Positions 1 through 64,000 of a DNA stretch of 64,000 nucleotides are shown piece by piece; positions within the stretch are counted from its first letter, which is position 1; every line of letters begins with the position of its first letter. Position numbers and translations under genes: made by a program. Location: NCBI GenBank assembly GCA_913060875.1, contig CAJXSL010000010.1, positions 1-64,000 of the forward strand, given 5' to 3'. The notes beneath the pieces were generated by a model that was not told the DNA's origin, made no database searches, and saw only the letters and a list, made by a program, of their open reading frames with translations. Source of the DNA: an uncultured Desulfobacteraceae bacterium (GTDB lineage: Bacteria; Desulfobacterota; Desulfobacteria; Desulfobacterales; UBA5852).

Positions 1-17
1 GATTTCTTACTGGTCAT
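1..17 (-). CDS. 5' end of an unidentified gene leaving the left edge
   Basis: On the minus strand an ATG at position 17 is preceded by a strong purine-rich ribosome binding site (AAGGAGCAGGAG) lying directly against it, and reads Met-Thr-Ser-Lys-Lys before the window ends. Only five codons are visible, so no function can be given. It lies downstream of the sulfurylase/kinase gene on the same strand and could belong to the same transcript. The call rests on the Shine-Dalgarno alone. Confidence 0.35.
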
Positions 18-266
18 CTCCTGCTCCTTTGAGTAAGATTATAGATAACCAGTTACACAGTTATTTGTACACCCTCCGTTGACGAGAGATCTTGCACTCT
101 GCCAGCACTTCAAGTCTTCGAAACGGTTTATCGTCATTCTGCCTGATTCGTTGAATTATTACAGTACGCTCAACTATCCTGCTGTTCCAGCCATCCAAAC
201 TCTCTCAGCTGACTCAACTCTCTTAACTATCGTAACTATCACAACTTTATTAACGCTCTAAACTAA

Positions 267-1958
267 TCAAATATATCCCCTCTGGCCGAGCACCACCAGG
301 ATATGCTGGGCGGCCTCGTCAGGGGTGAGATCGGTGGTATCCACCATTACTTCCGGGTTCTGCGGGGCTTCGTAGGGATCGTCTACGCCGGTGAAGCCTT
401 TGATCAGTCCGGCGCGGGCTTTGGCGTACATGCCTTTGCGGTCGCGTTTTTCGCAGGTGTCGATAGGGGTAGCCACATGGACTTCAAAAAAACCCCCGTA
501 GGCCTCAATCACCTGGCGGATTTCCCGACGGGTCACTTCGTAGGGGGCAATGGGCGCGCAGATGGCAATGCCGCGATTCTTGGTGATTTCACCGGCTACG
601 AAACCGATTCGCCGGACGTTGATATCCCGGTCTTCCTTGGAAAAGGTGAGTTTGCTGGAAAGATTGCGGCGTACGATGTCGCCGTCCAGCAGGGTCACTG
701 GCCGGTCGCCCCTTTCCAGGAATTTGGAGAACAGCACCTGGGCGATGGTGGATTTGCCGGCTCCGGAGAGGCCGGTCATAAACACGGTAAACCCTCTTTT
801 GCGCGGGGGCGGGAAAGCCCGCCGCATTTCGGCAACCACCTCCGGGAAGGTGATCCAGGATGGGATGCGTTTGCCGGAGCCGATCCGGGCGCGAATATCG
901 GTGCCGCTCATGGAGATGGTCTGGGCGCCTTCCGGCACCTGATCGCTGAAACGGAACTCGTCTTCAAAAGGCAGGTAGACCATTTCGTTCAGGGAAACGA
1001 TGTCGACGCCGATTTCCGTCGAAAATTCCTGGGCGGCTAGGTTGGCGGCTTCAGCGTCGTAATAGGCCTGACCGTTTGAGTCTTTGCCGGGGCCGGCATG
1101 GTCGTACCCCACGATAAAATGGGTGCAGCCGAAATTCCGGGCGATGATAGCATGCAGAAGGGCCTCCCGGGGGCCGGCCATGCGCATGGCCAGGGGCAGG
1201 AGGTTGAGCATGTGGCTGTCCGGCGGATAGTGGCGGCCCACCAGTTTGTGGCAGCGCACCCGGGTATAGTGGTCGAAATCCCCCGGCTTGGTCATGCCCA
1301 CCACGGGCAGCAGCAACAGATTGGCCCGGGCTTCATGCATGGCGTGGAGGGTCATCTCGTACTGGGGACGATGGATGGGATGACGGGTCTGGAAACCGAC
1401 AATGCGCTTCCAGCCCAGTTTGGCGTACATGGCCTGGATCTCCCGGGGGGTCTGGCGGCTTTGCTTGAAATCGAAGCGCAGGGGCGGGCTGAGCACTTCC
1501 AGTTTGCCACCCACATAATAGTCGCCGCTGCGATGAAAAAGATAGTCCACCCCGGGGTGGTGGGTGTCGGAGGTGCCGTAGACCGCCAGGGCCTCTTTTT
1601 CGCGTTCCACCAGCCATATATCTTCGATATGCATGACGGCCAGTAAAAAACCTTCGGGGTCGCGCAGGGTCACGGACTGTCCGGTTTCGAGACTTTGGGC
1701 CACGCTCTCTGAAATGTCGAGGGTAATGGGCAGCGGCCAAAGCGTGTCGTCCTGCAACCGCATGCGGTCCAAAACGGATTCATAGTCCGAACGGGACATA
1801 AAACGATCCAGCGGCGAAAAGACGCCCGTGGCCAGAAGCTCCAGATCGCAGAGATGGCGTTCGTTCAGGGTGATGTCGGGCAGCTTGAGGGACAGATCCT
1901 TGAGCAAGCAGCGGCGTTCTTCATCAACAACCAGATCGACAAGGGGGGGAGAGGACAT
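267..1958 (-). CDS. sat: Bifunctional ATP sulfurylase / APS kinase
   Basis: Predicted to make adenylyl sulfate from ATP and sulfate and phosphorylate it to PAPS in the cytoplasm. Residues 1-380 are an ATP sulfurylase: the HxxH-type nucleotide motif is QTRHPIHRPQYE (190-201), then AGPREALLHA (261-270) and GYDHAGPG (284-291). Residues 388-563 are an APS kinase with P-loop GLSGAGKST (396-404) and DGDIVRRNL (425-433). At 563 residues it matches known sulfurylase-kinase fusions. Compared with the usual QTRNPxHRAHE and GRDHAG motifs, the second His and the Arg are replaced, so substrate handling may differ. The start is supported by AAGGAG eight bases upstream. cysQ lies upstream on the same strand; together they suggest PAPS-dependent sulfation or assimilation rather than dissimilatory sulfate activation, which needs no APS kinase. 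Symbol given for the sulfurylase half; the other half is cysC. Confidence 0.93.
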   Translation of the reverse strand: MSSPPLVDLVVDEERRCLLKDLSLKLPDITLNERHLCDLELLATGVFSPLDRFMSRSDYESVLDRMRLQDDTLWPLPITLDISESVAQSLETGQSVTLRDPEGFLLAVMHIEDIWLVEREKEALAVYGTSDTHHPGVDYLFHRSGDYYVGGKLEVLSPPLRFDFKQSRQTPREIQAMYAKLGWKRIVGFQTRHPIHRPQYEMTLHAMHEARANLLLLPVVGMTKPGDFDHYTRVRCHKLVGRHYPPDSHMLNLLPLAMRMAGPREALLHAIIARNFGCTHFIVGYDHAGPGKDSNGQAYYDAEAANLAAQEFSTEIGVDIVSLNEMVYLPFEDEFRFSDQVPEGAQTISMSGTDIRARIGSGKRIPSWITFPEVVAEMRRAFPPPRKRGFTVFMTGLSGAGKSTIAQVLFSKFLERGDRPVTLLDGDIVRRNLSSKLTFSKEDRDINVRRIGFVAGEITKNRGIAICAPIAPYEVTRREIRQVIEAYGGFFEVHVATPIDTCEKRDRKGMYAKARAGLIKGFTGVDDPYEAPQNPEVMVDTTDLTPDEAAQHILVVLGQRGYI

Positions 1959-1977
1959 GTATGGACTCCTTCAAAAA

Positions 1978-2150
1978 AAAGCTCAAAGCGTCAAGTTGAA
2001 AGCAGCTGCCTTCGGCAGAGCTCAAAGTTCAAAGCTGAAAGGAACAGCGGAAAACCGGATTTTTACCACCCGCTTCGCTCGAGGCACGAAAAAAAGCAGC
2101 GCCAAGCTCAAAGCTGAAAGCTCAAAGGAAAAGCAGGAAAAGAGAGAATA
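1978..2150. repeat. Low-complexity hairpin repeat, copy A
   Basis: Several degenerate units of AGCTCAAAGCTGAAAG occur with a small hairpin CTGCC-TTC-GGCAG at 2006-2018. The same unit recurs near 2296-2368, 7023-7190, 9130-9300 and 51245-51300. It fills much of the gap between cysQ and the sulfurylase gene. The bases after it (2150-2290) hold AATTCC/TTTCC-rich low-complexity sequence that also recurs beside other copies. Confidence 0.75.
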
Positions 2151-2295
2151 GAGTATCGGGTAGATGGGAAAGAACTATGAAATCAAGGTATTTGTGAACG
2201 ATAGTGGCACTAATTCCCAATTCCTTTTTTTCTCATTCCTGAAATTCCCGATTTCCCTAATTCCTAATTTCCTGTTTTCTTGTTTCCTGAATTTC

Positions 2296-2368
2296 CTTCG
2301 AGCTTTGAGCTAGGCGCTTTCAGCTCTGCCGCAGGCAGCCGCTTTCAGCTTTGAACGGCTGCTTTCTT
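2296..2368. repeat. Low-complexity hairpin repeat, copy B, entering cysQ
   Basis: Inverted relative to copy A. The hairpin CTGCC-GCA-GGCAG is at 2326-2338. It overlaps the 3' end of cysQ: the last eleven codons (FKAESGCLRQS) and the stop are repeat sequence. The tail of the unrelated cbiA gene is of the same origin. Confidence 0.75.
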
Positions 2369-3195
2369 TTTACCACAAACCAGGGATTCAGCAGATTTTC
2401 CTTATTATATAACAGGGGCCGGCCGGATTCGAATTCCAGGACCCTGGCCCCGGCCGCTTCGGCGATGGCCTGACCGGCGGCCGTATCCCACTCCATGGTG
2501 GGGCCGGTGCGGGGGTAGAGGTGGGCGCGGCCCTCGGCGACCATGCAGAGCTTGAGGGAACTGCCGGCGGAGATCAAGGCCACATCGCCATGGATTTGCG
2601 CCATTTCCTGTTTGATTTGGTCTACTTCCGGCGTGCTGTGGGAGCGGCTGCCGACGATGGTGAACACCTCGGGTATGGACGATGGCGAGGGCAGGGGGTC
2701 GGATACCCGGATAAGGGTTTGTCGTATTGTATCGCTATCGGTTTCTTTTGCGGTGATCTGTGCCCAAGCCTTGTCGGCGGAGGCCAATTTGAAGGCGCCG
2801 CCCGTGATGGTCCCGAAATAGAGGACGTCGTGAACCGGCACATAGATCACCCCCAGGACAGGCGCCTGTTGGTCAATCAGGGCGATATTGATGGTAAATT
2901 CACCGTTGCGCTTCACAAATTCCTTGGTGCCGTCCAGGGGATCCAATAGCCAGAAACGCTGCCAGTCCCGTCGCTCCGCATAAGTCAGGTGGCGGCCTTC
3001 TTCACTTAGAACGGGCAATTGTGTTGGGGCCAGGGCTTCCACCAGTATCCGGTGCGATTTCCGGTCGGCCAGGGTTAACGGCGAGTCATCCGCCTTGTGG
3101 TCCACCGCAAAATCCGTTGCATAAACATCCAGAACCGCTTTGCCGGCCTGGATGGCCGCATCGATTGTCCGTGAAAGAAATGCCTCGATTGTCAT
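2320..3195 (-). CDS. cysQ: 3'(2'),5'-bisphosphate nucleotidase CysQ
   Basis: Hydrolyses 3'-phosphoadenosine 5'-phosphate (PAP), the product left when PAPS is used, to AMP. It is a member of the Mg-dependent, Li-sensitive inositol monophosphatase superfamily. The metal site is visible as EE at 65-66, DPLDGT at 85-90, and the C-terminal EWDTAAGQAI motif near residue 235. Length (291) is slightly over the family norm because the final eleven residues (FKAESGCLRQS) are encoded by an interspersed repeat. AGAGGT lies nine bases before the ATG. It lies upstream of the sulfurylase-kinase fusion on the same strand, 361 bp apart, which fits a shared role in PAPS metabolism. Confidence 0.9.
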   Translation of the reverse strand: MTIEAFLSRTIDAAIQAGKAVLDVYATDFAVDHKADDSPLTLADRKSHRILVEALAPTQLPVLSEEGRHLTYAERRDWQRFWLLDPLDGTKEFVKRNGEFTINIALIDQQAPVLGVIYVPVHDVLYFGTITGGAFKLASADKAWAQITAKETDSDTIRQTLIRVSDPLPSPSSIPEVFTIVGSRSHSTPEVDQIKQEMAQIHGDVALISAGSSLKLCMVAEGRAHLYPRTGPTMEWDTAAGQAIAEAAGARVLEFESGRPLLYNKENLLNPWFVVKRKQPFKAESGCLRQS

Positions 3196-3446
3196 GTTCT
3201 ATACCTCTTAGACCTCAAGTTATCCGATAAAATGTCGAAACCATTGAATAATCGATTCTTGTCGACAGCTCCGCCCTGTGGATTGCAGGGCCACTTGGGT
3301 TACAACTTATTGTGTTTACTACAAAAACTACCTGAAACGCAACAAAAAAGCCACTGGACGACAAATCAATCCAACGAGCAGGTTTGGCCTGGGACAAAGC
3401 TCATCCGGGACAGATCCTCGTTGGTGCGGCAAATCGCGCAGGCTAT

Positions 3447-3568
3447 CCGGTTTATTTCACGCGCTTGACATGTTCATTGGAAGGTATCAAGGGTGCCGCT
3501 GTACGCCTCGATAACGCAAGCCCCTGATAACGCACCCAATGGACATCGTGTAAGCGCGAAATAACCGG
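3447..3568. repeat. Large imperfect inverted repeat
   Basis: Two arms of about 33 bases, starting CCGGTTTATTTC on the left and ending GAAATAACCGG on the right, pair with a few mismatches around a 55-base centre. The centre contains a direct repeat GATAACGCA. No open reading frame is enclosed. It differs in sequence from the 144-bp palindromes elsewhere in the window. Confidence 0.65.
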
Positions 3569-4045
3569 GTTAGCGGTTTTTAAAGATTTGATCCAGGCGC
3601 CCCTTAAGACGTTGCCTCAATTGGATAGCTATTAAAGTATTTAATAGTATTCCCATTAAGAAAATTAAAACCAGCGCAAAAACGTTAAATTATTTAATGG
3701 TAGAATTTCCAAAAACCCAATGATAATCTTCAAATATCGAGAAAATTCGAGAATCGCAATCTACAATATTTGTATAAAATTGTTTTGTGATCGGAAAAAA
3801 TTGACATTTTTTCTGAGTTACGGATTGGCGGCAAAAGTGGCACCACTCGAACCATCCGAGCTTCACCTGTGCATACCATTTCTATATAGCAAATTTCGGC
3901 AAAAAGAATTTTTGAATAATAACAATTGCTGGTAACTATCTGTATGGATATCTTTCGATCGTTACCAAGGCGTTAGGAAAGTCAGATCATTTACCAAAGG
4001 CGCATTTACAACATTAATTTGTCAGGACGACGAAAACGACTGTGC

Positions 4046-4071
4046 ATATTTGTATAAACATTTTGTACAAA
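4046..4071. promoter_or_regulatory. Candidate enhancer-binding-protein site
   Basis: TTTGTA (4049-4054) and TACAAA (4066-4071) form an inverted repeat just upstream of the sigma-54 promoter. The 13-mer ATATTTGTATAAA at 4046-4058 also occurs exactly at 3766-3778, about 280 bp further upstream. Paired upstream sites are the usual layout for a sigma-54 activator. The link to any named activator is inference. Confidence 0.35.
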
Positions 4072-4082
4072 AAGATAATGTG

Positions 4083-4100
4083 TTGGCATGTAATTTGCTA
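4083..4100 (+). promoter_or_regulatory. Sigma-54 (RpoN) promoter
   Basis: TTGGCATGTAATTTGCTA matches the -24/-12 consensus TGGCAC-N5-TTGCW with the GG and GC doublets at the correct spacing. It ends about 60 bases before the first PEP-CTERM gene. Many PEP-CTERM/exosortase genomes encode a PrsK/PrsR system that activates sigma-54 promoters of PEP-CTERM genes, which fits this position. That regulator is not in the window. Confidence 0.7.
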
Positions 4101-4160
4101 ATTTTTCTCCAAGAACACGAAGTATCACCATGCTATTCATGAATATATGCGAGGTTTGCC

Positions 4161-4688
4161 ATGCAAATAGATAAGAAAAAAATACTCAGCCTGATCCTGA
4201 TCCTGATGACGTTACCGGTGGCCGCCTCGGCGGCGACACTCACCACAAATGATTTTTATAATGAATACCAGTCCGATGCGATCTATCTGTTTATCATCAA
4301 TAATAATACAGGGCGAGACATCAGTTTCGTAGATGACCCAATTGTTTTCGATGGCGCAACTGCAGGATGGACCACGACGCTTTTCAGCCCAGAAGCACTC
4401 GTGATGCAGGGGGCGACCATCGACCCCTATACGGGGAATTTCGATGTAACGTTCTGGGATAACCGCAACGGCAATGGGAACCCCACCGGCTTTTTCGATT
4501 TTACCCTGGAGTGGGCTGAATATCTCGGTGGCACGGCAGTGGCCCAAGGTTCTATTTATTATTCAAACGGCGGCATAACCGGTACAGACGGCAATTTCAC
4601 TTCTACCATTCCGACCCCTGTGCCGGCATCGCTCTGGCTGGCGATATCCGGGCTGACCCTGCTGGTCGGCCTTCGACGCTATCGATAG
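4161..4688 (+). CDS. PEP-CTERM sorting-domain protein 1
   Basis: A secreted protein of 175 residues. Residues 1-24 are a signal peptide (KKK, hydrophobic stretch, cleavage near AASAA). The C-terminus is a tripartite exosortase signal: a VPAS motif in a Pro-rich run near 152-157, a hydrophobic helix containing LWLAISGL, and a basic end GLRRYR. The core carries no recognised enzymatic domain and is probably beta-rich. It is expected to be cut and anchored or exported at the surface by an exosortase, which is not in this window. The next gene is a paralogue: both have an FTLEW-EYLG segment before the sorting signal. Transcription probably comes from the sigma-54 promoter 60 bp upstream. Confidence 0.85.
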   Translation: MQIDKKKILSLILILMTLPVAASAATLTTNDFYNEYQSDAIYLFIINNNTGRDISFVDDPIVFDGATAGWTTTLFSPEALVMQGATIDPYTGNFDVTFWDNRNGNGNPTGFFDFTLEWAEYLGGTAVAQGSIYYSNGGITGTDGNFTSTIPTPVPASLWLAISGLTLLVGLRRYR

Positions 4689-4704
4689 AGAGGACGGAAA
4701 CCCC

Positions 4705-5235
4705 ATGCGCACTAAAATGATCATCCTGATGACGGTTGCTTTTTTCATGATGATTCCGGCCGGGGCGTCGGCGGCATATTTGCCCTTCAGCTACACCAAT
4801 CATTATGAAACCGATAGAATCGAGTTTAACATTGTCGGGATTGAAGATCCGGCACTTGATATAACATTCGCGAATATCAATTTTCCTGGTTATGAACATG
4901 AAATTAGTTCCAGCGTTGATTGGAATTTTAAAAGAAGCAATAATTTTCACACACTCATTTTCCAACCCGATTCGGTGAGCACGATTGCAGAAGGCACGGG
5001 GGTATTCAATCTTTGGCTTTTTGAAAGTCTGACAGGCTGGTTACCCGTCACACTGGATAGCTACAATTTCACCCTGGAATGGACCGAATACCTGGGGGCA
5101 GCAACTCAGGGGTCGGGCCAAATTTTATTTGAAGAGGGTGTTGATGTGCTTTACACCCCGATCCCCGCCTCCGCATGGATGCTGATGTCAGGGCTGGCCA
5201 TATTTGTCGGTATCCGGCGGCACCGGGCCGGATAA
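4705..5235 (+). CDS. PEP-CTERM sorting-domain protein 2
   Basis: A paralogue of the preceding gene (176 residues), 16 bp downstream and probably co-transcribed. It has an N-terminal signal peptide (1-23, ending GASAA), an unrecognised extracellular core, and a C-terminal exosortase signal with IPASAWML, a hydrophobic helix and a basic IRRHRAG end. The shared FTLEWTEYLG segment shows common ancestry, but the cores have diverged. GAGAGGA precedes the ATG. A strong intrinsic terminator follows. Function is unknown; PEP-CTERM proteins are typically linked to extracellular polysaccharide or surface matrix. Confidence 0.85.
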   Translation: MRTKMIILMTVAFFMMIPAGASAAYLPFSYTNHYETDRIEFNIVGIEDPALDITFANINFPGYEHEISSSVDWNFKRSNNFHTLIFQPDSVSTIAEGTGVFNLWLFESLTGWLPVTLDSYNFTLEWTEYLGAATQGSGQILFEEGVDVLYTPIPASAWMLMSGLAIFVGIRRHRAG

Positions 5236-5261
5236 TGATTTACGTGGCATAGGTGCTAATG

Positions 5262-5289
5262 GGGCCGGGGAATTTCCCGGCCCTTTTTT
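5262..5289 (+). terminator. Rho-independent terminator
   Basis: GGGCCGGG and CCCGGCCC form a perfect 8-bp GC stem with an AATTT-type loop, followed by TTTTTT. It lies 27 bp after the stop codon of the second PEP-CTERM gene. Confidence 0.9.
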
Positions 5290-5665
5290 GTCGTCTCTTG
5301 TTGCTTGCAATTGCTCCCGCAGCCATCCGCCCCCCTGAATTCATCCTTCCTCGGCATCTCTTAAACCCACCTGTCCACATAAGAAAGCGTAAATTATCAA
5401 ATGGTTTTAAGGCTTTGTTTGTAATCGATTAGCGGCTGGTTACCATTGTTTGCCCTCAGGAAAAAACACGCAAATAGTTGCCCAGTGCTGCGGCAAAGGT
5501 GCTGCCTTCATTCACGGTGTACTTGATATGGGGTTGGCCTGCTCTTGCCAACTGATTTTCCGGGGGGGTATAGTAGCGCGATAATTCGTTTCGATGACAG
5601 ACATTGACGAAATCAGCCCGAATATCTCATGAAATATCCGGGTTCGCGGTGAGGAGCAGGTTCGA
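5290..5665. other. Leader region of the cobalamin cluster
   Basis: No gene is seen. I looked for a cobalamin riboswitch and found no convincing B12 box. There is a small imperfect hairpin at 5617-5642 (CCCGAATAT against ATATCCGGG) just before the cbiA ribosome binding site. No clear sigma-70 promoter could be assigned. Confidence 0.45.
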
Positions 5666-7063
5666 ATGACCAAAGGCTTTATGATTGCCGGCACGTCCAG
5701 CGGCAGCGGTAAAACCACGCTGACCCTGGCCTTTCTGGCCGCCCTGGGGGCACGCGGCTGTCGTATGGCGCCGTTCAAAGTCGGGCCGGATTTTATCGAT
5801 CCCGGGCATCACACCCGGATTACGGGCACCACCAGCCGCAACCTGGATGGATGGATGCTGCCCCAGGGGTATAACCAAGACCTTTTCCGGCGCTGTTGCC
5901 GTGCTGCGGATCTGGCCGTGGTGGAAGGGGTCATGGGACTCTACGACGGGTACGACGGCCGCAGTGAGGCCGGCTCCACAGCCCAGATGGCCAAATGGCT
6001 TGATCTGCCGGTGCTGCTCGTGGTGGATGCCCGCAGCATGGCCCGTAGCGCCGCGGCGCTTGTCCAGGGCTACGAACGCTTCGATCCAGACGTCCGGTTT
6101 GCCGGGGTCGTCTTCAACCGCATCGGCAGTCCGAAGCACCTGACCTATCTCCAGGAGGCACTGGCAGGGCATGTCACCATGCCTTGTCTCGGGGGTATCC
6201 CTCGCGACGAGGCCGTCGGCATTCCGGAACGGCATCTGGGGCTGCACACGGCCGACGATCATCCATTGGACCAGGATGCCGCCGACCGTCTGGCAGCTCT
6301 GGTGGAAAACCATGTGGACCTCGATCGCCTGTTGGCAATGGCGACCCACCTGCCGGCGCTGGATACCACCGGGAAGGCTTCCGGTATTCCCGGTGAAGGT
6401 ACGGTGCGCATCGGCGTGGCCAGGGACCCGGCCTTTTGCTTCTACTATCCGGACAATCTGGAAATAATGGCGCATCACGGTGCCGAGATTATCTTTTTTT
6501 CCCCCCTGGCCGACCGCCGGTTGCCCGAAGGTCTCGACGGGTTGTATTTCGGCGGTGGCTATCCGGAACTGCAGGCGGAACAGCTGGCCGCCAACCGCGG
6601 CCTGCGGGCCATGGTGAAAGACTGTTCCCTTGCCGGCATGCCGATTTATGCCGAATGCGGCGGTTTCATGTACCTCTGCGAGCAGCTGACCGATGCCGGG
6701 GGAGAGACCTGGCCCATGGCCGGCTGTTTTCCGATGGGTACGCGTATGCTGACCTGCCGCAAGGCGTTAGGCTATCGGGAAATCAGGCTGGCCAAAGCTT
6801 CTCCCCTGGGGCCGCCCGGACTTGTCGGGCGCGGTCACGAGTTTCACTATTCGGAACTAGTAAAGGATGCCCCCGGTGTTGCAACGGTATATGCCGCAAC
6901 CCCGCGATCCGGAGAAATTTTAAGGGAGGAAGGCTACCTTGTCCGGAACACCCTGGGCAGTTATATTCACTTGCATTTTGGCAGTAATCCCGATATGGCC
7001 AGTCACTTTGTGGAACGTTGTCGGAAGTTCAAGGCGGAAGAGGGCTTGCTTCGCAAGCGATAG
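5666..7063 (+). CDS. cbiA: Cobyrinic acid a,c-diamide synthase
   Basis: ATP- and glutamine-dependent amidation of the a and c side chains of cob(II)yrinic acid, in the cytoplasm. Residues 1-240 are the dethiobiotin-synthetase-like ATPase with P-loop GTSSGSGKTT (9-18) and KVGPDFIDPG. The C-terminal half is a class I glutamine amidotransferase with nucleophile Cys331 in AECGGFMYL and a later HFHYSE/HLHFG segment. Length (465) is normal. GAGGAG lies nine bases before the ATG. First gene of the cobalamin run. The last ten or so residues (FKAEEGLLRKR) come from an interspersed repeat and resemble the tail of CysQ. Confidence 0.95.
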   Translation: MTKGFMIAGTSSGSGKTTLTLAFLAALGARGCRMAPFKVGPDFIDPGHHTRITGTTSRNLDGWMLPQGYNQDLFRRCCRAADLAVVEGVMGLYDGYDGRSEAGSTAQMAKWLDLPVLLVVDARSMARSAAALVQGYERFDPDVRFAGVVFNRIGSPKHLTYLQEALAGHVTMPCLGGIPRDEAVGIPERHLGLHTADDHPLDQDAADRLAALVENHVDLDRLLAMATHLPALDTTGKASGIPGEGTVRIGVARDPAFCFYYPDNLEIMAHHGAEIIFFSPLADRRLPEGLDGLYFGGGYPELQAEQLAANRGLRAMVKDCSLAGMPIYAECGGFMYLCEQLTDAGGETWPMAGCFPMGTRMLTCRKALGYREIRLAKASPLGPPGLVGRGHEFHYSELVKDAPGVATVYAATPRSGEILREEGYLVRNTLGSYIHLHFGSNPDMASHFVERCRKFKAEEGLLRKR

Positions 7064-7190
7064 AGGTTTGAGGTCTGAGGTTGGAGGCAAAAGATGGCTG
7101 CCTGCGGCAGCGTCGCAGGCTCAAAGCAACTGCCTGCGGCAAAGTCACAAGCTCAAAGCTGAAAGCTCAAAGGAACTGCCAAAAACAGGG
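7023..7190. repeat. Low-complexity hairpin repeat, copy C, entering cbiA
   Basis: Three hairpins with different stems share the layout: GCTTGC-TTC-GCAAGC (7044-7058), GCTGCC-TGC-GGCAGC (7097-7111) and TGCC-TGC-GGCA (7131-7141), mixed with AAGCTCAAAGCTGAAAG units. The first lies inside the cbiA reading frame. Further low-complexity sequence (GACCCCTTGATCCC at 7270-7283) follows up to cbiC. Confidence 0.75.
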
Positions 7191-7344
7191 AAAATCAGGA
7201 AAACCGGGAGCTTCAGGAAAGAGAAAGTGGGATTGATTTGCCCCGTGGGAGTTTTGAACTTGAATCCCTGACCCCTTGATCCCTTGGACCCTTTTTCCCC
7301 CATTGCCATTGAACCTGCGGCTATTCCAACAAGTGCAGGACGCC

Positions 7345-7983
7345 ATGCGAAAGGACCCCACATACATGAAACCGGCGGAAATCGAAGCCCTCAGCTTTGA
7401 CATCATCGAAAAAGAAGCCGGCGAACACGGTTTTCCGGAGGACCAGTGGAAGATCGTGCGTCGGATGATTCATACCAGTGCCGATTTCGAATATCTCACG
7501 ACGGTGCGCTTCCATGACGATGCGGTGGCCGCCGGTGTGGAGGCCATTCGCAAGGGCCGCAATGTGGTGACCGACACCAACATGGCCCGGGCCGGCATTC
7601 GCAAAAGCGCCGTCCTGCGTTTCGGCGGCTCTTTGGAATGCCTGATCAATGATCCTACGGTGGCCCACGCCGCAAGGGATTCCGGATGTACCCGGGCCAT
7701 GGCCGCCGTCGATGCGGCCATCCCCATGATGCGGGAAGGGCTCTACGTGATCGGCAATGCTCCGACCGCCCTTCTGCGGCTGATGGACCTCATAAAATCG
7801 GGGAAGGCCGCGCCGGCCCTGGTGGTGGGACTGCCGGTGGGGTTTGTCAACGCGGCCGAATCCAAAGCGCTGCTGGTGGATATGGATATCCCCTTCATCA
7901 CCAACAAGGGCCGCAAAGGCGGTTCCAATGTGGCCGCTAGTGTTGTCAATGCTTTGATCCTGATGGCCTCGGCCGAAGAGTGA
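7345..7983 (+). CDS. cbiC: Precorrin-8 methylmutase
   Basis: Moves the C-11 methyl group to C-12 of (cobalt-)precorrin-8, giving (cob)yrinate. The catalytic His is His43 in MIHTSADFEY; RKGRNVVTDTNM and the Gly-rich NAPTAL and GLPVGFVNA segments are family hallmarks. From the chosen ATG it is 212 residues, the usual size. A TTG further upstream (7276) is open but lies inside a low-complexity repeat. ATG 7366 is a second alternative, with AAAGGA ten bases upstream. cbiD follows 36 bp later. Confidence 0.93.
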   Translation: MRKDPTYMKPAEIEALSFDIIEKEAGEHGFPEDQWKIVRRMIHTSADFEYLTTVRFHDDAVAAGVEAIRKGRNVVTDTNMARAGIRKSAVLRFGGSLECLINDPTVAHAARDSGCTRAMAAVDAAIPMMREGLYVIGNAPTALLRLMDLIKSGKAAPALVVGLPVGFVNAAESKALLVDMDIPFITNKGRKGGSNVAASVVNALILMASAEE

Positions 7984-8019
7984 TCAGGAGAATCAACGGA
8001 CACCGGTGGGGCGCAGACG

Positions 8020-9120
8020 ATGAGCCGAAAGCGACTGCGAAGCGGTTTTACAACGGGAACGGCGGCGGCTGCCGCCACCAAAGCAGCGCTTAAGGCCCTG
8101 GTGACGTCAGCGGATCCCCGCTCCGTGCGCATTGACTTCCTGACAGAGGGCCGTGTGTCGATACCGGTCCACTCTCTGGAACGTCTGTCCACGGAAACAG
8201 CCGTGGCCACGGTGATAAAGGATGCCGGCGATGATCCGGACGTGACCCACAGGGCGGAAATCGGGGCCCGGGTGACCCTTTCGCCGGCGTCTCGAGCGGA
8301 TGAAGAGACCTTGATCCTTACGATCCGGGGAGGGCAGGGCGTGGGGCGCGTGACCAAACCGGGGCTTGAAATGCCGCCGGGTGAAGCCGCCATCAATCCC
8401 GGGCCGCGCCTTATGATCCGGCAGGCCGTGGAGCAGGTTCTCGGACGGGACGCCAAACCGGCCGCTATCGATGTCGAGATTTTTGTGCCCCAGGGGGAAG
8501 CCCTGGCCCGCAACACCCTCAATGCCCGGTTGGGCATCGTCGGCGGGCTGTCCATCCTCGGCACCACCGGTATCGTCAAACCCTTGTCCCACGAGGCCTA
8601 TACGGCCACCATCCGCTCGGCCCTTTCGGTTGCCCGGGCTGCGGAGCGGGATACGGTGGTGATGACCACCGGGCGACGCAGCGAACGGTTCAGCCAGGCA
8701 CTGTTTCCCGAATGGCACGAGGAGCAGTTCATCCAGATCGGCGATTACTTCCAGTTCGCCCTGGCGGCGGCCGCAGAGATGGGGGTGCGCCGTATTATCC
8801 TGGCGGTTTTTTTCGGCAAGGCCGTCAAAATGGCCATGGGGGTACCCCATACCCATGCCGCGAAATCGGAACTCCTGCTGGACCGGCTGGCCCAATGGAC
8901 CGCCGATGTGACCGGGCGTCCACAACTGGTAGAGGCCGTCCGCCAGGCCAATACGGCCCGGCATGCCTTTGAACTGCTCAATGGGAAATACCCGGAAGTC
9001 ATTGGCCGGGTTGGACAGCAGATCGTTCGGCATGCCGGCATTTTTGCGGAAGGCAAACCGGCGGTGCGCAGCCTGATTTTCGATTACGAGGGCGATGTTA
9101 TTTTTGATTCAAGTCATTGA
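8020..9120 (+). CDS. cbiD: Cobalt-precorrin-5B C1-methyltransferase
   Basis: SAM-dependent methylation at C-1 in the oxygen-independent cobalamin route. The N-terminal SGFTTGTAAAAAT motif (8-20) is diagnostic of CbiD. GPRLMIR and TTGRRSE segments follow. At 366 residues it has the normal length. Presence of CbiD together with CbiG marks the anaerobic, early-cobalt pathway. An interspersed repeat and a 286-bp gap separate it from cbiET. Confidence 0.95.
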   Translation: MSRKRLRSGFTTGTAAAAATKAALKALVTSADPRSVRIDFLTEGRVSIPVHSLERLSTETAVATVIKDAGDDPDVTHRAEIGARVTLSPASRADEETLILTIRGGQGVGRVTKPGLEMPPGEAAINPGPRLMIRQAVEQVLGRDAKPAAIDVEIFVPQGEALARNTLNARLGIVGGLSILGTTGIVKPLSHEAYTATIRSALSVARAAERDTVVMTTGRRSERFSQALFPEWHEEQFIQIGDYFQFALAAAAEMGVRRIILAVFFGKAVKMAMGVPHTHAAKSELLLDRLAQWTADVTGRPQLVEAVRQANTARHAFELLNGKYPEVIGRVGQQIVRHAGIFAEGKPAVRSLIFDYEGDVIFDSSH

Positions 9121-9129
9121 GAAACCAGG

Positions 9130-9300
9130 TAAATAGAAATTAGGAAAATCGGGCTGCAGAAAAAGAATTCAGAAGCCAGGAGCCAGGAGAAAAAGCGCCA
9201 GGATCAAAGCTGAAAGCGCTGCCTTCGGCAGAGCCATAAGCTCAAAGCGTCAAGCTGAAAGCTGAAAGGGTAAAACTCGAAAAAGGGAATTAGAAAGCAG
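9130..9300. repeat. Low-complexity hairpin repeat, copy D
   Basis: Lies between cbiD and cbiET. It contains ATCAAAGCTGAAAGC units, the hairpin CTGCC-TTC-GGCAG at 9219-9231, and flanking GGAATTAGAAA/GGAAAA sequence also seen beside the other copies. No gene is seen in the 286-bp gap. Confidence 0.7.
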
Positions 9301-9406
9301 GAAAAATTGGAGTGCGCCGCACGTGTGTTTAGGATATATATACCTGTTTCCCCTGATACACTAATTTCGAATTGACGACCCTTTATCAGATAGGAATACG
9401 CGCAGC

Positions 9407-10666
9407 ATGCCAACTTCACAAACAGGCCCCGCCCAACCGGTCGCGATCATCGGCATGGGCATGTCCCCCGGCGACTTGACGGCCGTCCATCGCGACGTGA
9501 TTGCGGCGGCCGATCTCCTGGTGGGGGGGCGGCGCCATCTGGCTTTTTTCCGGGACAGGGTCCCCGAAACGTACACGGTGACCGCCGACCTGAAACAGCT
9601 TGCGGAAGTGATCCGGGAGGGCATCCGGAAGGACAAGCGTATTGTGGTGCTGGCTTCGGGCGATCCGCTGTATTTCGGTATCGGCAGTTATCTGGCGCGG
9701 AACCTGGGGCGGGAAAATATCCGGTTTTATCCCAATATCACCTCGGTGGCGGCCGCTTTTGCCCGGATCGGGGAACCCTGGCAGGATGTGCCGGTGGTCA
9801 GCCTCCACGGTCGGCGTCAGGAGGACCGGCTGGCCCGGGCCCTGGGGCAGGCGAAGCGCATTGCGGTATTTACGGATCCTGCCTGTTCCCCCCAGTGGGT
9901 GGGGGATTTTCTGAGCCGCCGCCAGGTCCTGGATTTCCGGATCGGGGTCTTCGAATGCATGGGCACCGATGAGGAGCGTGTCTCCTGGCACCGTCCGGAA
10001 ACGATCGGAAAACAGGATTTCAACAGCCCCAATATGGTCATCCTCAAAAGAATGCCGGGGGAGGGCGGGGAACGCCCGGGCCTGCACCTGGGGATGCCCG
10101 AGTCGGCCTACGCCCATGAACAGGGTCTGATTACCAAGGCGGAAGTCCGGGCCGTGACGTTGGCTCGGTTGGAACTGGGGCCCCGACAGGTTTTGTGGGA
10201 CCTGGGGGCGGGCAGCGGCGCCGTTGCCATCGAGGCCTCATTGCTGATGCCCGGCGGGCGGATTGTGGCCGTGGAGAAAAATCCGAACCGGATCGAACAG
10301 ATTCGCACCAATCGGGATCGGTTCGGCGTCGCCAATCTGGATGTGGTGGAAACGGTATTGCCGGACGGGTTGGGAGACTTGCCGGACCCGGACCGGGTGT
10401 TCATCGGTGGCGGCGGGAAGGCCCTGATCGAGATCATCGCAAAGGTATGCCGTCGGTTGACAGGGGAGGAGGTTCTGGTGGTCAACACGGTCCTCTTGGA
10501 CAACCTTCACGATACGGTGCGCTGCCTGCGATCCAACGCCATGGACATCGATGTCGTGCAGGTTCAGGCCAGCCGCAGCCAGCCCCTGGCCGACAGCGAG
10601 CGCATGCAGGCCATGAACCCGGTATGGATCATCCGCGGCCGTAAGAAAAGACCCGATGGTGAGTAG
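9407..10666 (+). CDS. cbiET: Fused cobalt-precorrin-7 C5-/C15-methyltransferase CbiET
   Basis: One chain carries both late methylations and the C-12 acetate decarboxylation. Residues about 10-205 are CbiE (tetrapyrrole methylase fold: GMGMSPGDLT near the N-terminus, then ASGDPLYFG). Residues about 225-415 are CbiT, a class I methyltransferase with the SAM loop DLGAGSGAVAIE starting at 265 and VAVEKNP. At 419 residues it equals a full CobL/CbiET fusion. cbiF follows 18 bp later. Confidence 0.94.
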   Translation: MPTSQTGPAQPVAIIGMGMSPGDLTAVHRDVIAAADLLVGGRRHLAFFRDRVPETYTVTADLKQLAEVIREGIRKDKRIVVLASGDPLYFGIGSYLARNLGRENIRFYPNITSVAAAFARIGEPWQDVPVVSLHGRRQEDRLARALGQAKRIAVFTDPACSPQWVGDFLSRRQVLDFRIGVFECMGTDEERVSWHRPETIGKQDFNSPNMVILKRMPGEGGERPGLHLGMPESAYAHEQGLITKAEVRAVTLARLELGPRQVLWDLGAGSGAVAIEASLLMPGGRIVAVEKNPNRIEQIRTNRDRFGVANLDVVETVLPDGLGDLPDPDRVFIGGGGKALIEIIAKVCRRLTGEEVLVVNTVLLDNLHDTVRCLRSNAMDIDVVQVQASRSQPLADSERMQAMNPVWIIRGRKKRPDGE

Positions 10667-10684
10667 AAAGACAGTGAGGTTGAC

Positions 10685-11476
10685 ATGACACAGGAACATC
10701 CGCCGGTATTGTTCGTGGGGGCCGGTCCGGGGGACCCGGAGCTGATTACCGTCAAAGGGCAGAAAGCCCTGGCCCAGGCCGATCTCGTGATCTATGCGGG
10801 GTCCCTGGTGCCGGAAGCCGTTCTAAAATGGGCCCCTGCCAGCGCCCGTACGCTGAACAGCGCCGGCATGACCCTGGAAGAGATTGTGGCCGCCATGGAA
10901 GGCGCCTGGCTGGAGGGCCGGCATGTGGTCCGCCTGCACACGGGCGATCCCAGCCTTTACGGGGCCATTTTCGAGCAGATGGCGGAGTTGAACCGCCAGT
11001 CGATTCCCTACCGGGTCATCCCGGGGGTGACCGCGGCATTTGCCGCCGCGGCGGCCATGGGGATCGAGTACACCCTTCCGGAAGTGTCCCAGACCCTGAT
11101 CATTACCCGCATGGCCGGCCGCACGCCGGTGCCGGAGGGCGAGGCCCTGGCCGCCCTGGCGGCCCACAAAGCCACCATGGCCATTTACCTGAGCATCGGT
11201 CTGGTCCAGCGCGTGGTTGAAGTCCTGCAGGAGGCTTACGGTCCATCGGCGCCCTGTGCCGTGGTCTACCGGGCCAGCCAGCCGGACGAAAAGATCGTGT
11301 ATACAACCCTGGATCGTATGGCCGGCGAGGTGGAGCGGGCCGGAATTCGCCGCCAGGCGGTCATTATCGTGGGACGGGTGCTGGATGTCAGCCTAGAGAG
11401 CCTGAAGCACAAGTCCAAGCTCTACGACGCCGGTTTTGCCCATGGCTACCGGTCTCCACAAGACGAATCTTCCTGA
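10685..11476 (+). CDS. cbiF: Cobalt-precorrin-4 C11-methyltransferase
   Basis: SAM-dependent methylation at C-11 of cobalt-precorrin-4. Tetrapyrrole methylase fold: GAGPGDPELIT near the N-terminus, LHTGDPSLYGA near residue 83, IPGVTAAFAAAAA near 115 and a TRMAGRTPVPE segment typical of CbiF/CobM. Length 263. Placed between cbiET and cbiG, in keeping with consecutive steps. Confidence 0.94.
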   Translation: MTQEHPPVLFVGAGPGDPELITVKGQKALAQADLVIYAGSLVPEAVLKWAPASARTLNSAGMTLEEIVAAMEGAWLEGRHVVRLHTGDPSLYGAIFEQMAELNRQSIPYRVIPGVTAAFAAAAAMGIEYTLPEVSQTLIITRMAGRTPVPEGEALAALAAHKATMAIYLSIGLVQRVVEVLQEAYGPSAPCAVVYRASQPDEKIVYTTLDRMAGEVERAGIRRQAVIIVGRVLDVSLESLKHKSKLYDAGFAHGYRSPQDESS

Positions 11477-11521
11477 GCCGGCGATTGCCCGGTTGTTTTT
11501 AGACCTGATAACGGCACGGAC

Positions 11522-12574
11522 ATGACTGCACGTTTCAATCCCATAGCCATTTGGACCCTGACGGCCGAGGGGGCCGCCCTGGGGCACCGCTTGCAGGCGC
11601 ATTTCCCGGAAAGCCGCCTGTTTGTGGGGCAGCGCGCTGCCGAAAACGCTCCCGGGGCCATCCCATTTGCCCGACTGGCCGAAATCCTGCCCCGGCATTT
11701 CCATCAGTATGCGGGCCATGTCTTTATCATGGCCACCGGTATCGTGGTGCGGTCCCTGGGGGGCCTGCTGCAGCACAAAACCAAAGATCCCGCCGTGGTG
11801 GTGATGGACGAATGCGGACAGTATGCCATCAGCCTTCTTTCCGGCCATCTGGGGGGCGCCAACCGTCTGGCCCGCCGGATAGGGGCCTGCCTGGGGGCCC
11901 AGGCGGTGATCACCACGGCCACCGATCTGCACCAGGTGCCGGCCATCGATCTGATCGCCCAGGAACGGCATCTGGTCATTGAAAATCCCGAGGCCATCCG
12001 CCATGTGAGCATGGCCCTGCTCGAAGGCCGATCCATTGGCCTGCATGATCCCTACGGATACCTTCTGGGGGCCCTGCCGACCCAAGCCGTCAAAGCGGGG
12101 GAAGACGCCGATTCTTCCGGTCCGGGCGTGTGGGTCGATGATATTCGCATTGACCGGCCGGCGGAAACCCTGATATTGCGACCCGCATCCCTTTTTATCG
12201 GCATGGGCTGCAACCGTCATACACCCAGCACCGAGATGCGGGCGTTGCTGGATCACGTGCTGGCGCAATTTAGCTTGTCCGCCGCTTGCATCGCCGGTTT
12301 GGCCAGCATCGATATCAAGGCCGACGAAGAGGGATTGCTGGCGCTGGCCGCGGATTTGTCGCGGCCCTTATCTTTTTTTACCCGGGATCAACTGGCAACG
12401 GTCACAGATATCCCATCGCCCTCGGCCATAGTCGAGAAACACGTAGGAGTTCCAAGCGTATGCGAAGCAGCCGCCATTCTGGCCTCGGGAAGGGGGCCCC
12501 TGATTGTTCCCAAACAGACCACGCCCAACGTGACGATCGCCATCGCCCGAATAAACTCTACATCGTCGGCATAG
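11522..12574 (+). CDS. cbiG: Cobalt-precorrin-5A hydrolase
   Basis: Opens the delta-lactone of cobalt-precorrin-5A and releases acetaldehyde, a step found only in the oxygen-independent pathway. Recognised by MATGIVVRSL and LSGHLGGANRLAR in the N-terminal half and by the C-terminal GMGCNRHTPSTEM ... IVPKQTTPNVTIAIAR block. Length 350. Its last 115 bases overlap the start of cbiH in another frame; the CbiG C-terminus is conserved family sequence, so the overlap is real. Confidence 0.93.
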   Translation: MTARFNPIAIWTLTAEGAALGHRLQAHFPESRLFVGQRAAENAPGAIPFARLAEILPRHFHQYAGHVFIMATGIVVRSLGGLLQHKTKDPAVVVMDECGQYAISLLSGHLGGANRLARRIGACLGAQAVITTATDLHQVPAIDLIAQERHLVIENPEAIRHVSMALLEGRSIGLHDPYGYLLGALPTQAVKAGEDADSSGPGVWVDDIRIDRPAETLILRPASLFIGMGCNRHTPSTEMRALLDHVLAQFSLSAACIAGLASIDIKADEEGLLALAADLSRPLSFFTRDQLATVTDIPSPSAIVEKHVGVPSVCEAAAILASGRGPLIVPKQTTPNVTIAIARINSTSSA

Positions 12575-13335
12575 GCCCCGGAGGTCTCGACCACCTGTCG
12601 CCGCGGGCCCAAGAGGTGCTAGCGGCCGCGGATACGGTGGTCGGCTATACCACCTATATCGATCTTATCCGCCCCCTGGTTTCCGGCAAACAGGTCATCA
12701 GCACGGGCATGACCAAAGAGGTGGACCGCGTCGATGCCGGTATTGCCGCGGCCCTGGCCGGGCAGGTCACGGCCGTCGTTTCCAGCGGTGACGCCGGGAT
12801 TTATGCCATGGCCGGTCTGATCCTGGAGATCTGCCAGAAACGGCAATTGCCCCTGAACGCGACCGGTCCGTTGGATGAAGATCAAGCACTGCAGATCGAG
12901 ATCGTACCCGGCATACCGGCCCTGGCGGCCGGAGCCGCCCTGCTGGGGGCGCCTCTGACCCATGACTTCGCCGTCATCAGCCTGAGCGACCTGCTGACGC
13001 CCTGGGAGACGATTGAAAATCGGCTGGCGGCCGCGGCCCAGGCCGATTTCGTCATCGTCATCTACAATCCCAAGAGCCGGCGGCGGCCGGACAACCTGCA
13101 GCGGGCCTGTGACATCATGAGTGGTTATCGTCGCCCGGAAACGCCGGCCGGCATCGTCACCGGCGCCACCCGAGACAACCAGGTGGTGCAGGTGACGACC
13201 CTGGAGAATCTGTCCCGGGCGGAAGTGGGCATGCAGACGATCGTTTTTGTGGGCAATTCCACCACCACCGCTTATGACGGCTTCATGATCACCCCCCGGG
13301 GGTATGCCCAAAAATACAATATGGACCGGAAGTGA
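12460..13335 (+). CDS. cbiH: Cobalt-precorrin-3 C17-methyltransferase
   Basis: Ring contraction and C-17 methylation of cobalt-precorrin-3. The tetrapyrrole methylase fold begins at LYIVGIGPGG (about 33-42); SSGDAGIYAMA and VIYNPKSRRRP follow. ATG 12460, with TAGGAG ten bases upstream, is the last in-frame start before the conserved domain. It gives a 30-residue unconserved N-terminal extension and a 115-bp overlap with cbiG. The frame stays open further upstream (to 12286), but only inside cbiG coding sequence. Confidence 0.9.
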   Translation: MRSSRHSGLGKGAPDCSQTDHAQRDDRHRPNKLYIVGIGPGGLDHLSPRAQEVLAAADTVVGYTTYIDLIRPLVSGKQVISTGMTKEVDRVDAGIAAALAGQVTAVVSSGDAGIYAMAGLILEICQKRQLPLNATGPLDEDQALQIEIVPGIPALAAGAALLGAPLTHDFAVISLSDLLTPWETIENRLAAAAQADFVIVIYNPKSRRRPDNLQRACDIMSGYRRPETPAGIVTGATRDNQVVQVTTLENLSRAEVGMQTIVFVGNSTTTAYDGFMITPRGYAQKYNMDRK

Positions 13336-13371
13336 GGTCTTGCGGATCGACGTGAAGGATTGAGGAACACC

Positions 13372-13917
13372 ATGCCAGACAAGCCAATCGAGAACCCGGC
13401 GACCATCGGATGCGTGCAGGTTTACACCGGCAACGGGAAAGGCAAGACTACGGCCGCCCTGGGGCTTTGCCTGCGGGCCGTGGGGGCCGGTTTCCGGGTT
13501 TACATCGCCCAGTTCATGAAGGCGGGCGACTACAGCGAACTCAAGGCCTTGAAACGGCTGGGCGACCAGGTGAGCCTGGCACAATTCGGCACCGGCCGGT
13601 TCGTGCGGGGCAAGCCCTCGGAAGAAGACCGGCAGGCCGCCCGGCGGGGATACGAGGCCGCCCGGGAAGCCCTTGCCAGCGGTCATTATCAGATGGTCAT
13701 TCTGGATGAAAGTATGGTGGCCCTACACTTGGGGCTGTTGACCGAAGAAGAGATCGAGGGGCTGATGGCGGTGTGCGGCGAAGGGGTCGAACTGGTGCTG
13801 ACCGGACGTTCGGCGCCTGCGGAAATCTTGGCTAAAGCGGATTTGGTGACGGAGATGCGCGAAGTGAAACATTACTACCACAACGGGATTCCGGCGAGGG
13901 TGGGCATTGAAAAGTAA
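13372..13917 (+). CDS. cobO: Corrinoid adenosyltransferase (CobO/BtuR type)
   Basis: Transfers the 5'-deoxyadenosyl group from ATP to cob(I)yrinic acid a,c-diamide or other corrinoids. P-loop at 20-27 (GNGKGKTT), IAQFMKAGDYSE and VILDESMVALHLGLL (Walker B region) identify the CobA/CobO/BtuR family. 181 residues. The ATG at 13372 with GAGGA upstream is preferred to TTG 13360. The stop overlaps the start of cbiP by 11 bp. Confidence 0.94.
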   Translation: MPDKPIENPATIGCVQVYTGNGKGKTTAALGLCLRAVGAGFRVYIAQFMKAGDYSELKALKRLGDQVSLAQFGTGRFVRGKPSEEDRQAARRGYEAAREALASGHYQMVILDESMVALHLGLLTEEEIEGLMAVCGEGVELVLTGRSAPAEILAKADLVTEMREVKHYYHNGIPARVGIEK

Positions 13918-15403
13918 TCCATCGGCCCGCTGCCTGGCCGTGTTCGGCACAGGCTCGGATGTGGGCAAAAGCGTGGTGACCACCGGCATCTGCCGCTGCC
14001 TGCACCGGCGCGGTATCCGGGTGGTGCCCTACAAGGCCCAGAACATGTCCAACAATTCCGGGGTAACGCCCGAGGGTCTGGAAATGGGGCGGGCCCAGAT
14101 CGCCCAGGCCGAGGCCTGCGACCTGCCACCCCATGTGGACATGAATCCCATCCTGCTGAAACCCACCAGTGAGGTGGGCTCCCAGGTGGTCCTGCTGGGA
14201 GAGGCCCGCACCAACCAGACCGCGGCGGAGTACCACCGGTACAAGCATCTTCTTTTCGATACGGCCTGCGGTGCGTTGGACCGGCTGCGGCGAAATTTCG
14301 AAACCGTGGTGTTGGAGGGGGCCGGCTCCTGTGCCGAAGTCAACCTGGCCGCCCACGACATCGTCAATTTCCGCATGGCCGAATATGCCGAGGCCCCGGT
14401 GATCCTGGTGGCCGACATCCATCGCGGCGGGGTGTTCGCGCAGATCGTGGGCACTCTGGAATGCCTGGAGGCGGAGCAGCGCCGGCGGATTGCCGGTTTC
14501 ATCGTCAACCGTTTTCGCGGGGATTTGAGCCTGTTTCAGGACGGGGTCGATTGGATCGAGAAACGCACGGGCAAGCCGGTTTTCGGGGTGCTGCCCTGGT
14601 ATCATCATTTCGTTATCGACCAGGAGGACTCCGTGGTGATCGAACAACCAGGGCGGGTGAACACCACGGCGGACATTCAGGCCGCGGTGGGGATTATTCG
14701 CATTCCCCATATTTCCAACTTCACGGATTTCGAACCCTTGCAGGCCGTGGATGGGATGACAGTTGCTTTTCTCGAAAAGATGCAGCCCCTGGAGGGATTT
14801 AACGCTGTCATCCTGCCGGGATCCAAAAATACCCGTGCGGATCTGGACTGGCTGCACCAAAGCGGCTGGACCGAAACCATTCGGCGGTATTTAGAAACCG
14901 GCGGTTCCGTGCTGGGAATTTGCGGAGGCTACCAGATGATGGGGACCTCGGTGATCGATCCCGATGGATTGGAAGGGCGGCCGGGGCGCACCGACGGACT
15001 GGCCTTGCTGCCGGTGGAAACGATACTCCAGGCACCCAAGACAACAACCCTGACACGCTTTTCCTGGGAAGGCATCGAGGGACACGGCTACGAAATCCAC
15101 ATGGGACAGACCACCCGGCAGGAAGCGGCCGAAGCCTTGCTGCAGGTGGCCGAACGCAACGGCCAGGTGTGTGGGGACGCGGACGGCTGCGTGGCCGCCG
15201 GCGGGCGGGCCATGGGTACTTATCTGCACGGCCTGTTCGACACCCCGGCCATTGTCCGCAAATGGCTTGCCGGCATCGGCCTGGGAGCGCTTGCGGTCGG
15301 GGAACTCCAGGGACCCCTGGCGCGCAATCAGGCCTACGAAGCACTGGCCGACCACATGGAAGCGCATATCGACATGGCGGCCATCCAGGCGTTGGTGGAA
15401 TAA
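13907..15403 (+). CDS. cbiP: Cobyric acid synthase
   Basis: Glutamine-dependent amidation of the b, d, e and g side chains of adenosylcobyrinic a,c-diamide. The N-terminal ATPase has FGTGSDVGKS (13-22), YKAQNMSNNS and NPILLKP. The C-terminal amidotransferase has Cys339 in LGICGGYQMMG and a C-terminal YLHGLFD His. 498 residues. It starts at TTG 13907 with a GAGGG-type site upstream, overlapping the end of cobO, a layout that suggests translational coupling. Confidence 0.95.
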   Translation: MKSNPSARCLAVFGTGSDVGKSVVTTGICRCLHRRGIRVVPYKAQNMSNNSGVTPEGLEMGRAQIAQAEACDLPPHVDMNPILLKPTSEVGSQVVLLGEARTNQTAAEYHRYKHLLFDTACGALDRLRRNFETVVLEGAGSCAEVNLAAHDIVNFRMAEYAEAPVILVADIHRGGVFAQIVGTLECLEAEQRRRIAGFIVNRFRGDLSLFQDGVDWIEKRTGKPVFGVLPWYHHFVIDQEDSVVIEQPGRVNTTADIQAAVGIIRIPHISNFTDFEPLQAVDGMTVAFLEKMQPLEGFNAVILPGSKNTRADLDWLHQSGWTETIRRYLETGGSVLGICGGYQMMGTSVIDPDGLEGRPGRTDGLALLPVETILQAPKTTTLTRFSWEGIEGHGYEIHMGQTTRQEAAEALLQVAERNGQVCGDADGCVAAGGRAMGTYLHGLFDTPAIVRKWLAGIGLGALAVGELQGPLARNQAYEALADHMEAHIDMAAIQALVE

Positions 15404-15405
15404 AA

Positions 15406-15558
15406 CTTGAGGGGCCGAGGGGTCGAGGGAAAGGCAGAAATAAGGCGTCAGGGGGCCAAGGGGTCAAGGATTCCAGGGTAAGGAAAAAAGAGGGGACGGG
15501 TAGACTTCGGTCGGCACTCACTTGAACCCTCGACCCCTTGGATCCTCGAACCCTTTCA
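15406..15558. repeat. Inverted low-complexity repeat (CCAAGGGGTC / GACCCCTTGG)
   Basis: The gap between cbiP and cobU is made of GGGGTCGAGGG/CCAAGGGGTC units on the left (for example 15456-15465) and their complements on the right (15532-15541). Related sequence lies just before cbiC (7262-7300). No gene is seen. Confidence 0.6.
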
Positions 15559-15594
15559 ATACTTAAAGCCAATCATTATAAATAATATTTTAAA

Positions 15595-16158
15595 ATGTCG
15601 AAATCTAATCAAATACAGTTCTACATCGGCGGCTGCCGCAGCGGCAAGAGTTCGGCCGCTCTCCGGCAGGCGAATCAGATCGAGGCCCGTCGCAGGATCT
15701 TTGTGGCCACTTGCCAGCCCCATGACGATGAAATGCGGGCCCGGATCGATCGCCATCGTCGGGAACGGGACGCGGGATGGGAGACCATCGAAGAGCCCCT
15801 CGACATTGCCGCCGTCATTGGGCAACACAGCGCCCCCCAGACCGTTATCCTGGTGGATTGCCTGACCCTCTGGCTGACCAATCTAATCCTCGCCGATGCG
15901 GATGACGACACGCTGGAGCATCACTTCGATGCCCTCCGGCAAGCCCTGTCCGCAGCTGCGGGTCCGGTCATATTGGTGGCCAACGAAGTGGGATTGGGGA
16001 TCGTGCCCGACAATGCCTTGAGCCGCCGGTTCCGGGACTGGGCCGGCAGCCTCAACCAGAAAATGGCCCAATGGGCCGGGGAAGTCGTGATGACCGTGGC
16101 GGGCATCCCGGTCACCATCAAACCGGCCGGCGGGGAGGGACCAATATCGCACCCATGA
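15595..16158 (+). CDS. cobU: Adenosylcobinamide kinase / adenosylcobinamide-phosphate guanylyltransferase
   Basis: Phosphorylates adenosylcobinamide and then attaches GMP to give AdoCbi-GDP for nucleotide-loop assembly. P-loop GGCRSGKSS (12-20), ATCQPHDDEM with RIDRHRRER, and VDCLTLWLTN are family motifs. 187 residues. No Shine-Dalgarno is evident; the bases before the ATG are AT-rich. Its stop overlaps the cobS start as ATGA. Confidence 0.94.
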   Translation: MSKSNQIQFYIGGCRSGKSSAALRQANQIEARRRIFVATCQPHDDEMRARIDRHRRERDAGWETIEEPLDIAAVIGQHSAPQTVILVDCLTLWLTNLILADADDDTLEHHFDALRQALSAAAGPVILVANEVGLGIVPDNALSRRFRDWAGSLNQKMAQWAGEVVMTVAGIPVTIKPAGGEGPISHP

Positions 16159-16883
16159 AACCACTCATTGCCGCCATCCAGTTTCTGACGGTTTTGCCCC
16201 TGGGGGGCAAAGGCACCTATATGCCCCGGGAGATGATTGCCTGGTTTCCCATTGTGGGCCTGCTGCTGGGGCTTCTGCTGGCCGGGTTCGACGCGGTCGT
16301 TGCCAGGCTGTGGGCGCCGTCCGCAGCGGCAGCGCTCGATATGGTGCTGCTCATCGTATTGACCGGGGCCCTGCACCTGGACGGGTTGGGGGATACGGCC
16401 GACGGACTATACGGGCACCGACCGGTGGACAAGGCCCTGGCCATTATGAAGGACAGCCGCATCGGCGCCATGGCCCTGGTGACGGTGGTGTCTTTCCTGG
16501 CACTCAAATGGAGCGGACTGGCCGGGCTGGGGCGGCATCGCCTGTTCCTGCTGGTATTGATCCCGGCCTATGCCCGCGGGGCCATGCTTTTCGCCATCCG
16601 GGGGCTGCCCTACGGCCGAAGTGAGGGCGGTACCGGATTCGACCTTTTCGCCACGCCGCTGACTGCCCGCGATTTCGGCGGGCTGATGGTCGTCGTGGCC
16701 CTTTCCTTTTTTTTGGGATGGCGGGCCATTGTTCTGAATCTCTTTTTCCTCATGATGGTGATGCTGATGCTTATTTATTACCGGCGTAAAATCGGATGCA
16801 TCACCGGGGACATGCTGGGTGCCATGACGGAAGTGGCCGAGAGCGCGCTTTTTTTTCTGATGGCCATGGCGGTGCTGCGATGA
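16155..16883 (+). CDS. cobS: Adenosylcobinamide-GDP ribazoletransferase (cobalamin synthase)
   Basis: Joins AdoCbi-GDP to the lower-ligand riboside (phosphate) at the inner membrane. 242 residues with about six or seven hydrophobic helices. Diagnostic HLDGLGDTADGLYG near residue 75 and MKDSRIGAMA; FLTVLPL at the N-terminus. ATG 16155 forms an ATGA overlap with cobU, and its own stop overlaps cobD as ATGA, so the three genes are probably translationally coupled. Confidence 0.94.
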   Translation: MKPLIAAIQFLTVLPLGGKGTYMPREMIAWFPIVGLLLGLLLAGFDAVVARLWAPSAAAALDMVLLIVLTGALHLDGLGDTADGLYGHRPVDKALAIMKDSRIGAMALVTVVSFLALKWSGLAGLGRHRLFLLVLIPAYARGAMLFAIRGLPYGRSEGGTGFDLFATPLTARDFGGLMVVVALSFFLGWRAIVLNLFFLMMVMLMLIYYRRKIGCITGDMLGAMTEVAESALFFLMAMAVLR

Positions 16884-17959
16884 TCCGCGGCCATGGCGGC
16901 AATATCTATGCTTTGGCCGCGGCCCTGGGCTGCCCGACCGATGCCATCACCGACATGAGCAGCAATGTCAATCCTTTTGGCCCGCCGCCCGGCCTTGTGG
17001 CGCATCTGCAAGACCACATGACGCGGATCCAGGCCCTGCCCGAGGTGGACGCCCATGGCGCCGTGGCCCTGTTTGCGGAGCGTTTCGGCATCCCGGAAGA
17101 CCAGATCCTGGCCGGCAACGGCACTACCCCGCTCATCTACAGCCTGCCCCGGGCTCTGGAAACCAGGCTGGCGTTGATCGTGGGGCCGACTTATGCGGAC
17201 TACCGGGACGGCTGCCGCCAGAACGGGGTGGACAGCGCCTGCTGGCTGACCCGCAAGGAGGATGACTTCAAACCGGACCTGGTCGCCATCGAGGATGTAC
17301 TGCAACCCTGTGACACGGTCTATATCTGCAACCCCAACAATCCCACCGGCTGCCTGGTGGAAGGGGAGGCCTTGCGGCGCCTGAGCCGGAAGTTTCCCGA
17401 CAAGACCTTTGTCGTGGACGAATCCTATCTGCCGTTCGTGCCGGAGCCGGATGAATGTTCCCTGATGGCCGAACGCCCGGCCAATGTCCTGGTGCTGCAC
17501 TCCATGTCCAAGATTTTTCGCATACCAGGCCTGCGCATCGGGTATATGGTCGGTGATCCCGGTCTTGTGGACCGCATGCGGCATTATGCCCTTCCCTGGA
17601 GCGTCAACAGCCTGGCCATGGAGGCGGTGCGATTCCTTTTACGACCCGATGAAGGGATCGACCGGTTTGTTGAGGCAACACGGTCCCGGCTGACCGAAGA
17701 GAAGACCTACATGACCCGGCGTCTGGCCGCCATTCCCGGTATCCGGCTGTACCCCAGCGTCACTGGTTTCTTTCTGATCCAGCTTCCCCGCCCGCATCGG
17801 TCGGAGGACATTTGCCGGGAGATGGCCCGGAACAAAATCCTGGTGCGCGACTGTGCCAATTTCAAGGGACTGTCGGATCGATTCATCCGGATTTCCCTGC
17901 AGGACCGCGAAATAAACCAACGCTGTGCCGAATTGCTGGAGAGTCTTTTGGCGACCTGA
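16880..17959 (+). CDS. cobD: L-threonine-O-3-phosphate decarboxylase (CobD type)
   Basis: PLP enzyme that makes (R)-1-aminopropan-2-ol O-phosphate, the linker of the nucleotide loop. Class I/II aminotransferase fold with SSNVNPFGPP at the N-terminus, CNPNNPTG near 153, DESYLPF, and the PLP lysine Lys211 in SMSKIFRIPGLRIGY. 359 residues. ATG 16880 overlaps the cobS stop. cbiB, whose product uses this linker, starts 7 bp downstream. A histidinol-phosphate aminotransferase role is the main alternative, but the setting argues against it. Confidence 0.92.
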   Translation: MIRGHGGNIYALAAALGCPTDAITDMSSNVNPFGPPPGLVAHLQDHMTRIQALPEVDAHGAVALFAERFGIPEDQILAGNGTTPLIYSLPRALETRLALIVGPTYADYRDGCRQNGVDSACWLTRKEDDFKPDLVAIEDVLQPCDTVYICNPNNPTGCLVEGEALRRLSRKFPDKTFVVDESYLPFVPEPDECSLMAERPANVLVLHSMSKIFRIPGLRIGYMVGDPGLVDRMRHYALPWSVNSLAMEAVRFLLRPDEGIDRFVEATRSRLTEEKTYMTRRLAAIPGIRLYPSVTGFFLIQLPRPHRSEDICREMARNKILVRDCANFKGLSDRFIRISLQDREINQRCAELLESLLAT

Positions 17960-17966
17960 GATTTCT

Positions 17967-18941
17967 ATGACCGAAGTCATTGCCATTATCCTGCCGTTGA
18001 CGGTTCTGCTGGGCTTTATCCTTGATCTGTTGATGGGCGACCCCTCTTTTTTGCCGCACCCGATCCGCTGGATGGGGCGGGCCATAACGGTCGGGGAGCC
18101 TTATTTCAGGGGATCGGAGTCCGGTCTGTTCCGGCGGGGGCTGGTGTTTGCGGTCGTTATGGTGGCGGGCACCTGGTGCCTGGCATTGATCCTCATCAAA
18201 GCGGCCTACGCCCTCACGCCCTGGTTGGGTGTTCTGTTGGAGATCGTTTTGATTTATTACTGTTTGGCCACCCGTTCTTTGCAGGATGCCGCCCTAGTGG
18301 TTGCGAAGGATCTTCATCGGGATGACCTGCCGGCGGCCCGCCGCAGTGTGGCCATGATCGTCGGAAGGGAAACCGATCGCCTGGACCGGGCGGGAGTCAG
18401 CCGGGCAGCCGTGGAAACCGTGGCGGAAAACCTGGTGGACGGGATTACGGCCCCGTTGTTTTACGCGGTCATCGGCGGGGCGCCCCTGGCCCTGGCTTAC
18501 AAGATGGTCAACACCCTGGATTCCATGATCGGCTACAAGAACGATCGCTACCGGGACTTCGGAAGGGCGGCGGCCCGCCTGGACGATGCGGCCAACTGGC
18601 TGCCGGCCCGTTTGACCGTGCCCCTGGTCGCCCTGGCCGCCGCCATGCTCAACGGGCGGTGGCGTCCGGCCCTGGCCCTGGCCTGGCGGGACGGAAGGAA
18701 GCACACCAGCCCGAACGCCGGCCTGTCGGAGGCCGCTTTCGCCGGCGCCCTGGCCCTTCGACTGGGCGGGCCCAACCGCTATCATGGGACACTGGTGGCC
18801 AAACCCTGGATCGGCGGGGAATTTGCATCGGCCCAGCCCGGCGATATCGGGAAAGCCTGTGACATGATGCTGCTCACGGCTGTTTGGGCCCTGTTGGCGT
18901 TTTGGGCGTTGCCTGTGTTGGCGCGCTTGATTTGGGGCTAA
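17967..18941 (+). CDS. cbiB: Adenosylcobinamide-phosphate synthase
   Basis: Attaches aminopropanol phosphate to adenosylcobyric acid; an integral membrane protein. 324 residues with several hydrophobic helices. Hallmarks are the N-terminal GDPSFLPHPIRWMG, the central SRAAVETVAENLVDG and APLFYA, and MVNTLDSMIGYKNDRY. The ATG at 17967 gives the standard N-terminus. It shares the linker step with cobD just upstream. Confidence 0.94.
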   Translation: MTEVIAIILPLTVLLGFILDLLMGDPSFLPHPIRWMGRAITVGEPYFRGSESGLFRRGLVFAVVMVAGTWCLALILIKAAYALTPWLGVLLEIVLIYYCLATRSLQDAALVVAKDLHRDDLPAARRSVAMIVGRETDRLDRAGVSRAAVETVAENLVDGITAPLFYAVIGGAPLALAYKMVNTLDSMIGYKNDRYRDFGRAAARLDDAANWLPARLTVPLVALAAAMLNGRWRPALALAWRDGRKHTSPNAGLSEAAFAGALALRLGGPNRYHGTLVAKPWIGGEFASAQPGDIGKACDMMLLTAVWALLAFWALPVLARLIWG

Positions 18942-19006
18942 ACCTGTCGGCTCTGGTGGAGACTCTGGAGAGTTTCTACCGATCCGTGATCCTTGATTTT
19001 ATTATG

Positions 19007-19032
19007 CCTTTTCTTTCCCGGGAAAGAAAAGG
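19007..19032. promoter_or_regulatory. Perfect 26-bp palindrome before cbiR
   Basis: A 13-bp arm CCTTTTCTTTCCC is followed at once by its exact complement. It ends within the AAGGAAG that could serve as ribosome binding site for the GTG at 19039, 22 bp before ATG 19054. It may be an operator, an attenuating hairpin or a stem hiding the ribosome binding site. There is no T-run after it on the plus strand. Confidence 0.5.
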
Positions 19033-19053
19033 AAGCATGTGGGGGATTTCGGC

Positions 19054-19869
19054 ATGACTTCTAAACTGCCCATGCTTCCGGATTCATGGAAGAAGCGCTA
19101 CCCCTTCCGAACGGGGACGACATCGTTTATCTACCCGGCCGGCTATACCGACAATGTCGCCCGCTTGGGGCCCTTCCTGGATGAGATCGAACTCCTGATG
19201 TTCGAAAGTCAGCCGGACAGCCGGCCGAAGGATAAATTGATCCGTGACCTCGCCCGGCTGGGGGAGGAGCATGCGATCACCTACAACATTCACCTGCCCA
19301 CCGACCTCGCCCTGACCCACCCTGAGCGTCCTGTCCGTGACCGGGCCGACCGGATCATGCGGGACTTCATCCTCAGGCTGGCACCGCTAAACCCCTCCGT
19401 GTATGTTCTGCATCTCGAACCACCGGAAAATGTTCACGCTGCCAGGCCGCTGGGGGACTGGCAGCAGCTGGCCGCCGATTGTTTGGAAAACCTGATGCAA
19501 ACCGGAATTTCAGGACGGCGGCTGGCCCTGGAGAATCTTTTCTTTCCCTTCGATTGGCTGGATTCCCTCATCGAAGCCTTTGATCTCAGCGTTTGCTTGG
19601 ACATCGGGCATTTAGCCTTGCAGAACGGTGACCTGGAAGCATTCCTGGCAACATACGGAAAACGCATTGCCATCGGCCATTTGCATGGTCTCAGGGGCGA
19701 TCAGGACCACGTTGCCCTTTCCGGTTTGCCGGTGGAATACCGGCGCCTGCTGGCCGCATGGCTACGGGAATTCACCGGTACGGTGTCCCTGGAGGTATTC
19801 GCTTACGAACCGCTGCTGGCATCCCTGGCGTGCTTGGATGAGATGATGGGGGGGGCAGGGGTAGGTTGA
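19054..19869 (+). CDS. cbiR: Probable cobamide-remodelling phosphodiesterase CbiR
   Basis: Predicted to cut the phosphoester bond of the nucleotide loop of cobamides so that the lower ligand can be exchanged. It belongs to the AP-endonuclease-2/xylose-isomerase-like TIM-barrel family: FRTGTTSFIYPAGY at the N-terminus, IELLMFE, THPERP, ALENLFFPFDW, CLDIGHLALQ and IGHLHG, the His/Glu/Asp-rich strand ends expected of a metal site. 271 residues. Assignment to CbiR rests on this N-terminal pattern and its place at the end of a cobamide cluster beside cbiB, cobS and cobU. A GTG at 19039 is an alternative start. Other sugar-isomerase-like functions are possible but less likely. Confidence 0.8.
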   Translation: MTSKLPMLPDSWKKRYPFRTGTTSFIYPAGYTDNVARLGPFLDEIELLMFESQPDSRPKDKLIRDLARLGEEHAITYNIHLPTDLALTHPERPVRDRADRIMRDFILRLAPLNPSVYVLHLEPPENVHAARPLGDWQQLAADCLENLMQTGISGRRLALENLFFPFDWLDSLIEAFDLSVCLDIGHLALQNGDLEAFLATYGKRIAIGHLHGLRGDQDHVALSGLPVEYRRLLAAWLREFTGTVSLEVFAYEPLLASLACLDEMMGGAGVG

Positions 19870-19876
19870 AGCTGCT

Positions 19877-20458
19877 TCACTTGCCTTCCACCCGGGCGGT
19901 CAGATAGCGGGCGACATCGTCTTCGGCTACGGTTTCGACCCCCAGCATGGTTTGGACGTTCAGGCCGTCGATGGTGGTGATCATCAAGTGGGCCAGGGTT
20001 TCCCGGTCCGGGTGGTCCGGCATGAGGCGTTCGATGGCTTCAAGGGCCCGGGCATACCAGTAGGCATAGATTTCCTGGTAGCGGGTTTTTATCTCGTCGT
20101 TGCCGTTCATGGCCTGGCAGACAAGATTGAGGTGCAGACGCATGCGGATGTGGTTTTCTTTGTGTTTGCGGAAAAGGAGGCGGATCAGATCTTCCGGATC
20201 GGATTGGGGGCCGCCTGTCTCGATTAAATCAAAAATAAAATCCGTGATATCATGAACGTGTTTTTCGGCGATGTCGAAAATAAGCGCTTCTTTGGTGGCG
20301 TAATAATAATAGAGCGTGCCCTTGCTGATCCCGGCGGCCCGGGCAATGGACGTGAGACTGAGATCCTCCAGCCCCCCTTGGACAAAGAGGCGGCTGGCCG
20401 CTTCAATGATCTTTGCTTTCCGATTCGATTGCCGTTTCAGGCGTTTACGGGTGTCCAT
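19877..20458 (-). CDS. TetR-family transcriptional regulator
   Basis: 193 residues. N-terminal helix-turn-helix at about 17-63 (AASRLFVQGGLEDLSL ... ISKGTLYYYYATKEAL), with a helical ligand-binding domain after it. Transcribed away from the aldehyde oxidoreductase operon, with 369 bp between, so the likely target is that operon and itself. Its 3' end meets cbiR with only 7 bp between. Ligand unknown. Confidence 0.9.
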   Translation of the reverse strand: MDTRKRLKRQSNRKAKIIEAASRLFVQGGLEDLSLTSIARAAGISKGTLYYYYATKEALIFDIAEKHVHDITDFIFDLIETGGPQSDPEDLIRLLFRKHKENHIRMRLHLNLVCQAMNGNDEIKTRYQEIYAYWYARALEAIERLMPDHPDRETLAHLMITTIDGLNVQTMLGVETVAEDDVARYLTARVEGK

Positions 20459-20827
20459 GGCTTTTTCCGGTGCTTGGTCAGCAATGCTCGTCGAAACTGG
20501 AAATTTTTTTAGGTAACCTGCATTATCATGGGGCGCTTTAGGGCGAGCGCCCCGGATTCAAAAGAAACGCGTCAGGCGAACCCCAAAATGCCGGCCCGGG
20601 CGGTGGCCGTGGCACCCTGGAGCGTATTCGTGTACGATATGTTAATTTAACAATAAATACAATGATATTTTATCGGCCAAGCGGCTGAAAAATATTATTG
20701 ACAATACCCTTTGGGTGTGTCAACAAATCCTGAATAAAGTTCATTAGGGCGGTCCGTTGATTCAGGCCGATACGGCTGACTACACGGCAATTCCATTGGA
20801 TCCCATTCAGATGTCAGGAGGGGTAGC
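20459..20827. other. Divergent intergenic region between tetR and the AOR operon
   Basis: No gene is seen in 369 bp. It holds a GC hairpin at 20530-20553 (GGGGCGCT paired with AGCGCCCC) near the tetR side and an inverted repeat at 20698-20723 near the AOR side. TCAGGAGGGG lies just before the AOR start. No promoter could be set with confidence. Confidence 0.5.
20698..20723. promoter_or_regulatory. Candidate operator upstream of the AOR operon
   Basis: TTGACA and TGTCAA bound an inverted repeat with inner ACCC/GGGT arms around TTT, 105 bp before the AOR start. Size and symmetry suit a TetR-family dimer. The link to the divergent tetR gene is inference. Confidence 0.4.
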
Positions 20828-22810
20828 ATGGACAGAGGCTACACGGGCACGATTCTAAAGGTCGATCTCACTACCGGTGACATTCAGGAGGAGGTCATTC
20901 CTGATTGGGTGTACGAGCGCTTTCTGGCCGGCATGGGCCTTGGTGCCTATGTCCTGCACCGGGATATCCCGGCCGGGGCTGATCCGCTCGGGCCTGACAA
21001 CATGTTGGGCTTTGTAGCCGGGATCCTGACGGGTACCGGGAGCCTGTTTACCGGCCGCTGGACCGTGGTGGGCAAGTCCCCCCTGACCGGTGGCTGGGGC
21101 GATGCCAATTGCGGCGGAATGCTGGCCCCGGCCATCAAACGCTGCGGCTATGATGGTATTTTTATCCGCGGGTGCAGCGACACACCCGTCTATCTGGAGA
21201 TCAAAAACGGCAAAGCGTCCATCTGCCCGGCGGGGGACCTGTGGGGTCAGGATGCGGTGGAAGCCGAAGCCCTCCTGACCGAGCGCTGCCGTAAAAAGAA
21301 AATGCCCCGGGTGGCCTGCATCGGTCCGGCCGGTGAGAACCTGTCGCTCATATCGGGCATCTGTACCGACCGGGGCCGGATTGCCGCCCGATCCGGTCTG
21401 GGGGCGGTCATGGGTTCCAAGAAGCTCAAGGCCATCGTTCTGTCGGGAACCCGCAAAATCAAACCCCATGACCGCGATGCCGTGCATCGCCTGAGCCGCA
21501 AATGCAACCGTTGGGCCAGCTTCCAGATTCCCTTTGTGTCCGGGGGAATGCTGGGAAAAATCGGTACGCTCATGCGCATGCTACCGACCCAGATGGCCAT
21601 GGACGGCCTTATGTTCAAGCTCATGCTCAACAAATGGGGCACCACCTCCATGAACCAGATGTCGGTGGAAATGGGGGACTCACCCATCAAGAACTGGAAG
21701 GGCACCAACCGGGATTTCGATGCCAAACGCTCCCAGACGGTCAATCCGGATATTTTCCGCCAGTGTGAAGTCGTCAAATACCACTGTTATTCCTGTCCTG
21801 TCGGGTGCGGCGGCATTTGCACCACCAACGGCCGGTTCAGCGAAACCCACAAACCCGAATATGAAACGGTGCTGGCCCTGGGCGGCCTGTGCCTCAACGA
21901 GGATGCCGACAGCATTTTTTATCTGAACGAACTGTTGAACCGGGCCGGCATGGATTCCATTTCCGCCGGCGGAACAGTGGCCTTTGCCATCGAATGTTTT
22001 GAAAAGGGGTTGATCACCACCGCCGACACCGATGGATTGGAACTGACCTGGGGCAATACTGAAGCCATTGTGGTCCTGATTGAAAAAATGGTGCAGCGGG
22101 AGGGTATCGGCGATTTGCTGGCGGACGGCACCAAAGTCGCAGCAGACAAAATCGGTCGTGATGCCCACCATTACGCCATCCACGCCGGGGGGCAGGAACT
22201 GCCCATGCACGACGGGCGCTGCGACCCGGGATTTGCCGTGCACTATGCGGTGGAACCCAGTCCGGGCAAACATACGGTGGGCGCCCAGCTCTACTACGAG
22301 ATGTATCGCCTGTGGAAAAAAATCCCCGGCCTGCCCAAGCCGGATATGCTTTATTTCAAGGGCCGTAAATATGTGGCGGACGAATCCAAAGCCATCTGCA
22401 GCGCCGCTTGCAGCAAATACGTGAACGTGTTGAACGGCGCCGGGGCATGTGTTTTCGGCGCTTTCCTGGGCGCGGACCGGATCCCCATGTTCGACTGGCT
22501 CAACGCCGCCACAGGTTGGAAAAAAAGCCCGGAGGACTACATGGCCATCGGCGAGGCGGTCCAGACACTGCGCCAGGCGTTCAACATCAAACACGGGCGG
22601 GATCCGCGCCGGAATATCCCCGCTCCCCGCACCACCGGCCAGCCAGCTCTTTCAACCGGTGCCAACAAGGGCCGTTGCGTCGACATCCAAAAAATGATCC
22701 ACGACTACTGGCAGCAGTTTGGCTGGGATACCACCAGCGGCAAACCTGATCCCGAAGTCATCGGCCCGCTTGTTCAAGCGCCGATCACGGTGGTTGGCGA
22801 ACGCAATTGA
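20828..22810 (+). CDS. aor: Tungsten-type aldehyde:ferredoxin oxidoreductase
   Basis: Oxidises aldehydes to carboxylates with ferredoxin as acceptor (or the reverse), using a bis-pterin tungsten or molybdenum centre and one [4Fe-4S] cluster. 660 residues. The N-terminal domain has LTGTGSLFTGRWTVVGKSP and WGDANCGG. The cluster ligands are CYSCPVGC at about 320-327 and a late Cys near 540 (AGACVFG). GGQELPMHDGR lies in the cofactor region. GGAGGGG precedes the ATG. The ferredoxin gene just downstream is the obvious partner. The operon also holds iron-ADH genes, so the set could link alcohol, aldehyde and acid. Confidence 0.93.
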   Translation: MDRGYTGTILKVDLTTGDIQEEVIPDWVYERFLAGMGLGAYVLHRDIPAGADPLGPDNMLGFVAGILTGTGSLFTGRWTVVGKSPLTGGWGDANCGGMLAPAIKRCGYDGIFIRGCSDTPVYLEIKNGKASICPAGDLWGQDAVEAEALLTERCRKKKMPRVACIGPAGENLSLISGICTDRGRIAARSGLGAVMGSKKLKAIVLSGTRKIKPHDRDAVHRLSRKCNRWASFQIPFVSGGMLGKIGTLMRMLPTQMAMDGLMFKLMLNKWGTTSMNQMSVEMGDSPIKNWKGTNRDFDAKRSQTVNPDIFRQCEVVKYHCYSCPVGCGGICTTNGRFSETHKPEYETVLALGGLCLNEDADSIFYLNELLNRAGMDSISAGGTVAFAIECFEKGLITTADTDGLELTWGNTEAIVVLIEKMVQREGIGDLLADGTKVAADKIGRDAHHYAIHAGGQELPMHDGRCDPGFAVHYAVEPSPGKHTVGAQLYYEMYRLWKKIPGLPKPDMLYFKGRKYVADESKAICSAACSKYVNVLNGAGACVFGAFLGADRIPMFDWLNAATGWKKSPEDYMAIGEAVQTLRQAFNIKHGRDPRRNIPAPRTTGQPALSTGANKGRCVDIQKMIHDYWQQFGWDTTSGKPDPEVIGPLVQAPITVVGERN

Positions 22811-22924
22811 TGGCTATTGAAACGATGGACAATTTTAGCCCCCGTGCGTTAATACCGACTTGATAAAAAAAGATACGATATCCGCATGCCAATATTTACG
22901 CGGTCCGAAAAGAGAGGAAGCCCA

Positions 22925-23149
22925 ATGAAGACGGACGCCCGCCCCATTCCGGCATTCAAACGCAAGAAATGCATGGCCTGTAAAATCTGTGTGGATGACT
23001 GTCCTGTCAGTTGCATCGGCGTCGCGCCAAGCGGATCCGCCAAAGATCCCCATGGCTATCCCTTTCTTGAAGATGAAACCCGGTGTATCCATTGCGGGCA
23101 GTGTGCCGACAATTGTCCGGTGGAAGCCATTCGAATGGTGGCGGCTTGA
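22925..23149 (+). CDS. 2[4Fe-4S] ferredoxin
   Basis: 74 residues from the ATG at 22925, preceded by AGAGGAAG. Two cluster motifs are seen: CMACKICVDDCP and CIHCGQCADNCP, separated by a 20-25 residue spacer. Located 114 bp after the AOR gene, it is the likely electron partner of that enzyme. Confidence 0.92.
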   Translation: MKTDARPIPAFKRKKCMACKICVDDCPVSCIGVAPSGSAKDPHGYPFLEDETRCIHCGQCADNCPVEAIRMVAA

Positions 23150-23212
23150 CGACCGGCGCCATCCGCGCGCTGCATGGGGTCCAAACCGACTGAAAAGGAA
23201 ACAGGGGTTGCC

Positions 23213-23746
23213 ATGGAATTGATTTATAGTGAAAAAAGATCCGGGAAAAGTTATCTGAAGCAAAGCTATATATGCGTTCTCCTGTGGTTCATGGGACGGG
23301 CCGTCCAGGCGGCTTCCCGCGTTGATGACCGTGTGCGGAAGGAATTCAAGGACTTGCCGGAAAATTTCACCTTTGCCCTGGGCGTCATGCCGGCAGGCCC
23401 GCATTTAGTGGTCCGGAGAACGGCTGAAGGCACCGCCCGCTACCTGGGGCATCGCATCACGCCCCAACCGGTGGATCTGAAGATGGAATTCAAGCATCTG
23501 GACGCCGGCTTTCTGACGTTCACCTTTCGTGAAAATACCCCTGTGGCCACCGCCCGCGACCGACTTGTGGTGGACGGGGAGGTGGGCTATGCTTGCGCGG
23601 TGGTACGTATTCTCGATGCCGTGCAAATTTATCTGTTGCCCAAATTCATTGCCCGGCTGGCGGTCAAACGCTATCCCCGATGGCCCCTCGGGCAAAAATT
23701 GCTCCATCGTACGCGAATTTACTGGCGGACGATCCTGGGGTATTGA
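23213..23746 (+). CDS. Conserved hypothetical protein, possible SCP-2-like fold
   Basis: 177 residues from ATG 23213. No enzymatic motif is visible. The middle (about 60-140) alternates beta strands and helices with a hydrophobic, ligand-pocket look and reminded me of sterol-carrier-protein-2-like domains; this is a weak impression from reading. The C-terminal part is basic (KRYPRW, RTRIYWRT). It sits between the ferredoxin and the iron-ADH genes, so a role in handling a hydrophobic aldehyde or alcohol is possible but speculative. Confidence 0.5.
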   Translation: MELIYSEKRSGKSYLKQSYICVLLWFMGRAVQAASRVDDRVRKEFKDLPENFTFALGVMPAGPHLVVRRTAEGTARYLGHRITPQPVDLKMEFKHLDAGFLTFTFRENTPVATARDRLVVDGEVGYACAVVRILDAVQIYLLPKFIARLAVKRYPRWPLGQKLLHRTRIYWRTILGY

Positions 23747-23856
23747 TCCTGCCCGCGCTTTGGCAGGCGCGGCCGTATATCTTGCCGCTCTTTGGTCGAC
23801 AACCACCGATGCTCATGATTTGATGACCTAACACAAACGACGACGGAAACTTAACC

Positions 23857-25029
23857 ATGCCCTTACCCACCTGTTTTGAATTCGAATGCCCGGTCAAGAC
23901 CCATTGTGGTGATCGGGCCCTGGAAAACATCGCATTCGAGATGCGTGCCATGAATGCCGTCAAACCATTGATTATCGGTGATGAACCGGCAGCGCAGGAA
24001 AAGCGGCTCGTACCCGTACTCAATGCCTTCAAAAACGCTGAAATGACACTGGGGGTTGTGGAGGCGATTCCTGTTGAAGATCCGGCAAGCGTTGCCGCGC
24101 AGCTCGCGGCTATCTACCGGGACAAGGACTGCGATGCCATTGTGGCCGTCGGCCAGGGGCCTTTCATCGACATGGCCAAATGGCTGAATCTGATGGTCTC
24201 CACCGGTGAGGAAAATCCGGATGCATTTATCGAAGGAAAGGGGATCCCACGGTCCCTCCGTCCCTTGGCCGTTATCCCGTCGGCCACGGCCGATGGCCTG
24301 GAGCTCTCGGGCTATGTCCGCCTCCAGGGAAAAACCCTCCGGTCGGTCAACCTCATGCCACCGCTTCTTTTTCTTGATCCCCGGTCAGTCGGCCAACCCG
24401 GCGATGTCGCTCTGGCGGAGACGGGTTTGACCGCGCTGACCCTTGCCCTGGAGGCCATGTTTACGGCCGATGCCAACCCCATGGACGTCGTATACGCCCG
24501 TACCGCCGCCAAACTGGCCGCCATGGGCCTGAACGGCCTGGCGGGAGACTCGGAAATTGGAGGGCCGCTGTCCCTGACAGTTGCCCATGCGGCGGCCCTG
24601 GCCGGTTGCACGCTCGGAGCTGGCCCGCAGCCGCTGGCCTTTAAGCTTGGATGGGCAGTGGCGGAAACGGGTAAGATTTCCGCGGCCCAGGCAATGGGGG
24701 TCATGCTTTCCTACGTGCTGGAGCACCGTTTGGCCGCGAATGAAATGCCGGCTGACATGCTCCTCGAGTTGCTGGACAGCGCGGGCCGCTATGCCCGCAC
24801 CCCGGAGGGCCAACGCGGCGCCGCGGGTCTTCAGCTCTTGCGCGATTTGTTGAACCGCCTTTTCGAGACCACGGATGGAAAGATCCGGCGAACCCTCAGT
24901 GACAGCGGATTGAGCCTGCAGGACGTCACGGAGGCAACGGAAGGGATTAGCGCTCAGGGGAAGGGCAATGCATCGGGCGGTCAGGAGACCATCATCACCT
25001 GTGCCTGGGAAGGTCGCCCCATTCGATAA
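23857..25029 (+). CDS. Degenerate iron-ADH-family protein, probably non-catalytic
   Basis: 390 residues with the overall layout of group III iron-dependent alcohol dehydrogenases but key residues changed. The nucleotide motif GGGSxxD is GQGPFID (99-105). TTAGTGSE is SATADGLE (142-149). Of the four metal ligands in the intact neighbour, Asp199 corresponds to Thr192, His203 to Leu196 and His282 to Gln258; only His268 is kept (His244). The frame is intact, so it appears to be maintained. A regulatory or scaffold partner of the next gene product, or a changed chemistry, are the options. Confidence 0.75.
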   Translation: MPLPTCFEFECPVKTHCGDRALENIAFEMRAMNAVKPLIIGDEPAAQEKRLVPVLNAFKNAEMTLGVVEAIPVEDPASVAAQLAAIYRDKDCDAIVAVGQGPFIDMAKWLNLMVSTGEENPDAFIEGKGIPRSLRPLAVIPSATADGLELSGYVRLQGKTLRSVNLMPPLLFLDPRSVGQPGDVALAETGLTALTLALEAMFTADANPMDVVYARTAAKLAAMGLNGLAGDSEIGGPLSLTVAHAAALAGCTLGAGPQPLAFKLGWAVAETGKISAAQAMGVMLSYVLEHRLAANEMPADMLLELLDSAGRYARTPEGQRGAAGLQLLRDLLNRLFETTDGKIRRTLSDSGLSLQDVTEATEGISAQGKGNASGGQETIITCAWEGRPIR

Positions 25030-25063
25030 TCGGTCGTCATCATTGCAAGGAGTGCTATTCACG

Positions 25064-26326
25064 ATGCTGCATATACCAGGATACTACGAATACTGCTGCC
25101 GCGTTAACGTGGTTGCCGGGCATGACGGATTGGAAAAAATTCCGGCCCTGCTCGAAAGGGTCCAGGCGGCCAAACCCATGATTGTAACCGACCGCGGTGT
25201 GGCCGGCGCCGGTCTGATCGATGTGGTGACCGCCGCCCTGGGAGACAAAGTTACCATTGGCGGCGTGGAAGACGATGTGCCTCAGGATTCCTCCCTTGAA
25301 GCCGTGCAACGCATTGCAGAGGCCTATCGTGCCAATGGCTGCGATGCGCTCATCGCCGTGGGGGGTGGATCGGTGCTGGATACGGCCAAGGGTGCCAATA
25401 TCATGGTCTCCGAGGAAACCGACGACCTGATGGCTTTCAGTGGTGTGGGTAAATTAAAGCGCCGGCTCAAACCCCTGATTGCCATCCCCACCACCGCCGG
25501 TACCGGGTCTGAGACCACCCTGGTGGCGGTGATCAAGGACCACGCCCGGCACCAGAAGATGCCTTTTGTCAGTTATTTTCTGCTGCCGGACGCAGCGGTT
25601 CTCGATTCGCGCATGACCCTGACCCTGCCGCCGGCCATCACTGCCGCCACCGCCATGGATGCCCTTACCCATGCGGTGGAGGCCTACACCTGCCTGGCCA
25701 AAAACCCTTTGAGCGACGCCAACGCCGTATCGGCCATCGAACTGATTGCCCGTCATTTGATGGCCGTCATGCAGCAGCCGGACAATCGGGACGGACGACT
25801 GGCCCTGGCCGTGGCCGCCACCCTGGCCGGTATGGCGTTTTCCAATGCCATGGTGGGCATGGTGCATAACATCGGTCATGCTACCGGGGCGGTCTGCGGT
25901 GTACCCCACGGAACCTGCATGGCGATTTTGCTGCCCTACGGCCTGGAATACAACCAGCACCGCAACGGTCATTTGACGGCGGAGTTGCTCTTTCATCTGG
26001 AGGGACCGGACGTATTTGCCCATACGCCGAGCGATCAGCGGGCCCAAAAGGTGATCGCCTGCATCCGGGAAATGAATCAATCCCTGCACGCGATCACCCA
26101 GGGACAGCACGCCCGCTGCCTGCGCGAGACCTACGATCGCGACGGCAACAGGGCCGTGCCTTTCGAACGCTTGACGGAGATCGCCGCGACCGCCAAAAAC
26201 GATCCGGCCATCCTGCTGAACCCCGAAGATCTGGATGACGAAGACTATATGATGGTGCTCGAGCATGCCTGGGACGGTTCACCATTGAATCGCGCGGACA
26301 TCGCCGGATTTGAAAAAAAGTATTGA
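25064..26326 (+). CDS. Iron-containing alcohol dehydrogenase
   Basis: NAD(P)-dependent alcohol/aldehyde interconversion. 420 residues. GGGSVLD (100-106) binds the cofactor, TTAGTGSE (143-150) is intact, and the metal ligands Asp199, His203, His268 and His282 are all present (AMDALTHAVEAY, MVHNIGHATG, GVPHGT). The ATG at 25064 has AAGGAG upstream. It follows the degenerate paralogue after 34 bp and is likely co-transcribed with AOR and ferredoxin. Substrate unknown. Confidence 0.92.
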   Translation: MLHIPGYYEYCCRVNVVAGHDGLEKIPALLERVQAAKPMIVTDRGVAGAGLIDVVTAALGDKVTIGGVEDDVPQDSSLEAVQRIAEAYRANGCDALIAVGGGSVLDTAKGANIMVSEETDDLMAFSGVGKLKRRLKPLIAIPTTAGTGSETTLVAVIKDHARHQKMPFVSYFLLPDAAVLDSRMTLTLPPAITAATAMDALTHAVEAYTCLAKNPLSDANAVSAIELIARHLMAVMQQPDNRDGRLALAVAATLAGMAFSNAMVGMVHNIGHATGAVCGVPHGTCMAILLPYGLEYNQHRNGHLTAELLFHLEGPDVFAHTPSDQRAQKVIACIREMNQSLHAITQGQHARCLRETYDRDGNRAVPFERLTEIAATAKNDPAILLNPEDLDDEDYMMVLEHAWDGSPLNRADIAGFEKKY

Positions 26327-26344
26327 GCATACGGGGATAAAGCC

Positions 26345-29300
26345 TTGGCCGGTTTCACCCTCATCAGCGGCAACCGCATGGAATGGCTGGCCCGGGAACT
26401 GGCCGCACACATAAAAATCCGAACGGGCGATAGCCTGGCGCCGGAGCTTATTGTCATTCAAAGCCGGGGCATGGAGCGCTGGCTGGCCCTGGAAATTGCC
26501 CGGCATAACGGTATTGCCGCCAACCTGGATTTTCCGTTTCCCGACGCATTTCTGCGCCGGATCCTGGATGCTGCCCTGCCCGATACCGTTTCGGAATCCT
26601 TCTTCGACCGCGAGGTCATGACATTCGGGATTTACGCCTTATTAGCGGATTTGGCGGCGGCTGATCCGGCCTTCAATGTCATCCAACGTTATCTCCGCCA
26701 CGACACCGGCGGGTTGAAACGGTTCCAACTGGCCGAACAGATTGCCCGCCTGTTCGATCAATATCTTGTTTTCCGGCCGGACATGATCCTGCGCTGGGAC
26801 GAGGGACAGCTGGCGGGTGAAAACCCGCACGAGCGTTGGCAGGCGGTTTTATGGCAGGCGTTGCGGCAGCGCCTGCCCGGCAAAAGCCATCGGGCGCATC
26901 TGTGGCGGCGAATGCTGGCGTCATTGCAGCGGGGGGACGTTTCGGACGGTACCTTGCCGCAACGGGTTTCGGTTTTCGGTATTTCCTACCTGCCGCCGTT
27001 CTATTTGCAGGCCCTGTCAGCCCTGTCTTCGCTGATGGCAGTTGATTTCTATCAGCTGAATCCCTGCCGCGAATTCTGGGCGGACATCGTAAGCCGTGAC
27101 GAAGAAAAGCGGTGGCGCCGTTCATGGCGGAACACGGGCGGCGTCGGGACAGAAGCCGACCTGCACCTGGAAGAGGGCAATCGCCTGCTGGCATCCATGG
27201 GGAACCAGGGCCGCGCGTTTCATCGCCTGGCCGGCGATTTCGATATCCAGACCGAAGAGTTGTTCCAGGACGGCGACAGCCGGAGCCTTCTGGCGGCCAT
27301 CCAGGATGACATTTTAAATTTGCGCCACCCTTCAGCCGAAGACGAACGGACAGCTCCATCGACGGCCGGCGACCATTCCCTTCAAATCCATGCCTGCCAC
27401 GGTCCCATGCGCGAAATCGAAATTCTTCACGATCATCTGCTGAACATGCTGGATACCGATCCCCGTCTGGAGCCCCGGGACATTCTGGTATTGACAACGG
27501 ACATGGAAACCTATGCGCCCTATATCCAGGCGGTGTTCGGCACGCCCGAGGATGAGAGCCAGCGGCTGCCCTTCAGCCTTGCGGATCGCGGCGTGATTCA
27601 GAACCGCCCGGTGGTGGACGCTTTCTTCCTTTTGCTGGACCTCCCCCAGTCACGCTTTCCGGCCAGTGAAATTGCCGGTCTCCTCGAGGTGGCCTCCCTT
27701 CGGGCGCGCTTTGGCTTTGCCGATGAGGATGTTGCCCTGATTGGTGATTGGATTTCGGAAACGCGTATTCGCTGGGGGACGGACGCGGCAGCCAAATCCC
27801 GTCTGGGGTTGCCGCCGGAGGAGGCCAATACCTGGCAGGCAGGGCTGGACCGGCTTATTATGGGGTATGCGGTCGCTTCGGATGACGGGCCATTATGCCA
27901 CGGGATCCTCCCGTCGGCCGGGGCCGAGGGAACAGCGGCGGATGTCCTCGGGCATCTGGTGGTTTTAATGGCGCGCATGAAAGACTGGCAGCAGCGATTG
28001 AGCGCTCCCATGCGCGCCACTAAATGGGCCCGTTGCCTGTTGCGCCTTCTGGATGGTTTTTTTGAATCCGACCCAACCCATGAACCCGACCTGCGATGGC
28101 TGAGGCGGCTGATCAACGAAATGCCGCAATACGCAGAGGAAGCCGCCATGGACGATCCGATGGGGATCGAGGTGGTCCGGGCCTACCTCCGCCGGCGTAT
28201 CGAGGATCAACGCTCGGGGGCCGGCTTCGTATCCGGCGGGATTACCTTTGCAGCCCTGCTGCCCATGCGCAGTATTCCCGCCAAGGTGGTCTGCCTTCTG
28301 GGGATGGGCCAGGACCTGTTTCCACGGGAAGACCGCCCCCTGGGATTCGATCTCATGGCGGCCAAACCACACCTGGGGGACCGCTCCCGCCGCAGTGATG
28401 ACAAATACCTGTTTCTGGAAGCCCTCATATCCGCCCGGCAATGTTTCTATGTCAGTTTCGTGGGCTACGACGTGCAGGACAACACCATCCTGCCGCCGTC
28501 GGTTCTGGTCAGCGAATTGATCGATTACATCACGGAAGGGTACCGGGTTAAGGAGGAGGACCTGGTGACCCGACATCGCCTGCAGGCCTTCTCACCGGCC
28601 TATTTCCAGACCACGGATCAACGGTTTTTCAGCTACAGCCAGACCGCCCGGGATGCGGCTGCCCGTCTGGTCGCGACACGTTCGCAGCCCCAGGTGCCGA
28701 GAGATTTTATCGCCTCTCCGCTGCCCCCGTGGGATGCCGGATTCCTAACGGTCGATTTGGACAGCCTGTCACAGGCCCTGGGTCATGCCTGCCGTTTTAT
28801 GATGGAAAAACGCCTGCAAATCCGCTTGCATGACCGGGCCGTGGACACCAACGACCGGGAAAGTTTTACGCTGGATCCGCTGGGGCGTTTTGATTTGGGT
28901 CAGACCCTGGCAAGGGAATTTCTACAGGCATCGGACATGCCGGATGCCATGGCCAAAGCCAAAGCCCGTGGCCAGATACCCCATGGCGACCCGGGGCGGA
29001 AGGCATTCAAGGACGTTTGGGGGGAGGTGGCCGATTGGATCGCCGTGATCCAGGAGATTCAGCAAGGTGCTTTGCCTGCCCGCGTTACGGTCGACAGGCA
29101 AGTCCCCCCTTATACGATTACGGGGACGCTGGACACACTGTTTCCGGGGGGACAGCTGTGTTATCGCTTCAGCAGGGCCAAAGGTACCGATTTGATCGGC
29201 GCCTGGCTGCGCCACCTGCTTTGGGACGACCCGTTTGACCGGGACGGGAATCGCCCGACGGTGCTGGCCACCCGGGACGGCCTGTGGCGCTTTCGACCGG

Positions 29301-29611
29301 TGGACCATCCGGACGAACATTTGCAGGCCCTGCTGGCCATTTACCAAAGGATCGGCCATGAACCGGTTCCCCTTTTTCCGCGCACTTCCTGGAACTATGC
29401 CGTGATGCGCTTCGAAAAACATTTTACAACGGAAAGGGCCCTGGAGCGGGTCCGGGCCCAATGGCCGACAACCTATCGCTATCCGGGAGAAGCGGATGAT
29501 CCTTACATCCGGTATTGTTTTCCCCATGGGAATCCCCTGGGTGAAACCTTTGTCAAGGTGACCGAAGCCGTCTACGATCCCATCATGCAATTTGCCGAGC
29601 GAATTCATTAA
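26345..29611 (+). CDS. recC: Exodeoxyribonuclease V gamma subunit RecC
   Basis: Chi-recognition and scaffold subunit of RecBCD, which processes double-strand DNA ends. 1088 residues, near the usual length. N-terminal LISGNRMEWLA and SRGMERWLALEIA are typical, as are LPFSLADR near 410 and the LPMRSIPAKVVCLLGM segment. The start is TTG 26345, because the residues before the first ATG (26378) match the family N-terminus. recX follows. Its partners recB and recD lie about 5 kb downstream rather than adjacent. Confidence 0.93.
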   Translation: MAGFTLISGNRMEWLARELAAHIKIRTGDSLAPELIVIQSRGMERWLALEIARHNGIAANLDFPFPDAFLRRILDAALPDTVSESFFDREVMTFGIYALLADLAAADPAFNVIQRYLRHDTGGLKRFQLAEQIARLFDQYLVFRPDMILRWDEGQLAGENPHERWQAVLWQALRQRLPGKSHRAHLWRRMLASLQRGDVSDGTLPQRVSVFGISYLPPFYLQALSALSSLMAVDFYQLNPCREFWADIVSRDEEKRWRRSWRNTGGVGTEADLHLEEGNRLLASMGNQGRAFHRLAGDFDIQTEELFQDGDSRSLLAAIQDDILNLRHPSAEDERTAPSTAGDHSLQIHACHGPMREIEILHDHLLNMLDTDPRLEPRDILVLTTDMETYAPYIQAVFGTPEDESQRLPFSLADRGVIQNRPVVDAFFLLLDLPQSRFPASEIAGLLEVASLRARFGFADEDVALIGDWISETRIRWGTDAAAKSRLGLPPEEANTWQAGLDRLIMGYAVASDDGPLCHGILPSAGAEGTAADVLGHLVVLMARMKDWQQRLSAPMRATKWARCLLRLLDGFFESDPTHEPDLRWLRRLINEMPQYAEEAAMDDPMGIEVVRAYLRRRIEDQRSGAGFVSGGITFAALLPMRSIPAKVVCLLGMGQDLFPREDRPLGFDLMAAKPHLGDRSRRSDDKYLFLEALISARQCFYVSFVGYDVQDNTILPPSVLVSELIDYITEGYRVKEEDLVTRHRLQAFSPAYFQTTDQRFFSYSQTARDAAARLVATRSQPQVPRDFIASPLPPWDAGFLTVDLDSLSQALGHACRFMMEKRLQIRLHDRAVDTNDRESFTLDPLGRFDLGQTLAREFLQASDMPDAMAKAKARGQIPHGDPGRKAFKDVWGEVADWIAVIQEIQQGALPARVTVDRQVPPYTITGTLDTLFPGGQLCYRFSRAKGTDLIGAWLRHLLWDDPFDRDGNRPTVLATRDGLWRFRPVDHPDEHLQALLAIYQRIGHEPVPLFPRTSWNYAVMRFEKHFTTERALERVRAQWPTTYRYPGEADDPYIRYCFPHGNPLGETFVKVTEAVYDPIMQFAERIH

Positions 29612-29612
29612 A

Positions 29613-30305
29613 ATGCCCCCGCGATCACCATGGCCGGCGCATCGTCCGGACCCCGAATTTTCTGCCGACAACGATGCCGGAATCGGGCGGATAACGGGCA
29701 TCGTCATCCAAAAGACACCTTTCAAACGCGCCGCCATCATGGTGGATGGCCATCTGGCAGTTTATGCGCGTCCCCGGGATGCCGAGCGGTTGCGCACCGG
29801 TGATGCCATCAGCGGAGGGGCACTGGCGGAACTGCACCGTTGTTACCAGGATTATGGCGCTTATCGCCAGGCCGTGCGCTTTTTAAGTGCCCGGGATCGA
29901 AGTGTCCGGGAGGTGCGCCAACATGTCCGCACCAAGGGATGGGAGACGGCCGCCTCCGACCGGGCGGTTGAACGCCTGCAGGCCGAGGGATATCTTGACG
30001 ACCATGCTTTTGCCCGCCGCTGGGTCGATACACGCTGCCGCACGGCGCCGCGCAGCCGTCTGGCGGTCATCCAGGAATTGAAACAGAAAGGTGTCCCGCG
30101 CGACGCCATCGATGCTGCCGTGGCGCGCATGGACGAGGCGGCTCTGGCACTTGCGTGTACCCAAAAGAAAGCTCGGCAGTGGGTGCGCTACGGCGAGGAC
30201 GAAAAAGAGCGTCGTATCGTCGTTTTTCTTCAGCGCAAGGGGTTTTCCTATGCCGTGGGGCGGAAAGCCGCCCAAGCATACCGTGAGCTGACAAAGGACG
30301 ATTGA
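29613..30305 (+). CDS. recX: Regulatory protein RecX
   Basis: Modulator of RecA filaments. 230 residues. Three-helix repeats typical of RecX: RFLSARDRSVREVRQHVRTKGW, then YLDDHAFARRWVDTRC, then ELKQKGV and a C-terminal FLQRKGFSYAV. An N-terminal extension of about 60 residues contains a basic strand (GIVIQKTPFKRAAI). Starts right at the end of recC; recA is not in the window. Confidence 0.85.
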   Translation: MPPRSPWPAHRPDPEFSADNDAGIGRITGIVIQKTPFKRAAIMVDGHLAVYARPRDAERLRTGDAISGGALAELHRCYQDYGAYRQAVRFLSARDRSVREVRQHVRTKGWETAASDRAVERLQAEGYLDDHAFARRWVDTRCRTAPRSRLAVIQELKQKGVPRDAIDAAVARMDEAALALACTQKKARQWVRYGEDEKERRIVVFLQRKGFSYAVGRKAAQAYRELTKDD

Positions 30306-30358
30306 CTTTTCAGCCGCATGCCAGTATGAGTGCCCCCAATCAAGGGGAGTGATCCAGC

Positions 30359-30877
30359 ATGTATGCATCGATGACCATTTATATCGCCGCGGTCTTGGCC
30401 GCCAACTATACCGCCACCTGGTTCATACCGCTGCCGATCTTCGGCATGGTATCTGTCGGCACCCTGATTTTCGGCATTACCTTCACCCAACGGGACAGGG
30501 TGCACCGCTACGGACGCAAAGCCGTCTATACCATGATCATGCTGGCGGCCGTCGGAATGGTGCTGGAATCCCTTTTCCTGGGGGTGGAATGGCGTATCAT
30601 CCTGGCCTCATTCATCGCCATCGTACTCAGTGAAACCGCCGATACGGAAATTTACCAGAAACTGCTCCACCGCAGCTGGATTCAGCGGGTGACCGGATCC
30701 AATCTGATCAGCATCCCCCTGGACAGTATCCTTTTCAACCTCATTGCCTTTCTGGGTGTTTTCGCGCCGGGCATGCTGGTGGCCATCATTTTCGGGGAAA
30801 TTGTCACCAAATTCTCCACCGGTGCGCTGGCCGCGCTATGGCGGGCGCCGCAGAAAATCAGGGACGTACCGGCCTAA
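30359..30877 (+). CDS. VUT-family (YhhQ-like) membrane transporter
   Basis: 172 residues, about five or six hydrophobic helices. It resembles the VUT/DUF165 family, whose characterised members import queuosine precursors: FGITFTQRDRVHRYGRK in a loop after the second helix, SETADTEIYQKL, then SNLISIPLDSILFN. Strong ribosome binding site AAGGGGAG. The substrate here is inferred from the family. Confidence 0.85.
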   Translation: MYASMTIYIAAVLAANYTATWFIPLPIFGMVSVGTLIFGITFTQRDRVHRYGRKAVYTMIMLAAVGMVLESLFLGVEWRIILASFIAIVLSETADTEIYQKLLHRSWIQRVTGSNLISIPLDSILFNLIAFLGVFAPGMLVAIIFGEIVTKFSTGALAALWRAPQKIRDVPA

Positions 30878-31061
30878 GCATCACTCCGGACCGGTATTCA
30901 CGGCGGCAGCCAACGCATTGACATCAATCCCCAAAGCCCGGCACGTAATCCGCGCTTGACGGACGGCGAAGATAACCGCTATTCTTACGCACTGGCTCCG
31001 GCTCCGCACCGATTGACGATCGGCGAAGACTGGGGCGAAAAAATCGTTACAGGAGGCGGCC

Positions 31062-31430
31062 ATGGGACAGGAGGCGCAAGGACACCCCGACGAACGCGTG
31101 CCCGAGCGGCGCACAACGCCCCGTGTGGGGGTCGAATTCTGGGTTGAAGAGTGCTGCCAGGACGGTGTCTATTTCCACCGGGTGACCAACCTGAGCCGTG
31201 ACGGCTTCTTTATTGAAAAAAAACTGCCGTTTCAGGTCGGGCAGACCGTCCACGTCCGTTTGGAACTGCCGGGCATCCAAAACAAGTTGGATGCCCGGTC
31301 GCGTGTGGTCGACAACTACAGCGACGGACAAGCCGCATTGCGGGGGGCGGGGTTTCAGTTTCTGGAATTGGATCAACGGACACGGGCGGGGATCGCAGCC
31401 TATATCGATCAGGTCCGCCAGCCGGAATAA
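31062..31430 (+). CDS. PilZ-domain protein
   Basis: 122 residues, a single PilZ domain. The c-di-GMP signature RxxxR (RTTPR near 17-21) and NLSRDGFF (NxSxxG) are both present, so binding is expected. No output domain, so it probably acts by contact with a partner. ACAGGAGG precedes the ATG. About 90 bp further downstream is a 144-bp palindromic repeat. Confidence 0.85.
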   Translation: MGQEAQGHPDERVPERRTTPRVGVEFWVEECCQDGVYFHRVTNLSRDGFFIEKKLPFQVGQTVHVRLELPGIQNKLDARSRVVDNYSDGQAALRGAGFQFLELDQRTRAGIAAYIDQVRQPE

Positions 31431-31517
31431 GCCGGCGTCACCAGGGATGCATCGGCGGGCAAGCCCAGGCGGCACCCGCCGGCATACAACCGCTGTCCGC
31501 CGGTCGGCATGATAAAT

Positions 31518-31661
31518 AGTGCCCATCCGTAAACGGTATCTTTCGGCCCCTGGTGGCGTTCTCGCTCGTTTTCAATCCTCGAAATAGCGGGCTATTCCTC
31601 CGGTTGAAAACTTGCTCGGGCCTTGCCAGAAACCAAAATCTACCATTTATGGACGGACACT
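31518..31661. repeat. 144-bp palindromic element, copy 1
   Basis: Begins AGTGCCCATCC and ends GGACGGACACT. Nearly the whole element folds on itself: outer AAACGGTAT/ATTTGG-type arms, an inner GTTTTCAA/TTGAAAAC arm and a central AATAGCGGGCTATT. Two more copies are at 46280-46423 and 49179-49324. No coding capacity. AAAT occurs on both sides of this copy, a possible short target duplication. Confidence 0.85.
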
Positions 31662-31706
31662 AAATGACAGCATCGTTGCCTATCCCATACAACAGGAGGA
31701 ACGGCG

Positions 31707-32045
31707 ATGACCCTGACAACGTTCCTGCAAAAAGCCCGTAAATTCGAGCTCCAGGCCTACCGACAACCCGCCGACCACGGCCGTCTGGCGGAAACCCATA
31801 TCGCCTATTCCGGTTCTCCTTTTCAACATCCGGACAATCCGGACAAGATCATTCTGGTAGCAGATCCCTACAGCCAGAATACCTTTTACTACGAATTCAA
31901 CAAAGGCGACATCGGTCTGGCCGAAGATCTTCCCAATATCGTCAACCTGGAAAACGAAACCCTGGCCATGGTGCGTCTATGGGTGAAGAAGGGCACTCTG
32001 GCGGTACGCTGCACACCCTTTCGGGTGGCCAACACGTTGGGGTGA
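31707..32045 (+). CDS. Small conserved protein (possible Ppa-labelled family)
   Basis: 112 residues with a good ribosome binding site (AACAGGAGGAAC). No catalytic motif that I can place. Segments such as YSGSPFQHPDNPDKIILVADPYS, split here as YSGSPFQHP and DKIILVADPYS, and MVRLWVKKG look conserved and suggest a small mixed alpha/beta domain. I have a weak memory that such short proteins in sulfate reducers are labelled inorganic pyrophosphatase Ppa, but nothing in the sequence shows pyrophosphatase activity. It could equally be a small binding protein. Confidence 0.7.
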   Translation: MTLTTFLQKARKFELQAYRQPADHGRLAETHIAYSGSPFQHPDNPDKIILVADPYSQNTFYYEFNKGDIGLAEDLPNIVNLENETLAMVRLWVKKGTLAVRCTPFRVANTLG

Positions 32046-32049
32046 GGAT

Positions 32050-32484
32050 TCAAAACGCACCGAGCTGGCAGGGTTTCACTTTAATGCCCAAAGCTTCGCA
32101 CACATTGGCGATATCCAAACGCTTTATCTCATGGCGGCGGGCAATTGCCCAGGCGGCGTAGCAGGGCAGACGCTCGTTTTCAAGGGCCTCCAGGATGTCC
32201 TTTTCGAGGGCCGCATCCCAATGGTCGGCTTTCCTGACGATACGATTCTCCGGTGTATACCCGAAAAGCCCCAACTGACAGCGCATCAAGCGCACGTCCA
32301 TTAAATCCAGCGTTTTGCCGATGGCGGCCGGTTCCCTTCCGAGTTTTTGGGCGACACCATGGGCCGCCGCGCAACTGATGCGGCCATCCTTGATTTTTTC
32401 GCTTAACGCGCCGGCCACATCCTCCTCCGGCACAGACGACGCCGGGTGCTTGCCGGCATATCCATCATGACGATCATGCGACAT
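32050..32484 (-). CDS. Internally duplicated small protein with CQLG motifs
   Basis: 144 residues, the only minus-strand gene between recC and recD. Two tandem units of about 45 residues, one ending MRCQLGLF near 88-95 and one ending KPCQLGAF at the C-terminus. Each begins with a helical stretch containing a Cys-Ala-Ala/Tyr-Ala-Ala and an A-x-A/V motif, suggesting winged-helix-like repeats. Function not recognised. A Shine-Dalgarno (AGGAGGAAAG) precedes the start. Confidence 0.75.
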   Translation of the reverse strand: MSHDRHDGYAGKHPASSVPEEDVAGALSEKIKDGRISCAAAHGVAQKLGREPAAIGKTLDLMDVRLMRCQLGLFGYTPENRIVRKADHWDAALEKDILEALENERLPCYAAWAIARRHEIKRLDIANVCEALGIKVKPCQLGAF

Positions 32485-32695
32485 ACTTTCCTCCTGATAT
32501 TAAGGTCGAGCCATGACATTATGCTAGAATCGATGCGGTGATCAAGTCATCATGCGTCCGTATGGCGTTGATCTGAAATTGACAGGGTTGTGCATGATTG
32601 ATAGGGTAGCGCGTCTTTGCGGCGGTGATGCGATCCGTATTGCCGTAAGCGTTTTCGGCAGGGCACCGGCCCCAATCGTTAAACAGGAGATATGC

Positions 32696-34006
32696 ATGCG
32701 TATAAGCGAAAATTTCATGCCGGCCTTCAAGAGCCAGGAGGAACTTCGGGTGCACCAGTTGAAAGGCCTGCAATGGACCGTACAGCACGCCTACCACGGT
32801 TCGCCCGAATACCGGAAAAAGTTTGACGCCGCCGGTGTGAAACCGGAAGACATCCAAAGCCTGGACGATCTTCGGCGCTTGCCGTTTACCACGGCCGAGG
32901 ATTTGCGCGCAGGCTATCCATTTCCATTGCGCTGCGTGCCCTATGAAAAAATTGTGCGCATCCATTCCAGCAGCGGCACAACGGGCAAACGCAAGAACCT
33001 TTGCTATACCCAGAAAGACGTCGATGACTGGGCCCGATTTTTTGCCCGCTGTTATCAAATGGCGGGGGTGACGGAAAGCGACCGCGTTCAGATTGCCGTG
33101 GGGTATGGTGTCTGGACCGCCGGGGTCGGCTTTCAGGCGGCGTGCGAAAAACTCGGGGCCATGGCCCTGCCGGCGGGCCCGGGCAACGTGGATTTGCAAT
33201 GTCAGTTCATGTTGGACCTCCAGTCGACCGTATTGTGCTGTACGGCCTCCATGGGGCTTCTGATGGCGGAAGAAATCAATCGTCGCGGTTTGTCGGATCG
33301 CGTCAACATCCGCAAAGTCATCTACGGATCGGAGCGCTCTTCACGCTCCATGCGTGAGAAGATCAGCAGCCTGCTGGGGGGCGCCGAACTGTTCGATATC
33401 ACGGGTTTGACCGAACTTTACGGACCGGGCACCGGCATTGAATGCCCGGATCATGACTGCATCCACTACTGGTCGGATTATTATTTATTGGAGATCCTTG
33501 ACCCGGAAACCCTCGAACCGGTGGCCGACGGCGAGTGGGGTGAAATGGTGGTCACGACCCTCGCCAAAGAAGCCGTGCCCATGATTCGCTACCGCACCCA
33601 TGACATCACGCGCATTCTCCCGGGGCCCTGCAGCTGTGGGAGCATCATGCCGCGCCATTCCCGTATTATGGGACGCACGGACGACATGTTCATTTTCCGG
33701 GCCGTCAATATCTATCCCTCGCATATCGACACCATCATCTCCGGCATTTCGGAGTTGGGATCGGAATATCAGATTCATCTCGAACGGGATGCGTCCGAAC
33801 GCGGGGTCATGCGCATCGTGACCGAAATCCGTGAGGGGGCCGACCTGGAAGCCTGTCAGCCCCTGGCCGGGGAGTTGGCCAAAAAAATCAAACGGGAATT
33901 GATGGTAACGCCCCAAGTGGAACTTGTCGCCTATGGCACCTTGCCGCGCTCGGAGCGCAAAAGCCAGAGGGTGTTTGACGAGCGGATTCAGGATCCGATT
34001 ATTTAA
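32696..34006 (+). CDS. paaK: Phenylacetate-CoA ligase family protein
   Basis: ATP-dependent formation of an aryl-acetyl-CoA thioester (AMP-forming). 436 residues. P-loop-like SSSGTTGKRK at 91-100, then YGVWTAGVG, ITGLTELYGPG and the C-terminal GRTDDMFIFRAVNIYPSHID hinge region (shown as GRTDDMFIFRAVN). The chosen ATG has AGGAGA six bases upstream; the frame is open further upstream without conservation. Such enzymes in anaerobes often serve amino-acid (Phe, Tyr, Trp) oxidation with indolepyruvate oxidoreductase, which is not beside it. Substrate is inferred. Confidence 0.9.
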   Translation: MRISENFMPAFKSQEELRVHQLKGLQWTVQHAYHGSPEYRKKFDAAGVKPEDIQSLDDLRRLPFTTAEDLRAGYPFPLRCVPYEKIVRIHSSSGTTGKRKNLCYTQKDVDDWARFFARCYQMAGVTESDRVQIAVGYGVWTAGVGFQAACEKLGAMALPAGPGNVDLQCQFMLDLQSTVLCCTASMGLLMAEEINRRGLSDRVNIRKVIYGSERSSRSMREKISSLLGGAELFDITGLTELYGPGTGIECPDHDCIHYWSDYYLLEILDPETLEPVADGEWGEMVVTTLAKEAVPMIRYRTHDITRILPGPCSCGSIMPRHSRIMGRTDDMFIFRAVNIYPSHIDTIISGISELGSEYQIHLERDASERGVMRIVTEIREGADLEACQPLAGELAKKIKRELMVTPQVELVAYGTLPRSERKSQRVFDERIQDPII

Positions 34007-34057
34007 CCGGGCATTCCGGCGCATGACGACGATGTTTTCTATTCGAAGGGAAAGCCA

Positions 34058-34327
34058 ATGGAACAGCGTCCCTTTGTGGTGGTGCCTTTCAAAGAACTGA
34101 GTCCGGATGCTCTGACGGGCCTACTGGAAGCGTATGTCAGCCGGGAAGGCACGGATTACGGCCATACCCCGCCGCCGACCCTGGCGGAAAAAACAGCGCA
34201 AGTACGCCGGCAACTGGAGGAGGGGCATGCCGTTATTGTCTTCGATCCTGAGGCTCAAAGCTGCAATATTATGCCGCGCCACGACCTGCCGCCGGATGCC
34301 ATTAACACATCCGCAGAATCCAAATAG
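34058..34327 (+). CDS. YheU-family (UPF0270) protein
   Basis: 89 residues. Matches the YheU family pattern: a V-PF-ELSPDAL start, LLEAYVSREGTDYG, LAEKTAQVRRQLEEG and NIMPRHDL near the end. The family has no established function. It sits just upstream of recB. Confidence 0.8.
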   Translation: MEQRPFVVVPFKELSPDALTGLLEAYVSREGTDYGHTPPPTLAEKTAQVRRQLEEGHAVIVFDPEAQSCNIMPRHDLPPDAINTSAESK

Positions 34328-34366
34328 CCCAGGTCATGGCCGCTCAAACCCGATATCGTGCACGCC

Positions 34367-37300
34367 ATGCAGCCATTCGACTCCATCCATACACCCCTAA
34401 GCGGTACCTGCCTGATCGAAGCCGGAGCGGGCACCGGTAAGACGTACACCATCACCACAATTGTGGTACGGCTTATCCTTGAAGAAGCCCTGCCCGCCGA
34501 ACAGATTCTGGTGGTTACGTTTACAACCGCGGCAACAGCCGAACTGCGCGATCGCATCCGACGTCGTTTGAAGGATGCCCAACGTATCCTAAGGGGGCAT
34601 GCCATGGCGGACGACATTCTGACGACGATTGTCCACCGCAGCGGTCCCCGGGATGCCGCCCTCGAACGGCTGGAGGATGCCCTGGCCAATTTTGACCGCA
34701 TGCCGGTCTATACGATCCATGGGTTTTGTCAACGCGTTCTCCATGAAATGGCCTTTGAAACCGGCAGTGGTTTTGAAGCGGAATTGCTGACCGATGCCAC
34801 GGCGATCATTCAGCAGCTGACGGATGATTTCTGGCGCAAAACCTGGTACGTATCGCCGCCGGAACTCATGGCCTTTGCTTTACAGGTTTTCAAAACGCCG
34901 GATGACCTGGCCGCGCTTTACCGACGCCACGCCATTCCGGATGTCCATATTCTGCCCGCCAAGACCGATTTGCCGCCGGTATCGTTTGAGGAATTTCGCG
35001 CACGCTGGGAAGTCATCCGCCGACATTGGCTCTCCAGCCGACAAGACATCCTGTCCCTGCTGCAGTCCCCTGACCTTAAAGCCAATATCTACGGCCGAAC
35101 GGACCGTCCTGACGGCCGCGAAAGGGCCACCTCCAAACGGGACGCAAAAATTCAAGCCTGGACGCGGCAGATCGACCGATGGCTGACCGCTTCGGACAGT
35201 GGCTACCCGCTTCCCGAGGACCTGGCCTATTTTTGTCAAACGAAACTGGATGCGTCTCTAAAAAAAGGAAAGAATCCCATTCAGCACGTCTTTTTTGAGG
35301 CCTGCGACCACCTTGTGGAGGAGAGCCTGAGGTTGACATCGGTCATGGACCAATGGCTGACCATTTGGCAGGTTCACTATTTTCACCACCTTGGTGAGGA
35401 ATTGGCTCGCTTTAAACGGGAACACCAGACCCTGTTTTTTGATGATCTTCTGCTGATGGTCCGTGACGCGTTGCGCGAAAATCCCCACGGGGCTTTACCA
35501 AGATTGCTGCGGTCGCGCTATCGGGCGGCCCTGATCGATGAATTCCAGGATACGGACGCCGTCCAGTACGAAATTTTTGAAACCCTCTTCAACGGAAACG
35601 ACCAACGGCTTTTTCTGATCGGGGATCCCAAGCAAGCCATTTACAGTTTCCGGGGGGCGGATATTTTTACCTACCTCCAAGCCGCCCACAACGCTGCCGC
35701 GGGTTATACCCTCACCCGCAACTGGCGGTCATTGCCAGGCCTGGTCCAAGCGGTGAACACCCTTTATCGCCAGTGCCCCGACCCCTTTGTGTGGCCGGAG
35801 ATTGCATTTCATCCGTCAAAAGCTGCAAAGCGGCCGGAAGAGGGCAGCCTGCCGGAACGGTTGGCGGTGCTCGCACCCCTGACCATCTGGTTTCTCGAAA
35901 ATCCCCGGGGAGAAAACGGGCGCCCGCAGCTGAACAAAAAGACGGCTTCCGAACGGATCTGCGCTGGCGTTGCCAGGGAGGTGAAGCGGCTTGCCCGGAC
36001 ACCTCCGGCTGACGCCCAGGTGCCGTTTCGGGACATAGCGATTTTGGTGCGCACCAACCGTCAGGCCCTGATGGTGAAAGAGCATATGGCCGCGGCCGCT
36101 ATCCCGGCGGTGATATACAATGCCGGCAGTGTTTTTCACCGCCCGGAAGCCCTTGATTTGCAGCGCATTCTGGATGCCGTGGCCGATCCCGGCGACGAAA
36201 GCAAATTGCGTACGGCGCTGGCCACCCCCTGCTTCGAACGCCAAGGGCACGAGTTGGTTCTGGGTGACCCGGTTCCCGCCTGGTGGGATGCCACCCTCGA
36301 TCGGTTTTTTCACTACCGGTCCTTGTGGCGCGATGGCGGATTTATGCGCATGTTTCGCCACCTTATGGCCCGCGAGAAGATGGCCCCGCGTCTGGTGGCG
36401 GCGCCATCCGGAGAACGCTATCTGACCAATATGCTGCACTTGGCCGAATTGCTTCACCAAGCGGCCGTAACGCGGCATATGGGCATCGCCGAACTGCTTC
36501 AGTGGCTGGCCGTACAACGTATGCAAACCTTTGATCCACCTGAATCCCATCAAATTCGGCTGGAAAGTGATGATGATGCGGTAACGATCCTGACGGTTCA
36601 CAAAAGCAAAGGCCTTGAATTTCCAATTGTTTTTTGTCCCTTTGCCTGGGAGGGCATGGGGAATCCGACGCCACCGGCGTTATGTCATCATGCCGGCAAG
36701 GCGCGGCGTTTGGTGGATCTGGGCTCCGAAGACATGGAGCGGCACCTCGCACGGATGGCCGAGGAACGCATGGCGGAAGAATTGCGTCTCTTGTATGTCG
36801 CCCTGACGCGCGCCCAAAACCGTTGTTATATGGTCTGGGGTGACTTGCCTTCCGCCGCCTATTCCGCTTTCGCGTATTTATTGGATACCGGTCATGTCCG
36901 GGAAAGGAAAGGGGGGTTCTGGGAGGGATTACAAACCCGGGCGGAAAATTTTCGCCATCGTAGCAGCAGCGAACACCGCATGACTGTCGCGGATGTGGCC
37001 GGACGATCCGATGGCGCGATCGGGGTGCGGGACATAACGGAAGAGGCGGAGGTGATGATCGATCACATCCAGGAGGCTGCGCCGGTGGGGCCGCCCCGCG
37101 TTTTCAGCCGGAAAACGATGACCACCTGGCGAATTACGAGTTTTTCATCCCTGATTCACCATCGGCACGAGGCGGTGGAGATTCGTGATGATCTGGAAAG
37201 GGAAGACGAGTTTAGTGTATCCCGGCAGGGCGATGAAACCGACAGGCCGGAATTGTCCATCGGCGCGATTAGCGCATTTGAGGCCAGTGCCCGGGCCGGT

Positions 37301-38002
37301 CTTTTTTTTCATGACATACTGGAACACATCGATTTTACCGCCTCCCACCACCAGTGGCGAGAGACTGTTGACACTTGCATGCAAGCCCATGGCTTTGCCC
37401 CCCAATGGCAGGATACGATCCTTGAAGCCATGCAACGCGTGGTTCAAACGCCCCTGGAGGGGGCATTCCCTGATTCATTTTGTCTCCGTCAGGTTCCCTT
37501 GATTAATCGGGTGAATGAAATGGCGTTTCACCTGCCACTGCATGCCGTCGATGCCGGCTCGTTGGGACAGGCCTTTTCCGCCTGCCGTCAGCCGGATTTT
37601 GCGGGGCGTCTTCCCAAGCTTATGGAACAACTGGCGTTTTCCATATCGGGCGGATTTCTCAAAGGCTATATTGATCTTGTGTTTCGCCACGGGGGTCGTT
37701 ACTTCGTCGTCGACTGGAAATCCAATCTGCTGGGGGACACGTTTCAGGCCTATCATCCCCGCCGCTTGGGGGAAGTGATGACCGCCGATTATTATTTTCT
37801 GCAATATCATCTCTACACCCTCGCACTGGATCAATATTTGCGTTCCGGCTGCCCGGGTTACAGCTATGAAAAGGATTTCGGCGGCGTTTATTATTGTTTT
37901 ATTCGCGGGATGGGATCGCCGAACGGTTCACCGACAGGGGTGTTTTACGATCGGCCGGCATCCGAATTGATTCGGGATCTGCGGAAATCATTATTGATAT
38001 AA
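34367..38002 (+). CDS. recB: Exodeoxyribonuclease V beta subunit RecB
   Basis: SF1A helicase-nuclease subunit. Walker A EAGAGTGKT at 18-26; FTTAATAELRDR; the DEFQDTD box near 390; GDPKQAIYSFRGAD; TVHKSKGLEFPIVF near 745; LYVALTRAQNR. The C-terminal nuclease keeps DWKSN near 1115 (VDWKSNLLG), so it should cut DNA. About 1211 residues. ATG 34367 and GTG 34358 are both possible starts; neither has a strong ribosome binding site. recD follows 36 bp downstream. Confidence 0.94.
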   Translation: MQPFDSIHTPLSGTCLIEAGAGTGKTYTITTIVVRLILEEALPAEQILVVTFTTAATAELRDRIRRRLKDAQRILRGHAMADDILTTIVHRSGPRDAALERLEDALANFDRMPVYTIHGFCQRVLHEMAFETGSGFEAELLTDATAIIQQLTDDFWRKTWYVSPPELMAFALQVFKTPDDLAALYRRHAIPDVHILPAKTDLPPVSFEEFRARWEVIRRHWLSSRQDILSLLQSPDLKANIYGRTDRPDGRERATSKRDAKIQAWTRQIDRWLTASDSGYPLPEDLAYFCQTKLDASLKKGKNPIQHVFFEACDHLVEESLRLTSVMDQWLTIWQVHYFHHLGEELARFKREHQTLFFDDLLLMVRDALRENPHGALPRLLRSRYRAALIDEFQDTDAVQYEIFETLFNGNDQRLFLIGDPKQAIYSFRGADIFTYLQAAHNAAAGYTLTRNWRSLPGLVQAVNTLYRQCPDPFVWPEIAFHPSKAAKRPEEGSLPERLAVLAPLTIWFLENPRGENGRPQLNKKTASERICAGVAREVKRLARTPPADAQVPFRDIAILVRTNRQALMVKEHMAAAAIPAVIYNAGSVFHRPEALDLQRILDAVADPGDESKLRTALATPCFERQGHELVLGDPVPAWWDATLDRFFHYRSLWRDGGFMRMFRHLMAREKMAPRLVAAPSGERYLTNMLHLAELLHQAAVTRHMGIAELLQWLAVQRMQTFDPPESHQIRLESDDDAVTILTVHKSKGLEFPIVFCPFAWEGMGNPTPPALCHHAGKARRLVDLGSEDMERHLARMAEERMAEELRLLYVALTRAQNRCYMVWGDLPSAAYSAFAYLLDTGHVRERKGGFWEGLQTRAENFRHRSSSEHRMTVADVAGRSDGAIGVRDITEEAEVMIDHIQEAAPVGPPRVFSRKTMTTWRITSFSSLIHHRHEAVEIRDDLEREDEFSVSRQGDETDRPELSIGAISAFEASARAGLFFHDILEHIDFTASHHQWRETVDTCMQAHGFAPQWQDTILEAMQRVVQTPLEGAFPDSFCLRQVPLINRVNEMAFHLPLHAVDAGSLGQAFSACRQPDFAGRLPKLMEQLAFSISGGFLKGYIDLVFRHGGRYFVVDWKSNLLGDTFQAYHPRRLGEVMTADYYFLQYHLYTLALDQYLRSGCPGYSYEKDFGGVYYCFIRGMGSPNGSPTGVFYDRPASELIRDLRKSLLI

Positions 38003-38038
38003 TTATAGGATATTAGAGTATATTTGTTTAATAATAAC

Positions 38039-39904
38039 ATGATAGAAAATGGCTTCGATAGCGATGTCTGCCGTGACTTGTTCCGGGATATTGATATTGC
38101 TTTCGCCAGCATGTTGGCCCGCCTGTCGCCGGAGGCGCCCTCCGGGGTCGTTTTGGCTGCCCTGCTGACCAGTCGCGCATCGGGTGAGGGCCACGTCTGC
38201 GTGGATCTGAAACAATGGGCGGGACATGAGCTGCTTTTGGGTAACGGCAATCCCACGGGTCTGCACTGCCCATCCTTTGACGAATGGATGGTCCAGCTGC
38301 AGCAATCTTCCCTCGTGGGGGATAGCGGCGGCGAATGCCATCCTTTGATTTGCGATACCAAGGGACGCGTGTATTTGCAGCGGCTGTTCAAGCATGAGCA
38401 ACACCTGGCCGGGCTGCTTCGCCGCAAGGCCGATGCGCCATGTTCGAGGCTTTCTGCAACGGAAGAGGGGCACATTGTTTCCCTGTTGGACCGCTATTTT
38501 AACCGTTCCGGAAACGATACATCGCCCGATTGGCAAAAAATTGCAGCGGTGGTTGCCATACTGAAACGGCTCTGCATCATTTCCGGGGCGCCCGGTACCG
38601 GCAAAACCACCACCGTGGCTAAAATCCTGGCCGTTTTGTTGGCTTGCGATCCCCTCTCGGCGTTGCGCATACGGCTGTGCGCCCCCACGGGCAAAGCAGC
38701 GGCACGACTGGGGGCTTCCATAACGAAGGTCTGCCGTGAGATGGATTTTCCCGAGCCCATTGCGGCCGCTCTCACCGCCGTGGAAGCCGGCACCATCCAT
38801 CGATTACTGCGGGCATTGCCACGGGGCAGGGGATTTGTCTACAATGAAACCAATCCTTTACCGGCCGATGTCGTCGTGGTGGATGAGGCCTCGATGGTGG
38901 ATCTCGTTCTGATGAGCCGTCTGGTCCGGGCGGTACCCAACCAGGCACGGCTTATTATTCTGGGGGATAAAGACCAACTTGCTTCGGTCGACGCCGGTTC
39001 GGTTTTTGGCGATCTATGCCGCGGCACATCGGCAGGGCGCTATTCATCGGAAATGCGCCGGCTGATCAGCAGACTGTCCCGGACGCCCCATTTGCCATCA
39101 GAGACTGGCGATGGCCCTACCAGCGGTCGGAAGAATTGTACCGTTGTTTTGCAGGAGAATTACCGTTACTGCGCCGATGAGGGTATCGGCGCCCTGGCAA
39201 GGGCCGTCAACGCGGGTGACGCTGAAAGGGTCCGGCACGCTTTCGAAAACAACCAGGGGCAAACAATGCGCTGGGACCGATGGCGCCACCGGACGGAATT
39301 TGACAAATTGCTTGCAGCCTATGCCCGCAAAGGCTATGAAACATACCTTGCCAGCAGGGATCCGGAAGAAGCCCTGTCGCGTTTCAACCGTTTCAGGATA
39401 TTGAGTGCGCTGGCATCCGGACCGTTTGGCGTGGACCGCTTGAATCGTTTCATTACGGACGTGCTGGCAAAGGACGGCCTGGTGGGCCGTGAACGCCCCT
39501 GGTACCCGGGGCGGCCGGTGATGATAACGCGCAATCATTACCGGCTGGGCCTCTACAACGGTGACACCGGTCTGGCCTGGCCGGACGGGGACGGCAATTT
39601 AAAAATCTGGTTCCCGGTGGAGGGCGGCGGCGTTAAAGGCTACAGCCCCCGACAGCTGCCCGAACACCAGACCGCCTTTGCCCTGACCGTGCACAAAAGC
39701 CAGGGGTCCGAATTCGATCAGACGCTCTTGATCCTGCCGGATCGGGATTCGCCGGTCCTGAGTCGTGAATTGATTTACACGGGATGCACCCGGGCCCGCC
39801 ACCAGCTTATCCTGATGGCACCGGATCCCATTGTCGAACAGGCGGTAAACCGAACCATCCGGAGAACGACCGGACTGGTCGATGCGCTTGATGCAGATGA
39901 ATGA
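38039..39904 (+). CDS. recD: Exodeoxyribonuclease V alpha subunit RecD
   Basis: 5'-3' helicase subunit of RecBCD. 621 residues. Walker A GAPGTGKTTT near 183, CAPTGKAAARL, VVDEASMVDL (Walker B), GDKDQLASVDAG, and TVHKSQGSEFDQ with YTGCTRARHQL near the C-terminus. The region before it is AT-rich; a TTG at 38024 in the same frame is an alternative start. Completes the RecBCD set with recC at 26345. Confidence 0.93.
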   Translation: MIENGFDSDVCRDLFRDIDIAFASMLARLSPEAPSGVVLAALLTSRASGEGHVCVDLKQWAGHELLLGNGNPTGLHCPSFDEWMVQLQQSSLVGDSGGECHPLICDTKGRVYLQRLFKHEQHLAGLLRRKADAPCSRLSATEEGHIVSLLDRYFNRSGNDTSPDWQKIAAVVAILKRLCIISGAPGTGKTTTVAKILAVLLACDPLSALRIRLCAPTGKAAARLGASITKVCREMDFPEPIAAALTAVEAGTIHRLLRALPRGRGFVYNETNPLPADVVVVDEASMVDLVLMSRLVRAVPNQARLIILGDKDQLASVDAGSVFGDLCRGTSAGRYSSEMRRLISRLSRTPHLPSETGDGPTSGRKNCTVVLQENYRYCADEGIGALARAVNAGDAERVRHAFENNQGQTMRWDRWRHRTEFDKLLAAYARKGYETYLASRDPEEALSRFNRFRILSALASGPFGVDRLNRFITDVLAKDGLVGRERPWYPGRPVMITRNHYRLGLYNGDTGLAWPDGDGNLKIWFPVEGGGVKGYSPRQLPEHQTAFALTVHKSQGSEFDQTLLILPDRDSPVLSRELIYTGCTRARHQLILMAPDPIVEQAVNRTIRRTTGLVDALDADE

Positions 39905-39961
39905 TTGATGCGCGAAGAATCATTTCGCATCCCCTAAACTTTGAAAAACAGGAGTATCCTT

Positions 39962-40975
39962 ATGACTACAAGAGCCGTCATTACCGGAACCGGGCGCTAC
40001 GTGCCCCCCCGTGTCGTCACCAATGATGACCTGACCCAGTGGATGGATACATCGGATGAGTGGATTCAACAGCGCACCGGCATCGAAAAGCGCCATTGGA
40101 TCGATGAGGAGGCCCCTGTGGGGACCAGCGATCTGGGGCTGGAGGCCAGTAAAATCGCCCTGGAACGGGCCGGATGGGCACCCGAGGACATCGATTTGAT
40201 TATTTTCGCCACCTTGAGTCCGGACCTGTTTTTCCCGGGCTCAGGGTGCCTGCTGCAGCATAAACTGGGACTGGAGTCGACCCCGGCCCTGGATCTCCGG
40301 CAGCAATGCACGGGGTTCATTTATGGTTTGGCCACCGCGGATGCCTACATTCGAAGCGGTATGGCCCAGAGAATTCTGCTGGTGGGTGCCGAAGTGCACA
40401 GCACCGGTCTGGATATTTCCACCGAGGGGCGGGATGTCACCGTTATTTTCGGAGACGGAGCGGCGGCGGTATGTATGGAAGCCGTGGAAACCGACCAGGC
40501 CGTGGGTGTGCTGGGATCGGTGTTGCATGCCAAAGGGTCCATGGCCGAGAGTCTCAAGACCGATGCACCGGCCTCGCGGGAATGGCCGCGTCTGACCGCC
40601 GAAATGATGGCCGAACGGCGCCATTTTCCCCATATGGACGGCAAGGCCATTTTCAAAGAGGCCCTGCGCCGCCTTCCGGAAGTGACCAAGGTCATTTTGA
40701 AACAGACCGGGTTGACCAAGGAGGATATCGATCTGTACATTCCGCACCAGGCCAATATGCGCATCAACCAGTTTTACCAGCAAATGATGAAGCTGCCGGA
40801 GGAAAAAGTCTTTCACAATATCCAGCGCTACGGCAACACAACCGCTGCAACCATTCCACTGGCGCTGGATGAGGCGTTTGAAATGGGCCTGATCGGCAAA
40901 GGCAGCACGGTGCTGTTTCTGGGGCTGGGCTCCGGCGTCACTTGGGGCGCCAATATCCATCGATTCCCGGAATAG
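39962..40975 (+). CDS. fabH: 3-oxoacyl-ACP synthase III family protein
   Basis: Claisen condensation of acyl-CoA with malonyl-ACP to start fatty-acid chains, or a related acyl condensation. The catalytic triad is Cys116 (QQCTGF), His262 (PHQAN) and Asn292 (YGNTTAAT). 337 residues, with a longer loop near 190-230 than in E. coli FabH. ACAGGAG precedes the ATG. It stands alone, with no fatty-acid operon beside it, so a specialised KASIII role is possible. Converges with pgi, 5 bp apart. Confidence 0.88.
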   Translation: MTTRAVITGTGRYVPPRVVTNDDLTQWMDTSDEWIQQRTGIEKRHWIDEEAPVGTSDLGLEASKIALERAGWAPEDIDLIIFATLSPDLFFPGSGCLLQHKLGLESTPALDLRQQCTGFIYGLATADAYIRSGMAQRILLVGAEVHSTGLDISTEGRDVTVIFGDGAAAVCMEAVETDQAVGVLGSVLHAKGSMAESLKTDAPASREWPRLTAEMMAERRHFPHMDGKAIFKEALRRLPEVTKVILKQTGLTKEDIDLYIPHQANMRINQFYQQMMKLPEEKVFHNIQRYGNTTAATIPLALDEAFEMGLIGKGSTVLFLGLGSGVTWGANIHRFPE

Positions 40976-40980
40976 CCCGT

Positions 40981-42606
40981 TCAGCCCTGTTTGGTTTGGA
41001 AAAGTTTATCCAGGTAGAATTGAACGATAGGATCATCATGGGGCGCCGGGCCCTCGTCCCCGCGGTTGCGGGCGGCGATGGTGGTACGAATGCCCTTGGC
41101 CAACGATTTACCCAACTCGACCCCGAACTGATCAAACGGGTTGATATCCCAGACAAAGGCTTCCAACACCGTGCGGGCCTCGTAAAATGACAGCAGGCGG
41201 CCGATATTCTCAGGTGAGAGGTCGTCGAGAACAAGGGTGGAGGAAGGCCGGTTTCCCGGAAAACAGCGTGCCGGTTCCGCATGGTCACGCCCGACGGCAA
41301 GGGCCATGGGTTGGGACAGCAGGTTAGCCCAGAGTTCCTGATGATTGGTGACCCCCTGGGAGAGGTGGTTGTAGGCCGTGTACTGGGGGGTCAGGACACC
41401 GATAAATTCGATGGGGAAGGGGCGACCCTGGTGGGCCAGCTGAAAAAACGAATGCTGCGCGTTCGTCCCGGGCTCACCGAAGATAATCGTGCCCGTGGGT
41501 ACCGCGAGCACCTCACCGTGCCGGGACACCCGTTTGCCGTTGCTTTCCATATTCAACTGCTGGACATGCGGCGCCAGCTTGGACAGCGGGGTGGCATAGG
41601 GGATGATTCCCCGGGCGCCATAGCCTAGAAAATTGTTGTTCCATATATCGATCAGCGCCGCAGTCAGTGGCAGATTATGCTCCGGCGGCGCTTCCGCGGC
41701 ATGCCGATCCATGGCCTCGGCCCCCTTTAGAAATGCCTCGAAGCGATCGTAACCCAGATAGAGGCTGAGAGGTACACACCCCACGGCCGATGCGACACTG
41801 TAACGCCCCCCGATAAAATCGAACATGTGGAACGCCTGGAGCAGGCCCTGATCCGAACGATCGCCAGGGCTTCCCTGGCTGGTGACGGCGATCATATGGC
41901 GGGACGGATCGAGGCCCACGGATTCGAGGTAGGCTCTGGCCTGGGCCGCATTGGCCATGGTTTCAGCCGTGGTGTAGCTTTTCGAAATCACGATCCAGAG
42001 GGTGGCGGCCGGATCGATCCGGGTGACGATACGCCCGAAGTTGTGGATGTCGACGTTGGCCAGGAAATGGAGCTGAATGCCTTTGTCGGCATAGGCCTCC
42101 AGAGCCGTGGCCACAAATTCCGTTCCCAGGTAGGAACCGCCGATGCCGATGACGACGACGTGCCGGAAACGCCGGCCGGTGGCGCCGCGCAAATCCCCGT
42201 CATGCACGCAGCGGACAAATTCCTGTATCCGGGCACGCACCCGCCTGAGAGCCGGCATGATATCGACGCCATCCACCGTCACCGGTGCTTGCGTGAAATT
42301 GCGGGCGGCGGTGTGCAGGGCGGCCCGGTTCTCGGTGTTATTCACCCGCTGGCCGGCAACCATGGCGTGGAACCGTTTCTGAAGCCCGGCGGTTTGTCCC
42401 AACTGGTAAAGCAGGGCCATGGTTCGCTTATCGACACGCTGCCGGGAAAAGTCCATGAAAAGACCGCCTCCGGACAGGGAGAAAGTTGCCAGGCGGTCCG
42501 GGTCGGCCAGCAGGTGACGCAGGTGCATGCGCTCGTGCTGCATGGCGGCCGCCTGATCTTGCAGTTGCGTCCATTCGCCTGATTCTGTCGCTCTGATGGT
42601 GGGCAT
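40981..42606 (-). CDS. pgi: Glucose-6-phosphate isomerase
   Basis: Interconverts glucose 6-phosphate and fructose 6-phosphate. 541 residues. IGIGGSYLGTEFV (SIS-type phosphate binding), VISKSYTTAETMANA, GGRYSVASAVG and the C-terminal DINPFDQFGVELGK containing the catalytic Lys-type segment match the family. ATG 42606 has GGAGGACACC upstream. Confidence 0.93.
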   Translation of the reverse strand: MPTIRATESGEWTQLQDQAAAMQHERMHLRHLLADPDRLATFSLSGGGLFMDFSRQRVDKRTMALLYQLGQTAGLQKRFHAMVAGQRVNNTENRAALHTAARNFTQAPVTVDGVDIMPALRRVRARIQEFVRCVHDGDLRGATGRRFRHVVVIGIGGSYLGTEFVATALEAYADKGIQLHFLANVDIHNFGRIVTRIDPAATLWIVISKSYTTAETMANAAQARAYLESVGLDPSRHMIAVTSQGSPGDRSDQGLLQAFHMFDFIGGRYSVASAVGCVPLSLYLGYDRFEAFLKGAEAMDRHAAEAPPEHNLPLTAALIDIWNNNFLGYGARGIIPYATPLSKLAPHVQQLNMESNGKRVSRHGEVLAVPTGTIIFGEPGTNAQHSFFQLAHQGRPFPIEFIGVLTPQYTAYNHLSQGVTNHQELWANLLSQPMALAVGRDHAEPARCFPGNRPSSTLVLDDLSPENIGRLLSFYEARTVLEAFVWDINPFDQFGVELGKSLAKGIRTTIAARNRGDEGPAPHDDPIVQFYLDKLFQTKQG

Positions 42607-42693
42607 GGTGGTGTCCTCCCGATTGGTTATTTCCAAGGCAGGGCATTGCGTGCAGGTAAAAACAGGCGCCTTAAAACAGTGGTCCGCGGTGGT

Positions 42694-42891
42694 TCACCGC
42701 CTCCGGGTGCACGGCACCGTATCGGCCAGAATGCCCCGGATGCGATCAAGCCGATGACAGGTTTGGGAACAGTGCGGCAGCTCGTCGGCCTGATCACAGC
42801 AACGGCAGGGGCTTTCCACCAGGTAGCCAATATCGAAATCGAATTGGCAGGTGTACGTGTAGCGGCGCTCGGGGTATTTTTGCAATTTCAT
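42694..42891 (-). CDS. Small Cys-rich protein
   Basis: 65 residues starting 10 bp after the stop of the acyl-CoA synthetase gene on the same strand. Cysteines cluster as SPCRCC and PHCSQTC with nearby His and a final CTRRR, which suggests a zinc or Fe-S site. The FDIGYLVESPC segment looks like a conserved family in sulfate reducers, but I cannot name it. No clear Shine-Dalgarno; coupling to the upstream gene is likely. Confidence 0.55.
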   Translation of the reverse strand: MKLQKYPERRYTYTCQFDFDIGYLVESPCRCCDQADELPHCSQTCHRLDRIRGILADTVPCTRRR

Positions 42892-42901
42892 GGCAGATCG
42901 G

Positions 42902-45106
42902 TCAAGATGGCATTTGTTCAAGGTTGCGAAACCGGCGGTAGGCGACCATTTTGGCAAAGGCCTGTACCGCGCGCTCGGGCGTTTCGAAAAACACCCCGTT
43001 GTAATCACACCCCGCAACATTGTAGACGGTCCGGTCGGTGCCTTCCCTTAACAGACTGACCCCATAAACCGGTTTGCCGTATTGGGCGCAGAGTTCCGCG
43101 ATGCGCTGCACATAGGTTTCTTCAAAGGTCTGTAGGGTTTGGCGCGCCAGATCCAGAAAACCGGAATCCAGATCCGGATCGGCCACGGCGGCGGCTTCGG
43201 TAAGGCGCTTCACGAAGATGCGCCGGCCGAGAATGCCCAGATTGATGACACCGTCACACCCCTCCCAACGCAGTAATTCTTCCAGCACGGCGAGGGGCAG
43301 GTCGAGATCGTTTTCACCCACCAGGTCCACCGGGTTGGTGCGGCTCCAGTAGGGCGGCAGCATGGTATCGATGCGGGCGACGATTTTTTCGTCCAGCACC
43401 GGGACCTCGAGGCCGTTCTGGACACAGAGATCAGCGGTGACCACCCCCCAGCCGCCCCCCAGAGTCATGATGGCGGCCCGGTTGCCTTCCGGCAAGGGCA
43501 GGGATGCAAAAGCGGCTGACAGGTCCAGCAGTTCCATGGGACGGTCCACCTTGACAATGCCGGCTTGGCGGCACATGGCGTTGAATACAGCCGTGTCGGA
43601 AGCCATGGCACCGGTGTGGCTGGCGGCGGCCCGGTTGCCGGCCTGACTCTGGCCGCCCTTCAACAGAACGATGGGCTTGTGCTGGCTGACACGGCGGGCG
43701 CTTTCAAAAAAACGCCGGCCGTGTTTAACGCTTTCGACATAGAGCATGACCGTGCGCGTGAGGTCGTCGTGTTCGAAGCCTTCCAGAAAATCTTCGATGG
43801 TCAGCATGGCCTCGTTGCCGGAACCGGCAAATCCGCGGATGCCGATGCCCTGCTGTTCGGCAAACGCCAGCAATTGGGTTCCCATATTGCCCGATTGCGC
43901 CACGACGGCCGTATCGCCGGCAACGGGATGAACCGGAGAACCCGTGCAGTAGAACTGGATATGAGGATTGCAGATTCCCATGGTGTTGGGCCCCAGCACC
44001 AGCACCCCGGCTTCGCGGGCTTCCTGGACGAGGGCTTTTTCCAAATTGAGTCCGTCACCCCCGGTTTCCCCAAAACCGGACGTGATCAACAGCATGTTGC
44101 GGATGCCCTTCGCCTTAAATTCCGGGATCAGGCTGCGCACATGGGCTGCCGGAATGGTCACCACGGCCAGATCGACGGTTTCCGGGATTTCGGTGACACT
44201 GCGGTACACCTCGCGCCCGGCGATGTGTCCGCCCCGGGGATTGACCAGGTAGACGTTGCCGCCAAAGTCGCCGCCCACCGTGTTGACATACAACATGTGC
44301 CCCCATTTGCCGAACTGGGCCGATGCCCCGATAAACGCTATGCTGCGCGGATAGAACAAGCGGCGGATATCGGCAGGGGAGACCGGATCAAAGGCTTTTT
44401 CAGGGGCCTCCTGACGACGGCACGTGATAAGGGCATCCACGGCCTTGATACGGCCATCCGGTGCGACCAGCAGGGGATTGAGGTCAATTTCCGCTATGTC
44501 GGGACATGTTTGGGCCAATTCGCCGAGTTTCAGGATGAGATCGGCCAGTCCCTCGCGATCGACGGCCGGCTCGCCCCGGAATGCCCCCAACAGGGCGGCG
44601 GAACGCAGGTCGGTCACCATTTCCCTGGCATCGGCGACGGAAAGGGGCAATAGACGGCAGGTGGTGTCTGCTAAAGCTTCGGCCAGCACGCCGCCTAGTC
44701 CGAACATGATGATGGGGCCGAATTGCGGATCCCGCACCATGCCGGCCATCAGCTCCCGGCGGGCCGCAATGAAAGGCTGCACCAGCAGGCCTTCGATTCG
44801 ATTCCCGCCCCGTGCGGTTATTTGTTCAGCCGCATGGCGGACTTGTTCGGGCGAATCGAGATTGACGAAGACGATTCCCATTTCGGATTTATGCAACAGG
44901 TCGGGGCCCAGCCCTTTGAGGACGACCGGGTAACCGATCCTTTCGGCGGCGGCGACGGCTTCTTCGGTATTGGCGGCAGCGGTTTCCTCGATGACCGGGA
45001 TGCCGGACATCCCCAGGACCATTTTGGCTTCATTTTCATTCAAGGCGCCATTGGGTCTCTTGAGCGCACATGACAGGATTTGGTTGATATGCTCTATTTT
45101 TTCCAT
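42902..45106 (-). CDS. NDP-forming acyl-CoA synthetase (acetate-CoA ligase type)
   Basis: Couples acyl-CoA hydrolysis to ATP formation (or the reverse) via a phospho-His intermediate. 734 residues, beta-alpha order. Residues 1-230 are the ATP-grasp domain (LKGLGPDLLHKSEMG, IMFGLGG). Residues 245-700 are the CoA-binding and ligase domains (IAFIGASAQFGKWG, GPNTMGICNP, SQSGNMG-type turn). The phosphohistidine is in AASHTGAMASD near 495. In anaerobes it often conserves energy from acyl-CoAs, which could come from PaaK or AOR products; that link is inference. Confidence 0.88.
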   Translation of the reverse strand: MEKIEHINQILSCALKRPNGALNENEAKMVLGMSGIPVIEETAAANTEEAVAAAERIGYPVVLKGLGPDLLHKSEMGIVFVNLDSPEQVRHAAEQITARGGNRIEGLLVQPFIAARRELMAGMVRDPQFGPIIMFGLGGVLAEALADTTCRLLPLSVADAREMVTDLRSAALLGAFRGEPAVDREGLADLILKLGELAQTCPDIAEIDLNPLLVAPDGRIKAVDALITCRRQEAPEKAFDPVSPADIRRLFYPRSIAFIGASAQFGKWGHMLYVNTVGGDFGGNVYLVNPRGGHIAGREVYRSVTEIPETVDLAVVTIPAAHVRSLIPEFKAKGIRNMLLITSGFGETGGDGLNLEKALVQEAREAGVLVLGPNTMGICNPHIQFYCTGSPVHPVAGDTAVVAQSGNMGTQLLAFAEQQGIGIRGFAGSGNEAMLTIEDFLEGFEHDDLTRTVMLYVESVKHGRRFFESARRVSQHKPIVLLKGGQSQAGNRAAASHTGAMASDTAVFNAMCRQAGIVKVDRPMELLDLSAAFASLPLPEGNRAAIMTLGGGWGVVTADLCVQNGLEVPVLDEKIVARIDTMLPPYWSRTNPVDLVGENDLDLPLAVLEELLRWEGCDGVINLGILGRRIFVKRLTEAAAVADPDLDSGFLDLARQTLQTFEETYVQRIAELCAQYGKPVYGVSLLREGTDRTVYNVAGCDYNGVFFETPERAVQAFAKMVAYRRFRNLEQMPS

Positions 45107-45288
45107 GATTTTTCTAACGTCACACGCTTTTAAAGGGGTTCATTCACCGGCGCAGAGGGGTCGGCACCATCGACCACTGCCGCGAAGGATCGCTTATACC
45201 CCCGCCGTGCTTCGGGGTCAAGGCGCGTGTGCCTGGGATGCTTCAGACCTCTCAAAGGAGAACGGAAGGATCTGCCGGTTCGGTATCC

Positions 45289-46185
45289 TCAGCGCCCCCG
45301 GCCATAAAAATTCCGGCGCATGCTTTCCCGCAGGGAACGCTGTTTGGTGTTGAACAGGGTGTAGCTGTAGCGAATGTTTTTTTCAATGAGGTCCGGATAG
45401 TTGCGGATATTGCTTTTCAGTTTGATGGTATTGGAGGTGACCTTGCGAAGCAGGTCGATTTCTTTGCCCATCACGCGGGTCTGGCATTCTTTAACGGCCT
45501 GCAGAAAGGCCTCGCGCTCCGGCGGGCAAGCGGCATAGGTGACGGCCCGGCCCATTTGCGTTAGACGGTGGCCATCACTGCCACCGGTAATGCCTTTGCC
45601 GATGTTGAATCCCAGAACCGTGCTTTGCAGGTTCCATTTGTTCATATTCTCCGCATTGATGACTTCGATGCCGTCGACCATTTCGTACAGGCCCAGGAGG
45701 CGTTCTTCGGAAAAGTAGGAGTTTTGGATGCCGGTATAGGCCGCACTGTAAGGATGAGGAAAAATGATGACGACCGGGTATCGGCGGGCGGCATCGATAA
45801 TGGCTTCCATTTCCAGAGAGGTCGAACTCATGACGTCCGCTCCCATGGCCGGGACGATGGCATGCAGATAGAAGCGCTCCAAATCCTTGGTCGAATAAAA
45901 ATAGACGAGCACATGGCTGCCCTCCACGGATGTTACCTCGATGCCCGGTATGCAGAGGGTGTCATTTTGGGTGGCAAGTTCCAGGGCGCCTTTGATTTCG
46001 TTGTGATCGGTTATCCCGATGCCGATGCCGAGTCGACGGGCGGTTTCATGAATTTCGCCCACCGTGTCATGGCCATCGGAATACTGGGTGTGAAAATGCA
46101 TATCGACGACGGTATGGTGGGCGGAGAGTTTTTCCAGATCCGGCTTTTTGAATTGAATGCGGTGATGCGTTATGGTGTCGGTCAT
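45289..46185 (-). CDS. PHP-domain metallohydrolase
   Basis: 298 residues. PHP signature: MHFHTQYSDGHDT with HxH near 28-30, ITDHNE, PGIEVTS, and FPHPYSAA and GGSDGHR later. This fits TrpH-like PHP phosphoesterases acting on nucleotides or small phosphates; the substrate is not known. ATG 46185 is chosen because conserved sequence starts soon after and the upstream residues are unlike the family. About 100 bp before it is a 144-bp palindromic repeat. Confidence 0.85.
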   Translation of the reverse strand: MTDTITHHRIQFKKPDLEKLSAHHTVVDMHFHTQYSDGHDTVGEIHETARRLGIGIGITDHNEIKGALELATQNDTLCIPGIEVTSVEGSHVLVYFYSTKDLERFYLHAIVPAMGADVMSSTSLEMEAIIDAARRYPVVIIFPHPYSAAYTGIQNSYFSEERLLGLYEMVDGIEVINAENMNKWNLQSTVLGFNIGKGITGGSDGHRLTQMGRAVTYAACPPEREAFLQAVKECQTRVMGKEIDLLRKVTSNTIKLKSNIRNYPDLIEKNIRYSYTLFNTKQRSLRESMRRNFYGRGR

Positions 46186-46279
46186 GCGTGAATATTCAAC
46201 CCCTCGTTGGATTACAGGTCCGATGCGCCTGGAAGAAAGCGTGAAGCCAATGGTGCCGCGGATCGGTATCATGCTATTG

Positions 46280-46423
46280 AGTGTCCATCCCTAAATGGCA
46301 TCTTTCGGCCCCTGGCGGCGTTCGCGCGCGTTTTCAATCCTCGCAATAGCGGGCTATTCCTCCGGTTTAAAACGCGCTCGGGCCTGGCCGGGAACCCAAA
46401 TCTACCATTTATGGACGGACACC
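46280..46423. repeat. 144-bp palindromic element, copy 2
   Basis: Begins AGTGTCCATCCC and ends GGACGGACACC, with the same inner arms as copies 1 and 3. It separates the minus-strand PHP gene from ispF. Same orientation as the others. Internal sequence GCGCGCGTTTTCAATCC differs slightly from copy 1. Confidence 0.85.
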
Positions 46424-46593
46424 AGATAACGGCAAAATGGATTTCGTTGTATGAATGTGTATAGTACATATCGACGCGGATGGGAAATTCTTAAATAAAA
46501 TTTTTCACTTCGTCGGGATCCTTTACGGGCACAAGCCGTCTATAGTAATGCCCCACACGGCACTTGTTATTTTTTACCGAAGGAGGAAGCCGT

Positions 46594-47091
46594 ATGCGCG
46601 TCGGGATTGGATATGACATTCACCGTCTGGTTGCTGGACGTCGTCTGGTTTTGGGGGGCGTTGAAATCCCATATGAGCGGGGCCTACTGGGGCATTCCGA
46701 TGCCGATGTCCTGACCCACGCCCTTTGTGATGCCCTGTTGGGGGCGGCTGGTCTGGGCGATATCGGATTTCATTTTCCGGATACGGATGCGACCTGGGCC
46801 GGAATCGACAGCCTTGACCTGCTCAGGCGTGTTAATGAGATGATCCGCAGCGATTGGTACATTGCAAACATCGATGCAACGGTCATGGCCGAGGCGCCCA
46901 AAATCGGTCCCCACCGGAACAACATGCGATCGTGTCTGGCTGCCACCCTGCAGATGAATGCAGACCGCATCAATATCAAGGCCACCACGACAGAGGGCCT
47001 TGGCCCGGTTGGAAGAGGGGAGGGCATTGCCGCCCAGTGCGTCGCCCTGCTGCGGAAACCGGATGGTCGGGGCGCGACAAATGTCACCTGA
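46594..47091 (+). CDS. ispF: 2-C-methyl-D-erythritol 2,4-cyclodiphosphate synthase
   Basis: Forms MEcPP in the MEP isoprenoid pathway. 165 residues. Zn ligands Asp8 and His10 (GYDIHRL) and His42 ([10 protein letters not shown]) are present, as is [14 protein letters not shown] near the end. ATG 46594 with AAGGAGGAAG upstream. ispD is not beside it. Confidence 0.94.
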
Positions 47092-47150
47092 ATACATCGT
47101 ATGATTTTTAATCGTTTTATTAAAATTTACAGCTATTAAAGAATTAAAAT

Positions 47151-49157
47151 ATGAAGTCATTGTTTAAATTAGAAACCGCTCTGAAACCCCAGGGGGATCA
47201 ACCCGAGGCCATCCGGGCCATGATCCGGAATCTTAAAAAGGGGACGGCGCACAATGTATTGCTGGGGGTGACAGGGTCCGGGAAAACCTTTACGATGGCC
47301 AATATCATCGCCGGCCTGTCGGCGCCAACCCTTATCATTGCCCCGAACAAGACCCTGGCCGCCCAGCTGTACAACGAGTTCAAAGCTTTTTTTCCGCATA
47401 ACGCCGTTGAATATTTTGTCAGCTATTACGACTACTACCAGCCGGAAGCCTATATTCCGGCCAGCGACACCTATATCGCCAAGGATTCGTCCATCAATGA
47501 AATGATCGACAAGCTGCGCCATTCCGCCACCCGTTCCGTGCTTTCAAGACGGGACGTCATTGTCGTGGCCAGCGTGTCCTGCATCTACGGTCTGGGCGCG
47601 CCTGAAGATTATCTCGGGATGCGGGCGGATATCGCCAAAAATGATCTGTTGGACAGGGATGAACTTTTACGCAAGCTGGTTTCGATGCAATACGAGCGCA
47701 ATGATATCGATTTCCATCGGGGCACATTCCGGGTAAGGGGGGATCGGGTGGAGATTTTCCCGGCGTATGAGGAAAATATCGCGCTGCGGGTAGAGTTTTT
47801 CGGCGACGAAGTGGATGTCCTGGCGGAAATCGATCCCTTACGGGGTTCGGTTCTGCGCGCCATTCCCCGGACCGCGATTTTCCCGGCCAGCCATTATGTC
47901 ACACGGGCCGGCACCTTGAAGCGGGCGCGGTCTACCATCATGGCGGAGCTTAAAGAGCGCCTCGAATATTTTCGTAGTGAAAACAGTCTATTGGAAGCCC
48001 AGCGCATTGAAGAACGCACCCTGTATGACCTGGAGATGATGACGGAGCTGGGCTACTGCACGGGCATTGAAAACTACTCGCGGCATCTGACCGGCCGGTC
48101 ACCGGGCGAGCCACCGCCGACGCTGCTGGACTATTTCCCGGATGATTTTCTTTTGTTCATCGACGAAAGTCATATCGCCATTCCGCAATTGGGGGGCATG
48201 TACAAGGGGGATCGCAGCCGGAAAAAGACCCTTGTGCGATACGGATTCCGTCTGCCGTCGGCTCTGGACAACCGGCCGCTGAAATTCGAAGAATCCACCG
48301 CCCGTTTCAACCGGGCGGTGTATGTTTCCGCCACGCCCGCCGACTACGAGCGGCAGCTCGGACAGGGTCACCTGGTGGAATTGATCGTGCGCCCCACCGG
48401 CCTGGTGGACCCGGAAATCGATATCCGTCCCGCCGGAATACAGGTGGACGATCTCCTGGAGGCCATCCACCGGCGGGTCGAACGCAACGAGAGGGTGCTG
48501 GTGACGACGCTGACCAAGCGCATGGCCGAGGATTTGACCGAATACTATGGCGATCTGGGGCTGCGGGTACGCTATCTGCACGCCGACATATCCACCCTTG
48601 AGCGCATGGATATCATCCGTGATCTGCGTCGGGGGGATTTCGACGTGCTCATCGGTATCAACCTGCTGCGGGAGGGCCTTGATATCCCCGAGGTTTCGCT
48701 GGTGGCAATTCTGGATGCGGACAAGGAGGGGTTTTTGCGGTCGAGCCGTTCCCTGATCCAGACCTGCGGTCGCGCGGCCCGCAACGTCAACGGCAAGGTG
48801 ATCATGTATGCGGATCGGGTAACGGATTCCATGCAGCAGGCGTTGGCCGAGACCGAGCGCCGTCGTTCGATTCAACGTCAATACAACGAAACCCATGGCA
48901 TCACGCCGCAGACCATACAAAAAGAGATCGTCTCCATATTTGATGATTTGACATCCCCGAACAAACCGCAAGAAGGCGAACGGGTCCGTGAAACCCAGGC
49001 GGCCTATGGGAGCATCGATGAAATGGAACAATCGATCAAGGCGCTTGAATCGGAAATGATGGTCGCCGCCCGGGATCTCGAATTCGAGCGGGCCGCGGAT
49101 TTGCGTGACCGCATCCAGGCCATCAAAGCGCATCTGGTTTTCGATGGCAACGCCTGA
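47151..49157 (+). CDS. uvrB: Excinuclease ABC subunit B
   Basis: Damage-verification helicase of nucleotide-excision repair. 668 residues. Walker [11 protein letters not shown] near 40-49, the beta-hairpin segment [17 protein letters not shown] box, RPTGLVDP, the motif VI region QTCGRAARN, and the C-terminal UVR motif. Normal length. Little Shine-Dalgarno is seen before the ATG (AAAGAATTAAAAT). uvrC follows after a palindromic repeat. Confidence 0.95.
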
Positions 49158-49178
49158 CGGCCATCGGAAATGCCCATT

Positions 49179-49324
49179 GGTATCCATCCCTAAATGGCAT
49201 CTTTCGACCCCTGGCGGCGTTCGCGCTCGTTTTCAATCCTTGAAATAGCGGGTTATTTCTCCGGTTGGGAAAACTCGCTCGGGCCTTGCCAGGGACCAAA
49301 ATCTACCACTTATGGGCGGACACC
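49179..49324. repeat. 144-bp palindromic element, copy 3
   Basis: Begins GGTATCCATCCC and ends GGGCGGACACC, between uvrB and uvrC. CCCATT lies on both sides, a possible short target duplication. Copies 2 and 3 form direct repeats flanking ispF and uvrB. Confidence 0.85.
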
Positions 49325-49373
49325 CATTAACATTTTGGTTTAAACGACGCATCAGAGCGAAGATGAGGCGCGA

Positions 49374-51224
49374 TTGAAAGAAACACTCGAATATACGGCC
49401 CCTGACCTGAGGGCCAAGGTGCGCCGGACCGTCATGGATCCGGGGGTTTACATGATGAAAGACGCTTCGGGTAAAATCCTCTATGTCGGTAAAGCCAAGA
49501 ATCTCAAGCGCCGTCTGTCATCCTATTTCTTAAAGACCGGCGTTGCCGACATTAAAACGCGAACCATGCTGCAGCGGGTGACCGATTTTGACACCATTGT
49601 GACCGCATCGGAAAAAGAGGCGCTCCTGCTGGAGTCGAATCTCATCAAACGTTACCGCCCGCGCTACAATGTGATCCTGAAGGATGACAAGCGCTACCCC
49701 GTGCTGCGGTTGGATCTGAAGCATCCCTATCCCAACCTGACGGTCGTTCGCAAAATCGGGAAGGACGGCGCCGCTTATTTCGGCCCTTTTGCCTCGGCCC
49801 ATGCCGTAAGGGAAACCCTCAAGTTTATCAACAAGCACTTTCGCCTGCGGAAATGCAAAAACCGTGAGTTTGCCCAGCGAACCCGACCCTGTCTGCATTA
49901 CCAGATGGATGCCTGTTTTGGCCCATGCTGCCTGGATGTGAAACACGTTTTTTATCGGAAGATTGTGGACGAGGTCATCCTGTTTCTCAAGGGGCGCACC
50001 CCTGAACTGATTCGTAAAATCCGCGCCGAGATGGAAGCGGCCGTCCAGCGATTGGCATTTGAAGAGGCCGCCCAACTGCGCGACCGCATGCAGGCGATGG
50101 AGATGACCCTGGAAAAACAGCGGGCCGTGACACGTGATCTCTACGACCGGGATATCATCCAGATGGCCACCGTCGATTCTCTCACCATGATCAATATTCT
50201 ATCCATCCGGGGCGGGTATCTGCAGGGCAGTCGCAATTTCGACATTCCCGAAACCCTTTCCGATCCTGCCGAACTGCTGAGCGGCGTCATTCGCCAATCC
50301 TATCCGCACGGCGCCCAGTGCCCGAAGGAAATATTGGTGCCCGGACGGCCACCGGATGCGGCGCTTCTGGAAGACTGGTTTCGATCCGAACACGGGCAGA
50401 GGGTTAATATTATTCAGCCCCAGCGGGGAGAAAAGAAACGCCTGCTGGATCTGGGGCGCCAGAATGCTGAAACGGCCTTGCAGGAGCGCATGGCGGAAAC
50501 AGCTCGGATGCGAACATTGTTAGAACGCCTTGGGCGTCGGCTACGCCTGGGGCAAGCACCCCGGCGGATCGAATGTTTTGACAACAGCAATCTGTTCGGG
50601 CAATCGCCGGTAGCTGCAATGGTTGTATTTGAAGACGGGCGCCCCCGGCGGGACCACTATCGGAAATTTACCATCCGCACCGTCGGCAAACCGGACGACT
50701 ATGCCTCGATGGATGAAATTCTGAGTCGCCGCTTTACCAATCATCCGGATTGGCCGCTTCCCGATGTTCTGCTGCTGGACGGCGGGAAAGGGCAGTTGAA
50801 CATTGCCGTGGATATCCTTCGGCGATTGAACATGGAAGGGCGGTTTGCCGTGGCGGCGATTGCTAAAATGGAACCCGAGCGAGGTGACTTACAGGATAAA
50901 ATCTATGTTCCGCGACGGGCCAATCCGCTCAATTTCGGTAGCAATGAGGAGGTGCTTTTGTTTTTGCAGCGGGTGCGCGATGAGGCCCATCGCTTTGCGA
51001 TCCGCTTTCATCGTCAAAAACGCCGACAAAAGGCTTTTGTTTCGGATTTGGACGGCATTCCGGGTATCGGCCCCAAGCGCAAGCAAGCCTTGTTGCGTCA
51101 CTTCGGGGGCCTGAGTGCAATCCGGGCAGCAACACTCGATGAATTGAGTGCGCTGCCCGGCATGAACCGCAAAGCGGCACGCGTACTACGCGAGAGGTTG
51201 GCCTCCGCTCAGAAATCGGGATGA
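49374..51224 (+). CDS. uvrC: Excinuclease ABC subunit C
   Basis: Makes both incisions in nucleotide-excision repair. 616 residues. GIY-YIG domain at about 24-105 (PGVYMMKDASGK, LYVGKAKNLKRR), a Cys-rich patch (CKNREFAQRTRPCLHYQMD, given as CKNREF and CLHYQMD), UVR motif near 205-240, RNase-H-like nuclease with ECFDNSN and LLDGGKGQLN, and HhH repeats at the C-terminus (PGIGPKRKQALL, LPGMNRKAARVL). Start is TTG with GAGG upstream. Confidence 0.95.
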   Translation: MKETLEYTAPDLRAKVRRTVMDPGVYMMKDASGKILYVGKAKNLKRRLSSYFLKTGVADIKTRTMLQRVTDFDTIVTASEKEALLLESNLIKRYRPRYNVILKDDKRYPVLRLDLKHPYPNLTVVRKIGKDGAAYFGPFASAHAVRETLKFINKHFRLRKCKNREFAQRTRPCLHYQMDACFGPCCLDVKHVFYRKIVDEVILFLKGRTPELIRKIRAEMEAAVQRLAFEEAAQLRDRMQAMEMTLEKQRAVTRDLYDRDIIQMATVDSLTMINILSIRGGYLQGSRNFDIPETLSDPAELLSGVIRQSYPHGAQCPKEILVPGRPPDAALLEDWFRSEHGQRVNIIQPQRGEKKRLLDLGRQNAETALQERMAETARMRTLLERLGRRLRLGQAPRRIECFDNSNLFGQSPVAAMVVFEDGRPRRDHYRKFTIRTVGKPDDYASMDEILSRRFTNHPDWPLPDVLLLDGGKGQLNIAVDILRRLNMEGRFAVAAIAKMEPERGDLQDKIYVPRRANPLNFGSNEEVLLFLQRVRDEAHRFAIRFHRQKRRQKAFVSDLDGIPGIGPKRKQALLRHFGGLSAIRAATLDELSALPGMNRKAARVLRERLASAQKSG

Positions 51225-51244
51225 TTTAAGCCAAATGACCTTTT

Positions 51245-51300
51245 ATGAAAAAGCGCCAAGCTCAAAGCATCAAGCGGAAAGGGCGACGCATCGCGTCGAC
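51245..51300. repeat. Low-complexity hairpin repeat, copy E
   Basis: AAGCTCAAAGCATCAAGCGGAAAG, shown here in part as AAGCTCAAAGCATCAAGC, is followed by the hairpin CGACGC-ATC-GCGTCG at 51284-51298. The stem is unrelated in sequence to the CTGCC/GGCAG stem of the other copies but occupies the same place. Lies between uvrC and mdh. Confidence 0.65.
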
Positions 51301-51400
51301 ATCGAAATGCCAAATCGGCCGGTGCGGTAGGCGCTATTCTCATGAATGCTTAAACCGGCACCAGCCGGCGGCTGCGCTCAAAGCGTATTTTGGTTCGGTT

Positions 51401-52372
<972 letters not shown>

Positions 52373-52468
52373 TTAATGCCGAAGGATATGCTATTGGCTG
52401 ATTCCCACTCAAAATAAAAGAAAGATTTGATACCATGACCAAAAACAATGTCAACCTATTTATCTGGT

Positions 52469-52496
52469 TTGACTGTATTGACTTTTATTTTAAAAT
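52469..52496 (+). promoter_or_regulatory. Candidate sigma-70-type promoter
   Basis: TTGACT (52469-52474), a 16-base spacer, and TAAAAT (52491-52496), each one base from consensus. Lies about 100 bp before the TPR gene that starts the MglA module. Confidence 0.5.
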
Positions 52497-52596
52497 TTGA
52501 ATATATCCCACAGGATAGGCCTAACTTGTTTTGTTTGTTGCAGATTGTGTTGCAGGCCCAATACGATGGCACAGGGTAAGCCGTGATGAGGTTTAA

Positions 52597-53604
52597 ATGG
52601 ATCCTAAGGACCAGATTGTATCGCTTTTAAAAGAAGCTGATCTGTATCAGAAACAAGGGCTTTTAAACGAAGCGAAAGAAAGATATAAAAAGGCCACGGA
52701 CATTATTAAAAACAATGCCGGCATTAAAAATGGGCAGGAGCTCATTGCCAGTATCGTCAAAAAAGTTGTCGAGCTCAATCAAAAAATCAATACCATCAAC
52801 CAAGCGACTTCCAAGCCGGCCGTTTCGGATAAGAAACAAGATCTGATTAAAAAACTATTCGCCAGTTCCGGAGAAAAGAAAGATGGCCGTCATGACTTGG
52901 AAGGCGCCATCGCCTTGGCCAAGTTCGGGCAATTCGATCGGGCCCTGGAAGAATTTGAACGCCTTCTGGACGATGAGACGGTTCGGGTGGCCGCCGCAAA
53001 AAATATCGTCCGCTGCCATCTGGAAAGTGAATCCCCTGAAGATGCCGCCCAGAGTTTCGAACGATGGGTAGGGGATGACCGCTTCAGTACGGCGCAACTT
53101 GACAAAATCCGGTTTTTCATTGAAGGGCGCTTTCGCAAGTTGGGTTTTGAGCGAGAATTGTACCAGCATGAGGAAACCGTTTCCGAGGAGGATATTGAAG
53201 ACCTCGAAATGGTATCGGATTCGAACGAGGCGGTTGACACCCCCGGCACTGACCACGGCGTTGAAAGTCAACCAGTCGTTTTGGAAGATATGGAGCTGCC
53301 CGAAGAGGATGAGTTTTTGGATATCAATTCGGTTGGCATCCAACTTCAGACTGGCGTTCAAAAGGGCCGAATGATAGAATTGGATGTCAGTTTTCAGACG
53401 GGCAATTCCATCAACCTGATTGTTTCAAGCAAAGAAAGTACGTTGCTGGGCGAATTGGAAAAGGGTACCGAACTGACCGATATGCAGTTTTTTTCGCCCA
53501 TTGCCATACTCAATGGCTCAGGTGTCGTCACAGCGAAAACGCAAATCAAATCAGGTCCTAAAGAAGGTGACTACAGCTTGGACATTACGATTCTAACCAC
53601 TTAA
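52597..53604 (+). CDS. TPR-like protein of the MglA module
   Basis: 335 residues. Residues 1-70 and about 95-170 look like tetratricopeptide-type helical repeats (A-x-x-Y-x-K, A-L-x-x-F patterns). An acidic linker at about 195-240 (EEDIEDLEM, ELPEEDEFLDI) follows. The last 90 residues are beta-rich and could be a PilZ-like or similar domain; I could not place it. It is followed 33 bp later by a Ras-like GTPase gene, so it may present that GTPase to a partner. Confidence 0.75.
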   Translation: MDPKDQIVSLLKEADLYQKQGLLNEAKERYKKATDIIKNNAGIKNGQELIASIVKKVVELNQKINTINQATSKPAVSDKKQDLIKKLFASSGEKKDGRHDLEGAIALAKFGQFDRALEEFERLLDDETVRVAAAKNIVRCHLESESPEDAAQSFERWVGDDRFSTAQLDKIRFFIEGRFRKLGFERELYQHEETVSEEDIEDLEMVSDSNEAVDTPGTDHGVESQPVVLEDMELPEEDEFLDINSVGIQLQTGVQKGRMIELDVSFQTGNSINLIVSSKESTLLGELEKGTELTDMQFFSPIAILNGSGVVTAKTQIKSGPKEGDYSLDITILTT

Positions 53605-53637
53605 TCCGTTCTGCAACCGCTCCCGGAGCTGATTTGA

Positions 53638-54252
53638 ATGGCTACATTCAATTTTAAGAAAAGAGAAATCGAGTGCAAAATCGTCTATTATGGGCCCGGA
53701 CGATGCGGCAAGACCACCAATCTCGAGTATATCTTTAAAACCTATAAAAAGCAGATCGCCGGTGAAATGGTCTCCATCGATACCGAAGGTGATCGCACCC
53801 TGTTCTTCGATTTTTTGCCCATGGGTCTGGGAAAAATAAAAGGCTGTGACGTAAAAGTGCAGCTTTATACCGTACCCGGTCAGGTTCAATACAGCTCAAC
53901 GCGCAAGCTTGTCCTGAAAGAGGTTGACGGACTGGTTTTTGTGGCTGACTCGCTTGAAGTCCGGCGTGAAAAAAATATGCTGTCCCTGAAGGACCTCCAC
54001 GAAAATCTCAAATCCTACGGTGCCAGTATTTTCAAAGTACCGTTGGTGATGCAATATAATAAACGGGATCTGGAAGAAGAAGGGATCCCGTTGATGCCGA
54101 TCGAGCGGATGGACCAGGACTTGAATCGCCAACTCAAAGCGCCGTGTTTTAGTGCCAGTGCCATCAAGGGCCAAGGTGTTCCGCAAACCATTACCGAATG
54201 CCTCAAGTTGACTTTGCTGAATTTGCAAAGACAACTCAAATGGGCAAAATAG
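53638..54252 (+). CDS. mglA: MglA-type Ras-like GTPase
   Basis: Small GTPase of the MglA family, which sets cell polarity and drives gliding or type IV pilus switching in other bacteria. 204 residues. P-loop GPGRCGKTTN (20-29), DTEGDRTLFFDFLPMG with the MglA-type switch 1, TVPGQVQY (switch 2), and NKRDLEE for guanine binding. No MglB (roadblock) gene is adjacent; a DUF4388/cNMP protein and a PilZ protein follow, which suggests c-di-GMP or cyclic-nucleotide input. Confidence 0.92.
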   Translation: MATFNFKKREIECKIVYYGPGRCGKTTNLEYIFKTYKKQIAGEMVSIDTEGDRTLFFDFLPMGLGKIKGCDVKVQLYTVPGQVQYSSTRKLVLKEVDGLVFVADSLEVRREKNMLSLKDLHENLKSYGASIFKVPLVMQYNKRDLEEEGIPLMPIERMDQDLNRQLKAPCFSASAIKGQGVPQTITECLKLTLLNLQRQLKWAK

Positions 54253-54264
54253 GCTTATCTACCC

Positions 54265-55449
54265 ATGGCCGATCATGTTGTGCTCTCCGGCAACCTGAGC
54301 TTCCTCAATCTGGCTGAACTCCTTCAGTTGTTAGGCTCCAACAATAGCACGGGCATTCTGAGGATTAACTCGCAATACACAGCCGAACCCGGTATCGTCT
54401 ATTTCCTGAACGGCAACCCGGTGCATTCGCTCAACGCGGAATTGCGCGGTCTTGAGGCCATTTTTTCGCTTTTCGGCTGGATGGAGGGGGAATTTGCCTT
54501 TAGTGATGAACCCTATGACGGTGAAGTCACCATCAACAAGAGCCGCATGGAAATTATCCTGGACGGGTTGCGGATGTTGGATGATGGCGAGATCGAAAAA
54601 GTGGAGCCGGTTACGCTGGCGGCAGAAGTAGCGGCTCCCGCAGAAGAGACCGTAAAAAAATCTTCACTGCCGATCATCAAAGGTCCTTTGGTGGATTATT
54701 TACATGTCGTTGATGAAGAGGAATTCTTTGACGGTGAAGAGATCATCATTGAAGGTAACCACGGCAACTGGATATGGGTGATCCTTGAAGGTACCGTTGA
54801 ATTGTCGCGATCGACGCCCAACGGCCCGATAAAATTTTTGCAAATCAGTGATGGTGCGTTTATCGGGAGTATCAGTTCTCTGCTTTCGGATGACAGCGTG
54901 CGCAATGTTACGGCCCAGGCCATCGGAAATGTGCAGTTGGGCATGCTTGACTCTCAAGGCATGGGAAGTGAATTCAGTCGTCTGACCCCGGAGTTTAGAA
55001 ACATTGTCAGGAGTCTTGACAATCGGTTCAACGAAATCATGAACCGGGCCGCGGCCTGTTACGTTGGTAAAAACGATCCGGCCAAACTGTTGAAGGATAA
55101 GGGCCCCGTCATTAAGGAAGGCAAAAATGACGACAAATCCTTCATCATCACCGGGGGGCGGGCATCTATTGTCAGGAAAACCCAGAACGGTGTCGTTCCA
55201 TTGATCACGGGCCTGGGCAAGGGGGATTTCATCGGCCAAATCCCCTTTCTTGACATGGGATTGGAGCCGACATCCGCCATCGTTGTCGGTGACAAACGCT
55301 TGAAAGTCGCCACCATCGATCAGCAGACGTTACAGGATGAATATGACCAGTTGTCATTGACCTTCAAGAATATGCTGGAAAATATTTCAACCATTATTCT
55401 GGCTACGGCCATGGTGATCTGCGGACTAGAAAAGAAAACCGCCGAATAA
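54265..55449 (+). CDS. DUF4388 / cyclic-nucleotide-binding-like protein
   Basis: 394 residues. The N-terminal 1-110 (LSGNLSFLNLAELLQLLGS, GIVYFLNGNPVHS) is a DUF4388/PATAN-type domain. About 145-260 and 270-390 are two cyclic-nucleotide-binding-like beta-rolls (GEEIIIEGNHGNWIWVILEG; then SFIITGGRASIVRK ... GKGDFIGQIPF). The phosphate-binding RA signature is not obvious, so they may not bind nucleotide. Twelve bases from mglA, same transcript. Confidence 0.8.
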   Translation: MADHVVLSGNLSFLNLAELLQLLGSNNSTGILRINSQYTAEPGIVYFLNGNPVHSLNAELRGLEAIFSLFGWMEGEFAFSDEPYDGEVTINKSRMEIILDGLRMLDDGEIEKVEPVTLAAEVAAPAEETVKKSSLPIIKGPLVDYLHVVDEEEFFDGEEIIIEGNHGNWIWVILEGTVELSRSTPNGPIKFLQISDGAFIGSISSLLSDDSVRNVTAQAIGNVQLGMLDSQGMGSEFSRLTPEFRNIVRSLDNRFNEIMNRAAACYVGKNDPAKLLKDKGPVIKEGKNDDKSFIITGGRASIVRKTQNGVVPLITGLGKGDFIGQIPFLDMGLEPTSAIVVGDKRLKVATIDQQTLQDEYDQLSLTFKNMLENISTIILATAMVICGLEKKTAE

Positions 55450-55485
55450 CTGTCCTGTATTGACTAAGATAACGGGGGAATCGAT

Positions 55486-55833
55486 ATGATATCCGAAAAA
55501 AGAAAACATATGCGCATCAATGCACTCAATCTTTCGCATGTGGCTGTGGACGATCAGGAGGATACGGTCAAACAGGCGATTGGGCGCACCCTGAATGTGT
55601 CTGAGACCGGTATTTTACTGGAAACCCATTTCCCCATCGAGTCGGATCAGAACGTTGAATTGACCCTGGGGTTCGAGGAAAACCTGGTCAGTCTCAGGGG
55701 CAAGGTGATTCATCTGCTGAACGGTGAAACCGGAAAATTCGAGATGGGCATTCAATTTACCGATATCGATGCGCAGGGTACGGAAGTCATCAAGGATTTC
55801 ATCCAGCGGTTTCGAAAACTGACGAAAAAATAG
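55486..55833 (+). CDS. PilZ-domain protein of the MglA module
   Basis: 115 residues. c-di-GMP motifs RKHMR (6-10) and NVSETG (about 44-49) are intact. 36 bp after the DUF4388 gene, likely co-transcribed. Gives the module a probable c-di-GMP sensor. A second PilZ protein lies at 31062. Confidence 0.85.
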
Positions 55834-55903
55834 AAAAAACGCCCTGAGCGAATTTTGGGCAACCTGGCAAACAGACTCAATTCCCGGGAGAAACAGGACG
55901 ATT

Positions 55904-56800
55904 ATGAAAACCGCCGTTTATCAGACGAATTTGGAAAAAATGCCCCTCCTCAAACAGGGCAAGGTTCGAGACATCTACGATCTAGGGGACAGCCTCTTAA
56001 TGATTGCGACCGATCGTCTTTCGGCCTTTGATGTGGTGATGCCGGATCCAATCCCGGATAAGGGGAAAATTCTGAACCAGATTTCCATTTTTTGGTTTGA
56101 TGTGATGGCGGATATCGTTCCCAATCATTTAATCGAGTGGGATGTATCGAAATTTCCGGCTGCGTGTCAGCCATATCAGGATCTGCTGGCAGATCGCAGC
56201 ATGGTGGTTAAAAAAGTCGAACCGTTGCCGATTGAGTGCGTTGTGCGGGGCTATATTTCAGGTTCGGGATGGAAATCGTATCAAGAGGACGCTACCATTT
56301 GCGGTATTCCGCTTCCGGAAGGCCTTAGAGAATCGGATAAATTGCCGGAACCTCTGTTTACCCCATCCACCAAAGAAGAAGTCGGTCTGCATGATATCAA
56401 TATCAGTTTCAAAGAAGCGGCCAATCGCGTCGGAAGTGAAATCGCGGAAAAGGTTCGCGACCTGAGCCTGGAAATCTATCGCAAAGGCGTTCAGCTTGCC
56501 GCCGAGAAAGGTATTATTATCGCCGATACCAAATTTGAATTTGGGTTGCTCGATGGCGACATTATATTAATCGATGAGGTTTTGACGCCGGATTCGTCAC
56601 GTTTCTGGCCGCAAGAGGCTTTCGCGCCCGGTGGCCCTCAACCCAGTTTTGATAAACAGTTTGTTCGTGATTATTTGCTTGAAATCGCTTTCAATAAAAT
56701 GCCGCCCGGTCCCAAGCTACCCGAAGATGTCATCGCAAAAACACGTGAAAAATATGTTGAAGCCTTAAAGCTGCTGACCGGATCGACGCATGGATTATAA
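55904..56800 (+). CDS. purC: Phosphoribosylaminoimidazole-succinocarboxamide synthase
   Basis: SAICAR synthase of purine synthesis. 298 residues. [11 protein letters not shown] with [33 protein letters not shown], and [15 protein letters not shown] are typical. ATG with GGGAGAAACAGG upstream. The 3' end overlaps the next gene by 11 bp. Confidence 0.94.
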
Positions 56801-57749
56801 GGCCGAATGGGTCGCAACGGATTCCATCGATAAAACCAATTGTTTGTATCGCATCACTACGCCTCAAGGTAAATTGCCTATTGACGCGTCGGTAAAACGA
56901 ATCGGTCTTTTGTCTCCTGTTGTCGTCAAAAAAGAAACCGATCATTTGGTCGTCGTCAGCGGGTTCAGACGCCTGGAATCCTGTTGCCGGCTAAAATGGC
57001 CCCGCATTCCATGCCAAATTTTGCCCGATGATGTTTCGAAAATAAACTGTGCTGAAATTGCCATTACCGAAAATTTGACGCAACGTCCCCTCAATGTGGT
57101 TGAACAGGCCAGATGCCTGCAGCTTCTAAGTGATGCCGGATGTGACCATCCGCAAGCCATGGCGATTGCCCAGTCCTTGGGTTTGTCTCTGAATCATGCC
57201 TATGCGGCCAAATTGCGAACGGTGCATAGCTGCTCGGAAGCCGTACAAGACGGGATCGTTCAAGGTAAGCTCAGTCTGCCCATTGTCGTGCTGCTTGCCG
57301 AACTTCCCAGTAAAGACGCCGATGCGCTGGCATCGGTATTTATCGGTTTGCCTATGGGCCTTAACAAGCAACGTGAAATTTTACATCACTTAAAAGAAAT
57401 TGCCGCGCGTGACGACATTGCCATCACGGGATTATTTGAGGAAGAGGGGCTTAAGGATATCCTCGCGAGGGATGATATGGATGGCAACCGTAAAGTTGGT
57501 CAAATTCGTTCTTATCTAAAAAAAAGGCGCTATCCCCATTTGATGGACGTCGAAGAACGATTTGAAAATTATTACCGTCAACTTAAATTGGGGACCGGGG
57601 TTAAAATTCAACCGCCGCCCTATTTTGAAGGACCCACTTACACGATGACCATTCGTTTTGACGGATTAGAGGATTTAAAACGTGAAAACGATAATATAGC
57701 CCGGGCCATTGCTGACCCGATGGCGTCCAAATTATTCAATCTGATCTAA
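56790..57749 (+). CDS. ParB/Srx-fold protein overlapping purC
   Basis: 319 residues. N-terminal ParB-like nuclease/CTPase fold: [22 protein letters not shown] (in place of the usual GERR box), [22 protein letters not shown] followed by a helix-turn-helix ([22 protein letters not shown]). No parA beside it, so chromosome partition is unlikely; a transcriptional regulator or a CTP-switch adaptor are options. ATG overlaps the purC stop. Confidence 0.8.
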
Positions 57750-57905
57750 CCACACTGCCTCCCCCATTGTCTGTATTGCATTCAACCCCGTCGCCGTGAA
57801 CACGACTACCGGTCTATACCTGAAAATAGGCGACCGAACCGGCACATCGGCTGGTTTAATGTAAATACTTTTATGTTCCCGACAATTACTAAATATAAAT
57901 TTTTC

Positions 57906-57933
57906 TTGACATAAAAAGCACAAAAAATGTAAA
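57906..57933 (+). promoter_or_regulatory. Candidate promoter for the second TetR gene
   Basis: TTGACA (57906-57911), a 16-base spacer and TGTAAA (57928-57933), in an AT-rich gap. About 33 bp before the ATG of the TetR gene. Confidence 0.45.
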
Positions 57934-57966
57934 GCAATAAAATCAATAAATCATGTTCATAAAATT

Positions 57967-58596
57967 ATGGGTATACAGGAACGAAAACGGCGAGAACGCG
58001 AGGAACGGCGCCGTGAAATCATGAACGCGGCCCGCAAAGTGTTCTCCCAAAATGGCTTTTCGAAAACGACGATGGAGGACATCGCGCGTGAGGCCGAACT
58101 AAGTCCGGGCACCCTATATCTGTATTTTAAAAATAAAGATGAGCTTTATGCGTCATTGTCGGTGGAGGTTCTAGAGCATTTGCTTGACCGACTGAAGCAT
58201 GTTTATGTGAAAGAGGCCCAAAATCCACAAATGCGCATCAACCATCTCAAACAGACCTTGTTTGGGGTCTATGAGGTGGATCCGTTGATTTTACTTAGCC
58301 TTTTCCACCTCCAATCCAGCGAAATCTTGAAAAATCTTGCCCCTCCAATGTTGACCACCATTCGTGATTTGTCCAAGCAGTCTTTGGAAATCATTTCCAA
58401 AATATTCGCTGAAGGTATTGAAAATCAGGTGTTTATCGAAAAGCACCCGGAAGCCCTTTCCGATGTCATGTGGGCTCTTTTTTCGGGTGTCGTTCTTTGG
58501 GAGGAAAGCAAGCGCATTATCCGTGATAAGCGTGAAGCCAATTCCCCGTCATTTGATACGGCATTCGAAATATTTTCGCGCGGTATCGCTCGGTAA
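57967..58596 (+). CDS. TetR-family transcriptional regulator
   Basis: 209 residues. Basic N-terminus (ERKRREREERRREI), helix-turn-helix at about 20-60 (AARKVFSQNGFSKTTM, SPGTLYLYFKNKDELYAS). The C-terminal domain is helical. Upstream of a spore-photolyase-like gene, separated by 267 bp with no evident feature. Ligand and targets unknown. Confidence 0.88.
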   Translation: MGIQERKRREREERRREIMNAARKVFSQNGFSKTTMEDIAREAELSPGTLYLYFKNKDELYASLSVEVLEHLLDRLKHVYVKEAQNPQMRINHLKQTLFGVYEVDPLILLSLFHLQSSEILKNLAPPMLTTIRDLSKQSLEIISKIFAEGIENQVFIEKHPEALSDVMWALFSGVVLWEESKRIIRDKREANSPSFDTAFEIFSRGIAR

Positions 58597-58863
58597 ACAA
58601 TCCTTTTTGCCCGCCATTAGCTCCCAGCCAAGACAACGAACAGTCTGCCCGACAAGATGTTTGCGTCCGTATAATCAAAATCCGATGTCACGCGCAATTT
58701 GGATTCCAGCGGAGGGAGGCGACGGGCTGATTTACATCGGTCCCATGAACGAAATAAAATACCGACAAGGCTTGCTAAGCGTATGGGAATCCCATAAAAC
58801 TTCAGCCCAAAGACGGGGACTTATGTTGACCCTCAACCTACATTAGCGAAAGTTAAGACATCC

Positions 58864-59964
58864 ATGCCTATCATTGAACACCTGTATATTGACCGTTCCG
58901 TCATCGGGGATCCGCAGGTCAAAACCCTATCCGACCGCCTCAACGTCTCATCTTCCGTCATTGACCATGTGGAAGAACTGTATGGCCTCATAAAATCAGC
59001 TCCCGATCCCGTAAGCGCGGGCAAAAAATTACTTTATCTAACGGCAAACAAGGGTGATTTCGTCCGCAAGTGTCCCGGAACACGGTATTATACATGCTGT
59101 GATTATATGATTTTGCACATCGGCACGTTTTGTACCATGGATTGCGCCTACTGTATTCTGCAATCCTATTTTCACCCACCGATCTTGCAATACTTTGTCA
59201 ATCACAACCAAATGTTTGCGGAACTGGATGCCTTTATAAAAAGTCGCTGTCACCGACGTATCGGAACCGGTGAATATACCGACAGCATGATTTGGGAATT
59301 GTGGACGGATTTATCGCAGAAGCTTATTCCGTATTTCGCCGCCCAATCCCATGCCGTTTTAGAACTCAAAACCAAAACAACTTTTATCAACAATATTCGC
59401 AACCTCAGCCATAAAAGACGAACCATTATGGCATGGTCCGTGAATTCTCCTGAAATGATTCACCGCAATGAGCGGGGTACCGCCAGTTTGGATGCCCGCA
59501 TCGAAGCTGCGGTTCAATGTCAAAATTGGGGGTATCCCCTGGCATTCCATTTCGACCCGCTTGTAGATTATGAAGGTTGCCAGGACGCGTATAGGATGGT
59601 CGTTGATAAAATTTTCAAGAAAATTGATCCTGACAATATCGTTTGGATCAGTTTGGGATCGCTCCGCTACATGCCGGATCTAAAAACAACGATCCAATCG
59701 CGATTTCCAGATTCCAAAATGGTCTACGGTGAGTTTGTTCCCGGGATGGACGGCAAATCACGCTACTTTAAGAGCATTCGTATTGAAATTTATCGTGGTA
59801 TTTTAAATGCCATCCGGCAGTATGCACCCAATGTTACGGTGTATTTTTGCATGGAAAGCGATGAGGTGTGGGAAAAGGTATTTGGCTTTGTGCCCGAAGA
59901 AATGGGCGGTCTCCCCCATATGCTGGACGAGAGTGCCATCAAAGTGTGTGGCTTGTCGCGATAG
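58864..59964 (+). CDS. Spore photoproduct lyase (SPL)-family radical SAM protein
   Basis: 366 residues. Radical SAM cluster CTMDCAYC with Cys90, Cys94 and Cys97, followed by the SPL-like QSYFHPPILQYFVNHN segment. TGEYTDSM, KTKTTFINNI and WSVNSPEMI are conserved family blocks. SPL repairs the UV spore photoproduct in endospores; this organism shows no sign of sporulation, so a different DNA or nucleotide substrate is more likely. Confidence 0.88.
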   Translation: MPIIEHLYIDRSVIGDPQVKTLSDRLNVSSSVIDHVEELYGLIKSAPDPVSAGKKLLYLTANKGDFVRKCPGTRYYTCCDYMILHIGTFCTMDCAYCILQSYFHPPILQYFVNHNQMFAELDAFIKSRCHRRIGTGEYTDSMIWELWTDLSQKLIPYFAAQSHAVLELKTKTTFINNIRNLSHKRRTIMAWSVNSPEMIHRNERGTASLDARIEAAVQCQNWGYPLAFHFDPLVDYEGCQDAYRMVVDKIFKKIDPDNIVWISLGSLRYMPDLKTTIQSRFPDSKMVYGEFVPGMDGKSRYFKSIRIEIYRGILNAIRQYAPNVTVYFCMESDEVWEKVFGFVPEEMGGLPHMLDESAIKVCGLSR

Positions 59965-60187
59965 GGGAGGGGACTCCGAAAAACGGATATGAGGACACCC
60001 GCCATTGATGATTTAAGTAATGAACGATTAGAAGTGGGACATCGTTTCGCTGCCCTCGGTGGCGCATCAGCTGTTTACTTTGAAATATGATATTGCTATT
60101 AATTTGGCGATGCAGCGTATGGTTGAACATTGAAGATATCTTGGCGTAGGGCATAACCTTTAATGGATCTACAACGGTAGACGATAC

Positions 60188-60529
60188 ATGGAACTGGTCG
60201 ATATCATAACACAAGTCAAACACTTGGCCTGTACCCAAAAAAAATATCATGTGGATCGCCATGGAGAATATGTCCAACTGGTCTTTCGTAATACATACCT
60301 GAAGAGTTGGCTGGATAAAATCGAAGCAATTTTGGGGGCTCCTATAAAAAAAGCGGACCAGCCTGTGACGGAGGAATTGGTGGAACTTACCGAAGACTTC
60401 GGAGAAATATTTGATCATCAAACGCTTTTTTTACAAGAAATCGACGATCAGCGTGTCATGGCCATGTTTTGGCCATGGCGAAATCAGGGCATGACAACCT
60501 TAAAGCTAATGATTCTCAATAAAATTTAA
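60188..60529 (+). CDS. Hypothetical protein
   Basis: 113 residues, mixed alpha/beta. Trp and acidic residues are frequent (WLDKIEAILG, FWPWRNQG). No motif recognised. Followed 14 bp later by another hypothetical gene, with which it is probably co-transcribed. Confidence 0.65.
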   Translation: MELVDIITQVKHLACTQKKYHVDRHGEYVQLVFRNTYLKSWLDKIEAILGAPIKKADQPVTEELVELTEDFGEIFDHQTLFLQEIDDQRVMAMFWPWRNQGMTTLKLMILNKI

Positions 60530-60543
60530 AGGATCCGTGTCTT

Positions 60544-61224
60544 TTGGATACCAAAATCAAAACCATCCAAAAATCCCTCCGTATCCGGAAGGTTGATGTG
60601 CAGGAAATATCAAATGGTATTCGTGTTAAATTAAGCGATCCTGGTCTACAGCCATTGAACGTAGATATTTACACCTTACGGACAAATCCGGACCATCTTC
60701 GCGCGAAAATAAAAGGTGCTGAGGATTCTTCCGAGGTATCGGACAGTGACCTGAAGAAAATACGCATCAAACTGCAGAACGATCTCTTGGGGGTTGCCAG
60801 TGTTGGCACGTTTACTTCTTTGGGGCGGAGAGGCGGGTCTCATTATTATTATGCTCATGTTACCATGAGCAAAAAATCAGCTGATCTGGTTTTGATTCAG
60901 AAAGGCGCCCAACATGCTCTTGAGCAGTTGAAAGGGATTGATTCCGGAAGATTTCGAAAAGGGTTGGACTCGTTGGGGCTGCCGCGGTCAAGCAAAGTAA
61001 GGCTGGCCTTGACCCGCATATTCAGGGAATCTGACGATATCGAGGAAATGCTGACCGTCGTTGTCCAAGAAGCCGGCGTTATCGCGAAAACCAGCGATTG
61101 GCGGCTGCTTAAACAGATTAAAGAAGAAAGCGATGTCTCCTATCTCAATATCATTATAGAACTGTTGTGGAAGGCCGTCGCCAAAGAACGTTTGATAAAA
61201 ACCCTCGAAGACATCCACAATTAA
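60544..61224 (+). CDS. Hypothetical protein
   Basis: 226 residues from a TTG start with AAAGGA 11 bases upstream. The N-terminal half is beta-rich (VDVQEISNGIRVKL), the C-terminal half helical. No domain recognised. It follows the previous gene closely and converges on the 823-residue protein gene. Confidence 0.65.
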   Translation: MDTKIKTIQKSLRIRKVDVQEISNGIRVKLSDPGLQPLNVDIYTLRTNPDHLRAKIKGAEDSSEVSDSDLKKIRIKLQNDLLGVASVGTFTSLGRRGGSHYYYAHVTMSKKSADLVLIQKGAQHALEQLKGIDSGRFRKGLDSLGLPRSSKVRLALTRIFRESDDIEEMLTVVVQEAGVIAKTSDWRLLKQIKEESDVSYLNIIIELLWKAVAKERLIKTLEDIHN

Positions 61225-61269
61225 GAGCACTTTTACGCGTTCAATATCCAGCCAGCCTGCACGCCCTTT

Positions 61270-63741
61270 TTATCGACGAACAGCACGGAACCACCCGCAT
61301 TCTTTCGAATCCTGTTGGTGCTTGGCGGGAGCGGGGGCAGCTTTGACCACGTCGACGCGAATAATCCATTTTCCTGAGTAACGTTTATAGCTGTCCGAAG
61401 ACCAATACCATGCGCTGTAAACTCCCGGAAAAGGAGAGGGGCCTTTGAACAGGGTCAGCAGTTCCTTTGCGGTCGGGAGGCGCCAATCGTTATAACCACC
61501 CAATTTCATGGTTTTTATATGGCGGATAGCTTCATTATAAGTCATGCATTTCCCTGTCGACATTTGGGAATCCAGCAATGCCCAGGTCAGTCCTGTTTTA
61601 GAATCGCGAAACGTTTCGCTTTTATGGACCGTAAAACGACTCCCCTTTTGGCCAAATAGGCGCTTCAATTTTTCAAGTTCTCCCTGCGCGGCCTGATGTC
61701 CAAGCTGAAGATTGATTCTGGCAAGTTCCCCCCGCACCAATTGGGCTGCCGGGCTGTTAGGGGATTCAAGGAGAAAATGATTAAACGTATCGCGAATTCT
61801 TGCCGGAGGAGCATCCGGGCCGCCGGCCCTGGCAATCAAAGTCTGTAAGATGGTGTCATTCTGAAGATTAATTTGATAGCGGTCGCGCTTTTCTTTGAGT
61901 TTCAATGCCGGTGTTGAGTCGCGATAGACATCGATATAGCGGTTGCACAACTGAATGCATCGATCCCAGTCTTTTTGTCGTTCACATTGTTGCAGCGCCT
62001 TGACAACATTACGAAAATACGGTTTTTCAGCATTTTTGATGATGCGATTGGTTTGGGATACGAATTGGCCGTCAGGATGGTTGCGTAAATAGGCGATACC
62101 AGCGTGGGCAATTTCCTCAGGTTCACCGCCCTGCAAGGCAACGATATTTTGATAGTCGCGATCATCGATAAGGGGAGGGATGGCCGCGCGTTTTTGCAGG
62201 ATTGGATCCGCCCAGGCCGTATCAGCGTGGCGGGATAGAAAATTTCCGTAAAGCGCGTCGATTTCTTCATAACGTTTTTCAGCGTGGAGTTTCTCCGCGT
62301 TGGCTTCGACAAGCTTGAAATCTCTTTGCACTATGCGTTTGCGAATAGAATCGATGTTTGTACGGGCCTGCTCCCGCATTTTATCATCGTCGATACGGGC
62401 CATATAGCTTTCAAAAACACGAATTTGAGCCTCTAAAGAAGCCTTTTCGCGAGCCTCTGTAACCGTCCGAAGGTAATCTTCTTCGCGACGTTGCGCGCTG
62501 AAGTAAAAATACCAGAAGATCGATCCTGTTATCAAAACAACACTCAGGGTTATGAGGGCGACTTTTGAATAGCGTTTAAGGTTTAGTTTCTTTTTCGGTA
62601 GATCAACCTGCCATTTTTTCGATTGGCAGTAATCGATAATATGCTGGCGGGCCTTGTCCGGTGGCGTTCCAAAGCTGATCGCCTTGCGAAGTAGATGATG
62701 ATAATGTTCTGTACAGATAACGTTCTGCTGGGCCGCAAGATCGATTTCATAATTGAGTCTTTTCAACATTGCGCGTGCGCGGCTCAAGTCGTAGGCGTAG
62801 CGATTTTCATCTGTTTTAAAAAGGGATATACATTGTCCCGCCAGAACAGCACTGGCCGTAACAACGGCATCCTTTTGGGCGATTTTCCGGATAGCTTGCT
62901 CTTTTTCAATAGATTTCGCCTGGAGTGCTTCTAATGTGGAACCCGGAAAAAGACCGAGAAAACTGTAGAGGGAATCCTGTTCGACAATTTTCAGGTTCTC
63001 ATTAATGAACTGCTCGACCGTACTGTCGATTTGGTAGCTGGTTTCGGTATCAACCTCGGCTTCCTTTTTAATCGGACAGCGAACACGGCGCAGGATGTCG
63101 CCCTGATCGATTGAATAGATGGCTGCGAGGTTTGAAATCTCATTTTGGGCCATGAAGCCTTTGCGGATCTGGATATTGATGTAGGCCTCAATCTCGGCCG
63201 AGCGTTCATCCTGCAGCTTTTTCAAAACGGCCTGGACATTATCGGAGGTAGTGCCAAATTGAGCGGCTATTTTGGAAACTGTTTTTTCATCCGGTTTTTC
63301 ATGAATCAAAAGCCGGCTGAGATGAATCGCCAACGGGGCGCCTTTTTTCTTGCGCCAGCGATCCGCGCGTCTTTGGACAATGGTCGGCTTTACCTTGTGA
63401 AATGTAGCCAGACGGTCAATGTCATCCTCATCCAAGTCGCCTTTACTGCCCAACAATTGAATATGCTTGTCAATCGCAATAAATTTGGCTTCCAGTTTTT
63501 TCTTGAGAAGATCGAGGGCTGCCCGAGCTTCCGAAGTTCTTAACTCGGAATCGCTCATGACCTTGCGGATTTCGGTGAGAAGACTGATATTTTGACGGGC
63601 CAGCGTGCCTTTTGTGGGATGATTGCGCAGGCGGCTCCATTCCGCCTGTTTACGTTTGATAGCGGCGGCGATAACTTGAGGATTGGATTCAGGTGGATTT
63701 ATTTTTAACTCAAGAAGCTGGTAAAAATTAACCCTGCTCAT
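61270..63741 (-). CDS. Membrane protein with J-like repeats and DUF1566-type C-terminus
   Basis: 823 residues. The N-terminus (about 4-125) begins NFYQLLELKINP, like a J-domain-type start but lacking an obvious HPD. A second similar unit starts near 250 (DSLYSFLGLFPGS), so the region is duplicated. One transmembrane helix at about 390-410 is followed by a helical, TPR-like stretch (410-690). The end (about 705-820) is a DUF1566/Lcl-type fold (FRDSKTGLTWALLDSQ; YNDWRLPTAKELLTLF; WYWSSDSY), a family linked to the C-type-lectin-like fold. N-terminus inside and C-terminus outside is the likely topology. Function unknown. Confidence 0.8.
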   Translation of the reverse strand: MSRVNFYQLLELKINPPESNPQVIAAAIKRKQAEWSRLRNHPTKGTLARQNISLLTEIRKVMSDSELRTSEARAALDLLKKKLEAKFIAIDKHIQLLGSKGDLDEDDIDRLATFHKVKPTIVQRRADRWRKKKGAPLAIHLSRLLIHEKPDEKTVSKIAAQFGTTSDNVQAVLKKLQDERSAEIEAYINIQIRKGFMAQNEISNLAAIYSIDQGDILRRVRCPIKKEAEVDTETSYQIDSTVEQFINENLKIVEQDSLYSFLGLFPGSTLEALQAKSIEKEQAIRKIAQKDAVVTASAVLAGQCISLFKTDENRYAYDLSRARAMLKRLNYEIDLAAQQNVICTEHYHHLLRKAISFGTPPDKARQHIIDYCQSKKWQVDLPKKKLNLKRYSKVALITLSVVLITGSIFWYFYFSAQRREEDYLRTVTEAREKASLEAQIRVFESYMARIDDDKMREQARTNIDSIRKRIVQRDFKLVEANAEKLHAEKRYEEIDALYGNFLSRHADTAWADPILQKRAAIPPLIDDRDYQNIVALQGGEPEEIAHAGIAYLRNHPDGQFVSQTNRIIKNAEKPYFRNVVKALQQCERQKDWDRCIQLCNRYIDVYRDSTPALKLKEKRDRYQINLQNDTILQTLIARAGGPDAPPARIRDTFNHFLLESPNSPAAQLVRGELARINLQLGHQAAQGELEKLKRLFGQKGSRFTVHKSETFRDSKTGLTWALLDSQMSTGKCMTYNEAIRHIKTMKLGGYNDWRLPTAKELLTLFKGPSPFPGVYSAWYWSSDSYKRYSGKWIIRVDVVKAAPAPAKHQQDSKECGWFRAVRR

Positions 63742-63789
63742 GAATGCCTCTTTTATGGTTTAGGCCGTCAAATTAAGGAAAAAATGAAC

Positions 63790-63822
63790 ATGCGTTTCCC
63801 ATTATCACCACAGGAAACGCAT
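63790..63822 (-). terminator. Possible terminator of the next minus-strand gene
   Basis: ATGCGTTTCC and GGAAACGCAT form a perfect 10-bp stem. On the minus strand a T-rich run (CATTTTTTCC) follows after three bases. It is 70 bp after the stop of the partial gene at the right edge. Confidence 0.55.
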
Positions 63823-63891
63823 GAAGAAAACGTTGTGCTCACGCGGTGGCCCGTCATACGACGATTCACCACCAATAGTATCGGGCGTGCG

Positions 63892-64000
63892 TCAATGCAC
63901 CACAAGATGCTGCGCCCGCTCAATGGCTTCGGCCAATTCTTTGCCCTGGATGACGGAACTTGTTTCAATCTTGGCCACGACCTGTCGGTTTTCCGATGTT
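63892..64000 (-). CDS. 3' end of an unidentified gene, running in from the right edge
   Basis: An open frame on the minus strand enters from the right edge and reads about 35 residues (KIETSSVIQGKELAEAIERA and LVVH at the end) to a stop at 63892. It has an amphipathic helical look. Start and identity lie outside the window. The hairpin at 63790-63822 may end its transcript. Confidence 0.55.
   Translation of the reverse strand, partial: TSENRQVVAKIETSSVIQGKELAEAIERAQHLVVH

Follow-up and report, generated by a model that had tools for sequence, protein, structure and literature searches.

The window, a stretch of 64,000 nucleotides from an uncultured Desulfobacteraceae bacterium, carries cysQ followed by sat-cysC on the minus strand and a cbi gene cluster on the plus strand. 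The repeat considered here is built from inverted arrays of a 7-nt unit (AGCTSAA); the heptads, with CTGCC-TKC-GGCAG hairpins interspersed, lie at 1978-2360, 7061-7175 and 9140-9290. Genome-wide the heptad pattern gave 86 matches and the reversed-pattern control none. The features of the window are:

267-1958, minus strand: sat-cysC (sulfate adenylyltransferase / APS kinase), named by inspection of the sequence
1959-2365, minus strand: spacer RNA, a single long predicted hairpin (dG -158.9 kcal/mol, z -7.3)
1978-2130, plus strand: arm of the cysQ-sat element in plus orientation, with AGCTSAA heptads and a CTGCC-TTC-GGCAG hairpin
2275-2360, minus strand: minus-oriented arm of the same element
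2320-3195, minus strand: cysQ, 3'(2'),5'-bisphosphate nucleotidase (TIGR01331 above cut-off)
2320-2355, minus strand: repeat-coded CysQ tail FKAESGCLRQS and stop, without counterpart in any relative compared
2326-2338, minus strand: hairpin module CTGCC-TGC-GGCAG, found repeatedly in the genome
5666-7063, plus strand: cbiA, cobyrinic acid a,c-diamide synthase (NF002204 above cut-off)
7031-7060, plus strand: CbiA tail (K)FKAEEGLLRKR, FKAEE ancestral, DNA not above chance against the repeat
7061-7175, plus strand: array of heptads and hairpin modules between cbiA and cbiC
7365-7983, plus strand: cbiC-like gene (precorrin-8X methylmutase), named from its position and sequence
9140-9290, plus strand: third heptad array of the cbi cluster, in the gap from the end of cbiD at 9120 to the start of the following cbi gene at 9407
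51250-51284, plus strand: small, degenerate and weaker heptad patch

The sequence-only reading had drawn attention to the similar ends of CysQ (KRKQPFKAESGCLRQS before the stop) and CbiA (CRKFKAEEGLLRKR before the stop), and both tails are present as it described. It had also proposed that an interspersed, copy-prone sequence formed both of them, which holds for CysQ and fails for CbiA. The DNA of the CysQ tail (QPFKAESGCLRQS plus stop) matches the repeat copy at 32384-32414 of C21, a contig of the same genome, at 30 of 31 nt and reaches a repeat-match score of 29, against 18 or less for 40 random 42-mers; the TGA stop is itself part of an AGCTGAA heptad, i.e. the stop codon is supplied by the dispersed repeat. 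The relatives compared have neither the tail nor the repeat. In two of them (G003 and G001) sat-cysC directly follows cysQ, as it does here, at a distance of 16-80 nt and without an array. Because the relatives lack tail and repeat and the tail DNA is a repeat copy, the creation or replacement of the CysQ C-terminus by a copy-prone sequence is supported.

In a survey of gene tails covering the window plus 60 kb of C21, the repeat was also found to code for the C-terminus of an RNase H1 (AAFGRAQS and stop) and for a linker in an EpsH-EpsI protein, and to provide the stop codon of an epimerase. RNase H1 and CysQ read one repeat unit in different frames and obtain different peptides from it, which points to the tails being neutral by-products and lends no support to the shared effect that had been considered possible for them; the CysQ tail is probably neutral. 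The description of the tails as positively charged is weak, since their net charges are only about +1 and +2.

Comparison with relatives, in which the CysQ tail is missing, showed the CbiA tail to be an ancestral part of its family: FKAEE aligns with the C-terminal helix of repeat-less relatives (FREER, YKLEK, YKQER, YRHER). The CbiA-tail DNA has a best score of 17 against the repeat, within the range of random 42-mers, and just 22 of 36 nt in common with the cysQ-tail DNA. With a chance-level match and FKAEE ancestral, the CbiA tail was ruled out as a repeat product, and the likeness between FKAE in CysQ and FKAEE in CbiA is therefore a coincidence. The only long exact unit common to both loci, of 28 nt (2103-2130 and 7148-7175), lies outside both tails. 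The array behind cbiA begins at the cbiA stop codon with degenerate heptads (TAGAGGT/TTGAGGT/CTGAGGT) and continues with hairpin modules at 7098 and 7130 and AGCTSAA heptads at 7150-7170. In most relatives compared cbiC begins at the cbiA stop or close to it, and in G003 and G001 it overlaps or closely trails cbiA with no array between.

In the cysQ-sat spacer some 20 nt separate the plus arm from the start codon of sat-cysC, and the minus arm is 81-87% identical over 62-86 nt to the minus arms of array elements on C21. The inverted ends are predicted to pair into a long stem with the cysQ tail codons lying at its base, so that the predicted hairpin spans the cysQ stop. A hairpin crossing the stop codon had been proposed for both genes; it is found at cysQ only, in the form of this long predicted fold, and the small hairpins at 2326-2338 and 7044-7058 leave the respective stop codons (2320-2322 and 7061-7063) uncovered. 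The RNA of the cbiA-cbiC array folded no better than shuffled sequences and gave no long stem.

The likely source of such elements is seen on C21, where paired plus and minus arrays enclose three S23 ORFs (PF05635, '23S rRNA intervening sequence protein') and two further S23 copies are disrupted. ORF-less array pairs lie beside the S23 elements and have their inner sequence in common with them up to the S23 start. Two ORF-less copies at separate sites, A and D, both have inverted arrays and share 91% identity over 281 nt. Arrays with an inverted mate numbered 12 in 60 kb of C21, whereas background loci taken from distant cysQ relatives yielded 1 in 1.33 Mb. No S23 match or remnant was found in the window copies, and their proposed descent from an S23 element thus rests on the similarity of the arms.

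The association of S23 with inverted arrays extends beyond this genome. With gene boundaries set by profiles, the flanks of S23 genes in the order had a median inverted complementarity of 21 against 12 for control genes (p = 8e-11), and 71 of 119 were periodic, mainly at 7 or 8, compared with 5 of 112 controls; other parts of the phylum followed the same trend (26/52 flanks periodic). Array words track the S23 lineage and not the host genome (Mantel r 0.417, 0 of 500 permutations), and same-genome pairs with S23 identity below 0.6 have almost no array words in common. In most S23 loci the arrays reach up to or across the stop codon of the upstream gene, recognisable examples being QueA, HsdS, HipA and RND-adaptor genes. 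At one locus (L157) a TTC-loop hairpin lies across a QueA stop. Junction hairpins were rejected as a signature of insertion, triloop hairpins with arms of at least 6 being present at 1 of 55 S23-upstream gene ends and 13 of 241 control ends. In the openly accessible journal literature we found no account of heptad arrays around S23 genes located elsewhere than in rRNA.

Intervening sequences (IVSs) lie inside the 23S rRNA gene (helix 9, 25 or 45), contain an S23 ORF in some cases and are excised by RNase III without religation. An Rfam scan of the window and positions 1-40000 of C21 returned two tRNAs only, with no known RNA family matching the arrays and no 23S rRNA gene around the elements. 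Copies A and D have the properties of a MITE in being short, multi-copy and bounded by terminal inverted repeats with no transposase ORF; MITEs further leave a target-site duplication and are mobilised by a cognate transposase. Diversity-generating retroelements comprise a reverse transcriptase with template and variable repeats, and PF05635 has been reported to resemble their accessory protein Avd in sequence and structure (PMC10053308). In the IVS of Coxiella burnetii, the S23 ORF is preceded by GACAGAT heptamers, the first of which is the site of RNase III cleavage (PMC4990558). The C21 copies with an S23 ORF are like it in their ORF-adjacent tandem heptamers and in inverted ends forming a long stem, and the predicted stem energies are similar (about -143 kcal/mol for C. 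burnetii and -159 for cysQ-sat); the elements described here differ in lying between protein genes rather than inside rRNA, in their longer, more varied and multi-copy arrays, and in the ORF-less state of the window copies. Rickettsia palindromic elements and in-frame MITEs (PMC10969869) are likewise inverted repeats scattered over the genome, from which unrelated proteins gain peptides; the closest parallel here is the EpsH-EpsI linker insertion. An in-frame contribution to unrelated proteins was found here too, the likeness to the Rickettsia elements being one of behaviour alone: the present units are 7-nt tandem repeats, mostly at 3' ends and supplying stop codons, and the partner gene is S23 and no known transposase. 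The TAACTGA repeats of Beggiatoaceae and other bacteria (PMC4679880) are also intergenic heptamer arrays, some overlapping stop codons, although they are one fixed word, mostly direct and described without S23, whereas the words here are lineage-specific and inverted around S23.

We consider it probable, at roughly three chances in four, that the cysQ-sat spacer holds an IVS-like inverted-array element without S23, that the window copies derive from S23 elements and that the cysQ stop was overrun. Since S23 genes in this genome and across its phylum are usually flanked by arrays of this kind, the copies in the window most probably stem from S23 elements and lack the gene itself, as far as descent can be read from their arms. 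The element would be built of tandem 7-nt units in one direction, a spacer and the same units inverted, and one copy would have landed in the cysQ-sat spacer, running over the cysQ stop codon. Translation of cysQ would as a result run on into the arm and terminate at the TGA within an AGCTGAA heptad, and one side of a long RNA hairpin would thereby double as the coding strand of the new tail. CbiA would have retained its ancestral tail, with a similar array directly behind it from the stop codon onward. We infer that the element is mobile, and the predicted hairpin of the spacer RNA may be subject to RNase III-type processing. The ends of the elements are tandem arrays without sharp borders. 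Arrays reaching a stop codon could also mean growth in place up to the coding limits rather than insertion there.

Local simple-sequence repeats, generated by slippage in non-coding spacers and spreading to or over stop codons with no mobile element, would account for the variable copy number and degeneracy of the arrays and for spacers filled to both gene edges, and the S23-less Beggiatoaceae arrays that overlap some stop codons (PMC4679880) are a precedent. Independent slippage events would not, however, yield inverted partner arrays of the same word across a gene, nor are words common to related S23 loci of different families, or 91% identity between separate-site copies, expected from them, and we regard this origin as unlikely. 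Somewhat less probable still is a selected regulatory or processing element at operon junctions, whose hairpins determine how stable the mRNA is or decouple adjacent genes, the tail being tolerated. The very stable hairpin predicted for the cysQ-sat spacer, the position of the arrays between co-oriented genes and the cutting of MITE hairpins by RNase III in other bacteria (PMC10969869) would fit it; the same operons of relatives nevertheless work without arrays, the cbiA-cbiC array has no significant fold and array sites vary between genomes. That both tails are repeat-derived and give the two proteins a shared property is very improbable: the peptides are similar over FKAE and arrays occur at both loci, yet this is countered by the chance-level match of the cbiA-tail DNA, the ancestry of FKAEE in the CbiA family and the different peptide that RNase H1 obtains from the same unit.

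To our knowledge, what the S23 protein and its intervening sequences do and where they come from has remained unexplained for decades. We tentatively suggest, at somewhat less than even odds, that S23 genes and their inverted heptad arrays make up a large mobile-element family of protein-coding transcripts. Every S23 lineage would have its matching 7-nt word, perhaps recognised by binding; the IVSs of rRNA would be a special case, elements whose insertion site was rRNA; and elements inserting against stop codons would regularly remodel C-termini. Should most S23 genes belong to heptad-array elements within ordinary operons, the function of S23 becomes testable, as binding to its own 7-nt array with element movement or RNA processing as the result. 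CRISPR surveys have listed S23 genes beside repeat arrays (PMC3936711, PMC10910872); by our own explanation, S23 heptad-array elements may account for these. If the suggestion is true, such elements would also be a source of lineage-specific low-complexity C-terminal tails and linkers, which can mislead annotation.

The dispersed repeat is built of tandem arrays of the heptad AGCTSAA, and its 23-nt pattern gave 86 matches genome-wide (≤3 mismatches), mostly on C21, an 85-kb contig of the same genome, versus 0 for the reversed pattern searched in the same way. The copies and the genes discussed are as follows.

1978-2360, AGCTSAA heptads with CTGCC-TKC-GGCAG hairpins
2320-3195, minus strand, cysQ (matches the CysQ equivalog model), protein end FKAESGCLRQS
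5666-7063, plus strand, cbiA (matches the CobB/CbiA model), protein end FKAEEGLLRKR
7061-7175, AGCTSAA heptads with CTGCC-TKC-GGCAG hairpins
9140-9290, AGCTSAA heptads with CTGCC-TKC-GGCAG hairpins
51250-51284, degenerate repeat patch
C21:3258-4232, epimerase, last Ser and stop supplied by a heptad
C21:15553-17205 (locus L031), EpsH-EpsI protein of 550 aa, linker between EpsH (exosortase) and DUF3485 repeat-coded in frame
C21:31271-31978 (L032:11271-11978), minus strand, RNase H1, ending ...DTAYEAAAFGRAQS with the repeat-coded C-terminal tail AAFGRAQS

The sequence-only reading had proposed that one repeat created or replaced the C-termini of both CysQ and CbiA. The two tails are present as described and the repeat is indeed dispersed, but the interpretation is right for CysQ and wrong for CbiA. 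Against repeat copies the cysQ tail scored 29 (30/31 nt to C21:32384-32414), whereas 40 random window segments reached at most 18, and CysQ of relatives runs from NPWF[IV]V through a short variable stretch to its end, with neither such a tail nor the repeat; the tail is therefore a product of the repeat. The cbiA tail scored 17, within the random range; its last six residues are likewise dissimilar to the repeat. Since CbiA relatives without the repeat carry equivalents of FKAEE (FREER in genome G003, YKLEK in G001, YKQER, YRHER and others) and then finish with a short, frequently basic stretch, FKAEE is, on sequence comparison, ancestral, a repeat origin of this tail is rejected, and the resemblance is a coincidence. 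The suggestion of a shared effect of the tails also loses ground, because one unit gives different peptides: the RNase H1 tail is the cysQ tail unit in another frame, with the stop again inside an AGCTGAA heptad. Relatives of this RNase H1 have unrelated ends after DT.YE. The in-frame contributions of the repeat to proteins recall the Rickettsia palindromic elements (PMC10969869). In the G006 homologue of the EpsH-EpsI protein the linker is also repetitive, with different words.

The distance between cysQ and sat is 16-80 nt in G003 and G001 and 361 nt, filled by the array, in the window; in both genomes cbiC starts at the cbiA stop or close to it, and the window spacer of about 300 nt is again array-filled. 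For the RNA of the cysQ-sat spacer, folding predicts a single long hairpin (dG -158.9, z -7.3) whose base holds the cysQ tail codons; the predicted fold of the cbiA-cbiC spacer RNA was not significant. Elsewhere in the window, two neighbouring small secreted proteins with PEP-CTERM-like C-terminal ends are encoded at 4161-5235, and three dispersed repeats of 120-165 nt, 75-86% identical, lie at 31487-31672, 46249-46434 and 49148-49332, possibly as ends of paralogous genes.

On C21 the arrays form plus/minus pairs, i.e. inverted arms of one element. Three pairs enclose genes for S23 (PF05635, TIGR02436 'four helix bundle protein'), a protein encoded in some 23S rRNA intervening sequences (IVS); two more S23 genes are disrupted, and other pairs have the inner sequence in common as far as the region of the S23 start codon but lack the remainder of the gene. 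Identity is 91% over 281 nt between copies A and D, and 89% over 437 nt between the S23 copies B and H. Leaving aside duplication and transposase, the ORF-less copies fit the general description of MITEs. Paired arrays are very dense, about one per 2.5-3 kb, in the polysaccharide/exosortase gene region (C21:1-42000). At cysQ, the minus arm matches minus arms of C21 elements with 81-87% identity over 62-86 nt. S23 sequence is absent from all window copies, so the probable descent of these copies from an S23 element is inferred from the arms. A heptad-like array of other vocabulary (AACTATC/AACTCTC) lies at 176-266, just 3' of sat-cysC, and words of this kind also come after a disrupted S23 gene at C21:400-590.

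Of 116 genomes in the order, 84 contain S23 genes scoring above the family cut-off. Among 60 loci sampled from the highest-ranking S23 hits, where related loci are not independent, 59 had usable flanks; their upstream/downstream complementarity had a median score of 21, versus 12 for 56 control genes from just two families (Mann-Whitney p=8e-11). Strongly periodic flanks were seen in 71/119 cases versus 5/112 in controls, with periods of 7, 14 or 21 in 51 of the 71 and of 8 or 16 in 15, and the duplex formed by the arms was predicted to be more stable than shuffles (z<-3) at 31/59 S23 loci versus 3/54 control loci. Twenty-six S23 loci from elsewhere in the phylum behaved similarly (median score 22.5, periodic flanks 26/52). 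Unrelated background loci totalling 1.33 Mb held 1 array with an inverted mate, versus 12 in 60 kb of C21. In several genomes some S23 genes are broken by stop codons, as decaying elements would show.

Arrays were present at 86/96 S23 loci, and their words track S23, not the host (Mantel r 0.417, 0/500 permutations): same-genome pairs with S23 identity <0.6 share almost no 7-mers, whereas different-genome pairs at ≥0.6 often do. In G017, of another family, S23 shares 66-67% identity with the C21 copies, and AGCTSAA words recur in its arrays (cosine 0.75-0.85). An array and a gene moving together as a single unit would show such tracking; common descent suffices, and recognition is not needed.

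At 43 upstream co-oriented junctions of S23 loci, the array starts within -60 to +15 nt of the upstream stop in 39, at or before the end of that stop in 26, and 8 nt or more within the gene in 14, a closeness partly expected because operon spacers are short. A hairpin signature at junctions was tested and rejected. The upstream genes include:

QueA (L167), ending ...GDAMIIINEV
HsdS-like subunit (L194), ending ...TGKLIIDN
HipA (L196), Pfam match stopping 32 residues short of the protein end
RND adaptor (L160, L190)
sigma-54 regulator (L155)
exosortase (L165)

Heptamer arrays that overlap stops are known in Beggiatoaceae, without S23 (PMC4679880), and a search of open-access journal papers found no description of inverted heptad arrays around S23 genes outside rRNA. 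In Coxiella burnetii the ORF of the S23-bearing rRNA IVS is preceded by tandem GACAGAT heptamers, and the first of these is where RNase III cuts (PMC4990558); this heptamer recurs as GACAGAK-type words in the arrays of L160 (G119) and L190 (G033). The present element looks similar to an rRNA IVS and may work similarly, but is not one because it lies outside rRNA. PF05635 is said to resemble Avd, a protein of diversity-generating retroelements (PMC10053308), a likeness that suggests S23 may bind nucleic acids. The element would move, its array RNA would be processed by RNase III, and S23 would presumably have a role in it. By analogy with Coxiella, the arrays between genes may represent IVS-like elements carried in mRNA. 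The larger pattern behind the CysQ and CbiA tails is more interesting than the pair itself.

Follow-up and report, generated by a model that had tools for sequence, protein, structure and literature searches.

How a Ras-like MglA GTPase works when MglB, its usual GAP, is not encoded beside it is the question raised by a four-gene locus in the genome of an uncultured Desulfobacteraceae bacterium. Research on MglA has mostly been carried out in Myxococcus, Thermus, and Bdellovibrio. The locus lies in a stretch of 64,000 nucleotides, here termed the window, and its four genes are arranged co-directionally on the + strand in the order TPR, MglA, DUF4388-cNMP, and PilZ, with intergenic gaps of 33, 12, and 36 bp. 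The first gene (52597..53604) encodes a TPR protein of 335 aa (TPR PF13432, 4e-8 in Pfam), the second (53638..54252) an MglA-type Ras-like GTPase of 204 aa (Ras/Arf type in Pfam), the third (54265..55449) a protein of 394 aa in which a DUF4388 (PATAN-type) domain is joined to two cNMP-binding-like domains with degenerate pockets, and the fourth (55486..55833) a stand-alone PilZ protein of 115 aa. The initial annotation had described the same ORFs, domains, and spacing and took the spacing to suggest a single transcript; coordinates and domains both match, and the co-directional genes are linked in relatives too.

An mdh-like ORF lies upstream of the TPR gene in divergent orientation. Downstream on the + strand is the gene for PurC (SAICAR synthetase; 55904..56800), a conserved neighbor that is probably positional and outside the mechanism, and this is overlapped by 11 bp by a gene for a conserved ParB_N-like protein (56790..57749, +). 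Conservation of the ParB_N-like/purC pair roughly equals that of the cluster, and an obvious link to purine synthesis is absent. A consensus scan of the + strand between PilZ and purC, which is weak evidence, found no terminator-like site.

The best PDB matches of the cluster MglA are MglA structures (M. xanthus, 4e-55), and the protein carries the features that define Group 1 MglA proteins (PMC4316618), namely the P-loop (GPGRCGKTT), the intrinsic Arg finger (Arg53), TVPGQ, and the NKxD motif (NKRD). Arg53, Thr78, and Gln82 are conserved both in the cluster MglAs and in MglAs coupled to MglB, and none of the catalytic residues is lost from the cluster MglA, whether the genome has mglB or not, from which it seems that GTP hydrolysis is selected for even where there is no MglB at all. 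Many other nearly fixed positions differ between the two kinds of MglA. The MglB-coupled proteins form one clade (support 100/100) and the cluster MglAs fall outside it, with a few unlinked paralogs among them. Gly21 is found in 110 of 112 MglA sequences, in place of the Ser21 of the Bdellovibrio type, and the G21/S21 position was rejected as a marker of MglB loss.

An mglB is absent from the surroundings of the operon that were covered, and in the window none occurs at a distance of up to four genes from mglA. The initial annotation's statement that MglB is missing holds at the locus but not for the genome, as a search beyond the locus located one mglB (G000:C6:158358-158762), directly upstream of a second, paralogous mglA (C6:158823-159425) whose product is 60% identical to the cluster MglA and belongs to a different clade. 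The class was sampled with 147 genomes, 82 of them with a cluster-type MglA. A profile built from 22 MglBs of the class matched in 85 of the 147 genomes, and the matches were bimodal, the weakest full-length one scoring 3e-31 with only a single fragment (0.005) below it, a clean gap that makes the absence of mglB credible. By this search, 26 of the 82 genomes with a cluster MglA, spread over 13 families, have no mglB, and in 18 of them the cluster-type MglA is the only one; the cleanest case is a closed genome in one contig that is 99% complete (G037). The cluster MglA is genetically independent of MglB.

Could the GTPase nevertheless be served by a roadblock protein encoded at a distance? In such an arrangement, an ordinary MglA/MglB system would simply have its genes split, with either the genomic MglB or a REC-PATAN-roadblock protein acting as the GAP in trans. 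The host has candidates for both, since in addition to the mglB on C6 it encodes a REC-DUF4388-roadblock fusion of 398 aa (L241:1009-2205, - strand; G000:C4, about 126354-127109; roadblock match below the cut-off), possibly an orphan, signal-controlled MglA regulator. The cluster MglA also retains the Group 1 catalytic residues that are the targets of MglB action, and in a Desulforapulum-like genome (L222, approximately 10156-13200) mglBA comes immediately after the cluster and purC, which places the two MglA systems side by side, the single near-exception to the absence of mglB close to the cluster mglA. The 26 mglB-less cluster genomes argue against this arrangement, because a REC-PATAN match reaching the roadblock was seen among them only in G061, and partially in G090, with a separate roadblock in G127; a roadblock protein acting in trans is accordingly possible in the host and unlikely as a general answer. 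Further evidence against it comes from the many fixed positions that separate the cluster MglA from MglB-coupled MglA and from the comparison of cluster MglAs from mglB-less and mglB genomes (11 vs 22 sequences), in which no residue shift beyond noise was found. A split MglA/MglB system is, on balance, a rather unlikely explanation.

Several related arrangements were seen in the course of these searches. Other Desulfobacteria also have REC-DUF4388-roadblock relatives, about 380-640 aa long, and in the host mglBA is followed at a distance of about 5 kb by the gene of a REC-DUF4388 (PATAN) response regulator (L087:12491-13513, +; G000:C6:164868). In another genome (L099:3364-6570, G078) the gene order is REC-PATAN, TPR/PilZ-fold, mglB, and mglA, and TPR and PATAN proteins are therefore also found with an MglB-coupled system.

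The partners encoded with the cluster MglA have distinct features. In its AlphaFold model, the TPR protein consists of TPR helices (about residues 1-200), an acidic linker that is disordered (about 202-238), and a C-terminal beta domain modeled with confidence (242-335; 53302..53601, + strand). This last domain has no credible sequence match in Pfam or the PDB and shows no similarity to the operon's own PilZ by profile comparison (hhalign), which means that it is assigned to PilZ purely by its fold. In a structural-comparison list that is dominated by the TPR part and with which other folds for the domain are still possible, residues 242-335 were most similar to the MrkH PilZ domain (Z 11.2, rmsd 2.3, 86 residues), with PP4397 (Z 9.8) and MotI/DgrA (Z 9.1) among the further matches. 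Of 63 sequences of this tail, 19 have a DxSxxG-like motif, all 19 without RxxxR upstream, and in the window's protein RxxxR is also absent upstream of the domain, the preceding stretch being acidic. As modeled, the domain is probably a cryptic PilZ fold that is blind to c-di-GMP. The stand-alone PilZ protein (Pfam, 5e-12), which had no match in a PDB sequence search, is of another kind: RxxxR and (D/N)xSxxG are both intact in 43/43 sequences (NxSxxG in the window), making it a probable c-di-GMP receptor, in agreement with the likely c-di-GMP sensor that had been proposed at the outset. In a further genome (L123:7446-8851, G139), a TPR/PilZ-fold paralog adjoins a different PilZ gene, and MglA is not encoded close by.

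The third protein matches DUF4388 (PF14332, 7e-18) and, twice, cNMP_binding in Pfam. We take DUF4388 to be the PATAN domain, an identity that fits its occurrence in Synechococcus among the control genomes, and a PDB sequence search with this domain gave no match. In the model, the N-terminal DUF4388 is followed by two CNB domains in tandem that are most like PKA regulatory subunits. The Glu position of the cassette in domain A is Ser in 47/57 sequences while the Arg is kept in 57/57, and in domain B both Glu and Arg are missing at the expected places, with mostly Pro at the Arg region. Ordinary cAMP binding by these domains is unlikely given such substitutions, and they may bind other ligands. 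A defence-system library searched against the cluster returned weak cNMP matches only.

In a second explanation, the operon would be a self-contained, c-di-GMP-gated GTPase switch and either the TPR/PilZ-fold protein or the PATAN/pseudo-CNB protein would be a non-roadblock GAP or GEF that is controlled by c-di-GMP via PilZ. If true, the GAP/GEF role held elsewhere by MglB or RomRX would pass to a non-roadblock partner. It would account for the constraint on the catalytic residues of MglA in genomes without mglB and for the position of the DUF4388 gene as the one closest to mglA. The distribution of the TPR protein weakly hints in the same direction, as it is kept in 26/26 mglB-less vs 49/56 mglB-containing cluster genomes, all seven TPR-less genomes having mglB (Fisher p 0.09, relatedness uncorrected). 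On the other hand, mglB and the module are found together in most genomes, and the frequent co-occurrence of mglB and TPR argues against TPR replacing MglB, as does a TPR paralog that sits next to mglBA in another genome and is hence no simple substitute. Pfam gave no roadblock match in any of the four cluster proteins, and by our reading of the AlphaFold models of the TPR and DUF4388 proteins their order of secondary structure is unlike that of a roadblock and no known GAP fold is seen. The earlier suggestion that one of these two proteins stands in for MglB found no positive evidence, and a GAP or GEF role for either must be considered doubtful.

That the four genes belong together is evident from their conservation. 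TPR-protein matches were found in 84/147 genomes in the class-wide search, and the gene order of the cluster recurs at most of 60 neighborhoods inspected. A separate, independent scan, this time of named genomes, yielded 80 related loci, at all of which MglA directly follows TPR, a linkage far above chance; DUF4388 comes next at 78/78 loci that are intact there, and PilZ, PurC, and ParB then follow in most of the 80. The gap between MglA and DUF4388 is small in relatives (median 9 bp), DUF4388 being the nearest neighbor of mglA, and that between TPR and MglA is wider (median 101 bp, and >100 bp in half of the relatives). The operon is carried by, among others, Desulfosarcina widdelii PP31, D. 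cetonica, and Desulfonema magnum; in the last of these, PilZ was not called. At 6/80 loci DUF4388 is succeeded by PurC and an intervening PilZ was not called, and a TPR homolog of the cluster family was not found in 7/82 cluster genomes, which indicates that both proteins are dispensable in some lineages. In two of the TPR-less genomes (L134, L135), a malate-dehydrogenase-type gene is directly upstream of mglA.

A phylum-wide survey, which sampled few genomes of the same class and shows presence elsewhere rather than frequency, found the gene set in other families, as PilZ-TPR-MglA-DUF4388 at L230 and L232 and as TPR-MglA-DUF4388 at L233. At none of these three loci was purC seen beside the set, and the linkage is accordingly no positional accident. 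The four-gene set is a real operon that is common to many sulfate-reducing Desulfobacteria. That its members are positional neighbors upstream of purC that function separately is very improbable, since the set is maintained away from purC at L230, L232, and L233, with PilZ moved at the first two, and relatives of TPR and PATAN recur beside mglBA elsewhere (L099), even if purC and the ParB-like gene flank the set at about equal conservation.

The reading we favor, with a probability of roughly 55%, is that of an MglB-independent, MglA-class operon encoding a c-di-GMP-responsive effector module that probably serves type IV pili, and such a module is best understood as running parallel to MglA/MglB rather than replacing it. 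Precedents exist in MglA or pilus control for each type of partner. MglA-GTP binds the TPR protein SgmX, which positions PilB (PMC7519303), and in Bdellovibrio, MglA without MglB binds the TPR protein Bd2492, which binds the c-di-GMP receptor CdgA (PMC3983030). Binding of PilB has been described for PATAN regulators (Han 2022, cited in PMC10519157 and PMC9090330), MglA genes are found near PATAN genes (PMC4316618), and the PilZ proteins PlpA and PixA set MglA polarity (PMC8316039). Taken together, SgmX, Bd2492/CdgA, PATAN-PilB, PlpA/PixA, and the MglA-PATAN proximity point to a pilus-directed MglA effector complex under c-di-GMP. The analysis itself establishes the operon, its conservation, its domains and motifs, and its persistence without mglB; all binding events, the response to c-di-GMP, the output in pili, and the source of GTPase activation are inferred. 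In this effector module, MglA-GTP would be the localized switch and the TPR protein its scaffold or effector, whose TPR part would bind MglA in the manner of SgmX and Bd2492 while the PilZ-fold tail docks a partner. The PATAN protein would serve as the adaptor that links to PilB, the motor of type IV pili, its pseudo-CNB domains could be interaction or atypical ligand modules, and the small PilZ protein would sense c-di-GMP and tune the complex, such that the output is when and where type IV pili are deployed on surfaces. A PilT-type ATPase is present in 146/147 genomes, and PilT was rejected as a correlate of the cluster because a protein that is nearly universal in the class does not discriminate.

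Among known systems, the polar hub of Bdellovibrio bacteriovorus, MglA-Bd2492(TPR)-RomR-CdgA, is similar in having MglA without MglB, a role in type IV pili, and a TPR partner comparable in size (353 aa) and tied to a c-di-GMP receptor (PMC3983030). It differs in that its genes are not in one operon, its MglA has S21 where the cluster MglA has G21, its c-di-GMP receptor is a degenerate GGDEF protein rather than a PilZ protein, and it is not known to have a PATAN/CNB partner such as that of the cluster. Bd2492 is also encoded with tamAB-like genes, whereas the TPR gene of the cluster has the mdh-like ORF upstream and mglA downstream, with no tamB/tamA-like genes following. The MglA/MglB/SgmX/FrzS system of Myxococcus xanthus shares the Group 1 MglA residues and a TPR effector, and PATAN and TPR proteins surfaced there as SgmX-related candidates, but its mglA is paired with the GAP MglB and SgmX is a protein of 1060 aa that is reported to be c-di-GMP-independent (PMC7519303, PMC11580455). 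Long TPR proteins are also encoded near further MglAs in the class, as in G109 (L124:6208-9481), where a second MglA without mglB is followed by a TPR protein of 794 aa, and in G078 and G094, and these are possibly SgmX-like.

The proximity of Group 1/5 MglA to PATAN genes (Wuichet and Sogaard-Andersen, 2014; PMC4316618) resembles the adjoining MglA and PATAN-type genes of the cluster, but there it is occasional, while here it is near-fixed, with TPR and PilZ in addition and without MglB. In the citing articles (PMC9090330, PMC10519157), the cyanobacterial proteins PixE, PixG, PilG, and TaxP2 likewise have PATAN in a pilus regulator, with receiver domains in place of the two pseudo-CNB domains to which the cluster PATAN is fused. 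PlpA and PixA of M. xanthus are PilZ proteins that act on MglA polarity (PMC8316039), but they are not known to be encoded with mglA and PixA has a receiver domain. The separate parts and their pairwise links are of kinds already known. A literature search that covered mainly freely available papers yielded no description of the operon in sulfate reducers. What is new, to the extent examined, is the fixed combination, its spread in Desulfobacteria, the fact that it does not depend on MglB, and the cryptic PilZ fold of the TPR protein.

The operon supplies candidate partners of MglA as gene neighbors, a probable c-di-GMP receptor among them, and as these are four small, apparently soluble proteins, it makes the question of how MglA functions in the absence of MglB testable. 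It also suggests that c-di-GMP and Ras-like polarity control, which are usually separate topics in pilus regulation, are directly connected, and its persistence in many genomes that lack mglB means that it probably governs type IV pili on the cell surface by a mechanism that has not been described.
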